Positions 1 through 64,000 of a stretch of DNA of 64,000 nucleotides are shown here, in pieces. Below the pieces are notes generated by a model. It did not search any database and had not been told where the DNA came from. It saw only the letters and a program-made list of their open reading frames with translations. Source of the stretch: Bradyrhizobium sp. BR13661 (GTDB taxonomy: Bacteria; Pseudomonadota; Alphaproteobacteria; Rhizobiales; Xanthobacteraceae); the NCBI RefSeq assembly GCF_029892425.1, contig NZ_JARXWB010000001.1:1-64000 (forward strand). The letters run 5' to 3'. Within the stretch, counting starts at the first letter, position 1, and each line of letters starts with the position of its first letter. A program made the position numbers and the translations under genes.

Positions 1-121
1 CGGGAGACCGGGCCGGATCACGGCGTCAAGCGCCAAGGACCCAACGGCTTCCCGCCCACCGCCATCATGACAGACTTTCCACACACAGGGACCCAGATCG
101 CCACAAGCAACGTAGCCAGTG

Positions 122-176
122 TGGGCCCCGGCTCTGCAGCACATCACTTCGTGCTGCGCTGCGTCCGGGGCACGAG
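122..176. repeat. dispersed GC-rich palindromic repeat, copy A
   Basis: This 55-base element is matched in inverted orientation by 6515-6570: both share the arms CTCGTGCCCCGGACGCAGCG and GCTGCAGAGCCGGGGCCCA around a variable centre. It can fold into a long hairpin. It resembles intergenic repeats I recall from Bradyrhizobium, where such elements commonly sit between genes. Confidence 0.75.
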
Positions 177-277
177 ACCGACATGGCGAGCGATGATCGA
201 CTTATACAGCTGTTTTGCCCGACGGAACAAGCAATTTTCGGTAAGGCCGAAATTCGTCAATCCCATCAACCCCATCC

Positions 278-303
278 CTACTGTGCATGGGGTTGTTTTC
301 GCG
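278..303. repeat. dispersed 26-bp repeat, copy A
   Basis: A 26-base sequence containing TGTGCATGGGGTTGTTTTCG is found exactly again at 22491-22516. Both copies lie just outside the 3' end of a minus-strand gene (metH here, tadC there). No function is evident; it may be part of a transcript end or a repeat family. Confidence 0.75.
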
Positions 304-323
304 CTTGCTTTTCGAGCGGGCGC

Positions 324-4175
<3,852 letters not shown>

Positions 4176-4181
4176 TGTGCT

Positions 4182-5102
4182 TTACGCCGCCTTCTGCGCG
4201 CTCTTGGCGCGGATGCCGAGCAAATGGCTGATCGCGAACACGAGATCGGCGCGGTTCATGGTGTAGAAATGGAAGGTGTCGACGCCGTGCTTTGCCAGTT
4301 TCTGCACCTGGCCGGCTGCGACCGTCGCGGCCACGAGCTTGCGGGTCTCGGCATCGTCATCGAGGCCCTCGAACTTCGCAGCGAACCAGTCCGGCACGGT
4401 GGTGCCGGCGCGGGTGACGAAATTGCGAGCCTGCTTGAAATTGTGCATGGGCATGATGCCCGGCACGATCGGAATGCTGATGCCGCGGGCGCGGACACGG
4501 TCGAGATAGCGGAAGTAGAGGTCGTTATCGAAGAACACCTGGGTGATCGCGCGGGTCGCGCCGGCGTCGACCTTGGCCTGGAGCGTGTCGATATCGGCGT
4601 CGAAGTCGCGTGCTTCGGGGTGCTTCTCGGGGTAGGCAGACACGCTCACTTCGATGTCGGCATGCCGCTTCTTGATCCCCGCGACGAGATCGGCCGAACT
4701 CTGATAGCCGTCGGGATGGCTGACGTAGGGCGTTCCAATGCCGCCGGCGGGATCGCCACGAAGGCCAACGATGTGGCGGACGCCGACCTCGTGGTAGCGG
4801 TCGACGATCTCGTCGATCTCGCCGCGCGAGGCGCCGACGCAGGTTAGATGCGCGGCCGGGAGCAGCGCGGTTTCTTTCAGGATGCGGGCGATGGTCGAAT
4901 GGGTGCGCTCACGCGTCGAGCCGCCGGCGCCATAGGTCACCGAGACGAATTTCGGCTCGAGCGTGGCGAGGCGATTGATGGTCTCCCAGAGATTCCGCTC
5001 CATATCTTCAGTCTTGGGCGGAAAGAACTCGAACGAGATCGCAGGCCGCTTCAGGTGCCCGTCATGCCCTTCGGGTTGGGCAGGCGTCGTCGTCTCGGTC
5101 AT
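4182..5102 (-). CDS. metF: methylenetetrahydrofolate reductase
   Basis: Flavoenzyme that reduces 5,10-methylene-THF to 5-methyl-THF, the methyl donor used by MetH encoded directly downstream. The 306-residue product has the family signature FEFFPPKT near residue 24, a TYGAGGS segment, and the LRGDP motif of the active-site barrel. I place the start at the ATG at 5102 because the homologous sequence begins there (MTETTTPAQ); an in-frame ATG at 5177 would add 25 non-conserved Arg-rich residues. A GGAG lies upstream of 5102. It is the first gene of metF-metH and is preceded by a hairpin-rich leader. Confidence 0.95.
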   Translation of the reverse strand: MTETTTPAQPEGHDGHLKRPAISFEFFPPKTEDMERNLWETINRLATLEPKFVSVTYGAGGSTRERTHSTIARILKETALLPAAHLTCVGASRGEIDEIVDRYHEVGVRHIVGLRGDPAGGIGTPYVSHPDGYQSSADLVAGIKKRHADIEVSVSAYPEKHPEARDFDADIDTLQAKVDAGATRAITQVFFDNDLYFRYLDRVRARGISIPIVPGIMPMHNFKQARNFVTRAGTTVPDWFAAKFEGLDDDAETRKLVAATVAAGQVQKLAKHGVDTFHFYTMNRADLVFAISHLLGIRAKSAQKAA

Positions 5103-5125
5103 GGCACCATACACTCCAGGGGCTT

Positions 5126-5225
5126 GCCAGCGGTCTGGCCGCCGGGTCTTAGCTCGGGAGACGCTAAGATAAGGCAAAGGCTGGTTTCTCGACAGCCCAT
5201 CGGAGATGGGAAGTAGCCCACTTCC
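5126..5225 (-). promoter_or_regulatory. hairpin-rich candidate leader RNA of metF-metH
   Basis: Five short perfect inverted repeats lie nearly end to end upstream of metF: GCCAG/CTGGC (5126-5139), CTTAGC/GCTAAG (5149-5169), GGCTG/CAGCC (5179-5197), CCCATC/GATGGG (5196-5210) and GGAAGT/ACTTCC (5209-5225). The density suggests a folded 5' UTR. I could not match it to the SAM-II, SAH or cobalamin riboswitch motifs I know, so it is reported as structure only. Confidence 0.35.
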
Positions 5226-5496
5226 GAGTTAGAAATGGCTGAATATTGCGGCGCGATGCTCTTGAGTGGGAATTGCGTTAAACTGGAGAATATTTCATTA
5301 TAATCAATGTATTGAATCTCTTCTTGCAGCTCGATAGATGGCCCAAAAATCGTGGGCAATATGAAGTTTGATCTATGCGGCCTTTGCGTGTCCCAACGTT
5401 CGACATCGGTCGAACGCAAGGCCGCTCGGCCGCACACGCCAGACCTGCGCATGCCCCCCATTGCCGACGCGCGGCCCTCCACTACGTTAACGCGCC
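5226..5496. other. AT-richer divergent promoter region
   Basis: This part of the 394-base gap between metF (minus) and the flavoprotein gene (plus) is clearly less GC-rich around 5240-5350 than its surroundings, as expected for divergent promoters. I see no small gene in it. A perfect palindrome at 5397-5416 is listed separately. Confidence 0.5.
5397..5416. promoter_or_regulatory. palindromic candidate operator
   Basis: CGTTCGAC-ATCG-GTCGAACG is a perfect 8-base inverted repeat with a 4-base centre, about 80 bases before the flavoprotein gene. Outer sequences GGCCTTTGCG (5379-5388) and CGCAAGGCC (5415-5423) also nearly pair. Its size suits a dimeric regulator or an RNA hairpin; no regulator gene lies next to it. 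Confidence 0.4.
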
Positions 5497-6510
5497 ATGA
5501 TCCCGCTTTCAGTCCTCGACCTCTCCGTCGTCACCACAGGCACTAAACCCGCCGCGGCGCTGCGCAACAGCATCGATCTGGCGCGCCACGTCGACGGGCT
5601 CGGCTATGTCCGCTACTGGCTCGCCGAGCATCACAACCTCGCCTCCGTCGCGAGCCCGGCCCCCGATGTGATGATCGGGCAGATCGCGGCGGTGACGAAG
5701 CATATCCGCGTCGGCTCTGGCGGTGTGATGTTGCCCAACCATGCCCCGCTGGTTGTGGCCGAGCGCTTCAAGATGCTGGAGGCGCTGTTTCCGGGCCGCA
5801 TCGACCTCGGCCTCGGCCGCGCGCCCGGCACCGACGGTGCGACGGCCTATGCACTGCGCAGCCGGCTCGATCGTCGCGAGGGCGACGACTTTCTGGAGCG
5901 GCTGCACGAATTGATCCTGTGGGAGACCCGCGAATTTCCCGCAGGTCATCCTTACCACAACGTCGTCGCGATGCCCGACGACAGCCCGTTGCCGCCGATC
6001 TGGCTGCTCGGCTCCAGCGATTATTCCTCGGAGCTAGCAGCGCAAGTCGGAATGGGCTTCGCCTTCGCGCATCATTTCGCGTCCCACGATGCGATCGACG
6101 CGATGGTGCATTATCGCAACCGCTTCCAGCCCTCGGCCTGGCGCGCGACCCCGCACGCGATTCTCGCCGTTGCCGTCGTCACGGCTGATACGGACGAGGA
6201 GGCGGAAAAGCTTGCGACATCCTTCGACCTCAACCGCCTGCGCCGCGACCGTGGTCAATACCTGCCGCTGCCAAGCGTCGAGGAGGCGCTGGCCTATCCC
6301 TATACGGACTCCGAGCGCGTCTCGATCGCCCGCAACCGCTCGCGCCTGTTCGTCGGCAGCCCTGCGACCGTGCAGAAGAAGCTTCAGCCGCTGATGGATG
6401 CGAGCAAGCCGGACGAATTGATGGTGATCACCGCCGTGTACGATCACGAGGCGCGGAAGAAGTCGTATTCGCTGCTGGCGAAGGCGTTCGGGCTCAAGAG
6501 AGCGGCTTAG
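5497..6510 (+). CDS. LLM-class flavin-dependent oxidoreductase
   Basis: Luciferase-like monooxygenase family protein (337 residues), likely a cytoplasmic FMN-dependent oxidoreductase of the YhbW type. Family features include the N-terminal PLSVLDLS strand, YWLAEHHN (residues about 40-47), the [19 protein letters not shown] stretch and [16 protein letters not shown]. The substrate cannot be told from sequence. It stands alone between a divergent metF operon and a convergent pheA, so there is no operon partner. The ATG at 5497 begins the conserved strand directly. No defect seen. Confidence 0.85.
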
Positions 6511-6514
6511 ACCG

Positions 6515-6633
6515 CTCGTGCCCCGGACGCAGCGCAGCGTGAAACGATGCGCTGCAGAGCCGGGGCCCATCGCCCGTCTAGGTATCGTGGCCTCTGGGTC
6601 CCGGCTCGCGCTTCGCGCGTCCGGGACACGAGA
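6515..6633. repeat. dispersed palindromic repeat, copy B, between convergent genes
   Basis: 6515-6570 is an inverted copy of the element at 122-176. It is followed by a second hairpin block, GTCCCGG...CCGGGAC (about 6598-6625), ending next to the pheA stop codon. The whole gap between the convergent flavoprotein gene and pheA is made of this element, so it may also serve as a two-way transcript end. Confidence 0.75.
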
Positions 6634-7491
6634 CTAATCCTGCGCCTCGCTGAAGGTCGCGCGGAACGGGTGTCCCGGATAGACGCCGACGATGCGGAAT
6701 TCGCGCGAGAAGAATTTCAGCTCCTCGATCGCGAACGCTAGGCCCTTGTCATCAGGGTGGCCATCGACGTCAGCATAGAACTGCGTGGCGAAGAAATTGC
6801 CGTCGACCATGTAGCTTTCGAGCTTGGTCATGTTGACGCCGTTGGTGGCAAAGCCGCCGAGCGCCTTGTAGAGCGCGGCGGGCAGGTTGCGCACCCGGAA
6901 AACAAAAGTCGTCACCAGTGAGCCCGAGCCTTGGGCGGCCCATTTCGGCTCGCGTGCCAACACCACGAATCGCGTGGTGTTGTGGGCCTCGTCCTCGATA
7001 TCCTCGGCGAGGATGTCGAGGCCGTAGATCTGCGCGGCGAGGCGCGAGGCGATCGCGGCAACGCTCTTGTCCTTGCGTTCGGAAATGTCGCGGGCGCTGC
7101 CGGCGGTATCCGCGTGCACGATCGGCTTGATGCCGAGCTTGCGGATGATGCGGCGGCACTGGCCAAGCGCATGCACATGGCTCTCGACGGATTTGATGTC
7201 GGATAGCTTGGTACCCTTGATCGCCATCAGCTGATGGCGGACCGGCAGAAACCATTCGCCGATGATGAAGAGGCCGGAGGCCGGCAGCAAATGGTGGATG
7301 TCGGCGACGCGGCCGGCGACGGAATTCTCGATCGGGATCATGCCGAGATCGGCCTCACCCGAGGAGATCGCGGACAGCGCGTCCTCGAAGGTGGCGCAGG
7401 GCATCGGCTCGGCGTCGGGATAGGCCTCGACGATGGCGATATGGGAATTGGCGCCAGGTTCGCCCTGGAATGCGATTTTCATCTTGCTCAT
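6634..7491 (-). CDS. pheA: prephenate dehydratase
   Basis: Converts prephenate to phenylpyruvate in phenylalanine biosynthesis. This is the monofunctional form (285 residues, no chorismate mutase domain): an N-terminal dehydratase domain (about 4-180) with the GEPGANSH start and the NTTRFVV motif near 175, then an ACT regulatory domain (about 195-275) with the LESYMVDGNFFATQFY segment that corresponds to the phenylalanine-binding ESRP region in relatives. Feedback inhibition by phenylalanine is the family norm. It is followed 21 bases upstream on the same strand by kdsB, so co-transcription kdsB-pheA is likely. Confidence 0.95.
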   Translation of the reverse strand: MSKMKIAFQGEPGANSHIAIVEAYPDAEPMPCATFEDALSAISSGEADLGMIPIENSVAGRVADIHHLLPASGLFIIGEWFLPVRHQLMAIKGTKLSDIKSVESHVHALGQCRRIIRKLGIKPIVHADTAGSARDISERKDKSVAAIASRLAAQIYGLDILAEDIEDEAHNTTRFVVLAREPKWAAQGSGSLVTTFVFRVRNLPAALYKALGGFATNGVNMTKLESYMVDGNFFATQFYADVDGHPDDKGLAFAIEELKFFSREFRIVGVYPGHPFRATFSEAQD

Positions 7492-7512
7492 GACGGGCCT
7501 TGTAGCAGCGGC

Positions 7513-8253
7513 TCAGGATTTGGAAAGGATGCTGCGGGCGGTCTCGAGATCCGCCGGCGTGTCGACGCCGCGGGGGACGGTGTCGACGATGGTGAAGTCG
7601 ATCCGCATCCCGGCCTCCAGGGCCCGGAGTTGCTCGAGCTTCTCCTGCAACTCCAGCGGCGAGGGCGGCAGCGAGACATAACGCTCCAGCGCGGCCCGGC
7701 GATAGGCGTAAAGGCCGATATGATGGTAGCGCGGTCCGTCGCCGGTCGGCGCCGTCGCACGGGTGAAATAAAGTGCGCGCATGCGCCGGCCGCCGAGTGA
7801 GGTTCCGATCGCCTTCACGACGCTCGGCGCGAGGTCCTCCTCCTCGGTGTGGATCTGCGAGGCCAGCGTCGCGATATCGACCGCGGGGTCCTCCAGCGGC
7901 GGCAGCACGTCGCGGATATTGTCAGTCGTGATCGTCGGGAAATCGCCCTGGAGATTGATCACGATCTCGGCCTGGCCACCCGGATCGAGCTTCTGCATGG
8001 CTTCATAGATCCGGTTCGAGCCGTTGGGGTGATCGGGGCTGGTCATCACTGCCAGACCGCCATCCGCAGTCACGGCGTCCGCGATCTCCTGTGTATCGGT
8101 CGCGACCGCGACCCGGCCGACCGCGGCTTCCTGCGCCCGGCGCAGCACGTGTACGATCATCGGCAGGCCCACGATGTCCTTCAGCGGCTTGCCGGGCAGG
8201 CGGGTCGACGCCATGCGGGCCGGGATCAGCACCAGGATGCGGGGATCGGTCAT
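7513..8253 (-). CDS. kdsB: 3-deoxy-manno-octulosonate cytidylyltransferase
   Basis: CMP-KDO synthetase: activates KDO with CTP for lipopolysaccharide inner-core assembly. The 246-residue product starts at the ATG at 8253 ([24 protein letters not shown], the conserved nucleotide-binding start [12 protein letters not shown]). The open frame continues upstream to 8799 but that part is antisense to cycM and is not conserved-looking. INLQGDFP near residue 100 and the [11 protein letters not shown]-terminal motif are typical of the family. Upstream of pheA in a likely two-gene unit, divergent from cycM. Confidence 0.95.
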
Positions 8254-8472
8254 CGTTCGAGAGCCTTGAAAACAGGGCGATTTCCGCACCGAGAAATGGG
8301 GTGGGGACGGGTCGGGAGTCGGGTCGCTTATACGGGTTGCCAGACCCGGGGCAAACCGATATCTGAATGGCAAAACTCGGGGAAACAATAAGGAACGTTT
8401 GATTCTCCCGAGGCTCGTCCTGGCGGCCGCCTGGCCGCTTATTCCTTCTTGCGGTGTGGGGCCTGGCCGGAA

Positions 8473-9027
8473 ATGGACTCTTTCGAACTCAACAAGATTA
8501 TCGGTGCGGTGCTCGGCACCTGTCTCGTATTGCTGGTGACGAGCTTCACCGCGAGTGCGCTGTTCTCGCCCAAGATGCCGGAAAAGCCGGGCTTCGAGAT
8601 CGCCGTGAAGGAAGAAGCCGGCGACAAGGGCGGCGCGGGCGCTGCCGCAGCCCCCTCCGAGCCGATCGAAAAGCTGCTCCAGACTGCTTCCGTCGAGAAG
8701 GGCGCCTCCGCCGCCAAGAAGTGCGGTGCCTGCCACACCTTCGAAAAGGGCGGCCCGAACCGCGTCGGTCCGAACCTCTACGGCATCGTTGGCGATCACG
8801 TCGGCGAGGGCCGCGGCGGCTTCAACTTCTCGGCCGGCATGAAGAGCAAGGGCGGCGCCTGGGACTTTGACTTGCTCAACAAGTTCATTGCCAATCCGAA
8901 GGCCGCTGTTCCCGGCACGGCGATGGGCTTCGCCGGTATCCCGAAGGACTCGGAGCGTGCTGACGTCATCGCCTATCTGAACAGCCTCTCCGACAGCCCG
9001 AAGCCGCTCCCGACCGCGGCGAAATAA
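8473..9027 (+). CDS. cycM: membrane-anchored cytochrome c (CycM type)
   Basis: 184-residue class I c-type cytochrome held in the cytoplasmic membrane by an uncleaved N-terminal helix (about 9-30), followed by an Ala/Gly/Pro linker and a heme domain facing the periplasm. The heme site CGACHTF is near residue 82 and the distal Met ligand lies in [10 protein letters not shown] near 155. In Bradyrhizobium, CycM passes electrons from the bc1 complex to the aa3 oxidase; size and architecture agree. ATG 8473 is preferred over an upstream in-frame ATG at 8449 because the anchor helix starts there. A strong terminator follows. Confidence 0.9.
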
Positions 9028-9054
9028 GGCTCTTGGATATCAATCTTGGAATAT

Positions 9055-9080
9055 GCGGCCAGGCCTCAAAGCCTGGCCGC
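9055..9080 (+). terminator. terminator of cycM
   Basis: GCGGCCAGGC-CTCAAA-GCCTGGCCGC is a perfect 10-bp stem with a 6-base loop, 28 bases after the cycM stop codon. Only a short T-stretch (TTCCAT) follows, so it may work as a stem-only terminator or a 3'-end stabiliser. Confidence 0.7.
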
Positions 9081-9240
9081 TTCCATATCAGGGGCTCGCG
9101 GCGTTGTTATCGGGGCGTTTGGCCGCATCCGAGAGGCCGTCCGGCCTTCCAACATGAGGAAAAAGCAACGTATTCGGTCGAAACCTCGCCTATATTGGGA
9201 CCTTTAAAGGAGTAGCCTCCTTCAAGACAGGGATGTTGAT

Positions 9241-11142
9241 TTGGCCATTACCCGACGCGATCTGCTTCTCACCGGCGCGGCCGTCGCTGCGCTTCCCGCC
9301 CTCGGCTCGGTAGCGGGCGTGCCCGTCGTCGGCGCGGCAGAAGCGCAATCGGCCGGTGAACTTCCCTGGCGCCATGCGTTGTCGCTGTTTGGCAAGGTCA
9401 AGTATCCGGCCGACTTCAAGCGCTTCGATTACGTCAACCCGGATGCGCCTAAAGGCGGCGTCGCGCGCCAGATCGCCATCGGTACCTTCGACAATTTCAA
9501 TATCGTCGTAGCAGGCGTGAAGGGGCAGGTCTCCGGCGCCGTCGCCTTCATCTACGAATCCCTCACGACACCCGCACTCGACGAAGTCTCGACCGAATAC
9601 GGCGCGCTGGCCGAAGCCGTGAGCCATCCGGACGATTACTCCTTCGTCATCTACCGTTTGCGCCCGCAGGCCAAATGGCATGATGGCAAGCCGGTCACCC
9701 CCGAGGACGTGATCTTCTCACTCGACTCCTTCAAGAAGCACCACCCGATGTACTCGGCCTACTACAGCCATGTGGTCCGGGCCGAGAAGGTCGGCGAGCG
9801 CGATGTGAAATTCGTATTCGATGCGCCGGGGAACCGCGAACTGCCGCAGATCGTCGGGCAGCTCACGGTGTTGCCCCGGCATTGGTGGGAGGGCACGGAC
9901 GCGCAGGGCAAGAAGCGCGATGTCTCGGCGACCACGCTCGAGGTGCCGCTGGGCTCCGGCCCCTACAAGGTCAAGGAATTCGTCGCTGGACGCTCAATCG
10001 CACTGGAGCGCGTCAAGGATTATTGGGGGCGCGACTTCGCCGCCAATGTGGGGCGCAACAATTTCGACGAGCTGCGCTACGAGTATTTCCGCGATGCCAC
10101 TGTTGCGATCGAGGCTTTCAAGGCCGATCAGGTCGATTGGCGCACCGAGAACAGCGCCAAGAACTGGGCGACCGCCTACGATTTCCCGGCTGTGACCGAA
10201 AAGCGCGTGATCCTGGAGGAGTTCGCTAATCGCAGCTCGGGCGTGATGCAAGCCTTCGTACCGAACCTGCGCCGCGCCAAGTTCAGCGATCCCCGCGTGC
10301 GTCGTGCGCTCAACTGCGCGTTCGATTTCGAGGAGATGAACAAGCAGCTCTTCTACGGTCAGTACAAGCGCGTCAGCAGCTATTTTGACGGCCTTGACGA
10401 GCTTATGGCGACGGGATTGCCGCAAGGCAAGGAGCTTGAAATTCTGGAGACCGTCCGTGCCGAGGTCCCGCCCGAGGTGTTCACGACGCCCTACGCCAAT
10501 CCGGTCGGCGGCAGTCCGGAAGCCGTGCGCGACAATCTGCGCGAGGCGCTCCGCCTGTTCAAGGAAGCCGGCTATGAGGTGCGCGACCGCAAGCTGATCG
10601 ACGTCAAGACCGGCACCCAGTTCTCTCTGGAGCTGCTGAATCAGGATCCGAGCTTCGAACGAGTCACGTTGTTCTACAAGCCGTCGCTGGAACGGCTCGG
10701 CATCGCCGTCAGCGTGCGGACGGTCGATCCGACTCAATACGAGAACAGGACGCGCGAGTGGGATTTCGACGTCGTCACCAACTCCTGGGGCGAGTCGCAG
10801 TCGCCGGGCAACGAGCAGCGCGAGTTCTGGTCGTCGAAGTCGGCCGACATTGCTGGGTCGCGCAATATTGGCGGCATCAAGAATCCGGCGATCGACAAGC
10901 TGATCGAGCGGCTGATCTACTCCAGGGATCGCGATGATCTCGTCGCCGCAACCAGGGCGCTCGACCGGGTGCTTTTGTGGAATCAATACGTCGTGCCGCA
11001 GTGGACCTATACGAAGGTGCGCACCGCGCGCTGGGATCGCTTCGGCCGGCCGGCCGAATTGCCGCGATACGGTCAGTCCGGCTTCCCGCTCATCTGGTGG
11101 TACGACGCAGACAAGGCGGCGCGGATCGCAAAGAAGTCGTGA
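9241..11142 (+). CDS. yejA: periplasmic peptide-binding protein (YejA type), copy 1
   Basis: Extracellular solute-binding protein family 5 (633 residues), the periplasmic receptor of an oligopeptide/microcin-C-like ABC importer. Starts with TTG in the best frame; the first residues carry a twin-arginine signal (TRRDLLLTGAAVAALPAL, then an Ala-x-Ala site near residue 36), implying Tat export. Family features are VNPDAPKGG (about 65-73), the LRPQAKWHDGKPVTPEDVIFS segment and GSGPYKVKEF. Followed five bases later by a second, related binding protein, then permeases and ATPase. Ligand cannot be fixed; YejABEF in enteric bacteria imports microcin C and peptides. Confidence 0.9.
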   Translation: MAITRRDLLLTGAAVAALPALGSVAGVPVVGAAEAQSAGELPWRHALSLFGKVKYPADFKRFDYVNPDAPKGGVARQIAIGTFDNFNIVVAGVKGQVSGAVAFIYESLTTPALDEVSTEYGALAEAVSHPDDYSFVIYRLRPQAKWHDGKPVTPEDVIFSLDSFKKHHPMYSAYYSHVVRAEKVGERDVKFVFDAPGNRELPQIVGQLTVLPRHWWEGTDAQGKKRDVSATTLEVPLGSGPYKVKEFVAGRSIALERVKDYWGRDFAANVGRNNFDELRYEYFRDATVAIEAFKADQVDWRTENSAKNWATAYDFPAVTEKRVILEEFANRSSGVMQAFVPNLRRAKFSDPRVRRALNCAFDFEEMNKQLFYGQYKRVSSYFDGLDELMATGLPQGKELEILETVRAEVPPEVFTTPYANPVGGSPEAVRDNLREALRLFKEAGYEVRDRKLIDVKTGTQFSLELLNQDPSFERVTLFYKPSLERLGIAVSVRTVDPTQYENRTREWDFDVVTNSWGESQSPGNEQREFWSSKSADIAGSRNIGGIKNPAIDKLIERLIYSRDRDDLVAATRALDRVLLWNQYVVPQWTYTKVRTARWDRFGRPAELPRYGQSGFPLIWWYDADKAARIAKKS

Positions 11143-11147
11143 AGGAC

Positions 11148-13028
11148 ATGTCCCGCATGGCGCAGCTTTCACGCCGGCATGTGCTGGTTCTCGGTGTCGG
11201 CGGCGCATTCAGCGCTGCCGCACTCCGCAACGTGGCAGCATCCGAGGGGCCCGCTGAGGCCCACGGCATCTCGGCGTTCGGCGACCTCAAATATCCCGCC
11301 GATTTCCACCATTTCGACTACGTCAATCCTGCCGCGCCGAAAGGCGGTGCGTTCTCGCTGATCCCTTCGGTGCGGTCGTACAACCAGTCCTATTTCACGT
11401 TCTCCTCGCTCAATGCCTATATCCTGAAGGGCGAGGGCGCGCAGGGCATGGACATGACTTTCGCGCCGTTGATGGTGCGCGCCAATGACGAACCCGACGC
11501 GATGTATGGGCTTGTTGCGAAATCGGTGCGGATCTCGCCGGACAAGCTGGCCTACACTTTCACGATCAGGCCCGAGGCACGTTTCCACGACGGCTCGAAG
11601 CTCACGGCGCATGATGTCGCCTTCTCGCTCAATGTGCTGAAGGAGAAGGGCCATCCGCTGATCGTGGTGCAGCTGCGCGATTTCGTGAAGGCCGAGGCGC
11701 TCGACGACGCCACCGCGGTCGTCACTTTCGCGCCGAACCGCGCACGCGACGTACCGCTTTATGTCGCGAGCCTGCCGATCTTCTCGAAGGCGTATTACGC
11801 CACGCGCGCCTTCGATGAATCGACGCTCGATACGCCGCTCGGCTCCGGCCCCTACAAGGTCGGCAGGTTCGAGGTCAACCGTTACATCGAATATGATCGC
11901 GTCAAGGATTGGTGGGGCGCCGATCTGCCGGTCTGCCGCGGCAGCTACAATTTCGACACGGTGCGCTACGAGTTCTATCGCGACCGCGACGTCGCCTTCG
12001 AAGGCTTCACCGGCAAGAACTATCTGTTCCGCGAGGAGCTCACCTCGCGCATCTGGGCGACGCGCTACGATTTCCCGGCGGTGAAGGACGGCCGCGTCAA
12101 GCAGGAGCAGTTGCCGGACGAAACGCCCTCGGGCGCGCAGGGCTGGTTCGTCAACATGCGCCGCGACAAGTTCAGGGATCCGCGCGTGCGCGAGGCGCTG
12201 ATTTATGCCTTCGATTTCGAGTGGACCAACAAGTCGATCATGTACGGCGCCTATGCGCGCACGCGCTCGCCGTTCCAGAACTCCGACATGATGGTATCAG
12301 GCCCGCCCTCGTCGGAAGAGCTCGCATTGCTGGAGCCCTTCCGTGGCAAGGTGCCCGACGAAGTGTTCGGTCAGCCTTTCGTGCCGCCGGTATCGGACGG
12401 CTCGGGACAGGACCGCACCCTGCTGCGCAAGGCGAGCGAGCTGCTCAACGAAGCCGGCTACGTCATCAAGGACCGCAAGCGGGTCTTGCCCAATGGCGAG
12501 CCTTTCACGATCGAGTTCCTGAACGACGAGCAGTCGATCCAGCCGCATCACGGGCCATATCTGAAGAACCTCGCGACGCTCGGCATCGACGCGACGTTCC
12601 GCCTGGTGGATGCGGTTCAGTACCGCGCGCGCGTCGAGGATTTCGATTTCGACATGACTATCGAGCGCTTCTCGATGTCGGCGACCCCCGGCGATTCCAT
12701 GCGGGCGTTCTTCTCCTCGCAGACCGCCAAGACCAAGGGCTCGTACAATCTCGCGGGCATATCCGATCCCGTCATCGACGCGCTGATCGACAAGATCGTC
12801 GCCGCACAGACGAGGGTCGAGCTGACCACGGCCTGCCGGGCGTTCGACCGCGTGTTCCGCGCCGGGCGCTATTGGGTGCCGCAATGGTATGCGAACTTCC
12901 ATCGCGTCGCCTATTGGGACCAGTTCAGCCATCCCGACAAGCCGGCGAAATACGCGCAAGGCGTCGGTGCGCCCGAGAACTGGTGGTTCGACGCGGCCAA
13001 GGCCGCCAGGCTCGAGCAGGCGAAATAA
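11148..13028 (+). CDS. yejA: periplasmic peptide-binding protein (YejA type), copy 2
   Basis: Second family 5 solute-binding protein (626 residues), clearly homologous to its upstream neighbour (shared FGDLKYPADFHHFDYVNP, AARFHDG, LGSGPYKVGRFEVNRYIEYDRVKDWWG landmarks) but well diverged, so this is an old duplication. It also has a Tat signal (SRRHVLVLGVGGAF). ATG 11148 follows a GAAGGA very closely; ATG 11157 is a possible alternative with better spacing. The open frame extends back to 10977 inside copy 1 but that part is out-of-frame noise. Ends 2 bases before the permease gene yejB. Confidence 0.9.
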   Translation: MSRMAQLSRRHVLVLGVGGAFSAAALRNVAASEGPAEAHGISAFGDLKYPADFHHFDYVNPAAPKGGAFSLIPSVRSYNQSYFTFSSLNAYILKGEGAQGMDMTFAPLMVRANDEPDAMYGLVAKSVRISPDKLAYTFTIRPEARFHDGSKLTAHDVAFSLNVLKEKGHPLIVVQLRDFVKAEALDDATAVVTFAPNRARDVPLYVASLPIFSKAYYATRAFDESTLDTPLGSGPYKVGRFEVNRYIEYDRVKDWWGADLPVCRGSYNFDTVRYEFYRDRDVAFEGFTGKNYLFREELTSRIWATRYDFPAVKDGRVKQEQLPDETPSGAQGWFVNMRRDKFRDPRVREALIYAFDFEWTNKSIMYGAYARTRSPFQNSDMMVSGPPSSEELALLEPFRGKVPDEVFGQPFVPPVSDGSGQDRTLLRKASELLNEAGYVIKDRKRVLPNGEPFTIEFLNDEQSIQPHHGPYLKNLATLGIDATFRLVDAVQYRARVEDFDFDMTIERFSMSATPGDSMRAFFSSQTAKTKGSYNLAGISDPVIDALIDKIVAAQTRVELTTACRAFDRVFRAGRYWVPQWYANFHRVAYWDQFSHPDKPAKYAQGVGAPENWWFDAAKAARLEQAK

Positions 13029-13030
13029 TC

Positions 13031-14140
13031 ATGAGCGCCTACATCGCCCGCCGCCTCCTCCTGATGATTCCGACGCTGCTCGGAATCATGTTTGTCTCCT
13101 TCGTCGTCGTGCAATTCGCGCCGGGCGGTCCGGTCGAGCGCGTCATCGCGCAGCTGTCGGGCGCCGACACGGGCGGCACCTCGCGTATTTCGGGCGGCGG
13201 CGATTTTGCGCAGCGTGCGCCGGGCCAGCTGGGCGCCGGTGGCGACGCCATCAACTCCAAATATCGCGGCGCGCAGGGGCTCGACCCCGACTTCATCAAG
13301 AAGCTGGAGAAGCAGTTCGGCTTCGACAAGCCGGCGCCGGAGCGCTTCGCGCTGATGGTGTGGAATTTCGCCCGCTTCGATTTCGGCAATAGCTATTTCC
13401 GCGATGTCAGCGTGCTCCAGCTGGTCAAGGAGAAGCTGCCGGTCTCGATCTCGCTCGGCATCTGGCTGACCTTCCTGACCTATTTGATCTCGATCCCGCT
13501 CGGCATCCGCAAGGCCGTGAAGGACGGCTCGCGCTTCGACACCTGGACCTCGACCGTGCTCGTGCTCGGCTATGCGATCCCCGGCTTCCTGTTCGCGATC
13601 CTCCTGATCATCCTGTTTGCCGGCGGCTCATTCTTCAACTGGTTCCCGCTGCGCGGCTTGACGTCGGACGGCTGGTCGCAGTTTCCCTGGTACTGGAAGA
13701 TCATCGATTATTTCTGGCATCTGACGCTGCCTTTGATCGCCATGGGCCTCGGCGCATTCACGACCATGACGTTCCTGACCAAGAACTCGTTCCTCGACGA
13801 GATTCGCAAGCAATACGTCATGACCGCGCGCGCGAAGGGCTGCAGCGAGAACCGGGTGCTCTATGGCCACGTCTTCCGCAACGCGATGCTGATCGTCATC
13901 GCCGGCTTCCCCGGCACCTTCATTCACGCCTTCTTCTCGGGCTCGCTGCTGATCGAGACCATCTTCTCGCTGGACGGTTTGGGGCTGCTCAGCTTCGAGA
14001 GCGTTCTCAACCGCGACTACCCCGTGGTGTTCGGCACGCTCTTCATCTTTTCGCTGGTCGGCCTCGTGGTGAACCTCATCTCTGATCTGGCCTATATGTG
14101 GATCGATCCGCGGATCGATTTCGAGGCGCGGGAGGTCTGA
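13031..14140 (+). CDS. yejB: peptide ABC transporter permease (YejB)
   Basis: Inner-membrane permease of the binding-protein-dependent transport family (369 residues). It begins MSAYIARRLLLMIPTLLGIM with the first membrane helix at about 8-30, followed by the expanded periplasmic loop typical of YejB and the C-terminal five-helix BPD_transp_1 core. The cytoplasmic coupling motif (EAA-like, YVMTARAKGCSENRVLYGHVFRNA) is near residues 257-280. Starts 3 bases after the copy-2 binding protein and its stop TGA overlaps the ATG of yejE by one base, indicating tight translational coupling. Confidence 0.95.
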   Translation: MSAYIARRLLLMIPTLLGIMFVSFVVVQFAPGGPVERVIAQLSGADTGGTSRISGGGDFAQRAPGQLGAGGDAINSKYRGAQGLDPDFIKKLEKQFGFDKPAPERFALMVWNFARFDFGNSYFRDVSVLQLVKEKLPVSISLGIWLTFLTYLISIPLGIRKAVKDGSRFDTWTSTVLVLGYAIPGFLFAILLIILFAGGSFFNWFPLRGLTSDGWSQFPWYWKIIDYFWHLTLPLIAMGLGAFTTMTFLTKNSFLDEIRKQYVMTARAKGCSENRVLYGHVFRNAMLIVIAGFPGTFIHAFFSGSLLIETIFSLDGLGLLSFESVLNRDYPVVFGTLFIFSLVGLVVNLISDLAYMWIDPRIDFEAREV

Positions 14141-15318
14141 TGACGCTGACCGCTCCCACCCCGATCGAAACCACCGCGAAGTCGCCGCTCGGCGACGCCG
14201 TGCCGATCACGCGCAAGCCGTTCGCGCCGTCGCCGCTCAACAGGCGGCGCTGGCAGAATTTCAAGGCGAACCGGCGCGGTTACTGGTCGCTATGGATATT
14301 CCTGGTCCTGTTCGTGCTGTCGCTGTTCGCCGAGCTGATCGCCAATGACCGGCCGTTCCTGGTCAAATATGACGGCCATCTCTACTGGCCGGCCTTCGTA
14401 ACCTATTCGGAGACGACCTTCGGCGGCGACTTCGAGACCGCGGCCGACTATCGCGATCCGTACTTGCAGAAGCTGATCAAGGACAAGGGCGGCAGCATCG
14501 TCTGGCCGCTGATCCGCTACTCCTATGACACCCACAATCTCGATCTGCCGACGCCGGCGCCGTCAGCGCCGACCTGGATGTTGACGGAGAAGCAGTGCCA
14601 GCCGGTGGTCGAGAAGAAGGGCCTCAAGAGCTGCCGCGATCTCGAATACAACTGGCTCGGCACCGACGATCAGGGCCGCGACGTGGTGGCGCGGCTGATC
14701 TATGGCTTCCGCATCTCCGTATTGTTCGGCCTGTGCCTGACCATCGTCTCGTCGGTCGTCGGCATCGCTGCCGGCGCAGTGCAGGGCTATTTCGGCGGCT
14801 GGGTCGATCTGCTGTTCCAGCGTTTCATCGAGATCTGGACGGCGATCCCCTCGCTCTATCTGCTGCTCATCCTGTCGTCGGTGCTGGTGCCGGGCTTCTT
14901 CGTGCTGCTCGGCATCCTGCTGTTGTTTTCCTGGGTGTCGCTGGTGGGACTGGTGCGGGCGGAATTCCTGCGCGGACGCAATTTCGAGTACATCCAGGCG
15001 GCGCGGGCGCTCGGCGTGTCGAACGCCGTCATCATGTTCAAGCATTTGCTGCCGAACGCGATGGTCGCGACGATGACGTTCCTGCCATTCATCGTCTCCT
15101 CGTCGGTGATGACGCTCACGGCGCTCGACTTTCTCGGCTTCGGGCTGCCGCCCGGCTCGCCGTCGCTCGGCGAGCTGCTGTCCCAGGGCAAGTCCAACGT
15201 CCAGGCGCCCTGGCTTGGTTTCTCCGGCTTCTTCTCGGTTGCGATCATGCTGTCGCTCCTGATCTTCGTCGGCGAGGCCGTGCGCGACGCCTTCGATCCG
15301 CGCAAGACGTTCAAGTGA
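14140..15318 (+). CDS. yejE: peptide ABC transporter permease (YejE)
   Basis: Second permease (392 residues). An N-terminal cytoplasmic tail with RRRWQNFKANRRGYWSLWIF precedes helix 1 (about 45-65), then a periplasmic segment and the BPD_transp_1 core with the coupling loop YIQAARALGVSNAVIMFKHLLPNA at about 284-307. The start ATG at 14140 shares its A with the yejB stop codon; an upstream in-frame extension is unlikely. Pairs with YejB to form the membrane channel driven by YejF. Confidence 0.95.
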   Translation: MTLTAPTPIETTAKSPLGDAVPITRKPFAPSPLNRRRWQNFKANRRGYWSLWIFLVLFVLSLFAELIANDRPFLVKYDGHLYWPAFVTYSETTFGGDFETAADYRDPYLQKLIKDKGGSIVWPLIRYSYDTHNLDLPTPAPSAPTWMLTEKQCQPVVEKKGLKSCRDLEYNWLGTDDQGRDVVARLIYGFRISVLFGLCLTIVSSVVGIAAGAVQGYFGGWVDLLFQRFIEIWTAIPSLYLLLILSSVLVPGFFVLLGILLLFSWVSLVGLVRAEFLRGRNFEYIQAARALGVSNAVIMFKHLLPNAMVATMTFLPFIVSSSVMTLTALDFLGFGLPPGSPSLGELLSQGKSNVQAPWLGFSGFFSVAIMLSLLIFVGEAVRDAFDPRKTFK

Positions 15319-15325
15319 GGGCGTG

Positions 15326-16963
15326 ATGGACGCGATCAACCAGCCACTGCTCGCCGTGCGCGACCTCTCGGTGGCTTTCCACCAGGGCGGCGCCACCACG
15401 CTCGCGGTCGACAAGGTCTCGTTCCAGATCAAGCGCGGCGAATGCGTCGCGCTGGTCGGCGAGTCCGGCTCCGGCAAATCGGTCAGCGCGCTCTCGATCC
15501 TGAAGCTGCTGCCCTATCCGAATGCGTCGCACCCCTCGGGCAGCATCCGCTTCAAGGGACAGGAGCTGATCGACCGGTCGGAACGGGAGATGCGCGAGAT
15601 CAGAGGCAGCGACATCTCCATCATCTTCCAGGAGCCGATGACCTCGCTCAATCCGCTGCACACGATCGAGGCGCAGATCGGCGAGATCATCCAGCTTCAC
15701 AACCCGACCAGCAATGGGAAGGCGCGTGAACGGACGCTGGAATTGCTGACGCAGGTCGGCATTCCCGAGCCGGAGACGCGGCTGAGCAGTTATCCGCACC
15801 AGCTCTCCGGCGGCCAGCGCCAGCGCGTGATGATCGCGATGGCGCTCGCCAACGAGCCCGACCTCCTGATCGCGGACGAGCCGACCACGGCGCTCGACGT
15901 CACCGTGCAGGCGCAGATCCTGGCGCTGCTCGCTGAAATCCGCGCGCGGCTCGGCATGAGCCTGCTCTTCATCACGCACGATCTCGGCATCGTCCGGCGC
16001 ATCGCCGACACCGTCTGCGTCATGAAGGGCGGCGAGATCGTCGAGCAGGGGCCGGTCGAGCAGGTTTTCAAGTCCCCCAAACATGCCTATACCCGCGATC
16101 TGCTTGCAGCCGAGCCGAAGCCTGATCCGGCGCCGCCGCAGCCGAATGCGCCGGTGGTGATGTCGGCCGATGATCTGAAGGTGTGGTTTCCGATCAAGCG
16201 CGGCCTGATGCGCAAGACCGTCGGCCACATCAAGGCGGTCGACGGCGTCAGCGTCGCCGTGCGCAAGGGCGAGACGCTGGGCGTCGTCGGCGAATCCGGC
16301 TCGGGCAAGACCACGCTGGGCCTCGCGCTGCTGCGCTTGATCTCGTCGAACGGGCGCATCGTGTTCCTGGGCAAGGACATCCAGGGGCTACGCTTCAAGG
16401 AGATGCGGCCCTTCCGGCGCGACATGCAGATCGTGTTTCAGGATCCGTTCGGCTCGCTCTCACCGCGCATGTCGATCGCCGACATCATCGCCGAAGGCCT
16501 CTCCGTGCATCAGCCCAAACTGTCGGCTGAGGAGCGCGAAGCGCGCGTCGTCAAGGCGCTCGAGGATGTCGGCCTGAAGCCGGATACGCGCTTCCGTTAT
16601 CCGCACGAATTCTCCGGCGGCCAGCGCCAGCGCATCAGCATCGCGCGTGCGGTGGTGCTGGAGCCTGACTTCGTCGTGCTGGACGAGCCGACCAGCGCGC
16701 TCGACATGCTCATTCAATCGCAGATGGTCGATCTGCTGCGTGAATTGCAGCGCCGGCGCGATCTCACCTACATGTTCATCTCGCACGACTTACGCGTCGT
16801 CGCCTCGCTCGCCAGCCATCTCATCGTGATGCGCGCCGGCAAGGTGGTCGAGGAAGGTCCGGCCGCCGAGTTGTTCAAGAATCCCAAGACGGATTATACG
16901 CGCGCGCTGTTCGCGGCGGCGTTCCGCCTGGAGACGGCGGGCGGCGGCGCGGTCGCGACGTAA
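15326..16963 (+). CDS. yejF: peptide ABC transporter ATPase, two nucleotide-binding domains (YejF)
   Basis: Cytoplasmic ATPase with two fused ABC domains (545 residues). Domain 1 has Walker A GESGSGKS (about 45), signature LSGGQRQR and Walker B LLIADEPT; domain 2 has GESGSGKT (about 321), FSGGQRQR and FVVLDEPT. Oligopeptide-type extensions (AEPKPDP after domain 1, C-terminal tail) are present. ATG 15326 directly follows an in-frame GTG at 15323; a GAGGG lies in front. It closes the five-gene yej operon. Both ATP sites look intact. Confidence 0.95.
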
Positions 16964-16970
16964 GGTTTCG

Positions 16971-17105
16971 TAGGGTGGGTTAGCATTGCGGCCGTGCGAA
17001 GCGCGGTCCGCGAGGCGTAACCCACCGCTTCTGTCTCCGTGGAAACCAAAGAGGTGGGTTACGCCGAGCAGATGCGCTTCGCGCATCTGCAGGGCTAACC
17101 CACGC
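16971..17105. repeat. intergenic GTGGGTTA inverted-repeat element
   Basis: Starts GTAGGGTGGGTTAG, contains CGTAACCCACC and GGTGGGTTACG in the middle and ends CTAACCCACG, so it is built of repeated inverted GTGGGTTA arms. Internal hairpins such as GCAGATGCGC...GCGCATCTGC are present. It fills the gap between convergent yejF and the NlpC/P60 gene. I recall similar elements scattered in Bradyrhizobium intergenic regions. Confidence 0.75.
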
Positions 17106-17123
17106 TGCGAACTACAAATGCCG

Positions 17124-17966
17124 CTACAGCCGCTTGATCGCGACGACCTCGCTGCCGGTCGCCTTGATCCGCGCGATCGCCGGCGCGATCGGCTCGATCA
17201 CCGTGGCCATGTGATGCGCGTTGGCGTGAACCATCGTGCCGGAGTCGCGGACGATGGCGACGTGGCCCTTCCAGAAGATCAGGTCGCCACGCAGCAAGCT
17301 GTTTCGCTCGTGCGGCTCCAGCGCGCGGCCGAGGCCCGTCTGCTGCATGTCGCTGTCACGCGGGCAGCCGGTGCCGGCGGCGGTCAGCGAGACCTGGACG
17401 AGGCCGGAGCAGTCGATGCCGAGGCTGCTCTTGCCGCCCCACAGATAGGGCGTGCCGACGAAGCGCTCGGCGACCGCGACGAAGTCCGCCTCGCGATGGT
17501 CGAGCGGCACGAGATGCGTTTTTGGCAAGAACGTGCCTTCGCGCGTGACGGCGAACGTGCCCTCCTCGCGCGCGATCGTGAGCTTCGATCCCAGCGCCAG
17601 CGTGTTATCAGGCGGCAGCTTGATCGACGGGCCGGGGAAGACGAGTGTCCGCAGCGCGCTCACCTTGTGGGTCGGGGCCGCGGCCGGCTTTGCCAGCGCA
17701 GCGTCCGGCAGCCAGCCGACATAGCCATCGTCGCCAAGCTGGCCCCAGGCCCAGCCTTCGCCGTTGCGGTCGTAGATCGTCACGCGCTCGCCGCGCAGCG
17801 CCTCCGTCATCAGCATCGCGTTCGAGGATGGCTGCTCGCGGACCGGCGCGATTGGTGCAATGACCTCGAATTCCTCGCCTACGACGAAGCGATCGGCTTG
17901 CACCTTGCCTTCGAGATATTTCGCGGCGAGGTCGCCGCGCGTCGGTGTCAGCCGCAAATCATGCAT
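17124..17966 (-). CDS. NlpC/P60-family peptidase with SH3 domain
   Basis: Probable gamma-D-glutamyl-diamino-acid endopeptidase acting on cell-wall peptides (280 residues). An N-terminal bacterial SH3-like region (about 30-100, GWAWGQLGDDGYVGWLP) precedes the NlpC/P60 domain with catalytic Cys in GIDCSGLVQ (about 190) and His in GHVAIVRD (about 239), plus a third polar site in the HANAHH segment. No signal peptide is visible, so it likely works in the cytoplasm on recycled murein peptides. Its ATG overlaps the end of the upstream aminopeptidase gene by 8 bases; the two may break down peptides in sequence. Confidence 0.88.
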   Translation of the reverse strand: MHDLRLTPTRGDLAAKYLEGKVQADRFVVGEEFEVIAPIAPVREQPSSNAMLMTEALRGERVTIYDRNGEGWAWGQLGDDGYVGWLPDAALAKPAAAPTHKVSALRTLVFPGPSIKLPPDNTLALGSKLTIAREEGTFAVTREGTFLPKTHLVPLDHREADFVAVAERFVGTPYLWGGKSSLGIDCSGLVQVSLTAAGTGCPRDSDMQQTGLGRALEPHERNSLLRGDLIFWKGHVAIVRDSGTMVHANAHHMATVIEPIAPAIARIKATGSEVVAIKRL

Positions 17967-19332
17967 AGCGCTCGCTCAGCACCTTGTAGATGGCGCGGGC
18001 GGCCTGGCATTCGCCGCCCTCGGGCCGGGCCGGCTTCGCCGACGGCGTCCAGCCGTAAATATCCACGTGAAGCCAGCTCTCGGCCTGCTCGACGAAGCGT
18101 TGCAGGAACAGCGCGCAGGTGATCGAGCCGGCAAAGCCCCCCGACGGCGCGTTGGTGATGGTGGCGGTCTTGGAGTCCAGCCAGGCATCGTAAGGCGGCC
18201 ACAGCGGCATGCGCCACAACGGATCGTTCTCCTGCACCGCGCAACGTGCGACGTCGGCGGCCAGGGTCTCATCATCGGTGTAAAAGGGAGGTAAATCCGG
18301 CCCCAGCGCGACGCGCGCGGCGCCCGTCAGTGTGCCCAGGTCGATCAGCAGCTCGGGCTTCTCCTCGTCGGCCAGCGCCAGCGCATCGGCCAGCACCAGC
18401 CGCCCCTCCGCGTCGGTATTGCCGATCTCGACCGTGATGCCCTTGCGCGACGTAAAAATGTCGAGCGGGCGGAAGGCATTGCCTGCGACCGCATTCTCCA
18501 CCGCCGGAATCAGCACGCGCAGGCGCACCTTCAGCTTCGCATCCATCACCATGCGCGCCAGCGCCAGCACGTTGGCGGCACCGCCCATGTCCTTCTTCAT
18601 GATCAGCATGCCGCTTGACGGCTTCAGATCGAGCCCGCCGGTGTCGAAGCAGACGCCCTTGCCGACCAGCGTCACCTTGGGATGGGCAGCATCGCCCCAG
18701 CCGATGTCGATCAGTCGCGGCGCGCGGTTGGAGGCCATGCCGACGGCGTGGATCAGCGGAAAGTTCTTTTCGAGCTCCTCACCGATGATGCAGGCACAGC
18801 TCGCCCCGAATTCGGCCGCGAGGTTTTGCGCGGCACTGGCCAGCTCCTCCGGCCCCATGTCGTTGGACGGGGTGTTGATGAGGTCGCGCGCCAGCATCGC
18901 GGCATCCGCCATGCGGTCGATCTCGACGGCGTCGACGCCGTCAGGCGGAACCAGGCGGACGTCGGGCCTGTCAGCCTTGCGGTAGCGGGCGAAGCGGTAG
19001 CATCCCAAAGCAAAGGCAAGTGCTGCCAGCCGTGTATCGTGCGGTGCATTGGCAAAGCGATAGGTGCCCGGCGGCAGCAAGCCGGGCAGGGCGCCCGGCC
19101 GGAACGGATCGCGCAATTTCCTGTCGTCGTCCTCGAGGCCGAACAACACTTGCGCGATCGCGCCGTCGGGCGCGGGCAGCGCGAGATAGCCGCCAGGCTT
19201 CGCGGAAAAGGCGCTTGCGGTCGCGTATTGGCGCTGTGCCGGCGGCAGCGTTTCGCGCACGGCCTCCCAGCTCGATTTGGTCACGAAGGTGATCGGAATG
19301 GCAGTCGTAGACGTCTCGAAGACGGAAGGCAT
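17959..19332 (-). CDS. M17 leucyl aminopeptidase family protein
   Basis: Cytoplasmic dinuclear-metal aminopeptidase (457 residues) removing N-terminal residues from peptides. The C-terminal catalytic domain shows the metal/active-site block VGKGVCFDTGGLDLK (Lys and Asp near 226-236), MKKDMGGAAN and the family signature NTDAEGRL (about 305). The shorter, divergent N-terminal domain (1-150) is typical of PepB-like members rather than classic PepA. Overlaps the NlpC/P60 gene downstream, forming a two-gene unit. The exact specificity is not predictable. Confidence 0.92.
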   Translation of the reverse strand: MPSVFETSTTAIPITFVTKSSWEAVRETLPPAQRQYATASAFSAKPGGYLALPAPDGAIAQVLFGLEDDDRKLRDPFRPGALPGLLPPGTYRFANAPHDTRLAALAFALGCYRFARYRKADRPDVRLVPPDGVDAVEIDRMADAAMLARDLINTPSNDMGPEELASAAQNLAAEFGASCACIIGEELEKNFPLIHAVGMASNRAPRLIDIGWGDAAHPKVTLVGKGVCFDTGGLDLKPSSGMLIMKKDMGGAANVLALARMVMDAKLKVRLRVLIPAVENAVAGNAFRPLDIFTSRKGITVEIGNTDAEGRLVLADALALADEEKPELLIDLGTLTGAARVALGPDLPPFYTDDETLAADVARCAVQENDPLWRMPLWPPYDAWLDSKTATITNAPSGGFAGSITCALFLQRFVEQAESWLHVDIYGWTPSAKPARPEGGECQAARAIYKVLSERYA

Positions 19333-19522
19333 TGGCGGGTCCGCAAGGTCATCAGGTTGGATGAGACTTCGCAGAGTTTGGCCGTGGCCGCAATCGGCTT
19401 TGCGGTCACCGTTCAGCGAGCCGCTACTCGCAAAGAAAGACCCATGCTAGGTTCCGGCGGTGGTTGCCCGATGCGCAGAGAACGCCGGCGACCGAAGACG
19501 ATGCCTGCCGGGAGGAATCGCG

Positions 19523-19726
19523 ATGGAATTTGTGTGGAGCGGGATCACATTCATTGGCCAGGCCATCGAGGCGGTGTTTGGCTATGTCGAGCATCACCAC
19601 TGGGTCTTCGCGTTCATCGCCGGCGGCTACGTCTTCTATCTCCACGATCGTTCGATTCATGCGCGGTTCGACGCGCTCGACAAGCGCATTGACGAAATCC
19701 GCAAGCGTCTCGCCATCGAATATTGA
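19523..19726 (+). CDS. small membrane protein (67 aa), unknown
   Basis: I do not recognise this family. The 67-residue product has a hydrophobic N-terminal half (WSGITFIGQAIEAVFGYV and HHWVFAFIAGGYVFYL) compatible with one or two membrane helices, and an acidic/basic C-terminal stretch with heptad spacing (HARFDALDKRIDEIRKRL) suggesting a short coiled coil. The start ATG at 19523 is preceded by GGAGG with 7-base spacing; an in-frame GTG-type extension to 19460 lacks such a site. It stands alone between the divergent aminopeptidase and the metallophosphoesterase. Confidence 0.65.
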   Translation: MEFVWSGITFIGQAIEAVFGYVEHHHWVFAFIAGGYVFYLHDRSIHARFDALDKRIDEIRKRLAIEY

Positions 19727-19999
19727 TCGGGCCTCTCGAAACGATTTGCGCCCGGCGCTCGCAGCTCCGTTGAGAACTGCTGTTCACGTGTGCCGCCGCG
19801 GGGCTTTACTAGCGTTTTGGTTGTGGCATTATTGACGGATATTTTTAAGTTGTGCTGCGCATCTCTGCACGTATCGAGCGCAGCAGCGTTGTTGAATTTC
19901 TGTTGATGCCGACCAGGATGGTACCTGGCCGGACTCTTCGCCGAAGGCATTTCTCTCCATCGTTTTGGGCGACGCAGCATTCGTTACGAGCGGCGCGAA

Positions 20000-21517
20000 A
20001 TGGATCGATCGTTTGTCATTGCGCACATATCCGACCTGCATCTGGACGGGTCCGGACGGCTGCTTGCGACGATCGAGGCTCTTGCCGGCGCCCTTCGCGA
20101 ACGGATGGAGGGCTTTTCGGATGTGCCCGACCGCATCCTGGTGATCACCGGCGACATCGTGAACGACCCGACACCGCGTGCGCTCGAGGAAGCGCTCGGG
20201 GCCATCGCGTCGCTCAGGCAGACGGGATTGTTCACCGACATCCAGGCGGTTGCCGGCAATCACGACGCCAAGAGTCCGAGCCAGCGCGGCGGCCGGCACG
20301 ATGCCTACGACTATCTGCATCTGCCGCGCGCCTCGAAGAGCGTTTATTACCGCCAGGCCGGTCTTGATCTTGTGCTGCTCGACTCCAACAGGGCAAGCCT
20401 GACGCTTGCCAGTGGCGATATCGACGCGCAGGCCTACCAGGCAACGGTCGGTCATTCAGCACGGTTGAGCGTCGAGCTCGCGGGCAGCATGGGCTCGGCC
20501 GGACGCGCCCACTATTCCGAGCCCGCGGAAAATCTCGTGCGCGTGCTGGCGCTGCATCACCATCCGCTGCCGCAGGCCACCGGCGAGGGCAAGCGGTTTC
20601 TCGGCGTGCCCGACGAGCCGCTGATGTATCTCGCCGCACCCGCGACCTTCCTGGAAGCGGCCACCTCGCTTAACGTCACCATGGTGCTGCATGGCCACCG
20701 GCATGTCGAGGGGCTGTGCCGCTATTCGGTCCCCAACCCGCGCGCAACCCGGAGCGGAGGCGAGGATTTCTGGCACACGGTTCATGTGCTGTCCTGTCCG
20801 TCTTCCACCGGGCAGGGCGGTGATGATGCCGGCTTCAACATCATCCATCTTGGCCCGTCATCCGAGGCCGGGCAATCCGGCCACCGGTTCACGATCGCCC
20901 GCTATTCGCGGCTGCGCAACGACGGCGGCTTCAGACCGCTGGATTCGAATCTGTCTGAAGGCCTCGTCAGGATTCCCGCGGGGCGAGATCTGTCCCGCGA
21001 TCCCGCCATCCAGGTGGCGATCGAGATCGCCTCATCCACGTCGCTGAAGCGGGATCAGGTCCTGCAGATTGCAAGCCGGCTGCTATCGCGCCGCGCCTTC
21101 TATCATGACGGCGGGAAGAGCTGGGCGGACAATCTCTACATCTATCTCGTCACCTCCCATGCCTGGGCCGATATCGAGGGCAAGTTCGCAAGGTCGGCGC
21201 CGAAGCCCGACGTCGCGGTGCTGGCCGCAGTCGCCGGCCTGCTTCGCCAGTTGATCGAACAATCCGCCGAGATGCTCGGCATTGATCGCATGACGCTCGA
21301 CGAACTCCGCGCCGTCAGCCTGGTCAGTCGTGACAATTTCGAGCGTCGATGGCCGACGCCGCCGCGCGAGGCTGCCGATGTCGAAGGCAGGGCGCAGAAG
21401 CGGCTGCGATTGCTGCGAGACCTGAATGATCAGGTGAAGCTGCTGGGTCTCGAGCTTGCCCTCGGCGGCGCGCCCCCGCCGCACTTGTCGCCGGAGCGAG
21501 GCGGCCTGCCGCGTTAA
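20000..21517 (+). CDS. metallophosphoesterase with unassigned C-terminal half
   Basis: The first ~270 residues are a calcineurin-like phosphoesterase with all metal-binding motifs: AHISDLHLD (9-14), ITGDIVND (about 50), GNHDAK (about 90), LHHHP (about 190) and LHGHRH (about 228). The remaining ~230 residues begin with beta-like repeats (HRFTIARYSRL) and end in a mainly helical region (DEGK... LLRQLIEQSAEMLGI, QKRLRLLRDLNDQVKLLGLEL) that I do not recognise. No signal peptide. Substrate unknown; the family includes cyclic-nucleotide and nucleic-acid phosphodiesterases. Single-gene unit; tadD starts 71 bases later. Confidence 0.8.
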   Translation: MDRSFVIAHISDLHLDGSGRLLATIEALAGALRERMEGFSDVPDRILVITGDIVNDPTPRALEEALGAIASLRQTGLFTDIQAVAGNHDAKSPSQRGGRHDAYDYLHLPRASKSVYYRQAGLDLVLLDSNRASLTLASGDIDAQAYQATVGHSARLSVELAGSMGSAGRAHYSEPAENLVRVLALHHHPLPQATGEGKRFLGVPDEPLMYLAAPATFLEAATSLNVTMVLHGHRHVEGLCRYSVPNPRATRSGGEDFWHTVHVLSCPSSTGQGGDDAGFNIIHLGPSSEAGQSGHRFTIARYSRLRNDGGFRPLDSNLSEGLVRIPAGRDLSRDPAIQVAIEIASSTSLKRDQVLQIASRLLSRRAFYHDGGKSWADNLYIYLVTSHAWADIEGKFARSAPKPDVAVLAAVAGLLRQLIEQSAEMLGIDRMTLDELRAVSLVSRDNFERRWPTPPREAADVEGRAQKRLRLLRDLNDQVKLLGLELALGGAPPPHLSPERGGLPR

Positions 21518-21535
21518 CCGGCCATTAGGGTTAAC
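21513..21535. promoter_or_regulatory. inverted repeat GTTAACC/GGTTAAC before tadD
   Basis: GTTAACC (21513-21519) and GGTTAAC (21529-21535) form a perfect inverted repeat with a 9-base spacer, overlapping the stop codon of the phosphoesterase gene and 54 bases before tadD. It contains TTAA half-sites but not at the 7-base CtrA spacing. It could be an operator or a hairpin in the transcript. Confidence 0.35.
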
Positions 21536-21588
21536 AGTCTATTGCTGGCGCGTTCGGCTCGATCATCAGGCTCGAGAGTCAAAGCGTC

Positions 21589-22401
21589 ATGCGTCAACGG
21601 TTCCGTCCTGTCCGGCTTCTCGCCTCCGCCTCGCTGATCGTGCTGGCGGCCGCGAGCCTCGGCGGCTGCGCGGGGGGGCCAAAACTGTCTGATGTGACCG
21701 GCTCGATCGGGTCGAGGGCGGAGGCCGCGCCGGCCGATCCGGCGCGCGCGGCCGAGGTCTATGGCGAGCGTTATCGCGCCAATCCCAGGGATCCCGACGC
21801 GGCGCTGGCCTATGGCCAGGCGCTGCGCGCCAACGGCCAGCACGCGCAGGCGGCCGCCGTGCTCGAACAGGCGACCATCGCCAATCCCGGCAACAAGCCG
21901 CTGCTGGCCCAATATGGCCGCGCTTTAGCCGACAACGGTAATTTCCAGCAGGCGTTCGACGTGCTGTCCAAGGCGCATTCGCCCGACAATCCGGACTGGC
22001 GCCTGCTCTCGGTGCAGGGCACCGCGCTCGACCAGATGGGCCGCCACGAAGAGGCGCGCAGCTATTATGCGAGCGCGCTGAAGATCGCGCCCGGCGATCC
22101 CGGCGTGCTGTCGAATCTCGGCCTGTCCTACATGCTCACGAAGGAGCTGCCGAAGGCCGAGGAGGTGCTGCGGCAGGCCTACGCTTCGCCGCGCGCGAGC
22201 GCCCGCGTGCGGCAGAATCTCGCTCTGGTGGTCGGCCTCCAGGGCCGCTTCGCCGAAGCGGAGACCATCGTGAAGGCGGACCTTCCGCCCGATCAGGCCG
22301 CGGCCAATGTCGCCTATCTGAAGGACATGCTGAGCCGCAGCGAAGCCCCGCGCGGCGCGCCGAAGCGGACCCCGGTCGCTTCCCTCAGCCAATCCGACTG
22401 A
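21589..22401 (+). CDS. tadD: TadD-like TPR lipoprotein of the Tad pilus system
   Basis: 270-residue lipoprotein: signal peptide with lipobox LGGC (Cys near 26), a short linker, then at least five tetratricopeptide repeats (about 50-235; e.g. ALAYGQALRANGQHAQAAAVLEQA, LSNLGLSYMLTKELPKAEEVLRQA as separate repeats). TadD is thought to act as the pilotin-like outer-membrane partner of the CpaC secretin. It is convergent with the cpaB-tadC operon and transcribed apart from it. Confidence 0.85.
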   Translation: MRQRFRPVRLLASASLIVLAAASLGGCAGGPKLSDVTGSIGSRAEAAPADPARAAEVYGERYRANPRDPDAALAYGQALRANGQHAQAAAVLEQATIANPGNKPLLAQYGRALADNGNFQQAFDVLSKAHSPDNPDWRLLSVQGTALDQMGRHEEARSYYASALKIAPGDPGVLSNLGLSYMLTKELPKAEEVLRQAYASPRASARVRQNLALVVGLQGRFAEAETIVKADLPPDQAAANVAYLKDMLSRSEAPRGAPKRTPVASLSQSD

Positions 22402-22405
22402 CCGC

Positions 22406-22423
22406 CTGCGGCTTGCGCCGCAG
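22406..22423. terminator. hairpin between convergent tadD and tadC
   Basis: CTGCGGC-TTGC-GCCGCAG is a perfect 7-bp stem directly after the tadD stop codon. No T-run follows on the plus strand, so termination here is possible but not certain. Confidence 0.4.
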
Positions 22424-22490
22424 CGCGGATTACCGCTGGCGCTTCAGACGCTTTCGACGATCCACATCGCAGCGAGCCGGCCATGGCCGG

Positions 22491-22516
22491 CTACTGTGCA
22501 TGGGGTTGTTTTCGCG
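22491..22516. repeat. dispersed 26-bp repeat, copy B
   Basis: Exact 26-base match to 278-303. It lies 17 bases outside the tadC stop codon, the same kind of position as the copy beyond metH. Confidence 0.75.
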
Positions 22517-22533
22517 GTTTGAAGCGTCCGGGA

Positions 22534-23508
22534 TCAGTGCAGCTCGGAGATCTTGATGCCGGTCGGCCCGAGAATGACGACGAACAGCACCGGCAGGAAG
22601 AACAGGATCATCGGCACCGTCAGCTTCGGCGGCAGCGCGGCGGCCTTCTTCTCGGCCTCGTTCATGCGCATGTCGCGGTTTTCCTGCGCCATCACGCGCA
22701 GGGATTGGCCGAGCGGGGTGCCGTAGCGTTCGGCCTGCTGCAGCGCCAGACACACCGATTTGACGCCTTCGAGGCCGGTGCGCTTGGCGAGGTTCTCGTA
22801 CGCCACCTTGCGGTCCTGCAAGTACGACAGCTCGGCAGTGGTCAGCGTGAATTCCTCCGACAGCGCGATCGACTGGCCGACGATTTCGGTGGCGACCTTG
22901 CGGAAAGCCATTTCCACCGACATGCCGGATTCGATACAGATCAGCAGCAGGTCGAGCGCATCGGGAAAGGCGCGCTTGATCGAGAGCTGGCGCTTGGAGA
23001 TCGCGTTCTTCAGGAACAGCATCGGCGCCTGAAGGCCGAGATAGGCCGCGCCGACGCAGATGCCGATCTTGATCGGCAGCGGGCGGTCCATATGGGCGAT
23101 CAGGAACACGTAGACGATCGAACCGACGAACAGCACCAGCGGCGCCACCATGCGAGCGAACAGGAACGTGACGTAAGGCGCGTGGCCACGATAGCCCGCC
23201 ATGATTAGCTTGTCGCGTGCAGCTTCCTGCGCCAGCCATTTGGTGAGGTTGAAGTCCTCGACGACCTTGGAGACGAGCTGCTTGGGCGTCTGGCGCAGCG
23301 AGACCTTCTCGCTCTTGTTGAGGCGCTCGCGCTCGCGCTGCCGGATCCGCTCGCGCTCGCTTGCCACCGCCTTCATGCGCTTGGAGAGGCCTTCGCCGGC
23401 GAACATCGGCATGACCAGCGTATAGACGGTTGCGCTGGCGGCGATGGCCGCCAGCAGCATCGTCATGAAGTGGATGTCGTGCAGTTTCGTGACGAGCAAA
23501 TCAACCAT
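22534..23508 (-). CDS. tadC: Tad pilus inner-membrane platform protein TadC
   Basis: Type II secretion F-domain protein (324 residues), one of the two inner-membrane platform proteins on which CpaF acts to polymerise Flp pilin. It has an N-terminal helix (about 12-34), a basic cytoplasmic segment with RRMKAV and RERERL, helices around 120-165, the F-domain (about 175-300, LDLLLICIESGMSVEMAFRKVA) and a C-terminal helix. Last gene of the cpaB operon, 9 bases after tadB. The C-terminus ends ILGPTGIKISELH. Confidence 0.93.
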   Translation of the reverse strand: MVDLLVTKLHDIHFMTMLLAAIAASATVYTLVMPMFAGEGLSKRMKAVASERERIRQRERERLNKSEKVSLRQTPKQLVSKVVEDFNLTKWLAQEAARDKLIMAGYRGHAPYVTFLFARMVAPLVLFVGSIVYVFLIAHMDRPLPIKIGICVGAAYLGLQAPMLFLKNAISKRQLSIKRAFPDALDLLLICIESGMSVEMAFRKVATEIVGQSIALSEEFTLTTAELSYLQDRKVAYENLAKRTGLEGVKSVCLALQQAERYGTPLGQSLRVMAQENRDMRMNEAEKKAAALPPKLTVPMILFFLPVLFVVILGPTGIKISELH

Positions 23509-23517
23509 GCAGCACCA

Positions 23518-24495
23518 TCAGAAATCGAAGTTGATCATCTTCTTCATCACCATGATGCCGATCGACATCCAGACGACGCAGCCGACCAGCATCAGCTGGC
23601 CGGTGGGATGGGTCCACAGCAGCGAGATGTAGCCGGGCGTCGTGAGATAGACGAGGAACATCACGATCGGCGGCAGCGAGCCGATGATGCCGGCCGAGGC
23701 CTTGGCTTCCATCGACATCGCCTGGATCTTTTCCTTCATCTTCTTGCGGTCGCGCAGCACCTTGGAGAGGTTGCCCAGCGCCTCGGAGAGATTGCCGCCC
23801 GACTTCTGCTGGATCGATACCACGATGCCGAAGAAATTGGCCTCCGGCAGCGGCATGCGATCGTAGAGCCGCGTGCAGGCCTCGCCGAGCGGCATGCCGA
23901 TCGCCTGCGTCTCGATGATCTGGAGGAACTCGCTGCGCAGCGGCTCCGGCGCGTCGGCGGCGACGACCTTGATGGATTCGAACAGCGGCAGGCCCGCCTT
24001 GATGCCGCGGACGATGACGTCGACGGCGTCGGGCAGTGCTTTCAGGAACTGGTTCTCGCGCCGCTTCTTCAGGAAGCCGAGCGCCCAGCGCGGCAGGCCG
24101 AGGCCGCCGGCAAAGGCGAGACCGGCTGCGCCGAGCAGGCCGCCGCCGCCGAACAGAGCGCCGAAGAAAAATACGCCCGCCACCACGCCGGACACGATCC
24201 AGAATTTTTGCGTCGTCCAGTCGAGCCCGGCCTGCGACAGGCGAATGTTGAGCGGAACGCTCTTTTCCTGCGCCCGCCGCGCCTCGAGATCCTTGAGCGA
24301 GCTCTCGACCTGCTCGCGGCGCGAGCGCTGGCTCTTCTCGGCCTGCTTGGCTGCCGGCGCATCGGCGCGCGCGATCGAAGCGCGGCGGCCTTCGGCCTTC
24401 CGCTCGCCCGACAGCATCGGATAGAGGAAGACCCAGGCGATGCCGCCGACCGCAGCGGTGGCGAGGAAGGCGAGGGCGAGGACCTGGATGTTCAT
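23518..24495 (-). CDS. tadB: Tad pilus inner-membrane platform protein TadB
   Basis: Second F-domain platform protein (325 residues): an N-terminal membrane helix (5-25), a cytoplasmic charged segment, paired helices at about 115-150, the F-domain (about 165-290, LPDAVDVIVRGIKAGLPLFESIKVVA) and a final helix. I start at ATG 24495 (MNIQVLALAFL), where the first helix begins; the open frame runs back to 24555 inside the end of cpaF. Positioned between cpaF and tadC in the operon. Confidence 0.93.
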   Translation of the reverse strand: MNIQVLALAFLATAAVGGIAWVFLYPMLSGERKAEGRRASIARADAPAAKQAEKSQRSRREQVESSLKDLEARRAQEKSVPLNIRLSQAGLDWTTQKFWIVSGVVAGVFFFGALFGGGGLLGAAGLAFAGGLGLPRWALGFLKKRRENQFLKALPDAVDVIVRGIKAGLPLFESIKVVAADAPEPLRSEFLQIIETQAIGMPLGEACTRLYDRMPLPEANFFGIVVSIQQKSGGNLSEALGNLSKVLRDRKKMKEKIQAMSMEAKASAGIIGSLPPIVMFLVYLTTPGYISLLWTHPTGQLMLVGCVVWMSIGIMVMKKMINFDF

Positions 24496-24511
24496 GATTG
24501 CGCCGGCCTGC

Positions 24512-25975
24512 TCACGTATTCGGTTTCTTTTCCGCGGCGTCGAGCGCTGCGGCAAGGCGTTTCTCTTCGCCGTAATAGCGGGCGCGTTCCCAGAATTTCG
24601 GACGACCGATGCCGGTCGAGCGGTGCTGGCCGATGATCTTGCCGTTGGCGTCCTCGCCGACCAGGTCGTAGAGGAAGATGTCCTGGGTGATGATGGTGTC
24701 GCCTTCCATCCCCATCACCTCGGTGATGTGGGTGATGCGGCGCGAGCCGTCGCGCAGGCGCGCAGCCTGGACGATGACGTCGATCGAGGCGCAGATCATC
24801 TCGCGGATCGTGCGCGAGGGCAGTGAGAAGCCGCCCATCGTAATCATGGATTCGCAGCGCGACAGCGCTTCGCGGGGATTGTTGGCATGCAGCGTTCCCA
24901 TCGAGCCGTCGTGGCCGGTGTTCATGGCCTGGAGGAGGTCGAAGGCCTCCGGGCCGCGGACTTCGCCGACGATGATGCGTTCGGGGCGCATACGCAGACA
25001 GTTGCGCACCAGCTCGCGCATGGTGACCTGACCTTCGCCCTCGATATTGGGCGGGCGGGTTTCGAGCCGCACCACGTGGGGCTGCTGGAGCTGGAGCTCC
25101 GCCGCGTCCTCGCAGGTGATGACGCGCTCGTCGTGCTCGATATAGTTGGTCAGGCAGTTGAGCAGCGTGGTCTTGCCCGAGCCGGTGCCGCCGGAGATCA
25201 GCACGTTGCAGCGGACGCGTCCGATGATCTGCAGGATCTCCGCGCCTTCGGGCGAGATCGCGCCGAACTTGACCAGCTGGTCGAGCGTCAGCTTGTCCTT
25301 CTTGAACTTACGAATGGTGAGCGCGGGGCCGTCGATCGCGAGCGGCGGCACGATGGCGTTGACGCGGGAGCCGTCGGCGAGGCGCGCGTCGCAGATCGGC
25401 GAGGATTCGTCGACGCGCCGGCCGACCTGGCTGACGATGCGTTGGCAGATGTTGAGGAGCTGCTGGTTGTCGCGGAAGCGGATTCCGGTTTTCTGGATCT
25501 TGCCGCTGACTTCGATGAAGACGGTGCCGGCGCCGTTCACCATGATGTCGGCGATGTCGTCGCGGGCGAGCAGCGGCTCGAGCGGACCATAACCGAGCAC
25601 GTCATTGCAGATGTCGTCGAGCAGCTCTTCCTGCTCGGCGATCGACATCACGATGTTCTTGATCGCGATGATCTCGTTGACGATGTCGCGGATTTCTTCG
25701 CGCGCCGACTCGGAATCAAGCTTGGCGAGCTGGGCGAGGTCGATGGCCTCGATCAGCGCGCCGAAGATGGTGGCCTTGACCTCGTAGTAGTTGTCCGAGC
25801 GGCGGCTTTCCATGGCCGGCGGCGGCCGGGAGGGAGCGAGCGGCGGCGAGGCGACGGCCGGCGGGGGCGGCGCGCGCGACACCGTCGGCGCCGGAGCCGG
25901 GGCAGGCTCTGGCGACACGGCGCCGGGCTTGGGAGCCCGAAAGTCGGTGTCTGTTCCGCTACGCTTACCGAACAC
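24512..25975 (-). CDS. cpaF: Tad pilus assembly ATPase CpaF/TadA
   Basis: Secretion ATPase of the GspE/VirB11 superfamily (487 residues) that powers Flp pilus assembly. A Pro/Ala-rich N-terminal linker (about 15-55) is followed by a helical N-domain and the ATPase core with Walker [10 protein letters not shown] (about 265), an Asp-box (CEDAAELQL), Walker B IIVGEVRG and His-box [13 protein letters not shown]. All catalytic motifs are intact. Lies between cpaE and tadB in the cpa operon. Confidence 0.96.
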
Positions 25976-25996
25976 TTAACAACTCCATGCGGCGGC

Positions 25997-27265
25997 TTAT
26001 TTTCCCCGCAACTTCTCAATCAGCGGTGAAAGCAAGGACGACTTTTGTTTCTTCGTCTCGCTGCGGCCGGTCAGGCGCTGGGCGATCTGGAGGAACATCT
26101 CGATCGATTTGTGGTTGGCGGAGATCTCCGCGATCATCTGGCCGTTGTTGGCGGCCGCGCCGAAGATCTGGGGCTCGAACGGGATCGATACGACCGGCTG
26201 GCTCTCGATCGCCTTGGCGAACTCGGTCGCCGCAATCTCCGGCCGTTTGGGAACGCCGACCTGGTTCAGGCAGTAGAGCGGCGGGCGGTCGTTCGGACGG
26301 GCGGCCTTCAGCAGGTCGAACAGGTTCTTGGTATTGCGCAGGTTGGCGAGGTCGGGGGCGGCGACGATCAGAATGTCGTCGGCGCCGATCAGGGCGCGCT
26401 TGGTCCAGCCCGACCATTGATGCGGGATGTCGAGCACGATGCAGGGCATGGTCGCACGCAACGTGTCGAACACCGCGTCGAAGGCGTCGGTGCCGAAATC
26501 ATAGACCCGGTCGAGCGTCGCCGGCGCCGCGAGCAGACTGAGATGGTCCGTGCATTTCGACAGCAGACGGTCGATGAAGGCGGTATCGACACGGTCCGGC
26601 GAGAACACCGCGTCCGCGATGCCCTGCGGCGGATCCTGGTTGTAGTCGAGCCCGGCGGTGCCGAAGGCGAGATCGAGATCGGCGACCACCGCGTCCATCG
26701 CAAGGTCCCGCGCAATCGCCCAGGCGACGTTATGGGAGATGGTGGAGGCGCCGACGCCGCCCTTGGCGCCGACTACGGCGATGATGCGGCCGACCGCCTT
26801 GGCTTCGGGCGCCGAGAACAGGTTGCAGATCGAGCGCACGACGTCGATCGGGCCCACCGGCGCGAGCACGTAGTCGCTGACGCCGCGACGGACCAGCTCG
26901 CGATAGAGCATGACGTCGTTGATGCGGCCGATCACGACCACGCGGGTGCCGGCGTCGCAGACCGTGGCGAGCTGGTCGAGGCCGGCCAGCAAATCGTTGC
27001 GGGCGTCGCTTTCGAGCACGATCACGTTGGGAGTCGGAGCAGACCGATAAGCCTCGATCGCAGCCGCCATGCCGCCCATCTGGATCTTCAGATGGGCCTT
27101 GCCGAGGCGGCGATCCTCGCCGGCCGATTGCACGGCGGCGGCGGTCTCCACGGTTTCGCAGAAGGCCTGGACCGAGACACGCGGCGCGGGCGCAATATGC
27201 TCTTCGGCCGGCGGCGGGGGGGCCTCCGGCTGCTCGTCCTGAGTTTGGCGCGCGTAGCTGATCAT
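25997..27265 (-). CDS. cpaE: Tad pilus localisation protein CpaE/TadZ
   Basis: 422-residue ParA/MinD-like ATPase preceded by an atypical receiver-like domain. The N-terminal part (about 45-150) resembles a response-regulator fold without a clear phospho-acceptor set; the C-terminal ATPase has the deviant Walker A VVGAKGGVGAST (about 164). CpaE/TadZ proteins place the pilus machinery at a cell pole. The stop codon of cpaD overlaps its start by 4 bases (ATGA), so the genes are translationally coupled. Confidence 0.94.
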   Translation of the reverse strand: MISYARQTQDEQPEAPPPPAEEHIAPAPRVSVQAFCETVETAAAVQSAGEDRRLGKAHLKIQMGGMAAAIEAYRSAPTPNVIVLESDARNDLLAGLDQLATVCDAGTRVVVIGRINDVMLYRELVRRGVSDYVLAPVGPIDVVRSICNLFSAPEAKAVGRIIAVVGAKGGVGASTISHNVAWAIARDLAMDAVVADLDLAFGTAGLDYNQDPPQGIADAVFSPDRVDTAFIDRLLSKCTDHLSLLAAPATLDRVYDFGTDAFDAVFDTLRATMPCIVLDIPHQWSGWTKRALIGADDILIVAAPDLANLRNTKNLFDLLKAARPNDRPPLYCLNQVGVPKRPEIAATEFAKAIESQPVVSIPFEPQIFGAAANNGQMIAEISANHKSIEMFLQIAQRLTGRSETKKQKSSLLSPLIEKLRGK

Positions 27266-27996
27266 TTGCCGGTGTCGCTGAGTTTGGCCTTTTCGGCCTC
27301 GGGATAGGTGGTCGTCGTCGTGTTGCCCTTGCGGTACTTCTCGAAGGCGGTGATGCGCCGCGCCGTGTAGGCCGGAGTTTCAGGCCGCGGCTGTTCGAGG
27401 TCGGACGGATTGTCGATCATGGCCGCCACGTTGCGCTGATTGGCGCAGCCGAAATTGTAGTAGTCCTTGTTCTCGAACCAGCTCTTGTTCTTCATCGAGG
27501 GCCCGAGATCCTCCGGCCACAGGCCGCAGGGGCCCGCGACCGCGGCGATCTTGGAGTAGGTCAGCCGGATCGGCGGCAGGAAGCGCCTGTCCTCCGGCTG
27601 GTAGGGGCGGGCGATGATGCCGCGCGGGGGAACGCCCGCTGCCGCCAGCATGGCCTGAATCTCGCGCATGGACTCCGCGACCGGACGCGCATTGGGCGTT
27701 CCGGAGGGCACGTCGATGTGGATTGCGCCGGTGCCCTCATGCATCCAGGTCGACGCAAGCCCCATCACGTCGGCGCGCTGGGCTGCGGTGAGGCCGCCAC
27801 GGGCATGTCCGACGAACACCACGATCGAGCGGTTCTGCTCCTCGATCGCGATCGGGTGACGCTGCTTGTAGTCGTCGGGAATGGACCCGGTCGTCACCTC
27901 GTCGTGCTGGCAGCCGCCGAGCGCGAGGGCGAAACCGACGAGCACGCCACCGAGGCCGGCGGCGCGGTGGCGGGTCTGGGGTCGTGTTGTGATCAT
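27262..27996 (-). CDS. cpaD: Tad pilus lipoprotein CpaD
   Basis: 244-residue lipoprotein with an N-terminal signal and lipobox LGGC (Cys near 29), followed by the CpaD domain (DYKQRHPIAIEE at about 42-53; the CANQRN near-C-terminal motif around 182-187 is characteristic). CpaD is associated with the outer-membrane secretin in Tad systems. Lies between cpaC and cpaE in the operon; overlaps cpaE by 4 bases. Confidence 0.93.
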   Translation of the reverse strand: MITTRPQTRHRAAGLGGVLVGFALALGGCQHDEVTTGSIPDDYKQRHPIAIEEQNRSIVVFVGHARGGLTAAQRADVMGLASTWMHEGTGAIHIDVPSGTPNARPVAESMREIQAMLAAAGVPPRGIIARPYQPEDRRFLPPIRLTYSKIAAVAGPCGLWPEDLGPSMKNKSWFENKDYYNFGCANQRNVAAMIDNPSDLEQPRPETPAYTARRITAFEKYRKGNTTTTTYPEAEKAKLSDTGK

Positions 27997-28017
27997 TACT
28001 TAAGTCCCCGTTCCGCG

Positions 28018-29508
28018 TCAGTCGGTGATGAAGCCGTAGGTGCCGCGGTAGTTTCTCGCCGGTTCGGTCCGGCCCGGCACGCCATAGATGCGATTGATGT
28101 TGCCGATCAGTTCGGCCTGCGGATCGGCAGGCGCGGCGAAGCCGTCATCCGGTCGCGACAGGTCCTTTGGCGCCGCCGCGCGAACGACGTAAGGCGTCAC
28201 GATCACGACCAGCTCGGTCGTGTTGTTGACGAAGTCGCGACTGCGGAACAGCGTACCGAGAATCGGCAGCTGCATCAGCCCGGGCAATCCGCTGATCGCC
28301 TGCTTGGTCTGCTGCTGGATCAGGCCGGCCATTGCCATCGCGCCGCCGGAGGGAATTTCCAGCGAGGTCTCGGCGCGCCGGGTCTTGATCGAGGGCACCG
28401 TCAGCGAGTTGACCGAAGTCGAGGTCACGGCTTGCGACAGCGTGATCGAATTGTCGTTGGAAAGCTCCGAGACCTCGGTCATCACCCGCAGGCTGATCTT
28501 GCCCTCGGTGAGCACCACGGGCGTGAAGTTGAGCGAGATGCCGAACTTCTTGAAGCTGATTTGGGTGGTACAGACATGGGTGGTGGGATCGCAGGCATAG
28601 CCCGCCGGCACCGGGAATTCGCCGCCGGCGATGAAGGTTGCGGACTCACCCGAAATCGCGGTCAGGTTCGGCTCGGCCAGCGTGCGTACGACGCCCGCGG
28701 TCTCCATCGCGCGCAGGGTCGCCTGCACGGAAGGCGACGCGCCGAATTTGGTGGTCAGATTGTTGCCGTCGACGAGGTTGCGGCCATAGGCGTTGAACGG
28801 GTTCGAGTTGGTGAAGCTCACCACGGAGGTGCCGTAGTTGAGGCTCGCCGACAGGTCGATGCCGAGCTGCTTGACGATGTTGCGCGCGACTTCCGCGACC
28901 GTCACCTTCAGCATGACCTGGTCGCGGCCGCGGACCACGATCGAGTTCACCACCTTGTCGGCGCCGCCGGCAAGGCGTGCAGCGAGATCGTTGGCCTGCT
29001 GCGCTTCGATCGGAGTGGCCGCACTTCCAGTCAGGACGACGCCGTCGCCGAGGCCGTCGATCTGGATGTCGGAATTGGGCAGGATCTGCTTCAACGCGGC
29101 GCGAGCGCCGTTGAGATCACGCTTGACCGCAATATCATAGGCGGCGATCTGTTGGCCGGCGGAATCGAAGAACACGATGTTGGTCTGGCCGACCGAGGCG
29201 CCGATGATGTAGGCGCGCTGGGCAGAACGGACCACCGCATTGGCGATCTTGGGATCTGCGACGAGCACGTCCTTGATGTCGCGCGGCAGGTCGATCACGA
29301 TCGACTTGCCGACGCCGAGCGAGAGGAAACGCGCGTTCATCTGGCCGTCGGCCGCAACCGGAGCCGCGGGACGGTAGTCCGCGGCGATCACGGGTGTCAG
29401 CACGGGATTGAGCGTCACCGCGACGGCGGCCGAGAACGACAGGGCGCGAACCATCGAGGTCCGCAGCGTCGCCGGATTTGCCCTGCATTTCATATCGACT
29501 GTCCTCAT
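28018..29508 (-). CDS. cpaC: Tad pilus outer-membrane secretin CpaC/RcpA
   Basis: 496-residue secretin through which Flp pili pass the outer membrane. A signal peptide (to about residue 43, PVIAADYR) is followed by the pilus-formation N-terminal domain (about 60-130, KSIVIDLPRDIKDVLVADPKIANAVV), a BON-like stretch (about 135-190), and the secretin core (about 240-430, with VPSIKTRRAETSLEIPSGGAMA split over the central barrel). ATG 29508 overlaps the cpaB stop codon (ATGA); an inner ATG at 29493 is possible. Confidence 0.94.
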   Translation of the reverse strand: MRTVDMKCRANPATLRTSMVRALSFSAAVAVTLNPVLTPVIAADYRPAAPVAADGQMNARFLSLGVGKSIVIDLPRDIKDVLVADPKIANAVVRSAQRAYIIGASVGQTNIVFFDSAGQQIAAYDIAVKRDLNGARAALKQILPNSDIQIDGLGDGVVLTGSAATPIEAQQANDLAARLAGGADKVVNSIVVRGRDQVMLKVTVAEVARNIVKQLGIDLSASLNYGTSVVSFTNSNPFNAYGRNLVDGNNLTTKFGASPSVQATLRAMETAGVVRTLAEPNLTAISGESATFIAGGEFPVPAGYACDPTTHVCTTQISFKKFGISLNFTPVVLTEGKISLRVMTEVSELSNDNSITLSQAVTSTSVNSLTVPSIKTRRAETSLEIPSGGAMAMAGLIQQQTKQAISGLPGLMQLPILGTLFRSRDFVNNTTELVVIVTPYVVRAAAPKDLSRPDDGFAAPADPQAELIGNINRIYGVPGRTEPARNYRGTYGFITD

Positions 29509-30302
29509 CGTACCTTCGTCGCCTGGGTCGGGACGCCGTAGCGAATGATCGAAACGCCGTCGCGCTTCTGCGCGGTCTCATCGAGCGTGATCTCGGTCGT
29601 CTTGCCGTCGGCAATGCTGCGCAGCGCCAGCGACAGCGTTCCGGCCTGGCGGGACGAGGCAAGCACCTGGGTCTGCGCGGAATTGAGTTCCAGCGTCACG
29701 GTCTTGCCGAGCACCGTATTCTGGCCATCCTTCTCCTTCGGCGCCTGATCGATGGCGAGCACGCGGACGTTGAGCAGGATGACCTCGGTGGTGACAATGT
29801 CCTGGGCGCCGGCGCTCTGGTCGGGGTTCTTGAGGCGGCGCGTGAGCAGAACGTCGACGTGGTCGTTCGGCAGGATGAAGCCGCCGGCGCCGGTCTCGGG
29901 CGAGATTTCGGTCGAGATGGCGCGCATGCCGGTCGGCAGGATCGCCGCCATGAAGCCGGAACCGTCGGCCTTCACCAGCTTCTGGTCGCGGATCGGTTCA
30001 CCCTGAATGAAAGGGGCGCGCGCGATCGACCCGGTGACCTGGGTCGCGCCATCGGGACGTTCGCTGCGGCGGATGAAGGTGGAGCTGGCGGTCGCGGTCG
30101 GCCAGGTCTGCCACTGCACGTCGTCCGGCTTCACGGTCTGGCCGAGGCCGATGTCATTCTTGGCGACCAGAACGTCGGTGGTGGGAAGCTGCGCGACCGG
30201 AGCCACTGGAGGCGGCGCAGAGTCCGAGCCGCTCGCCAGATACGCGGCGACGCCGCCGGCGCAGATGGCGACCGTCAGGACGACTATGCGTGCCCTATTC
30301 AT
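29505..30302 (-). CDS. cpaB: Tad pilus assembly protein CpaB/RcpC
   Basis: 265-residue periplasmic/membrane protein with one N-terminal helix (about 6-24), a Pro-rich linker and an SAF-type domain (about 45-110, TTDVLVAKNDIGLGQTVKPDDVQW in two strands), then the RcpC-specific C-terminal domain. I choose ATG 30302, which has GGAAAG at good spacing; a GTG at 30311 is too close to that site. First gene of the seven-gene operon cpaB-cpaC-cpaD-cpaE-cpaF-tadB-tadC. Confidence 0.92.
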   Translation of the reverse strand: MNRARIVVLTVAICAGGVAAYLASGSDSAPPPVAPVAQLPTTDVLVAKNDIGLGQTVKPDDVQWQTWPTATASSTFIRRSERPDGATQVTGSIARAPFIQGEPIRDQKLVKADGSGFMAAILPTGMRAISTEISPETGAGGFILPNDHVDVLLTRRLKNPDQSAGAQDIVTTEVILLNVRVLAIDQAPKEKDGQNTVLGKTVTLELNSAQTQVLASSRQAGTLSLALRSIADGKTTEITLDETAQKRDGVSIIRYGVPTQATKVR

Positions 30303-30404
30303 ACGCTTCACTTTCCACAGAACGCTGCGACGCTGCCGCCGCCGTAATCGGCAGTTGACCAGCTATTCGTCAAAGCATGGTTAATGAGGCGTATCTAAAT
30401 CGCC

Positions 30405-30419
30405 TTAACGCCGGGTTAT
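30405..30419 (-). promoter_or_regulatory. CtrA-like site upstream of cpaB (one mismatch)
   Basis: TTAA-CGCCGGG-TTAT has the 7-base spacing of the CtrA box TTAA-N7-TTAA with one mismatch. It lies in the 125-base gap between cpaA and cpaB, about 100 bases before the cpaB start, where a promoter for the operon is expected. Confidence 0.4.
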
Positions 30420-30427
30420 CGCGGCGT

Positions 30428-30952
30428 TCAGCGCAGCGCGAGGTGAGCGAGGTCGATCGCTTTGACCCATTCGGTCTCGGGGTAGACCATCAACGCGCCA
30501 AGTGCGAGCGCGATGCCGTAGGGAATGCCGGTCTGCTTGTCGTGCAGCCGCGCCAGCCAGGCCTGGCCCGCGAGCCCGTAAGGCAACGGCCATTGCCGGA
30601 ACTGGAGCAGGAGCAGCGTCAGCGCGCCACCGAACAGCGACGCGTAAAGCAGGAAGTTCATCAATTGCGTGAAGCCGAACCAGAGCGCGACGGAAGCCGC
30701 GACTTTGGCGTCGCCGCCGCCCATCCAGCCCATCGCAAAGCAGGTGAAGGCCACGACGAGGATCAACGCGCCGGCGCCGACATGGCTCAGCACCTCGTAA
30801 GGCGCCATGCCACCGGCAACGGCAAGCACGAAGAAACCCGCAACCAGCGCCAGCGAGACTCGGTTCGAGATCGTCATGGTGAAGAGATCGCTCGCGGCTG
30901 CGAACGCCATCAAGGCCGGGAACAGCAGAAGGCGCGCGAGGTCGAGGATCAT
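30428..30952 (-). CDS. cpaA: Tad prepilin peptidase CpaA/TadV
   Basis: 174-residue membrane aspartyl protease of the A24 family that cuts the leader from Flp pilin. It has about five to six membrane helices and the two catalytic Asp sites: one in AASDLFTMTISNR (about 20-32) and one in the GGGDAK motif (about 78-83). It has its own promoter region, separate from cpaB (125-base gap) and pilA (terminator between). Confidence 0.93.
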   Translation of the reverse strand: MILDLARLLLFPALMAFAAASDLFTMTISNRVSLALVAGFFVLAVAGGMAPYEVLSHVGAGALILVVAFTCFAMGWMGGGDAKVAASVALWFGFTQLMNFLLYASLFGGALTLLLLQFRQWPLPYGLAGQAWLARLHDKQTGIPYGIALALGALMVYPETEWVKAIDLAHLALR

Positions 30953-31058
30953 GGGCTGCGTCTTGGGCCTGGGTGTATTGCCGGATCGGGGCGTCGGCGC
31001 ATGCTAGAGCGCAGTGCTAAACAAACCGACAACGCTCGCAGCAGTCGCGGAACCGGGC

Positions 31059-31205
31059 TCACCACAGACTGGCGATACGCATTGCCAGTGTGATCATGGC
31101 GAGCAGCAGCGCAAGGCAGACCCAATAGGCCGACGCGTCGATGCGCGCCGTGTCTGCTTCGCGGGCCGCAACCGCGGCATCGGTCCTGTGTTTACGCAAC
31201 GCCAC
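31059..31205 (-). CDS. possible 48-aa single-helix membrane protein
   Basis: A GTG-started frame of 48 codons between pilA and cpaA. The product has a charged N-terminal half (RKHRTDAAVAAREADTARID) and a hydrophobic C-terminal half (WVCLALLLAMITLAMRIA), a typical small single-pass protein pattern. There is no strong ribosome-binding site (GGGAAG at 12-17 bases), it lies after the pilA terminator, and I recognise no family. It could be a remnant or chance frame. Confidence 0.35.
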   Translation of the reverse strand: MALRKHRTDAAVAAREADTARIDASAYWVCLALLLAMITLAMRIASLW

Positions 31206-31225
31206 TGGAACTCGCTACTTCCCAA

Positions 31226-31256
31226 AAAAACAAAGGCCCCGGAGGTCCGGGGCTTT
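31226..31256 (-). terminator. terminator of the pilin gene
   Basis: Read on the minus strand, GCCCCGGA-CC-TCCGGGGC (31236-31253) is followed by CTTTGTTTTTTT, a classical intrinsic terminator about 25 bases after the pilin stop codon. It should isolate the abundant pilin mRNA from cpaA. Confidence 0.9.
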
Positions 31257-31277
31257 TGCCGTCGTGTGTCGGTCGGC

Positions 31278-31442
31278 TTACTTCAGCGAGGAGCTGATCG
31301 AGCCGAACTTGGTGTTCAGCGTGGTGCCGAGGTTGTTGACGACGGTGATGATGGCCAGCGCGATGCCGGCGGCGATCAGACCGTATTCGATGGCGGTGGC
31401 GCCGGATTCATCCTTGGCGAAACGCGCAATCAGGTTCTTCAT
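31278..31442 (-). CDS. pilA: Flp-type pilin subunit
   Basis: 54-residue Flp/Fap pilin, the major subunit of the Tad pilus. The short basic leader (MKNLIARFAKDESG) ends in Gly, followed by the mature start ATAIEYGLIAAGIALAII with the invariant Glu at position +5 and the Tyr next to it, which the CpaA peptidase recognises. The rest is one hydrophobic helix and a short polar tail (NTKFGSISSSLK). A GGAG lies 8 bases before the ATG and a strong terminator follows the gene. Confidence 0.95.
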   Translation of the reverse strand: MKNLIARFAKDESGATAIEYGLIAAGIALAIITVVNNLGTTLNTKFGSISSSLK

Positions 31443-31698
31443 GAACTAAACTCCATCTGGGTGTGGTCGCCTCGTTCGGCGCTGTATTGACGCGCCGACC
31501 ATGTGAGCCGAGCTCTTTCGGTAGAGTTAATTCAATCGGTCAAACCTGCATCCAGCGCGATGCTTTTGGCCAAAGTGAATTTCGCCTTAAGGCTGTCGTC
31601 GCAATCCGTTCGAGTTCCGAACGCGGCGTCAACTTCACTGTCCCTTAAATTTCGCGGAGTAGGCGTTAAGTCAGATCAGCAGCCTGAAAGAGACGACG

Positions 31699-32529
31699 AT
31701 GATGTCGAGCCTGCCCATGCAAGTTGCCCTGATGCTCGGCGAGACCATCGAGAAGGTGATCCCAGTCACTTTCGCGCTCGCGGTGGTTTTCACGGTGCTC
31801 GAACATTTCTGGGCCTGCAACCCCGGTCCGGCGTGGTGGCGCAAGCGCGAGATCATTACCGACATCTGCTACTGGTTTTTCGTTCCTGTGTTCGCCCGCA
31901 CGATGCGGATCGGACTCCTGATCGTCACGGCCGGCTTCTTCTTCAACATCCATGATGCCGACGAACTGATCGCCTTCTACGACAATGGCCATGGCCCGCT
32001 GGCGGAGCTGCCGCTCTGGGTGCAGGGCATGCTGTTCGTGGTCGCCGCCGACTTCATGCTGTACTGGCTGCACCGCCTGTTCCATGGCGGCGAGTTCTGG
32101 AAATACCACGCGATCCATCACTCCTCCGAGGAGATCAGCTGGATCTCGGCGGCCCGTTTCCATCCGGTCAATCTGATGCTCGGCACGATTGGCGTCGATG
32201 TCGTGCTGTTGATGGCCGGCATTTCGCCGAACGTGATGATCTGGGTCGGCCCGTTCACGACCTTCCATTCGGCCTTCGTGCACGCCAATCTGAACTGGAC
32301 CTTCGGGCCGTTCAGATATGTGCTGGCAACACCCGTGTTCCATCGCTGGCACCACACGCCGCTCGAAGAGGGTGGCGACACCAATTTCGCCGGCACTTTC
32401 CCGATCTGGGACGTGCTGTTCGGGACCTTCCGCATGCCGAAGGATGAGCTGCCGCAGGATTACGGCAAGGACGAAGCGACCATGCCGAAGGAGATCGCCG
32501 GCCAGCTTGCCTATCCGTTCCGGCACTGA
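31699..32529 (+). CDS. sterol desaturase / fatty acid hydroxylase family protein
   Basis: 276-residue integral membrane di-iron oxygenase. Helices lie at about 20-40, 55-75 and 110-130, and the three His clusters of the family are intact: HRLFH (about 124), HAIHHSSEE (about 136-144) and HRWHHT (about 214-219). Members hydroxylate or desaturate lipids, including sterol or hopanoid-like and ceramide-type substrates; the actual substrate is unknown. It sits between pilA (divergent) and the secretin-N-like gene, within the Tad locus, yet no Tad role is known for this family. A repeat element follows it. Confidence 0.9.
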   Translation: MMSSLPMQVALMLGETIEKVIPVTFALAVVFTVLEHFWACNPGPAWWRKREIITDICYWFFVPVFARTMRIGLLIVTAGFFFNIHDADELIAFYDNGHGPLAELPLWVQGMLFVVAADFMLYWLHRLFHGGEFWKYHAIHHSSEEISWISAARFHPVNLMLGTIGVDVVLLMAGISPNVMIWVGPFTTFHSAFVHANLNWTFGPFRYVLATPVFHRWHHTPLEEGGDTNFAGTFPIWDVLFGTFRMPKDELPQDYGKDEATMPKEIAGQLAYPFRH

Positions 32530-32536
32530 TGTGTTT

Positions 32537-32612
32537 GAGCATGATCTCCGCGCAAACGCGTTCCGCGTTTGTCGCGAGGGAAAACCGCTGCACACTTTTC
32601 CGGATCATGCTC
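32537..32612. repeat. dispersed element with GAGCATGATC terminal inverted repeats
   Basis: A 76-base element bounded by a perfect 10-base inverted repeat (GAGCATGATC / GATCATGCTC), with an internal hairpin AAACGCG-TTC-CGCGTTT. It begins 8 bases after the sterol desaturase stop codon. I recall elements of this type (with AAAAGTGTG on the other strand) as frequent in Bradyrhizobium intergenic regions. Confidence 0.75.
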
Positions 32613-32677
32613 TAGGCGGGCGATAAAACGCCAGTCCGTTAGAACAATAGTGGGCGAATTTGCGGAACGTTCACGAA

Positions 32678-32693
32678 TTACAGGCAGGTTAAC
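32678..32693 (+). promoter_or_regulatory. CtrA-like site before the secretin-N-domain gene (one mismatch)
   Basis: TTAC-AGGCAGG-TTAAC differs at one position from the CtrA box TTAA-N7-TTAAC and lies 66 bases before the next gene, a likely promoter position. Confidence 0.45.
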
Positions 32694-32758
32694 CGGGTCG
32701 GGCGCCGGCTCCGCTTCCTGATCGATTCTGCCGGTTTGTGACGTCCCGGGGTAAAAGT

Positions 32759-33259
32759 ATGCGTAAAGAGTTCCTTCGCCGTCAGGCGCGCGTCTGTCTG
32801 CTGGCCACCGCCGCTGCTCTGGCTTCGCCTGCGATTGGTCTTGCCGAGCCCACAGTCGATACCATTGCCGTCAATGTCGACCAGGCCAAGCTGGTGCGGC
32901 TGCCCGGCAAGGTGGCGACGATCGTTGTCGGCAATCCCCTGATCGCCGACGTCACGCTCCAACCGGGCGGGATGATCGTTGTGACGGGCAAAGGCTACGG
33001 CGCTACCAATTTCATTGCACTCGATCGTGGCGGCGAGATCCTGGTCGATCGGCAGATCCAGGTCGAGGGCCCGAGCGACCGCCTCGTCACCGTCTATCGC
33101 GGGATCGAGCGCGAGTCCTATAGCTGCATGCCGGTCTGCCAGCGCCGGGTCACGCTCGGCGACAGCGACACCTACTTCACCACCACGATGAATCAGGCTG
33201 GTGCGCTGAACAGCAGTGCCAGCGGCACCGGGGGCGCTACGGCCGCCAAGACGAACTAG
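32759..33259 (+). CDS. stand-alone pilus/secretin N-terminal-domain protein
   Basis: 166-residue exported protein: signal peptide (about 1-29, ending GLAEPT) and a domain like the N-terminal domain of CpaC/RcpA secretins (IAVNVDQAKLVRLPGKVATIVVGNPLIADV at about 38-67, in two strands), but without any secretin barrel. A C-terminal Ser/Gly/Ala-rich tail follows a CMPVCQRR segment. It may cap or guide the CpaC secretin in the periplasm; this is inference. ATG 32759 is preferred to an upstream in-frame start at 32738. Its stop codon lies in the first of three 16-base tandem repeats. Confidence 0.8.
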   Translation: MRKEFLRRQARVCLLATAAALASPAIGLAEPTVDTIAVNVDQAKLVRLPGKVATIVVGNPLIADVTLQPGGMIVVTGKGYGATNFIALDRGGEILVDRQIQVEGPSDRLVTVYRGIERESYSCMPVCQRRVTLGDSDTYFTTTMNQAGALNSSASGTGGATAAKTN

Positions 33260-33292
33260 CGCCAAGACAAACTAGCGCCAAGACGAACCAGC
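33245..33292. repeat. three tandem 16-bp repeats across a stop codon
   Basis: GCCAAGACGAACTAGC (33245-33260), GCCAAGACAAACTAGC (33261-33276) and GCCAAGACGAACCAGC (33277-33292) are three consecutive 16-base copies with one or two changes. The first contains the TAG stop of the preceding gene. It looks like slippage duplication at a gene end. Confidence 0.85.
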
Positions 33293-33369
33293 ACGGCAAA
33301 GTCATCGGGAAGCGGCTGCCCGGCGGGACCTCTGTCCCGCACCGGGGCCGTGTCCGCAAGCCAGCGTGG

Positions 33370-33385
33370 TTAACCCGATCTTAAC
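33370..33385 (+). promoter_or_regulatory. perfect CtrA-type box before the TadE-like genes
   Basis: TTAA-CCCGATC-TTAAC exactly matches the alphaproteobacterial CtrA consensus TTAA-N7-TTAAC. It lies about 100 bases before the first TadE-like gene in otherwise gene-free DNA, a normal promoter position. CtrA controls pilin and cpa genes in Caulobacter. Confidence 0.65.
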
Positions 33386-33484
33386 GCCCCGTTCCGGCCG
33401 GGGCGGATTGTCTGAAACACTTAAACAATCAGTTTCCGATACTGATCGGGGCAGATGATCGCCGCCGCTGGGGAATTTGACGCG

Positions 33485-34063
33485 ATGCCATCGCCTGTAC
33501 CTTCGAGGTTCACGCTCAAGACCGCTCTGCGCCGGTTTCGCGGCAGTCGCCGCGGATCCGCTGCGGTCGAGTTTGCGCTGGTCGCGCCGGTCTTCTTTGC
33601 GTTGTTGTTTGCCATCATCGAGACGGCGATCATGTTCTTCGCGAGCCAGGTGCTCGAGACCATCACGCAGAACTCCGCGCGCGTGGTGCTGACCGGCCAG
33701 GCGCAGTCGGGTTCGGTGGGGTCCTGCGCGGTGGGCGGCGTGGCCACGGCCTGCACGCAGGCGACGTTCAAGACCTACGTCTGCAACCAGATCCCGGCGC
33801 TGTTCGACTGCAACAGCCTTTATGTCGATGTCGAGAGTTACTCGTCCTTTACGTCGGTCACGCTGTCGAGCCACATCGATGCAGCCGGCAATTTCGACAC
33901 CAATATGCTCTACAGCCCGGGCAATGCCGGCGACATCGTGGTCGTGCGGTTGTTCTATCAGTGGCCGCTGTTCGTGACCGGGCTCGGCTACAACATCTCC
34001 AACCTTGCGGGCCACAAGCGGCTGCTCGTGGCGACGGCTGCGTTCAAGAACGAGCCTTATTGA
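33485..34063 (+). CDS. tadE: TadE-like pseudopilin
   Basis: 192-residue minor pilin-like protein. After a basic N-terminal segment (RRFRGSRRG) comes the TadE signature SAAVEFALVAPVFFALLFAII (split here as SAAVEFALVAP and VFFALLFAII) with the conserved Glu at +5 of the expected cleavage site, followed by a periplasmic domain containing two Cys pairs (SCAVGGVATAC, VCNQIPALFDC). I place the start at ATG 33485; an in-frame ATG at 33455 is possible. TadE proteins are processed by the Tad prepilin peptidase and are needed for Tad pili. Confidence 0.85.
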   Translation: MPSPVPSRFTLKTALRRFRGSRRGSAAVEFALVAPVFFALLFAIIETAIMFFASQVLETITQNSARVVLTGQAQSGSVGSCAVGGVATACTQATFKTYVCNQIPALFDCNSLYVDVESYSSFTSVTLSSHIDAAGNFDTNMLYSPGNAGDIVVVRLFYQWPLFVTGLGYNISNLAGHKRLLVATAAFKNEPY

Positions 34064-34085
34064 GATCAACGGATCGGGCAGAACG

Positions 34086-34661
34086 ATGCAGGTGATTGCG
34101 AAATTCTGGCGGACGAGCCGTCTCACCGCGCACGAATTCCTGGCGGACGGAACAGGTCTCGCGGCGACCGAGTTCGCGGTGATCGTGCCGCTGATGCTGG
34201 TGATGTTCTTCGGTACGGTCGAATTCTCGTCGGCCGTGGCAATCGACCGCAAGGTGACGCTGATGGCGCGAACGCTGTCGGACCTCACGTCGCAGTCGAC
34301 CTCGGTCGCCGACAGCGACATGACCAATTTCTTCGCGGCCTCGACCGGCATCCTGACGCCCTATGACGCCACGCCGGTGTCCTCGACGATCAGTGAGCTT
34401 TATGTGGATTCGACGCAGACGGCGCACGTCCAGTGGAGCAAAGGATCGGCGCCGCGGACCCAGAAGTCGGTGGTCACGATTCCTACGACGCTCGCGATCG
34501 CCGGTACCTATCTGATCTTCAGCGAGGTCAGCTATAGCTACACGCCGTCGGTCGGCTATATGCTCAAGGGCTCGATCACGCTGAGCGATGTGGCTTACAC
34601 GCGCCCGCGGCAGTCGACCTGCGTCTATTACAGCCCGGCTACGGCCTGCACCACCTATTGA
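34086..34661 (+). CDS. second TadE/TadF-like pseudopilin
   Basis: 191-residue protein with the same pseudopilin core (LAATEFAVIVPLMLVMFF, conserved Glu) and a periplasmic domain ending CVYYSPATACTTY, with a likely disulfide. It starts at ATG 34086, 23 bases after the first TadE-like gene, so the two are co-transcribed. An upstream in-frame ATG at 34005 overlaps the previous gene and adds non-pilin sequence. No large vWA-type TadG gene follows, unlike many Tad loci. A bidirectional terminator ends the unit. Confidence 0.83.
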   Translation: MQVIAKFWRTSRLTAHEFLADGTGLAATEFAVIVPLMLVMFFGTVEFSSAVAIDRKVTLMARTLSDLTSQSTSVADSDMTNFFAASTGILTPYDATPVSSTISELYVDSTQTAHVQWSKGSAPRTQKSVVTIPTTLAIAGTYLIFSEVSYSYTPSVGYMLKGSITLSDVAYTRPRQSTCVYYSPATACTTY

Positions 34662-34683
34662 ACACACCCATTCTGCGGACATG

Positions 34684-34714
34684 AAAAAGGCCGTGCATCC
34701 CGCACGGCCTTTTC
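34684..34714. terminator. bidirectional terminator between TadE genes and cspA
   Basis: AAGGCCGTGC-ATCCC-GCACGGCCTT (34687-34711) is a perfect 10-bp stem flanked by A-run on the left and T-run on the right, so it can end transcripts from the TadE-like genes (+) and cspA (-). Confidence 0.9.
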
Positions 34715-34772
34715 CGTTGTTCAGTGCGTCGCACTGATGCTTGCACGCGCTTGGCAGAGCGCGCGGTCGATA

Positions 34773-34985
34773 TCAGCCCGCGTCGCGGAGGTTGTCGGCA
34801 GCCGACTTGCCGGACCGGCGATCGGCGACGATCTCGTAGGAGACCTTCTGGCCTTCGCGCAGCGAGCCGAGGCCGGCACGCTCGACGGCGCTGATGTGAA
34901 CGAACACGTCCTTGCCGCCATCGTCGGGCTGGATGAAGCCATAGCCCTTGGTCGCGTTAAACCACTTCACGGTTCCCATGCTCAT
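34773..34985 (-). CDS. cspA: cold-shock protein
   Basis: 70-residue single cold-shock domain that binds single-stranded RNA/DNA and melts secondary structure. Both nucleic-acid motifs are intact: RNP1 KGYGFIQ (about 13-19) and RNP2 VFVHISA (about 27-33). ATG 34985 (MSMGTVKWF) has GAAGGGA at suitable spacing; an inner ATG at 34979 would also work. It follows infA on the same strand after a 269-base gap, long enough for the kind of regulatory leader seen in cold-shock genes. Confidence 0.93.
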
Positions 34986-35179
34986 GGGGGTAGTCCCTTC
35001 TCAATACACAATGTCAGAGCCCGCTCGCGCAGGGCCAGTTAGATCGAATTTTTGGAAGGGTCGTCAGCGTGTCTGAACCGGCTGTACCGGTGGATGCTAA
35101 TGTCGTCCGGCCGAAAATCGATTGTGTTCATTTTATTGGAATCAAGGCGCCAAAACAATCCGGACGCGCACGATTTTTT

Positions 35180-35206
35180 GATCCGCCGTGATGTCCACGG
35201 CGGATC
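35180..35206 (-). other. perfect 11-bp hairpin between infA and cspA
   Basis: GATCCGCCGTG-ATGTC-CACGGCGGATC lies about 50 bases after the infA stop codon in the 269-base infA-cspA gap. On the minus strand it is followed by AAAAAATCG rather than a U-run, so it is not a textbook terminator for infA; it may be an RNA processing or stability element. The rest of this gap holds no recognisable gene. Confidence 0.6.
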
Positions 35207-35254
35207 AGCATACAGGTCAGAATTTTAATGCCGCGCTTGCGCGCAGGCGATCGT

Positions 35255-35545
35255 TTAGCGGCGACGGAATTGGCCGCCGCGCTGGGGGCCGCCACGCGGC
35301 GGTCCACCGGCGGTCGCGGGACGTTCGTCCTTGTGGCGGAAAATCAGCCGGCCCTTTTCGAGGTCGTACGGCGACATCTCAACCGTTACGCGGTCGCCCG
35401 CCAGTGTCTTGATGCGGTTCTTCTTCATCTTGCCGGCGGTGTAGGCGACGATCTCGTGCCCGGCGTCGAGCTGCACGCGGTAGCGCGCGTCGGGGAGGAT
35501 TTCGGTGACCAGTCCTTCGAACTGGATCAGCTCTTCCTTAGCCAT
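35255..35545 (-). CDS. infA: translation initiation factor IF-1
   Basis: 96-residue IF-1: an OB-fold domain (1-72; [40 protein letters not shown]) that sits in the ribosomal A site during initiation. The product is longer than the usual 72 residues because of a Gly/Arg/Pro-rich tail ([17 protein letters not shown]), an RGG-like feature that may add RNA contact. It starts 23 bases after the DEAD-box helicase stop codon and probably shares its transcript. Alphaproteobacteria may encode another, standard infA elsewhere. Confidence 0.93.
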
Positions 35546-35568
35546 GAATTTCTCCAGGTCGTGGACGG

Positions 35569-37116
35569 CTAGTGCGAATGAGGTTTGCGGTTCGGGTGGC
35601 CGTTCGGCCGACTCTCACGGCGCAAAAAGGCCACGCCTTGTATCCCATCAGGGGCCCCCGCGCTATGCGCGGAACGCTGTTCTGAACGGTCGGCTGGCGA
35701 AGAATGCATCTTTCCACCGCCAGGTTGGCGGCGGCGAGACCCCTTCGCGGCCTTCGGGCCGTTGCCAGGCCTTCCCTCGACATGCCTTGCGTCAGCGTGC
35801 CGTCCGTCGCCCTGCTTGCCGGCGCTGTGGTGGCGCCCGTCAGCATGCCTTTCATCGTTACGCCGTCCGTCACCCTGCCGTGCGCCTTGCGGGCGCTGGC
35901 CCGGGTGGCCGCCCGGCCGGCCCTGCCGTTGCTGCGACGGGGGAGCGCCCGCATCGCGGCGGCCGGCATCAGTGCGAAGATCCTCGCGCGGCAGCGCCAC
36001 CTTGATCAGCTTCTCGATGTCGCGGAGGTAGCTGAGCTCCTCGCCGCCTGCGACCAGCGAGATCGCGGTACCCTCAGCGCCGGCGCGCGCGGTGCGGCCA
36101 ATGCGGTGCACATAGGTCTCGGGCACGTTCGGCAAGTCGAAATTGATGACGTGGGTGATCCCGTCAACATCGATGCCACGGGCGGCGATGTCGGTGGCGA
36201 CCAGCGTGCGGATCTCGCCGGTACGGAATTGGGCGAGCGTCCGCTCGCGATGGTTCTGCGACTTGTTGCCGTGGATGGCGCTGGCGGGAATGCCGGCCTT
36301 TTCGAGTGTCTTTACGACCTTGTCGGCGCCGTGCTTGGTGCGGGTGAAAACCAATGCGCGGTTGACCGGCTCTTGTTTCAACAGCTTGGCAAGGAACGCC
36401 GGCTTGGCCGAAAAATCGACCTGGATAATGCGCTGCTGGATGCGCTCCACGGTCGAGGAGACCGGAGTCACCGCGACGCGGGCGGGATCACGCAGCATGG
36501 CGTCGGCAAGCTCGGCGATGTCCTTCGGCATGGTGGCCGAGAAGAACAGCGTCTGCCGCTTGATCGGGAGTTTGGCGACGATTTTGCGGATGTCGTTGAT
36601 GAAGCCCATGTCCAGCATGCGATCGGCTTCGTCGAGCACGAGGAACTCGACGCTTGAAAGCTTCAGCCCGTTGCTCTGCACGAGATCGAGCAGGCGGCCG
36701 GGGGTGGCAACCAGCACGTCGACGCCCTGCATCAGGGCGCGAACCTGGCGGCCCATCGGCACGCCGCCGATGGCGAGCGTCGAGGACAGCCGGATGTGGC
36801 GGCCATAGGCGTTGAAGCTGTCGAGGATCTGCCCGGAAAGCTCGCGGGTGGGCGACAGCACCAGCACGCGGGCCGTCTTGGGTTGGGGCTTGATCCGGTT
36901 CTCGAGCAGGCGATGCAGGATCGGCAGCGCGAAGGAGGCGGTCTTGCCGGTGCCGGTCTGGGCGATGCCGACGACGTCGCGGCCGGTCAGCGCGGTGGGA
37001 ATCGTCTGGGCCTGGATGGGGGTGGGGGTGACGTAATTCTCTTCGGCGAGAGCACGTGCGATGGGTTCGGCGAGGCCGAAGTCCTGAAACGAAGTCAAAA
37101 GATGGGTTCTTTCCAT
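35569..37116 (-). CDS. DEAD-box ATP-dependent RNA helicase (RhlE-like)
   Basis: 515-residue RNA helicase with all motifs: F and Q-motif ([21 protein letters not shown]), I AQTGTGKT, Ia [28 protein letters not shown], and [12 protein letters not shown]. The C-terminal ~130 residues are basic and rich in Arg, Gly, Gln and His, as in RhlE/DeaD tails that bind RNA. I start at ATG 37116 ([10 protein letters not shown]); the frame continues to 37221 but that extension is not family-like. Located upstream of infA and cspA: a cold-adaptation/translation group. Confidence 0.93.
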
Positions 37117-37617
37117 GTCAAATGCGGTCGGCCCGACGCAATCAGCGGGGCGCGCGCACAAGGGTGTCGAGAAGACACCTGCGTGTTTGGGGTGTCGGAT
37201 GGCTTGGGAGATATGGGGCAAGCCAGACGCCCATACGGGCTTAAGAACACGCGGCTCGCAACGATCGCTCGATTCGCGATCTCTACCCTCATATGGAACA
37301 TCGACGGGGCGCTTTCAAGGCAGGTGTTCGACCGGCGTCGATTGCAGTGCAAAAATAGTTATGCCGGAATTTTAGCCAGTCGCGCCAGTTTGCTTAAAAA
37401 ATGAACTGTCTGCCGCATAAGCATACATTTTATTCGCCCAAGATTTATGCAGTCGGACTGCGGCGAAATTTTGATTGCGTCAGAATTATCTAGATTGACC
37501 AATCACTTGGCAGGTGCCCAGCCCATGGCATGGTTCTTGCGATTCCGTTAATCGCAGGCGGCCGTGGGGCCGTTTCGCAGCGTCTTTTCACGTCTGCGTC
37601 AGGGAGATGATACATCC
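37117..37617. other. divergent regulatory region between helicase and urtA
   Basis: This ~500-base region contains no convincing gene. The part 37320-37500 is visibly AT-richer. It includes a perfect palindrome GCAGTC-G-GACTGC (37449-37461) and a sigma-54 type promoter (37526-37541), both placed to control urtA. The helicase promoter must also lie here, but I cannot point to it. Confidence 0.6.
37526..37541 (+). promoter_or_regulatory. sigma-54 (-24/-12) promoter of urtA
   Basis: TGGCATGGTTCTTGCG matches the RpoN consensus TGGCACG-N4-TTGCW with the required GG-to-GC spacing of 10 bases and two mismatches outside the invariant GG and GC pairs. It predicts transcription from about 37552, giving a ~65-base leader before urtA. 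Nitrogen control by NtrC is the natural inference for a urea-uptake operon; the palindrome at 37449-37461 is a possible activator site. Confidence 0.7.
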
Positions 37618-38940
37618 ATGCATAACAAATCCACTCACGATATAGCGGCGTCATTTAGCCGCCGTGGCGTTCTCGCCGCGACCGCCGGACTGATGCTCGG
37701 TCTGGCTTCCATTTCCGGCGCGAAGGCTGCTGACGACACCATCAAGGTCGGCGTGCTGCACTCTCTGTCAGGCACCATGGCCATCAGCGAAACCACGCTG
37801 AAGGACACCATCCTCTTCCTGATCGACGAACAGAACAAGAAGGGCGGCGTGCTCGGCAAGAAGCTCGAGGCCGTCGTCGTCGACCCCGCCTCGAACTGGC
37901 CGCTGTTCGCCGAAAAGGCGCGCGAGCTGATCACCAAGGACAAGGTCTCGGTCGTGTTCGGCTGCTGGACCTCGGTGTCGCGCAAGTCGGTGCTCCCGGT
38001 GTTCAAGGAGCTCAACAACATCCTGTTCTACCCCGTGCAGTACGAGGGTGAAGAGTCCGAGCGCAACGTGTTCTACACCGGTGCTGCGCCGAACCAGCAG
38101 GCGATCCCGGCCGTCGACTATCTGATGAAAGACGAGAAGGTGAAGCGCTGGGTGCTCGCCGGCACCGACTACGTCTATCCACGCACGACCAACAAGATCC
38201 TGGAAGCCTATCTGAAGTCGAAGGGTGTCGCCCAGGAAGACATCATGATCAACTATACGCCGTTCGGTCACTCCGACTGGCAGACGATCGTGGCCGATAT
38301 CAAGAAGTTCGGCTCGGCGGGCAAGAAGACGGCGGTGGTCTCGACCATCAACGGCGATGCCAACGTCCCCTTCTACAAGGAGCTCGGCAACCAGGGCATC
38401 AAGGCGAAGGACATCCCGGTGGTCGCGTTCTCGGTGGGTGAGGAAGAACTCGCCGGCCTCGACACCAAGCCGCTGGTCGGCCATCTCGCTGCCTGGAACT
38501 ACTTCGAGTCGATCAAAACCCCGGCGAACGAGAAGTTCATCAAGGACTGGCAGGCCTACACCAAGAACCCGAAGCGTACGACCAACGACCCGATGGAAGC
38601 CCACGTGATCGGCTTCAACATGTGGATCAAGGCCGTCGAGAAGGTGAAGTCGACTGATCCGGACAAGGTGATCGACGCGCTTCCCGGCATCGAAGCGCCG
38701 AACCTGACCGGTGGCGTGTCGAAGATGCTGCCGAACCACCACATCACCAAGCCGGTGTTCATCGGCGAGATCAAGGCGAACGGTCAGTTCGACGTGGTCT
38801 GGAAGACCCCGGGTCTCGTCGCTGGCGACGCCTGGTCGAAGGAGCTCGATGGCTCCAAGGACCTGATCGGCGACTGGGTCGGCAAGAAGTGCGGCAACTT
38901 CAACACCAAGACCAACAAGTGCCTCGGCTCCGGCTCCTGA
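37618..38940 (+). CDS. urtA: urea ABC transporter substrate-binding protein
   Basis: 440-residue periplasmic receptor for urea (branched-chain-amino-acid-like family 6). It has a twin-arginine signal (SRRGVLAATAGLMLGLASISGAKA in two parts, cleavage near residue 38) and the UrtA-typical core: IKVGVLHSLSGTMAISET, VFGCWTSVSRKSVLPVFKE, LFYPVQYEGEE. ATG 37618 has AGGGAG 11 bases upstream; the frame runs back to a GTG-type start at 37564 without signal features. Followed by a strong hairpin before urtB, so it is probably made in excess over the membrane parts. Confidence 0.96.
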   Translation: MHNKSTHDIAASFSRRGVLAATAGLMLGLASISGAKAADDTIKVGVLHSLSGTMAISETTLKDTILFLIDEQNKKGGVLGKKLEAVVVDPASNWPLFAEKARELITKDKVSVVFGCWTSVSRKSVLPVFKELNNILFYPVQYEGEESERNVFYTGAAPNQQAIPAVDYLMKDEKVKRWVLAGTDYVYPRTTNKILEAYLKSKGVAQEDIMINYTPFGHSDWQTIVADIKKFGSAGKKTAVVSTINGDANVPFYKELGNQGIKAKDIPVVAFSVGEEELAGLDTKPLVGHLAAWNYFESIKTPANEKFIKDWQAYTKNPKRTTNDPMEAHVIGFNMWIKAVEKVKSTDPDKVIDALPGIEAPNLTGGVSKMLPNHHITKPVFIGEIKANGQFDVVWKTPGLVAGDAWSKELDGSKDLIGDWVGKKCGNFNTKTNKCLGSGS

Positions 38941-38967
38941 TCCGGATCTGACATTCGATTGCACGAC

Positions 38968-38999
38968 GGGAGAAGACGGCTATTCCGCCGTCTTCTCCC
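38968..38999 (+). terminator. attenuating hairpin between urtA and urtB
   Basis: GGGAGAAGACGGC-TATTCC-GCCGTCTTCTCCC is a perfect 13-bp stem 27 bases after the urtA stop codon with no T-run behind it. Such hairpins between a binding-protein gene and its permease genes usually stabilise the first transcript segment or partly terminate, giving excess receptor. Confidence 0.8.
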
Positions 39000-39022
39000 C
39001 ACTTCTGCCGGGGTGATCCACA

Positions 39023-40633
39023 GTGCCAACCAAATTGTCCGCTCGTTTTTGCACCTTTGTCCTCTCGCTATTTCTGATCGCGTTCGCGTTGCCGGCCTTC
39101 GCCGGTCCGTTTGAAGATGCGGTCGCCAAATTCACCAACGACGATTATTCCGATACGGAAGAAGCGATCGGTGTGGTTGCAAGCAGTGGCAACAAGCTTG
39201 CCTTTCCGATCATCAGCGCGCTCCAGGACGGTCGCCTCATGGCCGATCCCGACAGCAAGAAAGTCTACGTCACCGGCACCGACGGCAAGTCGATCGATGC
39301 TGCGACCGGTGAGCCCGTCGCCAGCGTGCCCGACAGCGCCAGCGCCGTCCGCCTCAACAACCGCCTGCGCCGCAGCGTCGACGCGGCGCTCGGCGGCCTG
39401 ACGCTGCAGTCGCCCGAGCTTGCAACGCGGCTCCAGGCCGCGCAATCGGTCTTCAAGTCGCACGAGGAGACTGCGCTCGAGCCGGTCGAAAGCGCGCTTG
39501 CCAAGGAAACCAACAAGGCTGTCAGGACTGCGCTCGGTGAAGCGCGCGCGGCGATCCTGCTGTTCAAGTCCGATGCCACCGAGGTACAAAAGCTGGAGGC
39601 CGTCGCCACCGTCAAGGCGCGCGGCGATCAGGATGCGCTCGCGCTGCTGTCCGACATCGGCTCCGACCAGCCGGCGTCAGTCGGGAAGGCCGCGACGAGC
39701 GCGATCGGCTCGATCCAGAACTCGCTCGCGGTCTGGTCCACGGTGCAGAACGCCTGGTACGGCCTGTCGCTCGGCTCGGTGCTGCTGCTCGCAGCGATCG
39801 GGCTCGCCATCACTTTCGGCGTGATGGGCGTCATCAACATGGCCCATGGCGAGATGGTGATGTTAGGGGCCTACACCACCTTCGTGGTGCAGGAGGTGAT
39901 CCGCACCCGCTATCCCGCTCTGTTCGACTATTCGCTGCTGATCGCCGTGCCGCTCGCCTTCCTCGTCGCAGGCGCGATCGGCGTGCTGATCGAACGCAGC
40001 ATCATCCGCTTCCTCTACGGCCGGCCGCTGGAGACGCTGCTCGCGACCTGGGGCCTGTCGCTGGTGCTGCAGCAGGCGGTGCGCACCATGTTCGGGCCGA
40101 CCAACCGCGAGGTCGGCAACCCCTCCTGGATGAGTGGTGCATTTGAGCTCGGCCAGATCACCATCACCTATAATCGGCTCTGGATACTGGTCTTCACGCT
40201 CGCCGTGTTTCTGATCCTGCTCGCAATGCTGCGCTACACTGCGCTTGGCCTCGAGATGCGCGCGGTGACGCAGAACCGGCGTATGGCGGCCTCGATGGGT
40301 ATCGCCACCTCACGCGTCGACGCGCTGACCTTCGGGCTCGGATCGGGCATTGCCGGCATCGCCGGCGTGGCTCTGTCGCAGATCGACAATGTCAGCCCCA
40401 ATCTCGGCCAGAGCTACATCATCGACAGTTTCATGGTCGTGGTGTTCGGCGGGGTCGGCAATCTCTGGGGTACGCTGGTCGGCGCCTTCACGCTCGGCAT
40501 TGCCAACAAGTTCCTGGAGCCGGTCGCCGGCGCCGTGCTCGGCAAGATCGCGATCCTGGTCCTGATCATCCTGTTCATTCAAAAGCGGCCGCGCGGCCTG
40601 TTCGCGCTCAAGGGCCGTGCGGTGGAAGCATGA
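39023..40633 (+). CDS. urtB: urea ABC transporter permease UrtB
   Basis: 536-residue permease of the LivH type with the long N-terminal extracytoplasmic extension typical of UrtB: signal-like helix (about 8-27), a ~220-residue periplasmic helical region (GPFEDAVAKFTNDDYSDTEEAIGVV start), then the LivH membrane core from about residue 250 (LAITFGVMGVINMAHGEMVMLGAY). Starts with GTG at 39023. The last 4 bases overlap urtC (ATGA). Intact. Confidence 0.95.
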   Translation: MPTKLSARFCTFVLSLFLIAFALPAFAGPFEDAVAKFTNDDYSDTEEAIGVVASSGNKLAFPIISALQDGRLMADPDSKKVYVTGTDGKSIDAATGEPVASVPDSASAVRLNNRLRRSVDAALGGLTLQSPELATRLQAAQSVFKSHEETALEPVESALAKETNKAVRTALGEARAAILLFKSDATEVQKLEAVATVKARGDQDALALLSDIGSDQPASVGKAATSAIGSIQNSLAVWSTVQNAWYGLSLGSVLLLAAIGLAITFGVMGVINMAHGEMVMLGAYTTFVVQEVIRTRYPALFDYSLLIAVPLAFLVAGAIGVLIERSIIRFLYGRPLETLLATWGLSLVLQQAVRTMFGPTNREVGNPSWMSGAFELGQITITYNRLWILVFTLAVFLILLAMLRYTALGLEMRAVTQNRRMAASMGIATSRVDALTFGLGSGIAGIAGVALSQIDNVSPNLGQSYIIDSFMVVVFGGVGNLWGTLVGAFTLGIANKFLEPVAGAVLGKIAILVLIILFIQKRPRGLFALKGRAVEA

Positions 40634-41799
40634 CCCCTCACATGCTGACGCGATCGCTGGACCGCGGCGCGGTGATCTTCCTGATGGTCGTCGCGGCCTG
40701 CGGCATCCTCATCCCGCTCTCCAACCTGCTGCTGCCGGCGGGTTCGTTCCTGCAGGTGCCGACCTATCTGGTCGCGCTCTGGGGTAAATATGTCTGCTAC
40801 GCCATCCTGGCGCTTTCGATCGATTTGATCTGGGGCTATTGCGGCATCCTCTCGCTCGGCCACGGCGCCTTCTTCGCGCTCGGCGGCTATGCCATGGGCA
40901 TGTATTTGATGCGGCAGATCGGCACCCGCGGTGTCTATGGCAATCCGATCCTGCCCGACTTCATGGTGTTCCTGAACTACTCGAAGCTGCCCTGGACCTG
41001 GTACGGCTTCGACATGTTCTGGTTCGCCGCGCTGATGGTCTTGCTTGTGCCGGGCCTGCTCGCCTTCTGCTTCGGCTGGCTCGCCTTCCGCTCCCGCGTC
41101 ACCGGCGTGTATCTGTCGATCATCACACAGGCGATGACCTATGCGCTGCTGCTCGCCTTCTTCCGCAACGATTTCGGCTTCGGCGGCAATAACGGCCTGA
41201 CCGACTTCAAGGACATCCTGGGCTTCAACGTCCAGGCCGAGGGCACGCGCGCCGCGCTGTTCGCGCTGAGCTGTCTGGCGCTGATCGTCGCCTTCCTGAT
41301 CTGCCGGTCCGTCGTGTCTTCAAAACTCGGCAAGGTGCTGATCGCGATCAGGGACGCGGAATCGCGCAGCCGCTTCCTCGGCTACCGCGTCGAATCCTAC
41401 AAGCTGTTCGTCTTCACGCTGTCGGCCTGCATGGCTGGCGTCGCCGGCGCGCTCTACGTGCCGCAGGTCGGCATCATCAATCCGAGCGAATTCGCGCCGG
41501 GCAATTCGATCGAGGCGGTGATCTGGGTCGCGGTCGGCGGCCGCGGCACGCTGGTCGGTGCGGCGCTCGGGGCCATCGTCGTCAACTACGCCAAGACGTT
41601 CTTCACATCAGGCGTGCTGGCGCCGTACTGGCTGTTCATGCTGGGTGCGCTGTTCATCCTGGTGACGCTGCTGCTGCCCAAGGGCATCGTCGGCACCTTC
41701 AACGCCTGGCGAGAGTCGGCCAAAGAGAGGCGCCCGGCTGAGACGACCGCGAGCGCGGCGGCCGAAGACGGCATCACCGAACCGAAGATGGCGGAGTAG
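40630..41799 (+). CDS. urtC: urea ABC transporter permease UrtC
   Basis: 389-residue LivM-type permease with about ten membrane helices. Landmarks are the AILALSIDLIWGYCGILSLGHGAFFALGGYA region (about 57-87, listed as two segments: ALSIDLIWGYCGILSLGHGA and FFALGGYAMGMY) and the coupling helix AIRDAESRSRFLGYRVESYK. Start overlaps urtB by 4 bases; urtD begins 5 bases after its stop. Forms the channel with UrtB. Confidence 0.95.
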   Translation: MTPHMLTRSLDRGAVIFLMVVAACGILIPLSNLLLPAGSFLQVPTYLVALWGKYVCYAILALSIDLIWGYCGILSLGHGAFFALGGYAMGMYLMRQIGTRGVYGNPILPDFMVFLNYSKLPWTWYGFDMFWFAALMVLLVPGLLAFCFGWLAFRSRVTGVYLSIITQAMTYALLLAFFRNDFGFGGNNGLTDFKDILGFNVQAEGTRAALFALSCLALIVAFLICRSVVSSKLGKVLIAIRDAESRSRFLGYRVESYKLFVFTLSACMAGVAGALYVPQVGIINPSEFAPGNSIEAVIWVAVGGRGTLVGAALGAIVVNYAKTFFTSGVLAPYWLFMLGALFILVTLLLPKGIVGTFNAWRESAKERRPAETTASAAAEDGITEPKMAE

Positions 41800-41804
41800 C
41801 GGTC

Positions 41805-42566
41805 ATGAACGTCATGGATACCCGCGCGACGTCCGCGATGCTCTATCTCGACGGCGTGCACGTCTCGTTCGACGGGTTCCACGCCATCAACAATCTGTCG
41901 CTGACGCTCGCCCCCGGCGAGATGCGCGCCATCATCGGACCGAACGGCGCCGGCAAGACCACGATGATGGACATCATCACCGGCAAGACCAGGCCCGACC
42001 TGGGTACGGTGCTGTTCGACGGCGTCACCGACTTGACGCGGCTCGACGAGACCCGCATCGCCGAGCTCGGCATCGGTCGCAAATTCCAGAAGCCGACGGT
42101 GTTCGAGAGCCAGACCGTGCAGGATAACCTCCTGCTGGCGCTCAATGTCGATCACAGCGTCAAGGGCACGTTGTTCTGGCGCGGCAGCAAGGCGGAGTCG
42201 GAGCGCATCGACAAGGTGCTGGAGACGATCCGCCTGACCGACGCCCGCAACCGGCTCGCCGGCAGCCTCAGTCACGGCCAGAAGCAGTGGCTCGAGATCG
42301 GCATGCTGCTGGCGCAGGACCCGAAACTGCTGCTGGTCGACGAGCCCGTGGCCGGCATGACGGACGTGGAGACGCATCTCACTGCCGAGCTGCTGAAGGA
42401 GATCAACAAGACCCACACCGTGATGGTGGTCGAGCACGACATGACGTTCGTGCGCGAGCTCGGGGTCAAGGTCACCTGCCTGCACGAAGGCACGGTGCTT
42501 GCGGAAGGTACCATCGACCAGGTCTCGTCCAACGAGCGGGTCATCGAAGTCTATCTGGGACGCTGA
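41805..42566 (+). CDS. urtD: urea ABC transporter ATPase UrtD
   Basis: 253-residue LivG-type ATPase: Walker A GPNGAGKTT (about 45), a family-typical LSHGQKQWLEIGM signature (in place of LSGGQ, normal for UrtD), Walker B LLLVDEPVAGM and switch His in VVEHDM. Acts with UrtE on the cytoplasmic face of UrtBC. Gap of 3 bases to urtE. Confidence 0.95.
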   Translation: MNVMDTRATSAMLYLDGVHVSFDGFHAINNLSLTLAPGEMRAIIGPNGAGKTTMMDIITGKTRPDLGTVLFDGVTDLTRLDETRIAELGIGRKFQKPTVFESQTVQDNLLLALNVDHSVKGTLFWRGSKAESERIDKVLETIRLTDARNRLAGSLSHGQKQWLEIGMLLAQDPKLLLVDEPVAGMTDVETHLTAELLKEINKTHTVMVVEHDMTFVRELGVKVTCLHEGTVLAEGTIDQVSSNERVIEVYLGR

Positions 42567-42569
42567 GCG

Positions 42570-43265
42570 ATGCTTGAGGTCAAGGACATCAACCTGTTCT
42601 ACGGCGCTGCGCAGGCGCTGCGCGGGGTGTCGATTGCGGCCGAACCCGGCAAGGTGACCTGCGTGCTCGGGCGCAACGGCGTCGGCAAGACGTCGCTGCT
42701 GCGCGCCATGGTCGGGCAATATCCGATCGCCTCGGGCGCAATCGTGTTCGACGGCAGCGACATTACGAGCCTCAAGCCCTATGAGCGGGCGCGCAAGGGC
42801 ATCGGCTTCGTGCCGCAGGGCCGCGAGATCTTTCCGCTGCTGACGGTCGAGGAGAACCTCAAGACCGGCTTCGGCCCGCTCAAGCGCCAGGACAAGAACA
42901 TTCCTGACGACGTGTTCTCGCTGTTTCCGGTGCTGCAATCCATGCTCGGCCGCCGCGGCGGCGACCTCTCCGGCGGCCAGCAGCAACAGCTCGCGATCGG
43001 GCGTGCGCTGGTGATGCGGCCGAAACTGCTGCTGCTCGATGAGCCGACCGAGGGCATCCAGCCCTCGATCATCAAGGACATCGGCCGCGCCATCTCGTAC
43101 TTGCGCAACCTCGGCAACATCGCCATCGTGCTGGTCGAACAATATCTCGACTTTGCCTGCGAACTCGGCGACAGTTTCGCGGTGATGGATCGCGGCGCGG
43201 TGAAATTCACTTGCGATCGCTCCAATCTTGACCCGGCCGAAATCAGCCGCCAGATGGCGCTGTAA
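42570..43265 (+). CDS. urtE: urea ABC transporter ATPase UrtE
   Basis: 231-residue LivF-type ATPase: Walker A GRNGVGKTS (about 36), signature LSGGQQQQLAIGRAL, Walker B LLLLDEPTEGIQPS, and the switch region VLVEQYLDFA. Completes the transporter; the urease genes begin 35 bases downstream, consistent with one long urt-ure transcript. Confidence 0.95.
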   Translation: MLEVKDINLFYGAAQALRGVSIAAEPGKVTCVLGRNGVGKTSLLRAMVGQYPIASGAIVFDGSDITSLKPYERARKGIGFVPQGREIFPLLTVEENLKTGFGPLKRQDKNIPDDVFSLFPVLQSMLGRRGGDLSGGQQQQLAIGRALVMRPKLLLLDEPTEGIQPSIIKDIGRAISYLRNLGNIAIVLVEQYLDFACELGDSFAVMDRGAVKFTCDRSNLDPAEISRQMAL

Positions 43266-43300
43266 GTCCAGATTTCTGCCGCGGCCGGCTGGGGAGACGG

Positions 43301-44131
43301 ATGCGCAGCGATGCTTTAGCGACATCTTCGGTGTTCGAAGCCAACCGCGCCCGTGGGGCGGTGCGCTTCGACGTGCATGCGCGCGACGGCGTCACGCGGC
43401 GGGGCGCTGTGCATGAATCCGGCTCGCTCCGCGTGCGCTTCCCCTCGCCGGAGGATGAGGGTCTGTCCGGTGTGTTCGTCAACACGGCCGGCGGCGTTGC
43501 GGGCGGTGATCGTTTCGACATCGAGATATCGGCCGCCGAAGCTGCCCGCCTGACGCTGACCACGGCGGCCGCGGAAAAGATCTACCGCGCGCCGGGGGCG
43601 GCAGCGCAGCTCAACATTTCCTTGAAGGTTGGCGCCGGAGCGCATCTCGGCTGGCTGCCGCAGGAGACGATCCTGTTCGACCGCGCCCGGGTTCATCGCC
43701 GCTTTGACATCGAGCTCGATGAGGCCGCCTCGCTGCTGCTGTGTGAAATCGTCGTATTTGGCCGCACAGCCATGGGCGAGCGCATGGATCAGGGCGAATT
43801 CGTCGACCGCTGGCGGCTGCGCCGTGGCGGCAGGCTGGTCTTCGCCGAGACCATCAGGCTGGACGGTGATATCGGTGCAAAACTGGCGCGGTCGGCGGTC
43901 GCCAAGGGCGGCGCCGCAATCGGCACGGCCCTGATCGTGCCCGGCGACGAGGCGCTGGTCGAACGCCTCCGCGAGGCGTCGGACTCGTTCACCGGCGAGG
44001 TCGGGATTTCAGTCTGGAATGGCTTTGCAATGGCGCGGTTCTGTGCCCAAGATGCGGCGCGTTTGCGCGCCGACATGATGGCCGTGCTGACGCGCACCGG
44101 TGCGGCCCTGCCGCGGCTTTGGCTGAATTGA
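43301..44131 (+). CDS. ureD: urease accessory protein UreD
   Basis: 276-residue scaffold protein that binds apo-urease and, with UreF and UreG, forms the nickel-insertion complex. Family landmarks are GGVAGGDRFDIEI (about 66-78), TTAAAEKIYR (about 88-97) and LPQETILFDRARVHR (about 120-134). Start ATG 43301 follows urtE by 35 bases. It is the first ure gene in the array, the usual position in alphaproteobacteria. Confidence 0.95.
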   Translation: MRSDALATSSVFEANRARGAVRFDVHARDGVTRRGAVHESGSLRVRFPSPEDEGLSGVFVNTAGGVAGGDRFDIEISAAEAARLTLTTAAAEKIYRAPGAAAQLNISLKVGAGAHLGWLPQETILFDRARVHRRFDIELDEAASLLLCEIVVFGRTAMGERMDQGEFVDRWRLRRGGRLVFAETIRLDGDIGAKLARSAVAKGGAAIGTALIVPGDEALVERLREASDSFTGEVGISVWNGFAMARFCAQDAARLRADMMAVLTRTGAALPRLWLN

Positions 44132-44171
44132 CGGCTGGCTGAATTGAAGTGTTGAACGGAAGAGATTTCGC

Positions 44172-44474
44172 ATGAACCTGTCTCCCCGCGAAAAGGACAA
44201 GCTTCTGATCTCGATGGCGGCGATCGTGGCGCGCCGCAGGCTCGACCGCGGCGTCAAGCTCAACCATCCCGAGGCGATCGCGATCATCTCCGATTTCATC
44301 CTCGAAGGCGCGCGCGACGGCCGTACCGTCGCCGAACTGATGCAATCAGGCGCGCAGGTGCTGACCCGCGACCAGGTGATGCCCGGCATTCCCGAGATGA
44401 TCCACGACATCCAGGTCGAGGCGACGTTCCCTGACGGCACCAAGCTCGTCACCGTGCACGAACCGATCCGATAG
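44172..44474 (+). CDS. ureA: urease gamma subunit
   Basis: 100-residue gamma subunit, full length. Conserved blocks [30 protein letters not shown] and [21 protein letters not shown] are present. It assembles with UreB and UreC into the cytoplasmic nickel enzyme that splits urea to ammonia and carbamate. Nine bases separate it from ureB. Confidence 0.97.
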
Positions 44475-44483
44475 GAGAGCGAC

Positions 44484-44789
44484 ATGATCCCCGGTGAACT
44501 CTTCATCCAGGACGGCGAGATCGAGCTCAATGCCGGCCGCAAGACGGTGACGCTGACCGTTGCCAACACCGGCGATCGCCCAATCCAGGTCGGCTCGCAC
44601 TACCATTTCTTCGAGACCAACCCGGCGCTGAAGTTCGACCGCAAGAAAGCCCGCGGCATGCGCCTCGACATCGCCGCCGGCACCGCCGTCCGCTTCGAAC
44701 CCGGCCAGACCCGCGACGTCCAGCTCGTCGCGCTCGCCGGCAAGAAGACCATCTACGGCTTCCGCGGCGACGTGATGGGGAAGCTGTAA
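44484..44789 (+). CDS. ureB: urease beta subunit
   Basis: 101-residue beta subunit, full length, starting [19 protein letters not shown] and containing the [14 protein letters not shown] motif (about 36-49) and [17 protein letters not shown]. The next expected gene, ureC, is displaced about 1.1 kb downstream by the DUF559 cassette and an HD-domain gene. Confidence 0.97.
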
Positions 44790-44843
44790 CGCAAGCCGAG
44801 GCGAGCGCAGTGATCTACAGTGAGGTGAGCACGCTGGCCGGGC

Positions 44844-44880
44844 TCCCTCCCCCCTTGCGGGGGAGGGTTGGGGAGAGGGG
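44844..44880. repeat. left 37-bp inverted repeat of the DUF559 cassette
   Basis: This GC-rich 37-mer is repeated in inverted orientation at 45245-45281 with a single mismatch. It is itself partly palindromic (CTCCCCCC-TTGC-GGGGGAG). Its last bases (GGGGAGAGGGG) sit just before the nuclease start codon and can act as its ribosome-binding site. Confidence 0.92.
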
Positions 44881-44881
44881 T

Positions 44882-45340
44882 ATGCCACACGACGAGGTCA
44901 GCGAGATTCAGCGCCATCGCGCCAGACGATTGAGGCGCGAGATGACTCGCGCGGAAACATTACTGTGGCGCCACCTGAAGGCTGATCGTCTCGCAGGCCT
45001 CGCTTTTCGCCGTCAGACCCCTATGGGCCGTTACATCGCGGATTTCGTCGCCCACTCATGCAAGCTTGTCGTTGAACTCGATGGCGAGAGTCACGATTCC
45101 GAGGAACGTATCCGCCACGATGAGGGACGTGACCAATGGTTCGCATCCCGCGGCTATCGCGTGTTGCGCTTCACCAATGACGAGGTGATGAAGAACCTTG
45201 AGGGCGTTGTTCTTTCAATCCTCGAAGCAGCGGAGCAAGCGGCACCCCTCTCCCTAACCCTCCCCCGCAAGGGGGGAGGGAACCCTTCCAGCGATGCGTC
45301 CCTAACCAACTGTGCATCCAACGGTGTCGAGGAAGCATGA
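44882..45340 (+). CDS. DUF559 / Vsr-like endonuclease-domain protein
   Basis: 152-residue protein of the DUF559 family, predicted to have the very-short-patch-repair type PD-(D/E)xK endonuclease fold. Visible landmarks: RAETLLWRHLKA (about 22-33), FRRQTPMGRYIADFVAHSCKLVVELDGESHD (about 44-74, given here as FRRQTPMGRYIADFV and LVVELDGESHD; catalytic Asp and Glu) and the C-terminal VLRFTNDEVMKNLEGVV. Start ATG 44882 follows the left inverted repeat; the right repeat encodes the tail residues SLTLPRKGGG. Biological role unknown. Its stop overlaps the next start (ATGA). It interrupts the normal ureB-ureC order, so recent insertion is likely. Confidence 0.88.
   Translation: MPHDEVSEIQRHRARRLRREMTRAETLLWRHLKADRLAGLAFRRQTPMGRYIADFVAHSCKLVVELDGESHDSEERIRHDEGRDQWFASRGYRVLRFTNDEVMKNLEGVVLSILEAAEQAAPLSLTLPRKGGGNPSSDASLTNCASNGVEEA
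45245..45281. repeat. right 37-bp inverted repeat of the DUF559 cassette
   Basis: Inverted match of 44844-44880 (36 of 37 positions), lying inside the 3' end of the DUF559 coding sequence. No target-site duplication is obvious next to either repeat, and no transposase gene lies between them. Confidence 0.92.
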
Positions 45341-45882
45341 CGACGCTCTCCGCCGTTCGCCTCATTTCGGAAGCTGCTGAGCTGGCTGCGCGGCGGCACA
45401 ATGGCATGGCGCGCAAGGGGCGGGGGAACGAGCCTTACATCAACCATCTTGCGGAGGTCGCGAACCTGCTGGCAACGGCGACCGAGGGTGCTGATGCCGA
45501 GCTCGTGGCGGCGGGCTGGTTGCACGATGCGATCGAGGATACCGAGACCACGCGCGAGGAGCTCGCGCAGAAATTCTCCGACCGCGTCGCCTCTCTCGTG
45601 GTCGAATGCACCGACGATATGAGCCTGCCGAAGGCCGAGCGACGGCGCCTGCAGGTCGTCGACGCGCCGAAGAAATCCGCGAGCGCAAAACTGATCAAGA
45701 TCGCCGACAAGATCAGCAATATCGGCGCGCGCATGCATGCCGATCCAACCGCCGACGAGCGTGACGATCTTGCCGACTACACCAGCTGGGCCGAGCAGGT
45801 CGTCGCCGGCTGCCGCGGCGGCAATGTCTGGCTCGATACGACATTCGCCAACGTGGTGCGACAAGCGAGGGCCTCGCAGTGA
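45337..45882 (+). CDS. MESH1-like HD-domain hydrolase
   Basis: 181-residue single-domain HD protein closely resembling MESH1 / small alarmone hydrolases, which remove pyrophosphate from (p)ppGpp (animal MESH1 also acts on NADPH). Visible metal ligands are His37 (PYINH), His63-Asp64 (GWLHDAIEDT) and Asp124 (IADKISN); the family block LPKAERRRLQV (about 97-107) is present. No synthetase, TGS or ACT domain, so it is not a full RelA/SpoT. It overlaps the DUF559 gene by 4 bases and precedes ureC by 37 bases, within the urease operon. Function is family-based; the link to urea use is inference. Confidence 0.85.
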   Translation: MTTLSAVRLISEAAELAARRHNGMARKGRGNEPYINHLAEVANLLATATEGADAELVAAGWLHDAIEDTETTREELAQKFSDRVASLVVECTDDMSLPKAERRRLQVVDAPKKSASAKLIKIADKISNIGARMHADPTADERDDLADYTSWAEQVVAGCRGGNVWLDTTFANVVRQARASQ

Positions 45883-45919
45883 GCACTGAGCAGAAATTCA
45901 AACGCAAACGGGGCTTGTG

Positions 45920-47635
<1,716 letters not shown>

Positions 47636-47653
47636 AATAGCGCCTCAACGCAT

Positions 47654-47688
47654 GTCCCCGGCGCACTGCCTATCCGGGGACGGCTTTT
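47654..47688 (+). terminator. possible terminator after ureC
   Basis: GTCCCCGG (47654-47661) pairs with CCGGGGAC (47674-47681), followed by GGCTTTT. The 12-base loop makes it a moderate hairpin; it could partly end the urt-ure transcript before the accessory genes. Confidence 0.5.
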
Positions 47689-47769
47689 CCGGTTTTGCGT
47701 TCGATGCCGGGTGGTCTAATGTCCCGCCCGGTATCTAACCCTTCAGAAGAAAAGCCGGGAGGATTTCTC

Positions 47770-48069
47770 GTGATCTACGTCGTTGCCACCCTGACCATCA
47801 AGCCCGAAACCCGCGCCGAATTCATTGCAGCCGCCACCGCCTGCATCAAGGAGACGCGAAAAGAGCCCGGCAATATTGCCTATGATCTGCACGAGAGCGT
47901 CACCGATCCCACCAAGATGGTGTTCGTCGAGCAGTGGGAGAACGCCGAGGCGCTGGTCCCGCATCGCGGCCAGGAACACATGAAGACGTTCGGCCGCGTC
48001 GCGGTGAAGTGCTTTACGGCCCCGCCGAAGATTGAAGTGATCACGCCCGAAAAGGTCGAGACGAGGTAA
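47770..48069 (+). CDS. ABM-domain (quinol monooxygenase-like) protein
   Basis: 99-residue antibiotic-biosynthesis-monooxygenase fold protein (IYVVATLTIKPETRAEFI start, GNIAYDLHESVTDPTKMVFVEQWENAEAL centre, in two blocks). Such proteins are small dimers with oxygenase or heme/quinol-related roles; most have no known function. A GTG at 47770 has GGGAGG 8 bases upstream and begins the domain exactly, so I prefer it to in-frame ATGs at 47695 and 47719. It sits between ureC and ureE with no known urease role. Confidence 0.78.
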   Translation: MIYVVATLTIKPETRAEFIAAATACIKETRKEPGNIAYDLHESVTDPTKMVFVEQWENAEALVPHRGQEHMKTFGRVAVKCFTAPPKIEVITPEKVETR

Positions 48070-48075
48070 CAGCGC

Positions 48076-48711
48076 ATGATCCGGGCGACGCAGGTTAAGG
48101 GACAGCACCGCTTCACGGAAGCGCCGGCAGATACGGTCGTGCTCGATTTCGATGATCGGCACCGCCGTCGCATGGCGATGACGGGGACGCGAGGTCTCGA
48201 ATTCCTGCTCGACCTGGAGAATGCCGTTGCACTGCGCGGCGGCGATGCGCTGGTGCTGGAAGACGGCCGTCTGGTCGAAGTGGTGGCGGCGCCTGAGCCG
48301 CTGCTCGAGATCCGCGGCCACGACCCGCACCATCTCATCCGCGTCGCCTGGCATCTCGGCAACCGCCATCTGCCGACGCAGCTCATGGCCAAGAGCCTGC
48401 GCATTCGCCGCGACCATGTCATCGAAGCCATGGTGAAGGGGCTTGGTGCAAAGGTCGTCGAGATCGAAGCGCCGTTCGATCCCGAAGGTGGCGCCTATGC
48501 CGAGGCCAGCCATGCGCATGGACACGATGACCATGCGCATCACGACCATGGCCATCATCATGACCATCACGGCCAAGACCATCACGGCCACGACCATCAT
48601 CACGATCATGCCGCGCATGATCATGGGCATGATCATCACCATCACCACGACGAGCATTGCGACCATCCCGATCATCATCACGGCCACAAGCATGCTCATG
48701 ACCGCAAATGA
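48076..48711 (+). CDS. ureE: urease nickel metallochaperone UreE with extended His tail
   Basis: 211-residue nickel chaperone that passes Ni2+ to the UreDFG-urease complex. The N-terminal (about 1-70) and metal-binding (about 75-145, [11 protein letters not shown] with the conserved His) domains are normal. The last ~70 residues are about half His (roughly 35), alternating with Asp and Gly, far longer than the His-rich tails of many homologues, suggesting nickel storage. The tail codons are CAT/CAC/GAC-rich and create misleading open frames on other strands. ureF starts inside its last codons. Confidence 0.96.
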
Positions 48712-49420
48712 GCCTGTTGGTGCCGGCGACCTCGCCGAGCGCGAGGCGGCGGCGCTGTACCGGCTGATGACGTGGCTGTCGCCGTCGTTTCCCGTCGGTG
48801 GCTTCTCCTATTCCAGCGGCATCGAATGGGCGGTTGAAGCGGGAGACATCACTGATATTGCCACGCTCGCCGACTGGCTCGATGTCATGCTGGGTGACGG
48901 CTCCGGGTTTTGTGACGCGACGTTCCTGGTCCATGCCTATCGTGCCGCTGAAGCCGGCGACGACGTCAGCTTGAGCGAGATCGCCGAGCTGGCAGCCGCC
49001 TTCGTGCCCTCGCGCGAACGGCAGCTCGAGACGACCTCGCAGGGCCGCGCCTTCATCGAAATCAGCCGCGCGGCGTGGGATGCGGAGGGCCTCGATGCCA
49101 TGGTCGCGGCATGCCGAGCGCCACTGGTCTATCCCGTTGCGGTCGGCGTCGTCGCCGCGATGCACGGCGTGGCGCTGGCGCCGACGCTGCACGCCTTCCT
49201 GCACGCAGTGCTCTCGAACTGGATCTCGGCGGCGAGCCGCCTCATTCCGCTCGGTCAGACCGACAGCCAGCGCGTGCTGGTCAGATTGGAAGCCGCCGTC
49301 GCTGCAACCGCTCATCGCGCGCTGAATGCGACGCTGGACGATCTCGGCAGTGCGACCTTCCGCGCCGATCTCGCCAGCCTGCGACATGAGACGCAGTATA
49401 CGCGGTTGTTTCGCTCGTGA
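48698..49420 (+). CDS. ureF: urease accessory protein UreF
   Basis: 240-residue all-helical accessory protein linking UreD and UreG. Landmarks: [25 protein letters not shown] (about 21-45, as [16 protein letters not shown]) and [19 protein letters not shown] near 175-193. I place the start at ATG 48698, overlapping ureE by 14 bases; ATG 48692 is an alternative. The frame runs further upstream through the ureE His tail, where it encodes a meaningless Met/Ile/Thr run. Confidence 0.95.
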
Positions 49421-49459
49421 GCGGGACGGCCTTCAACTGATCAAGAGAGAGCGAGCAAA

Positions 49460-50083
49460 ATGGCAACTTCTCACGGCCCCTTGCGTGTCGGCGTCGGCGG
49501 TCCCGTCGGATCGGGCAAGACCGCGCTGATGGATCTGCTCTGCAAGACCATGCGCGAGCGTTACGACATCGCTGCGATCACCAACGACATCTACACCAAA
49601 TGGGATGCGGAATTCCTGGTGCATTCCGGCTCGCTGACGCCGGACCGTATCGCCGGCGTCGAAACTGGCGGCTGCCCGCACACCGCGATCCGCGAGGACG
49701 CTTCGATGAATCTGGCTGCAGTCGCCGATATGCGTGCCAAATTCCCCGGGCTAGATCTCGTCCTGATCGAATCCGGTGGCGACAATCTCGCTGCCACCTT
49801 TTCCCCGGAACTGGCCGATCTCACCATCTACGTCATCGACGTTGCCGCCGGGGACAAGATCCCGTCCAAGGGCGGTCCAGGCATCACCCGCTCCGACCTT
49901 CTGGTCATCAACAAGATCGACCTCGCGCCCCATGTCGGTGCGTCCCTTGAGAAGATGGACACCGATGCCAAACGCATGCGCGGCGAGCGTCCCTTTGTCA
50001 TGACCAATTTGAAGAAGAGCGAAGGGCTCGACCGTATCGTTAGCTTCATCGAGACCAAAGGTGGACTGAAACGAGCGGGTTGA
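49460..50083 (+). CDS. ureG: urease accessory GTPase UreG
   Basis: 207-residue SIMIBI-class GTPase that powers nickel insertion. Intact motifs: P-loop [10 protein letters not shown] (about 13-22), metal-binding [15 protein letters not shown] (Cys-Pro-His near 73-75), Walker B-like ESGGDN, and guanine-specificity NKIDLAP (about 152). Last gene of the urt-ure region. A preceding AAGAGAGAGCG gives a plausible ribosome-binding site. Confidence 0.97.
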
Positions 50084-50362
50084 AGCGGGCCAGCTGTCGG
50101 GCCGCGGCGACGTGGCGCGGGCCAATTCCGCCGTTAACCTCTGAGGCAGAGCCGGCTGACGGAACAAATTTCCGACACGGCAATTATCTACCTCCGGGGC
50201 CCGGAGCAAAGCCGCGATTGGCCAGACCATCGGCCGGGCGGATTAAGCTTTTTAGGCGACCCAAGTTGCGTACAGATGCCTCCTCCGTCATTATCCCAGC
50301 CACTGGGCTCACCCTGTTTCGGCACATGGCCGTTCGAGCGGCGTTGATATGCTCCGTGTTTA
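50084..50362 (+). other. intergenic region after ureG
   Basis: No gene is visible in this 279-base gap. It contains a perfect CTCCGGG-G-CCCGGAG palindrome (50192-50206), not followed by a T-run. The start of the next gene is uncertain, so part of this gap may be its leader. Confidence 0.5.
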
Positions 50363-52054
50363 TTGCCGACCTCCTGCTTTCGCCTGAGTAGTCGCGTGGT
50401 CCGGCTGGGTTTCATCATCGGCTTTATTGCTCTGCTCGGAGCTTTGCTCTCGGGGCTTGCGGCCTATCGTGTCCACGACCAGGAGCTGGCGCTGGACCGG
50501 ATCGCGCTGGCGCGCGCGATCGACGTTCATGCAAGCCTGGTCCAGGACAGGTCGACCGAGCGTGAGCTGCTGGCGCGTGTCGCCTCAGGCCTGTTCCGCG
50601 CGCCATCGGTGCTGAAGCCCAACATGCTCGAGCCGCTGCGCTCGGCGATCTATGCCTTCAAGACCGATTTCGTCGTGGCCGGTTGGGTCGCCCGGTTGCA
50701 ACCGTCCGAACTCGCGGCCGCACAGACTGCGATCAAGGCCGCCGGCTTTGCGAAGCCCGAGATCCGCGACTACAACGACAAGCCGATCGACCCGGCGAGC
50801 CTGACCCAGCCGATCGACGTGCTGATGGACCTCGAGCCGCGCAGCGACGAGACCAAGGGGCTGCCGGGCCGCAGCTATGATGACGATCCAGTTCGCAACG
50901 CGATGCTGACGCGGGCCAGGATCGAGAAGCGGTCTGTCGCCTCCGACCCGATACCGCTCTTGCGCGGGAACGGGCCGATCGGTGTCATCGTCGCGGCCCC
51001 CGTCATTCCCGAAGGTGCAACCGAGCCGGTCGGATTCATCACGTTTTCCTATGAGCTGGCCTCGCTGATGCTGACCAACGACGATCTGTCGTTGTTCTCG
51101 GTCGCGCTCAAGGACCCCCGCAAGGACAATAGCGAACTCGTCGCCAACGACCAGGGCGTGGTGTCCACCCGCATGACGTCCCCGGACGGGCCGTCGCCGT
51201 CGGCGACGCGCACCATCAGCTTCGGCGGCCGCGATTGGCAACTCGGCTATTACGCCAAGACCAATTCGGCACGACGGGCCGAGCAGACCGCAATCATCGT
51301 TGCGGCGATCGGCTTCGCCATCACCGCGATGGTGTGCGGCCTCTTCGGCTACGTCGCCTACAACAATTTGCGGCTCAGCCGCGAGATCCAGGTGCGGATC
51401 GGTTTCGAGCGGCGGCTGACGGCTGTCATCGACGAGCTCAATCATCGCGTGAAGAACATCCTCGCGGTGATCCAGTCGATCGTGACGCGCACGCTGCGGC
51501 ATGGTTCGGATATCGATAGTGCGCGCGAACTGTTGATCGGCCGCATCCATGCCATGTCCAACGTGGTGTCGCTGCTCAGCGAGAGCCAGTGGCAGGGCGT
51601 CAAGCTGAAGGGCCTGTTCGAGGCGCGCGCCATTCCGCATGCCGATCGCATCGCCGTCAGCGGCCCTGATATCGCCGTCAGCGCGCGCGCCGCCCAGAGC
51701 CTGTCGCTGCTGTTCTTCGAGCTTGCCTCGCATTCGGACGAAGGCCTGTCGCTGGTCGGCAAGCATCCGCACATCACGGCGAACTGGACGGTGACCGGCG
51801 AGGAGCCTGACACCGTGTTTCAATTCCGCTGGGAGGAGTTCAACACCAGCGAGGCGACGCGCCGGCCGGATTCGGATTTCGGCCTGATCCTGCTCGACCG
51901 CGTTGCGCCCGAAGCGCTTGGCGGCACCGCCAAGCGCTATTTCACCGATGTCTCCTATGTCTACGAGCTGACCGCGCCGATGGAGACGGTCGTGGATATG
52001 ACCGAGCGCGACCGCACTGACAAGATCTCCGCGCCGGTACGACCCGCGAAATAG
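50363..52054 (+). CDS. CHASE-type membrane sensor with degenerate HWE histidine-kinase module
   Basis: 563-residue sensor: membrane helix (about 14-35), a periplasmic CHASE-like domain (about 40-300; FKTDFVVAGWVARLQPSE), second helix (about 310-335), then a kinase module. The H-box is present (DELNHRVKNILAVIQSI, His about 361), typical of HWE/HisKA_2 kinases. The ATP-binding part is poor: where HWE kinases have ELATNA with the Mg-binding Asn, this one has ELASHS (about 452), and the Gly boxes are weak, although the tail DFGLILLDRVAPEALGG fits the family. It may be a pseudokinase. Start is uncertain: TTG 50363 or GTG 50396. No response regulator adjoins. Confidence 0.75.
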   Translation: MPTSCFRLSSRVVRLGFIIGFIALLGALLSGLAAYRVHDQELALDRIALARAIDVHASLVQDRSTERELLARVASGLFRAPSVLKPNMLEPLRSAIYAFKTDFVVAGWVARLQPSELAAAQTAIKAAGFAKPEIRDYNDKPIDPASLTQPIDVLMDLEPRSDETKGLPGRSYDDDPVRNAMLTRARIEKRSVASDPIPLLRGNGPIGVIVAAPVIPEGATEPVGFITFSYELASLMLTNDDLSLFSVALKDPRKDNSELVANDQGVVSTRMTSPDGPSPSATRTISFGGRDWQLGYYAKTNSARRAEQTAIIVAAIGFAITAMVCGLFGYVAYNNLRLSREIQVRIGFERRLTAVIDELNHRVKNILAVIQSIVTRTLRHGSDIDSARELLIGRIHAMSNVVSLLSESQWQGVKLKGLFEARAIPHADRIAVSGPDIAVSARAAQSLSLLFFELASHSDEGLSLVGKHPHITANWTVTGEEPDTVFQFRWEEFNTSEATRRPDSDFGLILLDRVAPEALGGTAKRYFTDVSYVYELTAPMETVVDMTERDRTDKISAPVRPAK

Positions 52055-52102
52055 GCTTGAAGTGGGTTTGAAGCGACTTTTGAGCGACTTGGCGCCGACG
52101 CT

Positions 52103-52462
52103 TCAGGTCGAGGTCGATCGAGCCGCGATGGCGGTCATCTCGAGTTTGACCTTAGGGCCGAGATCGGCCACGCCGACGGCGGCACGCGCCGGCAAATGAG
52201 CTGCCGGAAAGTGCGACTTCCAGGCCGCATTGAACGCAGCCTTCTCGCTGAGATCGGTCATGAAGATCGTCACCTGCAAGACGTTGGCCATGTTGGATCC
52301 AAGCGTCTCCAACAGGCGCGACAGCTGGCCCAGCACGTCGTCCGCCTGGCCCGACATGTCCAGGCTGGTGTCCTCGGGTACGATTCCGCCGATGTAAAGC
52401 ACGCCGGCATGCTCGACCACTTCGTGGAGCAGCCCTTCGTAAGGCAGGATGCGCTTGATCAT
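52103..52462 (-). CDS. RidA-family protein
   Basis: 119-residue YjgF/RidA-fold protein. Archetypal RidA hydrolyses reactive enamine/imine intermediates; the conserved block PARAAVGVADLGPKVKLEMTAIA near the C-terminus (Arg in PAR, Glu in KLEM) fits, as does the LYIGGIVPEDT strand. I start at ATG 52462 (MIKRILPYEGLLHE); the frame continues upstream to 52630 through sequence antisense to nothing conserved. It follows the TetR gene after 58 bases on the same strand and may be its target or operon partner. Confidence 0.85.
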   Translation of the reverse strand: MIKRILPYEGLLHEVVEHAGVLYIGGIVPEDTSLDMSGQADDVLGQLSRLLETLGSNMANVLQVTIFMTDLSEKAAFNAAWKSHFPAAHLPARAAVGVADLGPKVKLEMTAIAARSTST

Positions 52463-52520
52463 GTTGAGGACGATGCTCCTGTCGAAACTGTCGTGAGATC
52501 TTTCGTATCCTGCACGATAT

Positions 52521-53129
52521 CTAGCCTTTCGGTCGCAACACCAGATCGACCAGAGACCGTGCATAGGCCGGCGTGATCGGCGCGATGCCAAAGATGTAGC
52601 GGTAGAACAGGCTGCCATAGATCGCGTCATAGAGATCCTCCGCCGGCGCCTCGGCGAGGATGCTGCCGTCGCGCTGGCCGGTCGCGATCATCTCCACCAG
52701 CGCGTCGCGGCGAAACTGGAGATAGCGGACATAGAACAGCTCCGCCGAGCCGGTCTTGGAGATGCATTCTGAGATGACGGCAAGCTGGACCTTGCCGAAC
52801 TCGCCCTGCAAGGCTTCGGCATAGGCCGCGGCATGGCGGCGCGCGCGCACGGCGGGCGTGCCTGCGCTTGCCGGCGGCAGCGGCAGCATTTGAGCCGCGT
52901 GGTGGAGAAAGGCGTCGATCAGCAGCGCCTCCCGTGACGGCCACCATTTGTAGATCGTCATCTTGGAGACGTTGGAGTGGCGCGCCACCGCATCGATCGT
53001 GGTGGCGGCAAGGCCGGTCGTGGCCATCAGCGTGTAGGCGCTTTCGAGAATGGCGTTGGTGGTCTCGATCGAGCGCGGCCTGCCGCGCCGGGGTGCGCCC
53101 TCGGCCGTATCGCTCGTGCCTTTCGCCAT
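52521..53129 (-). CDS. TetR/AcrR-family transcriptional regulator
   Basis: 202-residue repressor-type regulator: N-terminal helix-turn-helix (about 20-65; ILESAYTLMATTGLAATTIDAVARHSNVSKMTIYKWW, given as TTIDAVARHSNVSKMTIYKW) and a helical ligand domain with a C-terminal TetR_C-type region (AEDLYDAIYGSLFYRYIFG). I start at ATG 53129; the upstream extension to 53207 is Arg/Pro-rich and not conserved-looking. Inducer unknown. Adjacent ridA-like gene is a candidate target. Confidence 0.9.
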   Translation of the reverse strand: MAKGTSDTAEGAPRRGRPRSIETTNAILESAYTLMATTGLAATTIDAVARHSNVSKMTIYKWWPSREALLIDAFLHHAAQMLPLPPASAGTPAVRARRHAAAYAEALQGEFGKVQLAVISECISKTGSAELFYVRYLQFRRDALVEMIATGQRDGSILAEAPAEDLYDAIYGSLFYRYIFGIAPITPAYARSLVDLVLRPKG

Positions 53130-53238
53130 GACCAAGCCGGTCTCTCCTTGCGCGGGAGGCGGCCATTCCCGCCGGTCGCCTCGTCCCGCATAGCGCAGGT
53201 GGAGCACCCGGCCTAGCGGAATCGCGTGGCTGTCCCGG

Positions 53239-54381
53239 TCAGGCTCGCTGCCGCACGGCCGCCGGCTCGTCCTGGCGCTTCGACCAGGAAATATAATAGG
53301 CCACCGCCGTCATTGCCGCGAAACCGGCGAGGCTCACCCCGATCTGCATCACGACCAGATTGGCGCCCGTAATCAGGATGAGATGGCCGGCGAGGGACAG
53401 GAATACGCCGATGCAGAATACCGCGAGCCATTCCTCGCCGCACCTGATCACCATCAGAAGCGGCTTCCACTGCAATCCTGGATGATCAGCCGGAATGAGG
53501 TACGTCGCAAGGAAGGCGAGCGCGAGGAAGTGGATCACGCGATAGGGCGCGAGGTTTTCCTTGTCGGCCGGCGAGATGCTGTTGAGAACGAACTCAGGCA
53601 AATAGGCGGACAGGACCGGCGAATGGCGCATCATGGTGAGGGCCATCGCCAGCACAAGGTAGGCGCCCGCGAGCGCACGAAGCCAGGAGATCTTGTGAAG
53701 TGCATGACCTGACAGGCCGGTGACGGCGAACCAGCCGCCCAGCACCATCAGCATCTGCCAGCACAGCGGATTGAAGGTCCATTCCAGGTCGGGGTAGGCG
53801 TGAAAAGTCCAGCCGAACCAGCGCGCGGCGAGATACAGCGCGACCGAAGCGGCCAGGGTCAGGTTCGGACGCCGCAGCAGGCCCCACAATGCGAATGGGA
53901 AGAAAGCCATCAGCGGGATCATCAGCTGCAGAAGATCGAGGTTGAGCGGCTCTTCCTGGAGCACCAATCCCTGAACCAGAATGCGCAGCGGGTGCTCGAG
54001 AATGCCCGAGATGTTGTAGTCGCTGATGATCTCCGGCGCCATCGACTGCGAAGCGACGTAGGCGATGGTGTCGATGTAAATCACGAACAGCACGACATAG
54101 GCGGCATAGAGCCGCCAGACGCGGCGGAAGATGCGCGTCGCAGCCACGACATAGCCGCGCTCCAGCGCCATCCTGCCGTGGATGATGGCAACGCCGTAAC
54201 CCACCACGAACACGAACAGGTCGGCCGCGCCGCTGAAGCCGAAATTGCGCAGCGTCAGCAGGTTGACCACGTTGTTCGGGATGTGGTCGACGAACACCGA
54301 CCAGTTCGCAATGCCGAGCGTCAAATAGAGCCTGGCGTCGTGTTGAAATGCAGCAAGGTTCGCCTTGACGGACGGTTTCAT
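53239..54381 (-). CDS. opgC: OpgC-like membrane acyltransferase
   Basis: 380-residue integral membrane protein with about ten helices and the OpgC signature near the start (GIANWSVFVDHIPNN at about 23-37, including the conserved His; AADLFVFVVGYGVA). OpgC proteins add succinyl groups to osmoregulated periplasmic glucans; here the substrate is assumed by family only, as no opgG/opgH lies nearby. Single-gene unit with its own upstream region (54382-54567), where I see no defined promoter. Confidence 0.88.
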   Translation of the reverse strand: MKPSVKANLAAFQHDARLYLTLGIANWSVFVDHIPNNVVNLLTLRNFGFSGAADLFVFVVGYGVAIIHGRMALERGYVVAATRIFRRVWRLYAAYVVLFVIYIDTIAYVASQSMAPEIISDYNISGILEHPLRILVQGLVLQEEPLNLDLLQLMIPLMAFFPFALWGLLRRPNLTLAASVALYLAARWFGWTFHAYPDLEWTFNPLCWQMLMVLGGWFAVTGLSGHALHKISWLRALAGAYLVLAMALTMMRHSPVLSAYLPEFVLNSISPADKENLAPYRVIHFLALAFLATYLIPADHPGLQWKPLLMVIRCGEEWLAVFCIGVFLSLAGHLILITGANLVVMQIGVSLAGFAAMTAVAYYISWSKRQDEPAAVRQRA

Positions 54382-54567
54382 CGCGGAAAATGACTTTTGG
54401 AATCAGGGGCGATGCTTTTAGCGGCAACCGCCTGCCTATCCGAGTAGCGATTGCGTGAAGCGGGGCGGATTTACCGCGTTTGATGAAAAATTGCGCAAGG
54501 CGGGCCACCGGATTCTCCGGAGCCTGTCCGCCCGGCTGGCGGCGCAACTTTCTTAACGCGCCTCGTC

Positions 54568-55023
54568 CTACTCGGCCGGCTCGGCTGAGGCCTCGTCCGC
54601 GGCGCCTACGCGGCTTGCCATGATTCCAAGCGCAACACCGCCGATCGCCAGGATCGGCAACAGCCGCTTGATCCCGATGGCGCGTGCGACCTGTAGACCC
54701 GTCGCCAGCAACATGGGATCAGCGAGCATGCTCGTGGCTGCGGACTTTGCGGCCCGCTCGGCGGCGATGCGGGCGCGCTTCTGCGCTTCCCGCTTGTAGC
54801 CCCAATAGCTCCCTGCTGCGCTGAGCGTCAGCAGGAAGAAGATGCCGGCACCGGCAAGGCAGGCCTGCACGGGGCCATATTTGTCGAGGACCGAGATGAA
54901 GGCCGCCGCGCAGAGGAAGCATGTCGTGATGAACAGTGCGAACGCCGCACCTGCGGCCAGCGATGTCAGCCGCATGGTCGTTCCCGTCGATGCGCTGATA
55001 CCATCGATGATGCGCTGAAACAC
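54568..55023 (-). CDS. small membrane protein, unknown (holin-like/DUF1469-like)
   Basis: 151-residue protein with two strong membrane helices (about 22-45 and 55-75) close together, a basic cytoplasmic linker (YKREAQKRARIAAERAAKS) and a third weaker helix near 120-137, ending in an acidic Ala/Glu tail. The pattern resembles DUF1469/putative holin-superfamily proteins. It follows the DUF883 gene by 35 bases and so likely shares its EcfG-type promoter, which suggests a stress-related envelope role. Identity uncertain. Confidence 0.6.
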   Translation of the reverse strand: MFQRIIDGISASTGTTMRLTSLAAGAAFALFITTCFLCAAAFISVLDKYGPVQACLAGAGIFFLLTLSAAGSYWGYKREAQKRARIAAERAAKSAATSMLADPMLLATGLQVARAIGIKRLLPILAIGGVALGIMASRVGAADEASAEPAE

Positions 55024-55058
55024 GGTCTTGCTCCTCGGATGTCGATCAATCGCGCGCC

Positions 55059-55430
55059 TCAGCGGCGCCAGGCGAAGCCGATCAGGAAGCCGATGCCGAG
55101 TGCGACACCAACGGTCGCGAGCGGCCGCTGCGTGATCGCATCTTCCAGCGTCTCTTCGACTGACCCATAGGCGTCCTGCGCCGCGTCCATCATCGCGCTG
55201 CCACGATCGGAGATGTCGTCGAGCGTCGAATCCATGTTGTCACGCGCCTGCTTGTAACCACGCCGGGCCTGCTTGCCCGCCGAATTGGCGAATGTGTTGA
55301 GCGCGTCGGTGATCTGATCGGTGAGGGCGGCGATATCGCTTTTCACGGCTGCTACATCCTTCTCGAGGCGGTCTGTGGTGGCCTTGTCAGTCCAATTTCG
55401 CATCCTGCCTTCGGCATCGGTCGTGGACAT
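55059..55430 (-). CDS. DUF883 / ElaB-YqjD-like membrane-anchored protein
   Basis: 123-residue protein: N-terminal polar part, a long helical/coiled-coil region (about 20-95, LEKDVAAVKSDIAALTDQI), and a single C-terminal anchor (PLATVGVALGIGFLIGFAWRR) with the Gly-rich pattern of ElaB/YqjD proteins, which in E. coli tie ribosomes to the membrane in stationary phase. ATG 55430 has GGAG 6 bases upstream; ATG 55454 is an alternative. A perfect EcfG-type promoter lies just upstream. Confidence 0.85.
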   Translation of the reverse strand: MSTTDAEGRMRNWTDKATTDRLEKDVAAVKSDIAALTDQITDALNTFANSAGKQARRGYKQARDNMDSTLDDISDRGSAMMDAAQDAYGSVEETLEDAITQRPLATVGVALGIGFLIGFAWRR

Positions 55431-55468
55431 CACGGGCTCCGAACTGTTTGACATAGGGTCGGGCGGAG

Positions 55469-55493
55469 AACGTTTCGTCGGGGTGGAAGTTCC
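55469..55493 (-). promoter_or_regulatory. EcfG-type general stress promoter (DUF883 gene)
   Basis: Read on the minus strand: GGAAC, 16 bases, CGTT, an exact match to the EcfG/PhyR-regulon consensus GGAAC-N16/17-CGTT. It lies about 40 bases upstream of the DUF883 start at 55430, an ideal position. Confidence 0.8.
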
Positions 55494-55508
55494 GTCGCGG
55501 GAAACCAG

Positions 55509-56621
55509 TCATTCCTGCGGAAGCTGCGGCGAATTCTCCGGCAGCAGATGCTCCTTCAGGATCAGCCCGACGATGAGCAGCGGCGACGACAGGAACGCAC
55601 CCATCGGTCCCCACAGCCAGGTCCAGAAGGCCAGGGCGATGAAGACGGCCAACGCATTCAGCGCCAGCCTGCGGCCAATGATGGTTGGCGTGACAAAGTG
55701 CCCCTCAATGAACGTGATGCCGCCGAAAGCCAGTGCCGCGACTAGTCCGCCACCGAGCGTCGGAAAGGCAACAAGGCCAACCACGACCAGAACGACGAAC
55801 ATAGCGACCGGCCCGATGATGGGGATGAAGTTGAGTGCTGCCGCGAGCGCACCGAGCCCGGCCGGATTTGGCATCCCGGTGACCGCGCACACGATCCCCG
55901 TTGCGACGCCCACGCCGACATTGATGACCGTCACGGTCAGGAGATAGCTGCCGAGATGGACCTCGATCTCGTTCAGGATCCGCAGCGTCCGAAGTCGCGC
56001 GTCGCGCTCGCCGAACGTCATGATCAGGGCGCGCCGCAGATCGCGCCAACTCGCGATGAACAGGATCAGGGTGGCGAAGAACAGCAGGAATTCGGCGAAG
56101 GTCGGCGACAGGAATTCCAGCGTCGGCTGGACCCATTCGACCTTGGGAAGCTGGAGGCTTGGCAGCGCCTCGGAACCGCCAAGCATGGTCTGAAGCTCAT
56201 GCCACAGCGCCAGCGGACGGTCGAAGACGTGCATCTTCTCCTTGAGCTGTGCGCCGAGCTCTGGCAGGCGAGAGCTCCACTCCATCGCCGGCGCGGCAAT
56301 CAGCGCGAAGACGAACGCGACCATCGCGGTCACCGCGATCACAATGAGCAAGGCGCCGAGGGCGCGCGGCACGTGCCGTTTTTCCAGGAAAGTCGCTGCG
56401 GGCGAGAGCATGGTGCCGGCGACAATGGCCATCACGACCGGCAGGAAGAACGCCTTGGCGACATAGAGCACCGCGACGGCGGCGATCAGGAGCAGGCCGG
56501 CGAGGGCAAAGGCAACGAATTCGCTGCGGCGGATGACGGGCGGTAGTTCGTTGCGGCTATCTGGAAGCGGTACGCCTTCGCTGGTGCCGGAAATCATTCG
56601 TTCACTGGGAAGGACGCGCAC
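55509..56621 (-). CDS. AI-2E family transporter
   Basis: 370-residue integral membrane protein of the AI-2E/PerM family, with a pair of N-terminal helices, a cytosolic/periplasmic helical stretch (about 110-190) and C-terminal helices containing the family motif NFIPIIGP and EGHFVTPTIIGRRL. Members export small molecules such as autoinducer-2 or act in Na+/H+ exchange; substrate unknown. I start at GTG 56621 because AGGAGAG lies 5 bases upstream of it; ATG 56597 lacks such a site. An exact EcfG promoter precedes it, shared region with a divergent L,D-transpeptidase. Confidence 0.88.
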   Translation of the reverse strand: MRVLPSERMISGTSEGVPLPDSRNELPPVIRRSEFVAFALAGLLLIAAVAVLYVAKAFFLPVVMAIVAGTMLSPAATFLEKRHVPRALGALLIVIAVTAMVAFVFALIAAPAMEWSSRLPELGAQLKEKMHVFDRPLALWHELQTMLGGSEALPSLQLPKVEWVQPTLEFLSPTFAEFLLFFATLILFIASWRDLRRALIMTFGERDARLRTLRILNEIEVHLGSYLLTVTVINVGVGVATGIVCAVTGMPNPAGLGALAAALNFIPIIGPVAMFVVLVVVGLVAFPTLGGGLVAALAFGGITFIEGHFVTPTIIGRRLALNALAVFIALAFWTWLWGPMGAFLSSPLLIVGLILKEHLLPENSPQLPQE

Positions 56622-56670
56622 AATATCTCTCCTGCACGGAAACGTCCGCGCGCCCAATTGATGACAGGAG

Positions 56671-56695
56671 AACGCGCCGGCGATGCCGGGGTTCC
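56671..56695 (-). promoter_or_regulatory. EcfG-type general stress promoter (AI-2E gene)
   Basis: On the minus strand GGAAC-N16-CGTT, exact consensus, ending 50 bases upstream of the chosen GTG start. It lies back to back with the promoter of the divergent L,D-transpeptidase gene. Confidence 0.8.
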
Positions 56696-56754
56696 ATCGC
56701 GGCTTCGTGAAGTTGCACTCGCTTGACTGTGACACGGCTGCCGCAAGCGAGAGC

Positions 56755-56780
56755 GGAACTTGAGTCGGCGCTGCTGCGTT
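56755..56780 (+). promoter_or_regulatory. EcfG-type general stress promoter (L,D-transpeptidase gene)
   Basis: GGAAC (56755-56759), 17 bases, CGTT (56777-56780), exact consensus. Predicted transcription start near 56787, giving a ~60-base leader that contains an 18-base tandem duplication. Confidence 0.8.
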
Positions 56781-56800
56781 GACGGGTCAGCAGCATCACC

Positions 56801-56836
56801 CAGATGCACACATTCAACCAGATGCACACATTCAAC
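56801..56836. repeat. exact 18-bp tandem duplication in the transpeptidase leader
   Basis: CAGATGCACACATTCAAC occurs twice in direct succession (56801-56818 and 56819-56836), with no change, 11 bases before the start codon at 56847. The repeated ATGs are out of frame with the gene. Confidence 0.95.
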
Positions 56837-56846
56837 GGGGCAGCAC

Positions 56847-57617
56847 ATGACAAAGTTCTCGGTCGTCCGTCGCAGCTTCTCGCCGCGCGTCGTCATCACC
56901 TGTGCTTTTGCGACAGCTTTGCTGACCGTGCCGGTCGCGGCCGAGGCGCAAGTGCTCGGCTATGCGCCGATGCAGCTGCAAAGCTATCCGCAGGACCAGG
57001 CCTATTCGCAGGGCTACGCGAACGAGGCGCCACAGGCCGCGGACGAGGATTCAGTGCTGCCCGATCGGCTGCGCCGGCAGATCGTGAGCTTCGACCGCAA
57101 CGAGCCGGCCGGCACCATCGTCATCGATACTGCCAACACCTATCTCTATTACGTGCTCGGCAACGGACGCGCGATGCGTTACGGCGTCGGCGTCGGCCGC
57201 GAGGGATTCACCTGGTCGGGCGTGCAAAGTATCAGCCGCAAGGCCGAATGGCCGGATTGGCATCCGCCGGCAGAGATGATCGCGCGCCAGCCTTATCTGC
57301 CGCGCTTCGTCGCCGGTGGTCCCGGCAATCCGCTCGGTGCGCGCGCGATGTATCTCGGCGCCAGCGAATACCGAATCCACGGCACCAACGATCCGACAAC
57401 GATCGGCAAGTTCGTGTCCTCGGGCTGTATTCGTCTGACCAACGAAGATGTCAGCGACCTGTTCAACCGCGTCAGCGTCGGCGCCAAGGTCGTGGTTCTG
57501 CCGAAGAACGCACCACTGATGGCGCGCGGCGGTGATCCCGCACGCAAGCGGCCGGCAGCGACGACGCTGCCCTCGGGGCGCCAGGCGCTGAACATCCCGA
57601 CTTCGTCGGTGGACTAA
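56847..57617 (+). CDS. L,D-transpeptidase (YkuD family)
   Basis: 256-residue exported peptidoglycan cross-linking enzyme. Signal peptide (about 1-32, ending AEAQV), a Gln/Pro/Tyr-rich linker, then the YkuD domain with HGTNDPTTIGK and the catalytic SSGCIRL motif (Cys about 194). Forms 3-3 cross-links or attaches proteins to murein. ATG 56847 starts the signal peptide; a TTG-type in-frame start upstream at 56760 overlaps the promoter. An exact EcfG promoter precedes it, suggesting wall remodelling under stress. Confidence 0.93.
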   Translation: MTKFSVVRRSFSPRVVITCAFATALLTVPVAAEAQVLGYAPMQLQSYPQDQAYSQGYANEAPQAADEDSVLPDRLRRQIVSFDRNEPAGTIVIDTANTYLYYVLGNGRAMRYGVGVGREGFTWSGVQSISRKAEWPDWHPPAEMIARQPYLPRFVAGGPGNPLGARAMYLGASEYRIHGTNDPTTIGKFVSSGCIRLTNEDVSDLFNRVSVGAKVVVLPKNAPLMARGGDPARKRPAATTLPSGRQALNIPTSSVD

Positions 57618-57635
57618 GAGCTTGAGTGAGGCCAA

Positions 57636-58286
57636 ATGGTGAGACGTTCGACCAGCAAGTTGGCTAGCGGAACGGCCGCGTTCGTCACGGTCGCTTCTCT
57701 CGGTCTCGCGCTCGCGCCGGCGGCACATGCGGAAGACTTCTTCTCGGCGTTATTCGGCGCGCTTGGCAGGCGGCCAACGCCGCAAATTCAGGCGCCGTTC
57801 GCGGACGACGATGTGCCGCGCTATGACGCACCGCGCCAGCGCGCGTTTGGCGGCGGCACCGCCTATTGCGTGCGCGGCTGCGACGGGCGCTACTTTCCCG
57901 CACAAGGCGCTGATGCCCAGAGCAAGGCACAATCCTGCAAGAGCTTCTGCCCGTCCGCTGAAACCTCGCTGGTCTACGGGGGCAATATCGATGACGCCAC
58001 GACGGAGACCGGAAAATCCTATTCCGATCTGCCCAACGCCTTCCGTTATCGCAACGAGATCGTCGCGGGCTGCACCTGCAACGGTAAGGACCCGGCCGGT
58101 CTGGCGTCGATCAAGGCCGAGGACGATCCGACCTTGCGAAAGGGCGATATCGTTGCGGGCAGCGACGGCCTCGTCGTCGCCAACCGCAACGCCGGCGATC
58201 GCCGCGGCGTCGCGATGAACTTCTCGCCATTGCCGGACAAGATTCGCGCGAAGTTCCGCCAGGTGCCCGTGGTGGCGAAGGAGTAG
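57636..58286 (+). CDS. DUF2865 domain protein (Cys-rich, exported)
   Basis: 216-residue exported protein with a signal peptide (about 1-32, ALAPAAHAED) and the Cys-rich DUF2865 region: YCVRGCDGRYFP (about 77-88), CKSFCP (about 106-111) and CTCNGKDP (about 146-153), six Cys probably paired as disulfides. Function unknown; widespread in Bradyrhizobiaceae by my recollection. Starts 18 bases after the L,D-transpeptidase gene, so it likely shares the EcfG promoter and acts in the envelope. Confidence 0.82.
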   Translation: MVRRSTSKLASGTAAFVTVASLGLALAPAAHAEDFFSALFGALGRRPTPQIQAPFADDDVPRYDAPRQRAFGGGTAYCVRGCDGRYFPAQGADAQSKAQSCKSFCPSAETSLVYGGNIDDATTETGKSYSDLPNAFRYRNEIVAGCTCNGKDPAGLASIKAEDDPTLRKGDIVAGSDGLVVANRNAGDRRGVAMNFSPLPDKIRAKFRQVPVVAKE

Positions 58287-58291
58287 AGGCC

Positions 58292-60385
58292 TTACGCCGC
58301 GCGGATCTTGCCGAGGAAGTCGGAGACCTGATCGCCGAGCTGACGGCTCTGGGTTTCCAGCAGTTCCGAAGCGTGCTTGACGTTGTCAGCCGCTCCGGCT
58401 GCCATGTCAGCGTCAGCCTTCACGCCGGTGATGTTGTCGGAGACGTTCTTGGTGCCCTGCGCGGCATATTGCGTGCTGCGGGTGATCTCCTGAGTCGCCG
58501 CGCCCTGCTCCTGCACGGCGGCGGCGATCGCGGTGGCGACTTCGTTGACCTCGCCGATGATGCCGCCGATCGCCTGGATCGCGTTGATGGCCTCGCCTGC
58601 GACCTTCTGGATGTCGGCGATCTGTTCCGAGATTTCCTCGGTCGCCTTCGCAGTCTGGCTCGCCAGCGACTTCACCTCGGAGGCAACCACCGCAAAGCCC
58701 CGGCCCGCTTCGCCGGCGCGGGCAGCTTCGATGGTGGCGTTGAGCGCGAGCAGATTGGTCTGCGCCGCGATGGTGTTGATGAGACCGACGACTTCGCCGA
58801 TGCGTCCGGCGGATTGTGCCAGGCCCTGCACGGTGCCATCGGTGTTGCGGGCCTGGTTGACCGCGCGGCTGGCGATGCCCGCGGCATGCGCGGCCTGCTG
58901 GCTGATGTCGTTGATCGAGGCTGAGAGCTCTTCAGCGGCCGCGGCGACGCTCTCGACGCTCGTCGATGCGTCGTTGGAGGCCTTGCCCGCGACCTCGACG
59001 CGTTCATTGGTCTGGCGCGACACCGCGGATAGATCACCCGAAGTCTTGCGCATTTCGGCCGAGGCATCGCTCAGCTCACCGAGCGACTTGCGCACCACGC
59101 CTTCGAACTCGCCGACATAGGTCTCCATGGCGCGCTGGCGGGCGGCGGCGCCGGCATTGCGCTCGCGCTCCTGCTCCTCGATCTTGAGCTTGTCGATCGC
59201 CTGCTGCTTGAAGGTTTCGAGCGCGCCAGCGAGTGAGCCAATCTCGTCGTGACGGTCGAGATAGCCGCTGTCGACGCCGAGGTCGCCACCGGCGACCTTG
59301 AGCATGGCGTCGCGAATCAGGTGCAGCGGCGTGATCACGCGGCGGCTGACCGCCAGCATCGCGGCGCCGGTCAGGATGATGGCCGCGACCAGAAGCGCCA
59401 GCTGGACCAGCAGCGATTGCAGCGCGCTGGCGCGCTGGTTGGCGGCATGATCCTTGGCCGCGGCAAGCGCGGTATCGGCGAGCTTGACCACGATCGCCAT
59501 ACGGCCGACCGAGAAGGGGCTCCACTGATTGGCCGTCATCGACGGCTTTTCGCCCTTGGCGATGGTCGCGATGATGCCATCGCGCGTCGTGGTGTATTGC
59601 GGGTCGAAATAGACCGACTTGGTTTCGGTCATGGCGGCGGACAGCGCCGGCGGCAGTTGCATGCCGGTGGCGGCAAGCTCGATCGCACTCCAGGCGGCGT
59701 CGGTGGCGCCGACGAATTTGGTGAAGGCGGCCTGGGTTTCGGGCGAGATCTTGCCGCTGGCCAGCGCATTGCCGACGATGAGCGAGGATTCGCCGGCATT
59801 CTGGCGCAGCAGCCAGGCCATCTGCTTGATCATCAGCAGCTGGTCGATGGTGGCGTCCTGGTGGTTGACGCTGGCCGCCAGCAGCGGTGCGAGCTTTTCC
59901 AAGATGGCCATCAGCCCGTCCTCGCTCTCGAGATATTCGCTCGCGAGCGCCGCGCGGCGTGAAGCCTTGGGCTTGGCAACCTCGGTCCAGAACTCGGCCT
60001 GCTGCGCCAGCAGCGCCTTGTTGAGCCGGGCAAGATCGGCCACGATCGAATCGCGCTGTGGGATGTCGATCTCGGGCAGGATATCGATGGCACGCGCCAG
60101 CGCCGGCATCAGTTCGTCACGAATGCCGCGAATGTATTTCTCGATATCGGCATCGACCCTGATGTCGCTGGTCAATTGCCGGTTGGTGGTCGAGCGGTCC
60201 GCCCGGATATTGGCCATGGTCTTGAACACGTCGGCCGAGGCGGCCGAGACCGCGACGATGCGGTTGGCCTGCTGAAGCCCGGTCCAGGAGCGCCATGCGT
60301 TGAGCGAGAAGCCGGCGACGATGATCAGTGCGGTGGAAAGGATCACCGCCTTGAGCAGCGTTGATACGGTCAGGCGATTGAGCAT
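58292..60385 (-). CDS. methyl-accepting chemotaxis protein 1
   Basis: 697-residue transmembrane chemoreceptor: helix 1 (about 12-32), a ~300-residue all-helical periplasmic sensor, helix 2 (about 325-350), HAMP (about 352-405), coiled-coil and the cytoplasmic signalling domain whose hairpin tip contains [35 protein letters not shown] (tip shown as [15 protein letters not shown]). No CheR-binding pentapeptide at the C-terminus. It is almost identical in signalling half to the neighbouring receptor but its sensor is diverged, so it senses something different. Ligand unknown. A conserved hairpin lies in its leader. Confidence 0.92.
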
Positions 60386-60402
60386 CGGACACCCCGGTAC
60401 GC

Positions 60403-60450
60403 GTTTCGAAGTTCGTGCCCCAGGACGGCAGCCCCCACGAACTTCGAAAC
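60403..60450 (-). promoter_or_regulatory. perfect 15-bp inverted repeat in the leader of MCP 1
   Basis: GTTTCGAAGTTCGTG (60403-60417) and CACGAACTTCGAAAC (60436-60450) pair perfectly with an 18-base loop, ending 18 bases before the start codon. It could form a stable RNA hairpin controlling translation or end the upstream transcript. Confidence 0.7.
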
Positions 60451-60510
60451 CAAAGGGATGCGCGCGATAGACGCGCCTGCCTACAGCCGGCGCTCAGGCG
60501 CATTTGGCCC

Positions 60511-60530
60511 GAAAAGGGTAAAAACTTAGA
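60511..60530 (-). promoter_or_regulatory. shared upstream element, MCP 1 copy
   Basis: GAAAAGGGTAAAAACTTAGA here closely matches GAAAAGGGTAAAGTTTTAGG at 62795-62814. Both are 126-151 bases upstream of the two MCP start codons, suggesting a shared promoter or regulator site for the receptor genes. Sigma-28 spacing does not fit. Confidence 0.5.
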
Positions 60531-60569
60531 CAGTGTCCCTGCCGTAAAATGATGCAGGCGTTCGTAACC

Positions 60570-62663
60570 TCACGCCGCGCGGATCTTGCCGAGAAAGTCG
60601 GAGACCTCGTGGCCGAGCTGGTTGCTCTGGGCCTCGAGCATTTCGGAGGCGCTCTTCACGTTGTCGGCGGCCGCAGCTGCGGCATCCGCATCGGCTTTCA
60701 CACCGGTGATATTGTCGGAGACATTCCGGGTGCCCTGGGCGGCATATTGGGTGCTGCGGGTGATCTCCTGCGTGGCCGCGCCTTGCTCCTGCACCGCCGC
60801 CGCAATCGCGGTCGCGACCTCGTTGACCTCGCCGATGATGCCGCCGATGGTCTGGATCGCGTGGATGGCCTCGCCCGCGACCTTCTGGATGTCGGCGATC
60901 TGTTCGGAAATCTCTTCCGTCGCCTTGGCCGTCTGGCTCGCCAGCGATTTCACTTCGGAGGCGACGACGGCAAAACCACGCCCGGCCTCGCCGGCGCGCG
61001 CGGCTTCGATTGTGGCGTTGAGCGCCAGCAGATTGGTCTGCGACGCGATAGTGTTGATGAGGCCGACGACCTCGCCGATGCGGCCCGCCGACTTCTGCAG
61101 GCCCTGCACCGTGCCGTCGGTCTCTCGCGCCTGCGTGACGGCGCGGCCGGCGATGCCTGCGGCATGCGCGGCCTGCTGGCTGATGTCGTTGATCGAGGCC
61201 GAGAGCTCTTCGGCGGCCGCCGCGACGCTGTCGACGCTCATCGAGGCGTCGCTGGAGGCCTTGCCGGCAACCTCGACGCGGTCGTTGGTTCGACGCGACA
61301 CGGCAGAGAGATCGCCCGATGTCTTGCGCATCTGCCCCGATGCGCCGTTCAGCTCGCCCAGCGTCTTGCGCACCGCGCCCTCGAACTCGCCGACATAGGC
61401 TTCGACTGCGCGCTGGCGCGCTGCGGCGCCGGCGTTGAGCTCGCGTTCGTGCTCCTCGGCCTTGAGCTTGTCGACGGCCTGCTGCTTGAAAGTCTCGAGC
61501 GCACCGGCGAGTGCGCCGATCTCGTCCTTGCGGTCGAGATAGCCGCTGTCGACGGCAAGATCGCCGCCGGCGACCTTCAGCATCGCGTCGCGGATGGTGT
61601 TGAGCGGATTGATGACGCGGTGGCTCACCAGCAGATTGGCGCCGACGGCAAGGCCGATGGCGAGCGCGAGCAGTACCAGCTGGATGGTCAGCGCGCGCTG
61701 CGCGGCACCGTGTTGATCGAAGGTGTGCGTCCGGGCGGCGTCGAGGGCGGCTTCGGCAACAGCGACCGCGCTTGCCATGCGGCCGACCGTGACCGGGCTC
61801 CACTGGTTCGCCGTCATCTCGGCTTTCTCGCCCTTGACCAGGGTGTCTGCGAGCCGATCGCGCAAGGCCAGATATTGCGGCTCGAAATAGCCGGTCTTCG
61901 CAGCGGCCATCGCGGAGGATAGCGACGGCGGCAATTGCATGCCCGACGTTGACAGCTCCAGCGCTTTCCACATGGCGGTCGTGCCGCCGACATATTGCGT
62001 GTAATTGTAGCGCCCTTCCGGGGTGATCTTGCCGGCGGCAAGCCCCATCGAGACGATCAGCGAAGCTTCGCCCGCGGTGTTGCGCAGCAGCCAAGCGTTT
62101 TGCTTGATCGACAGCAATTGGTCGATTGCGGCGTCCTGGTGATTGACGGTGGCGGCCAGCGTGTTCGAAAGATTGTCGAGTACGTCGAGCAGGCCCTGCG
62201 TCGTTTCCATATATTCCTTGGTCAAACCCGCGCGGCGCTGTTCCTTCGATTTTGCCACGTTCTCCCAGAATTCCTTCTGCTCCTCGATCAGCAGCTTGTT
62301 GAGGCGCGCGAGCTCCGGCACCAGCGTGCCGGATCGGGGGAAGTCGATGTTCGGGAGCAGCTCGAGCGCGCGCGCCATCGCCGGCATCTGCGCATCACGA
62401 AGCGCGCGGAGATACTTCTCGATCTCGGGATCCATCGGCTCGGTCGCGTTCAATAGCCGCGACGTGGTGGAGCGATCGGTACGCAGATTGTGCATGGCCT
62501 TGAAGAGATCGGCGGAGGCGTCTGTGATCTGCGAGATGCGGCTCGCGGTCCTGAGGCGGTCCCATGATTCCCAGGCGGTGAGCGACAGCGCGATCACCAC
62601 ACAGATCGACGTAATCGCGATCACAATCTTCAGAAGCGCGGATACGCTCAGGCGATTCAACAT
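60570..62663 (-). CDS. methyl-accepting chemotaxis protein 2
   Basis: 697-residue chemoreceptor, the same length and order as its neighbour: two helices (about 11-32, 328-350) framing an all-helical sensor, HAMP and a near-identical signalling domain ([15 protein letters not shown] tip). The sensor halves share scattered residues such as MTANQWSP and DRSTT motifs but differ overall. I start at ATG 62663, which has GGGGGGA at good distance; the open frame continues 195 bases upstream without a receptor-like sequence. It precedes MCP 1 by 184 bases on the same strand. Confidence 0.92.
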
Positions 62664-62754
62664 CGAAGTCCCCCCCAATTCCCATTTCAAAGTTCGGCTG
62701 TAGCGCCCCGGAAAATCGAGAAGAATGGGGCGTGACAAGGATCGGCAATCAGAT

Positions 62755-62779
62755 ACCGTTCGGGCATACGGCGAACGGT
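62755..62779. promoter_or_regulatory. palindrome upstream of MCP 2
   Basis: ACCGTTCG (62755-62762) and CGAACGGT (62772-62779) form a perfect 8-base inverted repeat with a 9-base spacer, close to the shared element at 62795-62814. Candidate operator in the divergent region between MCP 2 and the small membrane protein gene. Confidence 0.45.
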
Positions 62780-62794
62780 TTCGATATCTGAAAC

Positions 62795-62814
62795 GAAAAG
62801 GGTAAAGTTTTAGG
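62795..62814 (-). promoter_or_regulatory. shared upstream element, MCP 2 copy
   Basis: GAAAAGGGTAAAGTTTTAGG, matched by the sequence at 60511-60530 at a similar distance from the other receptor gene. The common core on the sense strand is TTTACCCTTTTCG. Confidence 0.5.
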
Positions 62815-62872
62815 CTGGCCGCCTGCCGGTAGAAGTACGCATTTACTAGAAGTTGCAACGGGTTGCCTCGAT

Positions 62873-62897
62873 GGAACCAGCGCGCGAGACGGGCGTT
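62873..62897 (+). promoter_or_regulatory. EcfG-type general stress promoter (51-aa protein gene)
   Basis: GGAAC (62873-62877), 16 bases, CGTT (62894-62897), exact consensus, 37 bases before the next start codon. It argues strongly that the short gene downstream is real. Confidence 0.8.
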
Positions 62898-62934
62898 AGG
62901 ACATCATTAGCAATTGCCTGAAGGGGGCTCTGCG

Positions 62935-63090
62935 ATGTTGGTCGGCGTACTCGTCACCTTTCTCGTCGTCATTCTCGTGCTCTATCTCGTCAACATGCTG
63001 CCGATGGATGGCCGCGCCAAGCAGATCGCGCGCGTCATCGTCATCATCATCGGCATCGTCTCGCTGCTGAAATACCTCGCGGTGTTCTAG
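62935..63090 (+). CDS. 51-aa two-helix membrane protein (Thivi_2564-like)
   Basis: Small protein MLVGVLVTFLVVILVLYLVN... with two hydrophobic helices (about 3-21 and 34-50) joined by a short loop LPMDGRAKQIAR. It resembles the short Thivi_2564-type membrane protein family as I remember it; function unknown. AAGGGGG lies 8 bases before the ATG at 62935, a perfect EcfG promoter precedes it and a terminator follows, so it is a complete stress-controlled single-gene unit. Confidence 0.85.
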   Translation: MLVGVLVTFLVVILVLYLVNMLPMDGRAKQIARVIVIIIGIVSLLKYLAVF

Positions 63091-63111
63091 CGGGCGGCGC
63101 AGCTGCCCAAC

Positions 63112-63141
63112 AAAAAAGCCCCGGCGTGAGCCGGGGCTTTT
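63112..63141. terminator. bidirectional terminator between the 51-aa gene and glcB
   Basis: AAAAGCCCCGGC-GTGA-GCCGGGGCTTTT (63114-63141) is a perfect 12-bp stem with A- and T-runs on either side, so it can end both convergent transcripts. Confidence 0.93.
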
Positions 63142-63160
63142 GATGTTCGAACAACCGGTC

Positions 63161-64000
<840 letters not shown>

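Follow-up and report, generated by a model that had tools for sequence, protein, structure and literature searches.

The urease operon of Bradyrhizobium sp. BR13661 carries a small nuclease gene enclosed by inverted repeats, which raises the question of what kind of unit this is, whether it is mobile, and what would move it. In the window (the whole stretch of 64,000 nucleotides that was analysed), inverted arms of 50 nt at 44832-44881 and 45244-45293 are 92% complementary, and their GC-rich inner 38 nt match at 97%, with the one mismatch that the earlier note had described. The enclosed gene matches PF04480 with an E value of 2.2e-38 and 130.9 bits (curated cut-off, 20.6), placing it in the DUF559 family; this match and the Vsr-type fold of the predicted protein model agree with its previous description as a Vsr-like DUF559 gene.

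The 3' end of the left repeat, GGGGAGAGGGGT, is a purine run located immediately 5' of the ATG at 44882, such that the left repeat can act as ribosome-binding site, and the right repeat is translated in frame as part of the nuclease C-terminus. Both roles had been proposed in the earlier note, and its conclusion that repeats and gene form one unit lacking a transposase was upheld. The claim that the gene separates ureB from ureC needs correction: the DUF559 stop codon (45338-45340) overlaps the ATG at 45337 of an HD-domain gene, and the order ureB - DUF559 - HD-domain gene (45337-45882, PF13328) - ureC means that DUF559 splits ureB from the HD-domain gene rather than from ureC. The HD-domain gene, which we take to be ppGpp-hydrolase-like, is kept between ureB and ureC in genus relatives. 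Because the outer extension listed in Table 1 is common to two host repeat copies, it possibly belongs to the unit.

Table 1. Features of the DUF559 unit and its neighbours, in positions of the window
Feature	Position	Strand	Remarks
ureB, left neighbour, host gene outside the unit	44484..44789	+	Reading frame; left flank conserved in genus relatives
Outer extension GTGAGGTGAGCACGCTGGCCGGG	44821..44843	+	By eye; common to host repeat copies L006 and L007; precedes the repeat in many genus relatives
Left triplex motif	44845..44879	+	Y-arm 44845-44853, loop 44854-44858, R-arm 44859-44867, tail 44871-44879; one mismatched triplet; 3' end abuts start codon
DUF559 nuclease gene (PD-(D/E)XK, Vsr-like)	44882..45340	+	152 aa from ATG; longer frame from GTG 44810
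Right triplex motif, inverted	45246..45280	-	Tail 45246-45254, R-arm (minus strand) 45258-45266, loop 45267-45271, Y-arm 45272-45280; in frame in C-terminal part
HD-domain gene, right neighbour, host gene outside the unit	45337..45882	+	PF13328; start codon overlaps DUF559 stop

The DUF559 protein is predicted to adopt the Vsr/homing-endonuclease fold: its model (mean pLDDT 89.9) matches NGO0050 (3hrl; Z 16.9), the catalytic domain of I-Bth0305I (3r3p; Z 13.1, second-best) and Vsr (Z 10.7), and an alignment of 34 sequences contains the invariant columns R, E, W, R, Q, D, F, E, D, G and R, acidic residues included. Vsr and I-Bth0305I share this fold at 18-22% identity to the DUF559 protein. Vsr is not known to be associated with repeats, and homing endonucleases act on one conserved target. 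Escherichia coli YcjD, which is 42% identical to the window protein, was earlier assigned to the PD-(D/E)XK superfamily (PMC1189080). VsrA of Caulobacter, another member of the family, triggers the SOS response when a methylase is mutated; a role in mismatch repair has been proposed for it, and it has been examined solely as a repair nuclease (PMC12907096). We rejected a phage homing or defence gene as an identity, as the window protein matched only 5 of 50,697 phage records (tblastn, 1e-5) and PADLOC returned nothing for it; the protein of a second unit, L149 (see below), gave only a weak DpdF match (E 0.0075).

Triplex motifs and their linkage to DUF559 genes

Each repeat consists of a pyrimidine arm, a loop, a purine arm, a short spacer or second hairpin, and a purine tail that mirrors the purine arm, which is the hairpin-plus-mirror-tail arrangement of the TM/PIT elements. 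An intramolecular purine-motif triplex requires just such mirroring of the R-arm by the tail, a relation that plain inverted repeats do not produce. Among 46 informative distinct arms (91 arms, 47 loci), the tail fitted better when read as a mirror than when read directly in 26, less well in 5 and equally well in 15; A was permitted to face A or T, and C to face T. Fit to a unit's own tail was 0.82, compared with 0.64 for other units' tails (71 asymmetric arms; sd 0.017; maximum of 1000 permutations, 0.69). The two copies in the window have one mismatched triplet each, which is also common among E. coli motifs (PMC4666352). Judging from its sequence, therefore, the window repeat is a member of a known family of triplex motifs, dispersed as gene-less pairs, a relationship that the earlier note had overlooked.

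Intrastrand triplex motifs (TM/TMECO, PIT elements) were described by Holder et al. 2015, with 23 copies in E. coli K-12, among them five inverted pairs; the E. coli motif folds as a triplex in vitro, and the paper offers nothing in favour of stable triplexes in living E. coli (PMC4666352). The same source reports triplex motifs from more than 260 genomes, links them to genome instability with no mobility gene nearby, and finds that E. coli TM loci differ between strains and are unstable. The terms DUF559, endonuclease, Vsr and ycjD are absent from its main text. Our search of the open full-text literature found no earlier description of DUF559 linked to inverted or triplex repeats; subscription papers and preprints lay outside its scope, so an earlier description elsewhere is possible.

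The left repeat has 64 matches in the host genome (E<=10; a few represent both strands of one site), and the palindrome pattern has 74 matches per strand, versus 13 for a reversed control pattern (up to 2 mismatches). Among the host matches listed, 30 places lie within one mismatch of the palindrome: 20 make up ten gene-less inverted pairs (separation 80-130 bp), four make up two gene-bearing pairs (the window and contig C44), and six are solitary under this pattern. The gene-less pairs have inner ends in common with one another (by eye), and two of the ten (C2:240235, C8:227983) have outward-directed tails. Repeats flank three of the four host DUF559 genes (window, C44 and C17), and the fourth, on C15 (L004, encoding a long divergent protein), has no flanking repeats of this kind (score 21).

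The linkage extends well beyond this genome, as the earlier note had suggested for other proteobacteria. Inverted repeats spanned the gene at 122 of 178 DUF559 loci, compared with 1 of 1347 random positions, when a local score of at least 36 across the gene was required and shuffles and random positions served as controls (swapped flanks were unsuited, since genomes share motifs and the score is inflated). They were present at 48 of 73 loci in a class sample (0/730 shuffles, 0/644 random positions), at 14 of 28 in a phylum sample (6/12 alphaproteobacterial, 8/16 other; no shuffle reached the threshold) and at 60 of 77 in a sample of named loci (1/770 shuffles, 1/703 random positions). The named loci included Alpha- (30/35), Gamma- (15/19), Beta- (4/8) and Deltaproteobacteria (3/5), Chloroflexi (4/4), Rokubacteria (1/1), Methylomirabilota (1/1), Planctomycetes (0/1) and unplaced sequences (2/3). 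Loci were chosen strongest match first (30 plus 40 further for the class, 28 for the phylum, 77 named), so that weak or fragmentary DUF559 matches are under-sampled; L004 was excluded from the 73, L078 and L084, found in two samples, were counted once, and L254, L272 and L296 were dropped from the 77 as contigs already seen.

A strict triplex motif (hairpin plus mirror tail) was located within 350 bp of the gene at 153 of 177 loci, compared with 15 of 612 background positions; one locus with a short flank was left out of this count. Ninety-two of the 177 loci have an inverted pair, 4 have motifs on both sides that all share one direction, 57 are one-sided and 24 have no strict motif within 350 bp, and none of the 612 background positions has a motif on both sides. 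Protein similarity and arm similarity are correlated (Mantel r 0.18, p 0.0005, n=121 loci). The possibility raised beforehand that these repeats occur only here, and never near other DUF559 genes, is thus contradicted by most of the loci sampled.

Among ten stretches from a plasmid collection, DUF559 genes were flanked in 4/4 from Deinococcus and clearly in 1/5 cyanobacterial plasmids. The Neisseria gonorrhoeae gene failed the inverted test; motifs lie on either side of it and point the same way. E. coli K-12 ycjD, which also failed the inverted-pair test, has a motif ~165 bp past its stop codon and a degenerate hairpin at the gene end, unlike the inverted pair of the window. The DUF559 genes of four cyanobacterial plasmids (L315, L316, L317, L318) adjoin DUF1156 or BREX methylase genes and possibly have a different role, and the inverted repeats around a DUF559 gene of Legionella anisa (L280:2826-3490) are 148 bp long, AT-rich and do not resemble the triplex motif.

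Motif content also varies with the presence of the gene. Across 240 alphaproteobacterial genomes, with kinship ignored, the canonical motif was found in 35 of 57 genomes with a strong DUF559 match versus 15 of 183 others (p 1e-15), and at least 10 motifs were found in 18/57 versus 1/183; the association holds in genomes of at least 2.5 Mb (32/48 versus 10/73). A strong match was defined as a best E value below 1e-20, with the 20 of 77 genomes having a weaker best match counted as DUF559-negative. Y1_Tnp, representing the RAYT superfamily, showed no association with the motif in the same 240 genomes (13/54 versus 37/186, p 0.57). Six of the 240 genomes (G127, G260, G294, G318, G346 and G347) have at least 5 motifs and no strong DUF559 match, including G260 with 26. 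The PF04480 search gave no match in the E. coli control genome although ycjD (L135:11408-11761) is annotated as DUF559, and counts of absence may therefore be too high.

Dispersed motifs resemble the flanks of the resident gene to differing degrees. In genome G302, which has no match to the canonical pattern, a 200-kb stretch contains 25 motifs, mostly in inverted pairs with outer ends 123-137 bp apart, and 20 of them have exactly the stem GGGGGAAGG, as at the flanks of its two DUF559 genes. Of 8 genomes, only 2 had dispersed motifs for which the flanks of their own DUF559 genes were the best fit (permutation p 0.03; 32 distinct motifs hand-picked among the matches listed). Two genomes yielded little: in 200 kb of G207 the flanking copies were the only ones, and 197 kb of G209 gave just the flanking copies of one gene and two weaker matches, although G209 has C-interrupted stems that the detector misses.

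Empty sites, relocated units and gene-less derivatives

At the urease site, 30 loci from 117 genus genomes were compared. Seventeen (host included) have the DUF559 gene, one has a solo motif (L060), one a gene-less pair (L061), one is cut by a contig end (L054), and ten have ureB and the HD-domain gene with no motif match. Different loci disagree on the boundary of the unit at this site: ancestral spacer precedes the unit in L041 and follows it in L044. Comparison of the ureB junction with strains lacking the gene, which had been proposed as a check, therefore reveals a polymorphic site with gene-free loci, and not a gene with repeats fixed in every Bradyrhizobium urease operon.

A unit in another genus (L149; 146 genomes compared), with arms of ~101 bp and located between convergent genes, provides further evidence of movement. 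At its site only 4-26 bp are present in 14 of 28 relatives with both flanks, and a gene-less pair is present in at least one of the remaining 14 (L210). Copies of the unit also lie at other sites in G533, G686 and G763 (alignments of 566-589 bp at 85-89% identity), with an additional shorter second copy in G686; in G763, the orthologous site is empty (5 bp) and the copy lies elsewhere. The earlier suggestion of a small mobile unit is borne out insofar as such units sit at different sites in related genomes. Within two related genomes (L310, L311), several kb between genes are packed with ~100-bp repeat arms and DUF559 units in a nesting cluster.

Gene-less pairs appear to derive from gene-bearing units. 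In one genome, G264, two pairs retain remnants of a gene-bearing unit, and these extend into DUF559 (L345, 221 bp; L350, 112 bp; 80%); the profile search also scored a DUF559 fragment in this genome; these remnants suggest that miniature forms arise by internal deletion, as MITEs do. Eleven pairs in G302 end at the hairpin and have unrelated flanks, and no target-site duplication of the kind left by insertion sequences and classical MITEs was found in them (longest shared flank word 3.2, versus 3.0, sd 0.28, when permuted). One gene-less host pair is present in 6 of 30 loci compared (host included); its exact empty site was not found among the 30, and no exact boundary can be drawn because the pair-less relatives have other sequence in the spacer. 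One Bradyrhizobium intergenic site (L175-L198) carries differing repeat families by species, e.g. CGTCATTGCGAG-type repeats.

What moves the unit

Linkage of gene and repeats and mobility of the unit are well supported; that the DUF559 nuclease itself moves the unit is what we infer. We consider it fairly probable that the unit is a small transposase-free mobile element in which a Vsr-fold nuclease gene is bounded by two, usually inverted, triplex motifs and the nuclease acts on the triplex-hairpin ends. Motifs would fold when DNA becomes single-stranded, for example on the lagging strand; the nuclease would recognise two folded motifs and nick at or near the hairpin base or the tail; the freed or copied segment would join elsewhere without a staggered cut; and the nuclease would also serve gene-less pairs in trans, much as REPINs are believed to depend on RAYTs for their movement. 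This reading is favoured by the linkage in several phyla, the covariation of tail and stem, the gene-less derivatives, the empty orthologous site and, in one genome, the hairpin-exact ends. Counting against it are the 24 motif-less loci among 177 and the 57 one-sided ones, the motif-rich genomes without a strong DUF559 match, own-flank fit in 2/8 genomes, the sparse copies in G207 and G209 and the position of ycjD outside an inverted pair, as well as the failure to see triplex formation in vivo in E. coli (PMC4666352) and the mismatch repair proposed for VsrA (PMC12907096).

A different, rather unlikely explanation makes DUF559 a repair nuclease, specific for structures or for mismatches, by which hairpin or triplex DNA at the repeats is trimmed or resolved; the repeats would spread by replication slippage, template switching or recombination, and linkage would be kept since the repeats regulate the gene or are protected by it. 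A fold close to that of Vsr, the proposal of VsrA as a repair nuclease with its SOS response in a methylase mutant (PMC12907096) and the instability of E. coli TM loci between strains (PMC4666352) would all fit; whole units at new sites with empty orthologous sites, and gene remnants in gene-less pairs, are not accounted for by such a role itself. It is less probable still that some other enzyme moves the repeats and DUF559 is a frequent cargo or repeat-tolerating gene. Genomes such as G260, with 26 motifs and no strong DUF559 match, and the 24 of 177 DUF559 genes without motifs are what a passenger would predict, but a motif lies near the gene at 153/177 loci versus 15/612 positions, the association is with DUF559 and not with the RAYT superfamily, the G302 repeats are variant-matched to the flanks of its DUF559 genes, and the gene fills nearly all of the unit.

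Homing, in which the nuclease cuts one conserved target and repair copies the unit in, as for the related-fold I-Bth0305I, strikes us as very improbable. The I-Bth0305I catalytic domain is the second-best fold match (Z 13.1) and the gene recurs at the ureB site (17/30 genus loci), yet the gene-less pairs of G302 and the host lie in unrelated flanks, contrary to a single target, and motifs flank the gene at many different loci.

Among known systems, our preferred reading, that of a nuclease acting on triplex-hairpin ends, bears comparison with REPIN/RAYT (REPtrons), which likewise combine short palindromic repeats, inverted gene-less pairs and a single nuclease gene flanked by them. RAYT belongs to the HUH Y1 tyrosine enzymes and its repeats bear a GTAG tag, whereas the DUF559 unit has a PD-(D/E)XK nuclease and no such tag (PMC3733652). 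The partner gene here is PF04480 rather than a Y1 HUH transposase, and in place of GTAG or CGTC the host repeats end in ...TCCCTCCCC / GGGAGGGAAC (by eye). PMC3733652 makes no mention of triplexes. Ordinary REPs moved by RAYT were rejected as the main reading by the Y1_Tnp control, and the CGTC- or GTAG-tagged REPs of PMC3733652 because the tag differs. The unit is best read as working like REPIN/RAYT yet unrelated to it, without that family's defining enzyme and tag.

TM/PIT elements, in turn, share with the DUF559 units the hairpin and mirror tail, the intergenic and dispersed location and the partly inverted pairing, and the E. coli copies beside ycjD are of this kind; PMC4666352 describes them with no partner gene, and DUF559 units have one. 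The repeats themselves are thus already known in E. coli and other bacteria, and the generality of the gene-repeat unit is new. The DUF559 enzyme is a strong candidate for what spreads triplex repeats. The chances seem about even that these units form a new class of mobile element, with a solo Vsr-fold nuclease and two triplex-hairpin ends, that is the source of the TM/PIT repeats in E. coli and many bacteria and in which triplex shape, not a sequence tag, is recognised as the end.

A dedicated nuclease partner, if true, would explain the origin and persistence of triplex-motif repeats, provide a mobile element without transposase or recombinase and a natural role for DNA triplex structure, and give a function to DUF559, which is listed in Pfam as of unknown function. 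The idea is directly testable in rhizobia and in E. coli K-12, which has ycjD and 23 motifs (PMC4666352). A clean ycjD-empty site was not found in E. coli; in three ycjD-less loci (H26, H30, H34), an efflux operon adjoins sapF or fabI, as PMC12817139 also states. In some E. coli, ycjD is broken, by an IS1 insertion in ETEC6 (L140) and by truncation in 2017-01-4CC (L139), and at least 80% of the ycjD region is present in 3362 of 5426 genomes.
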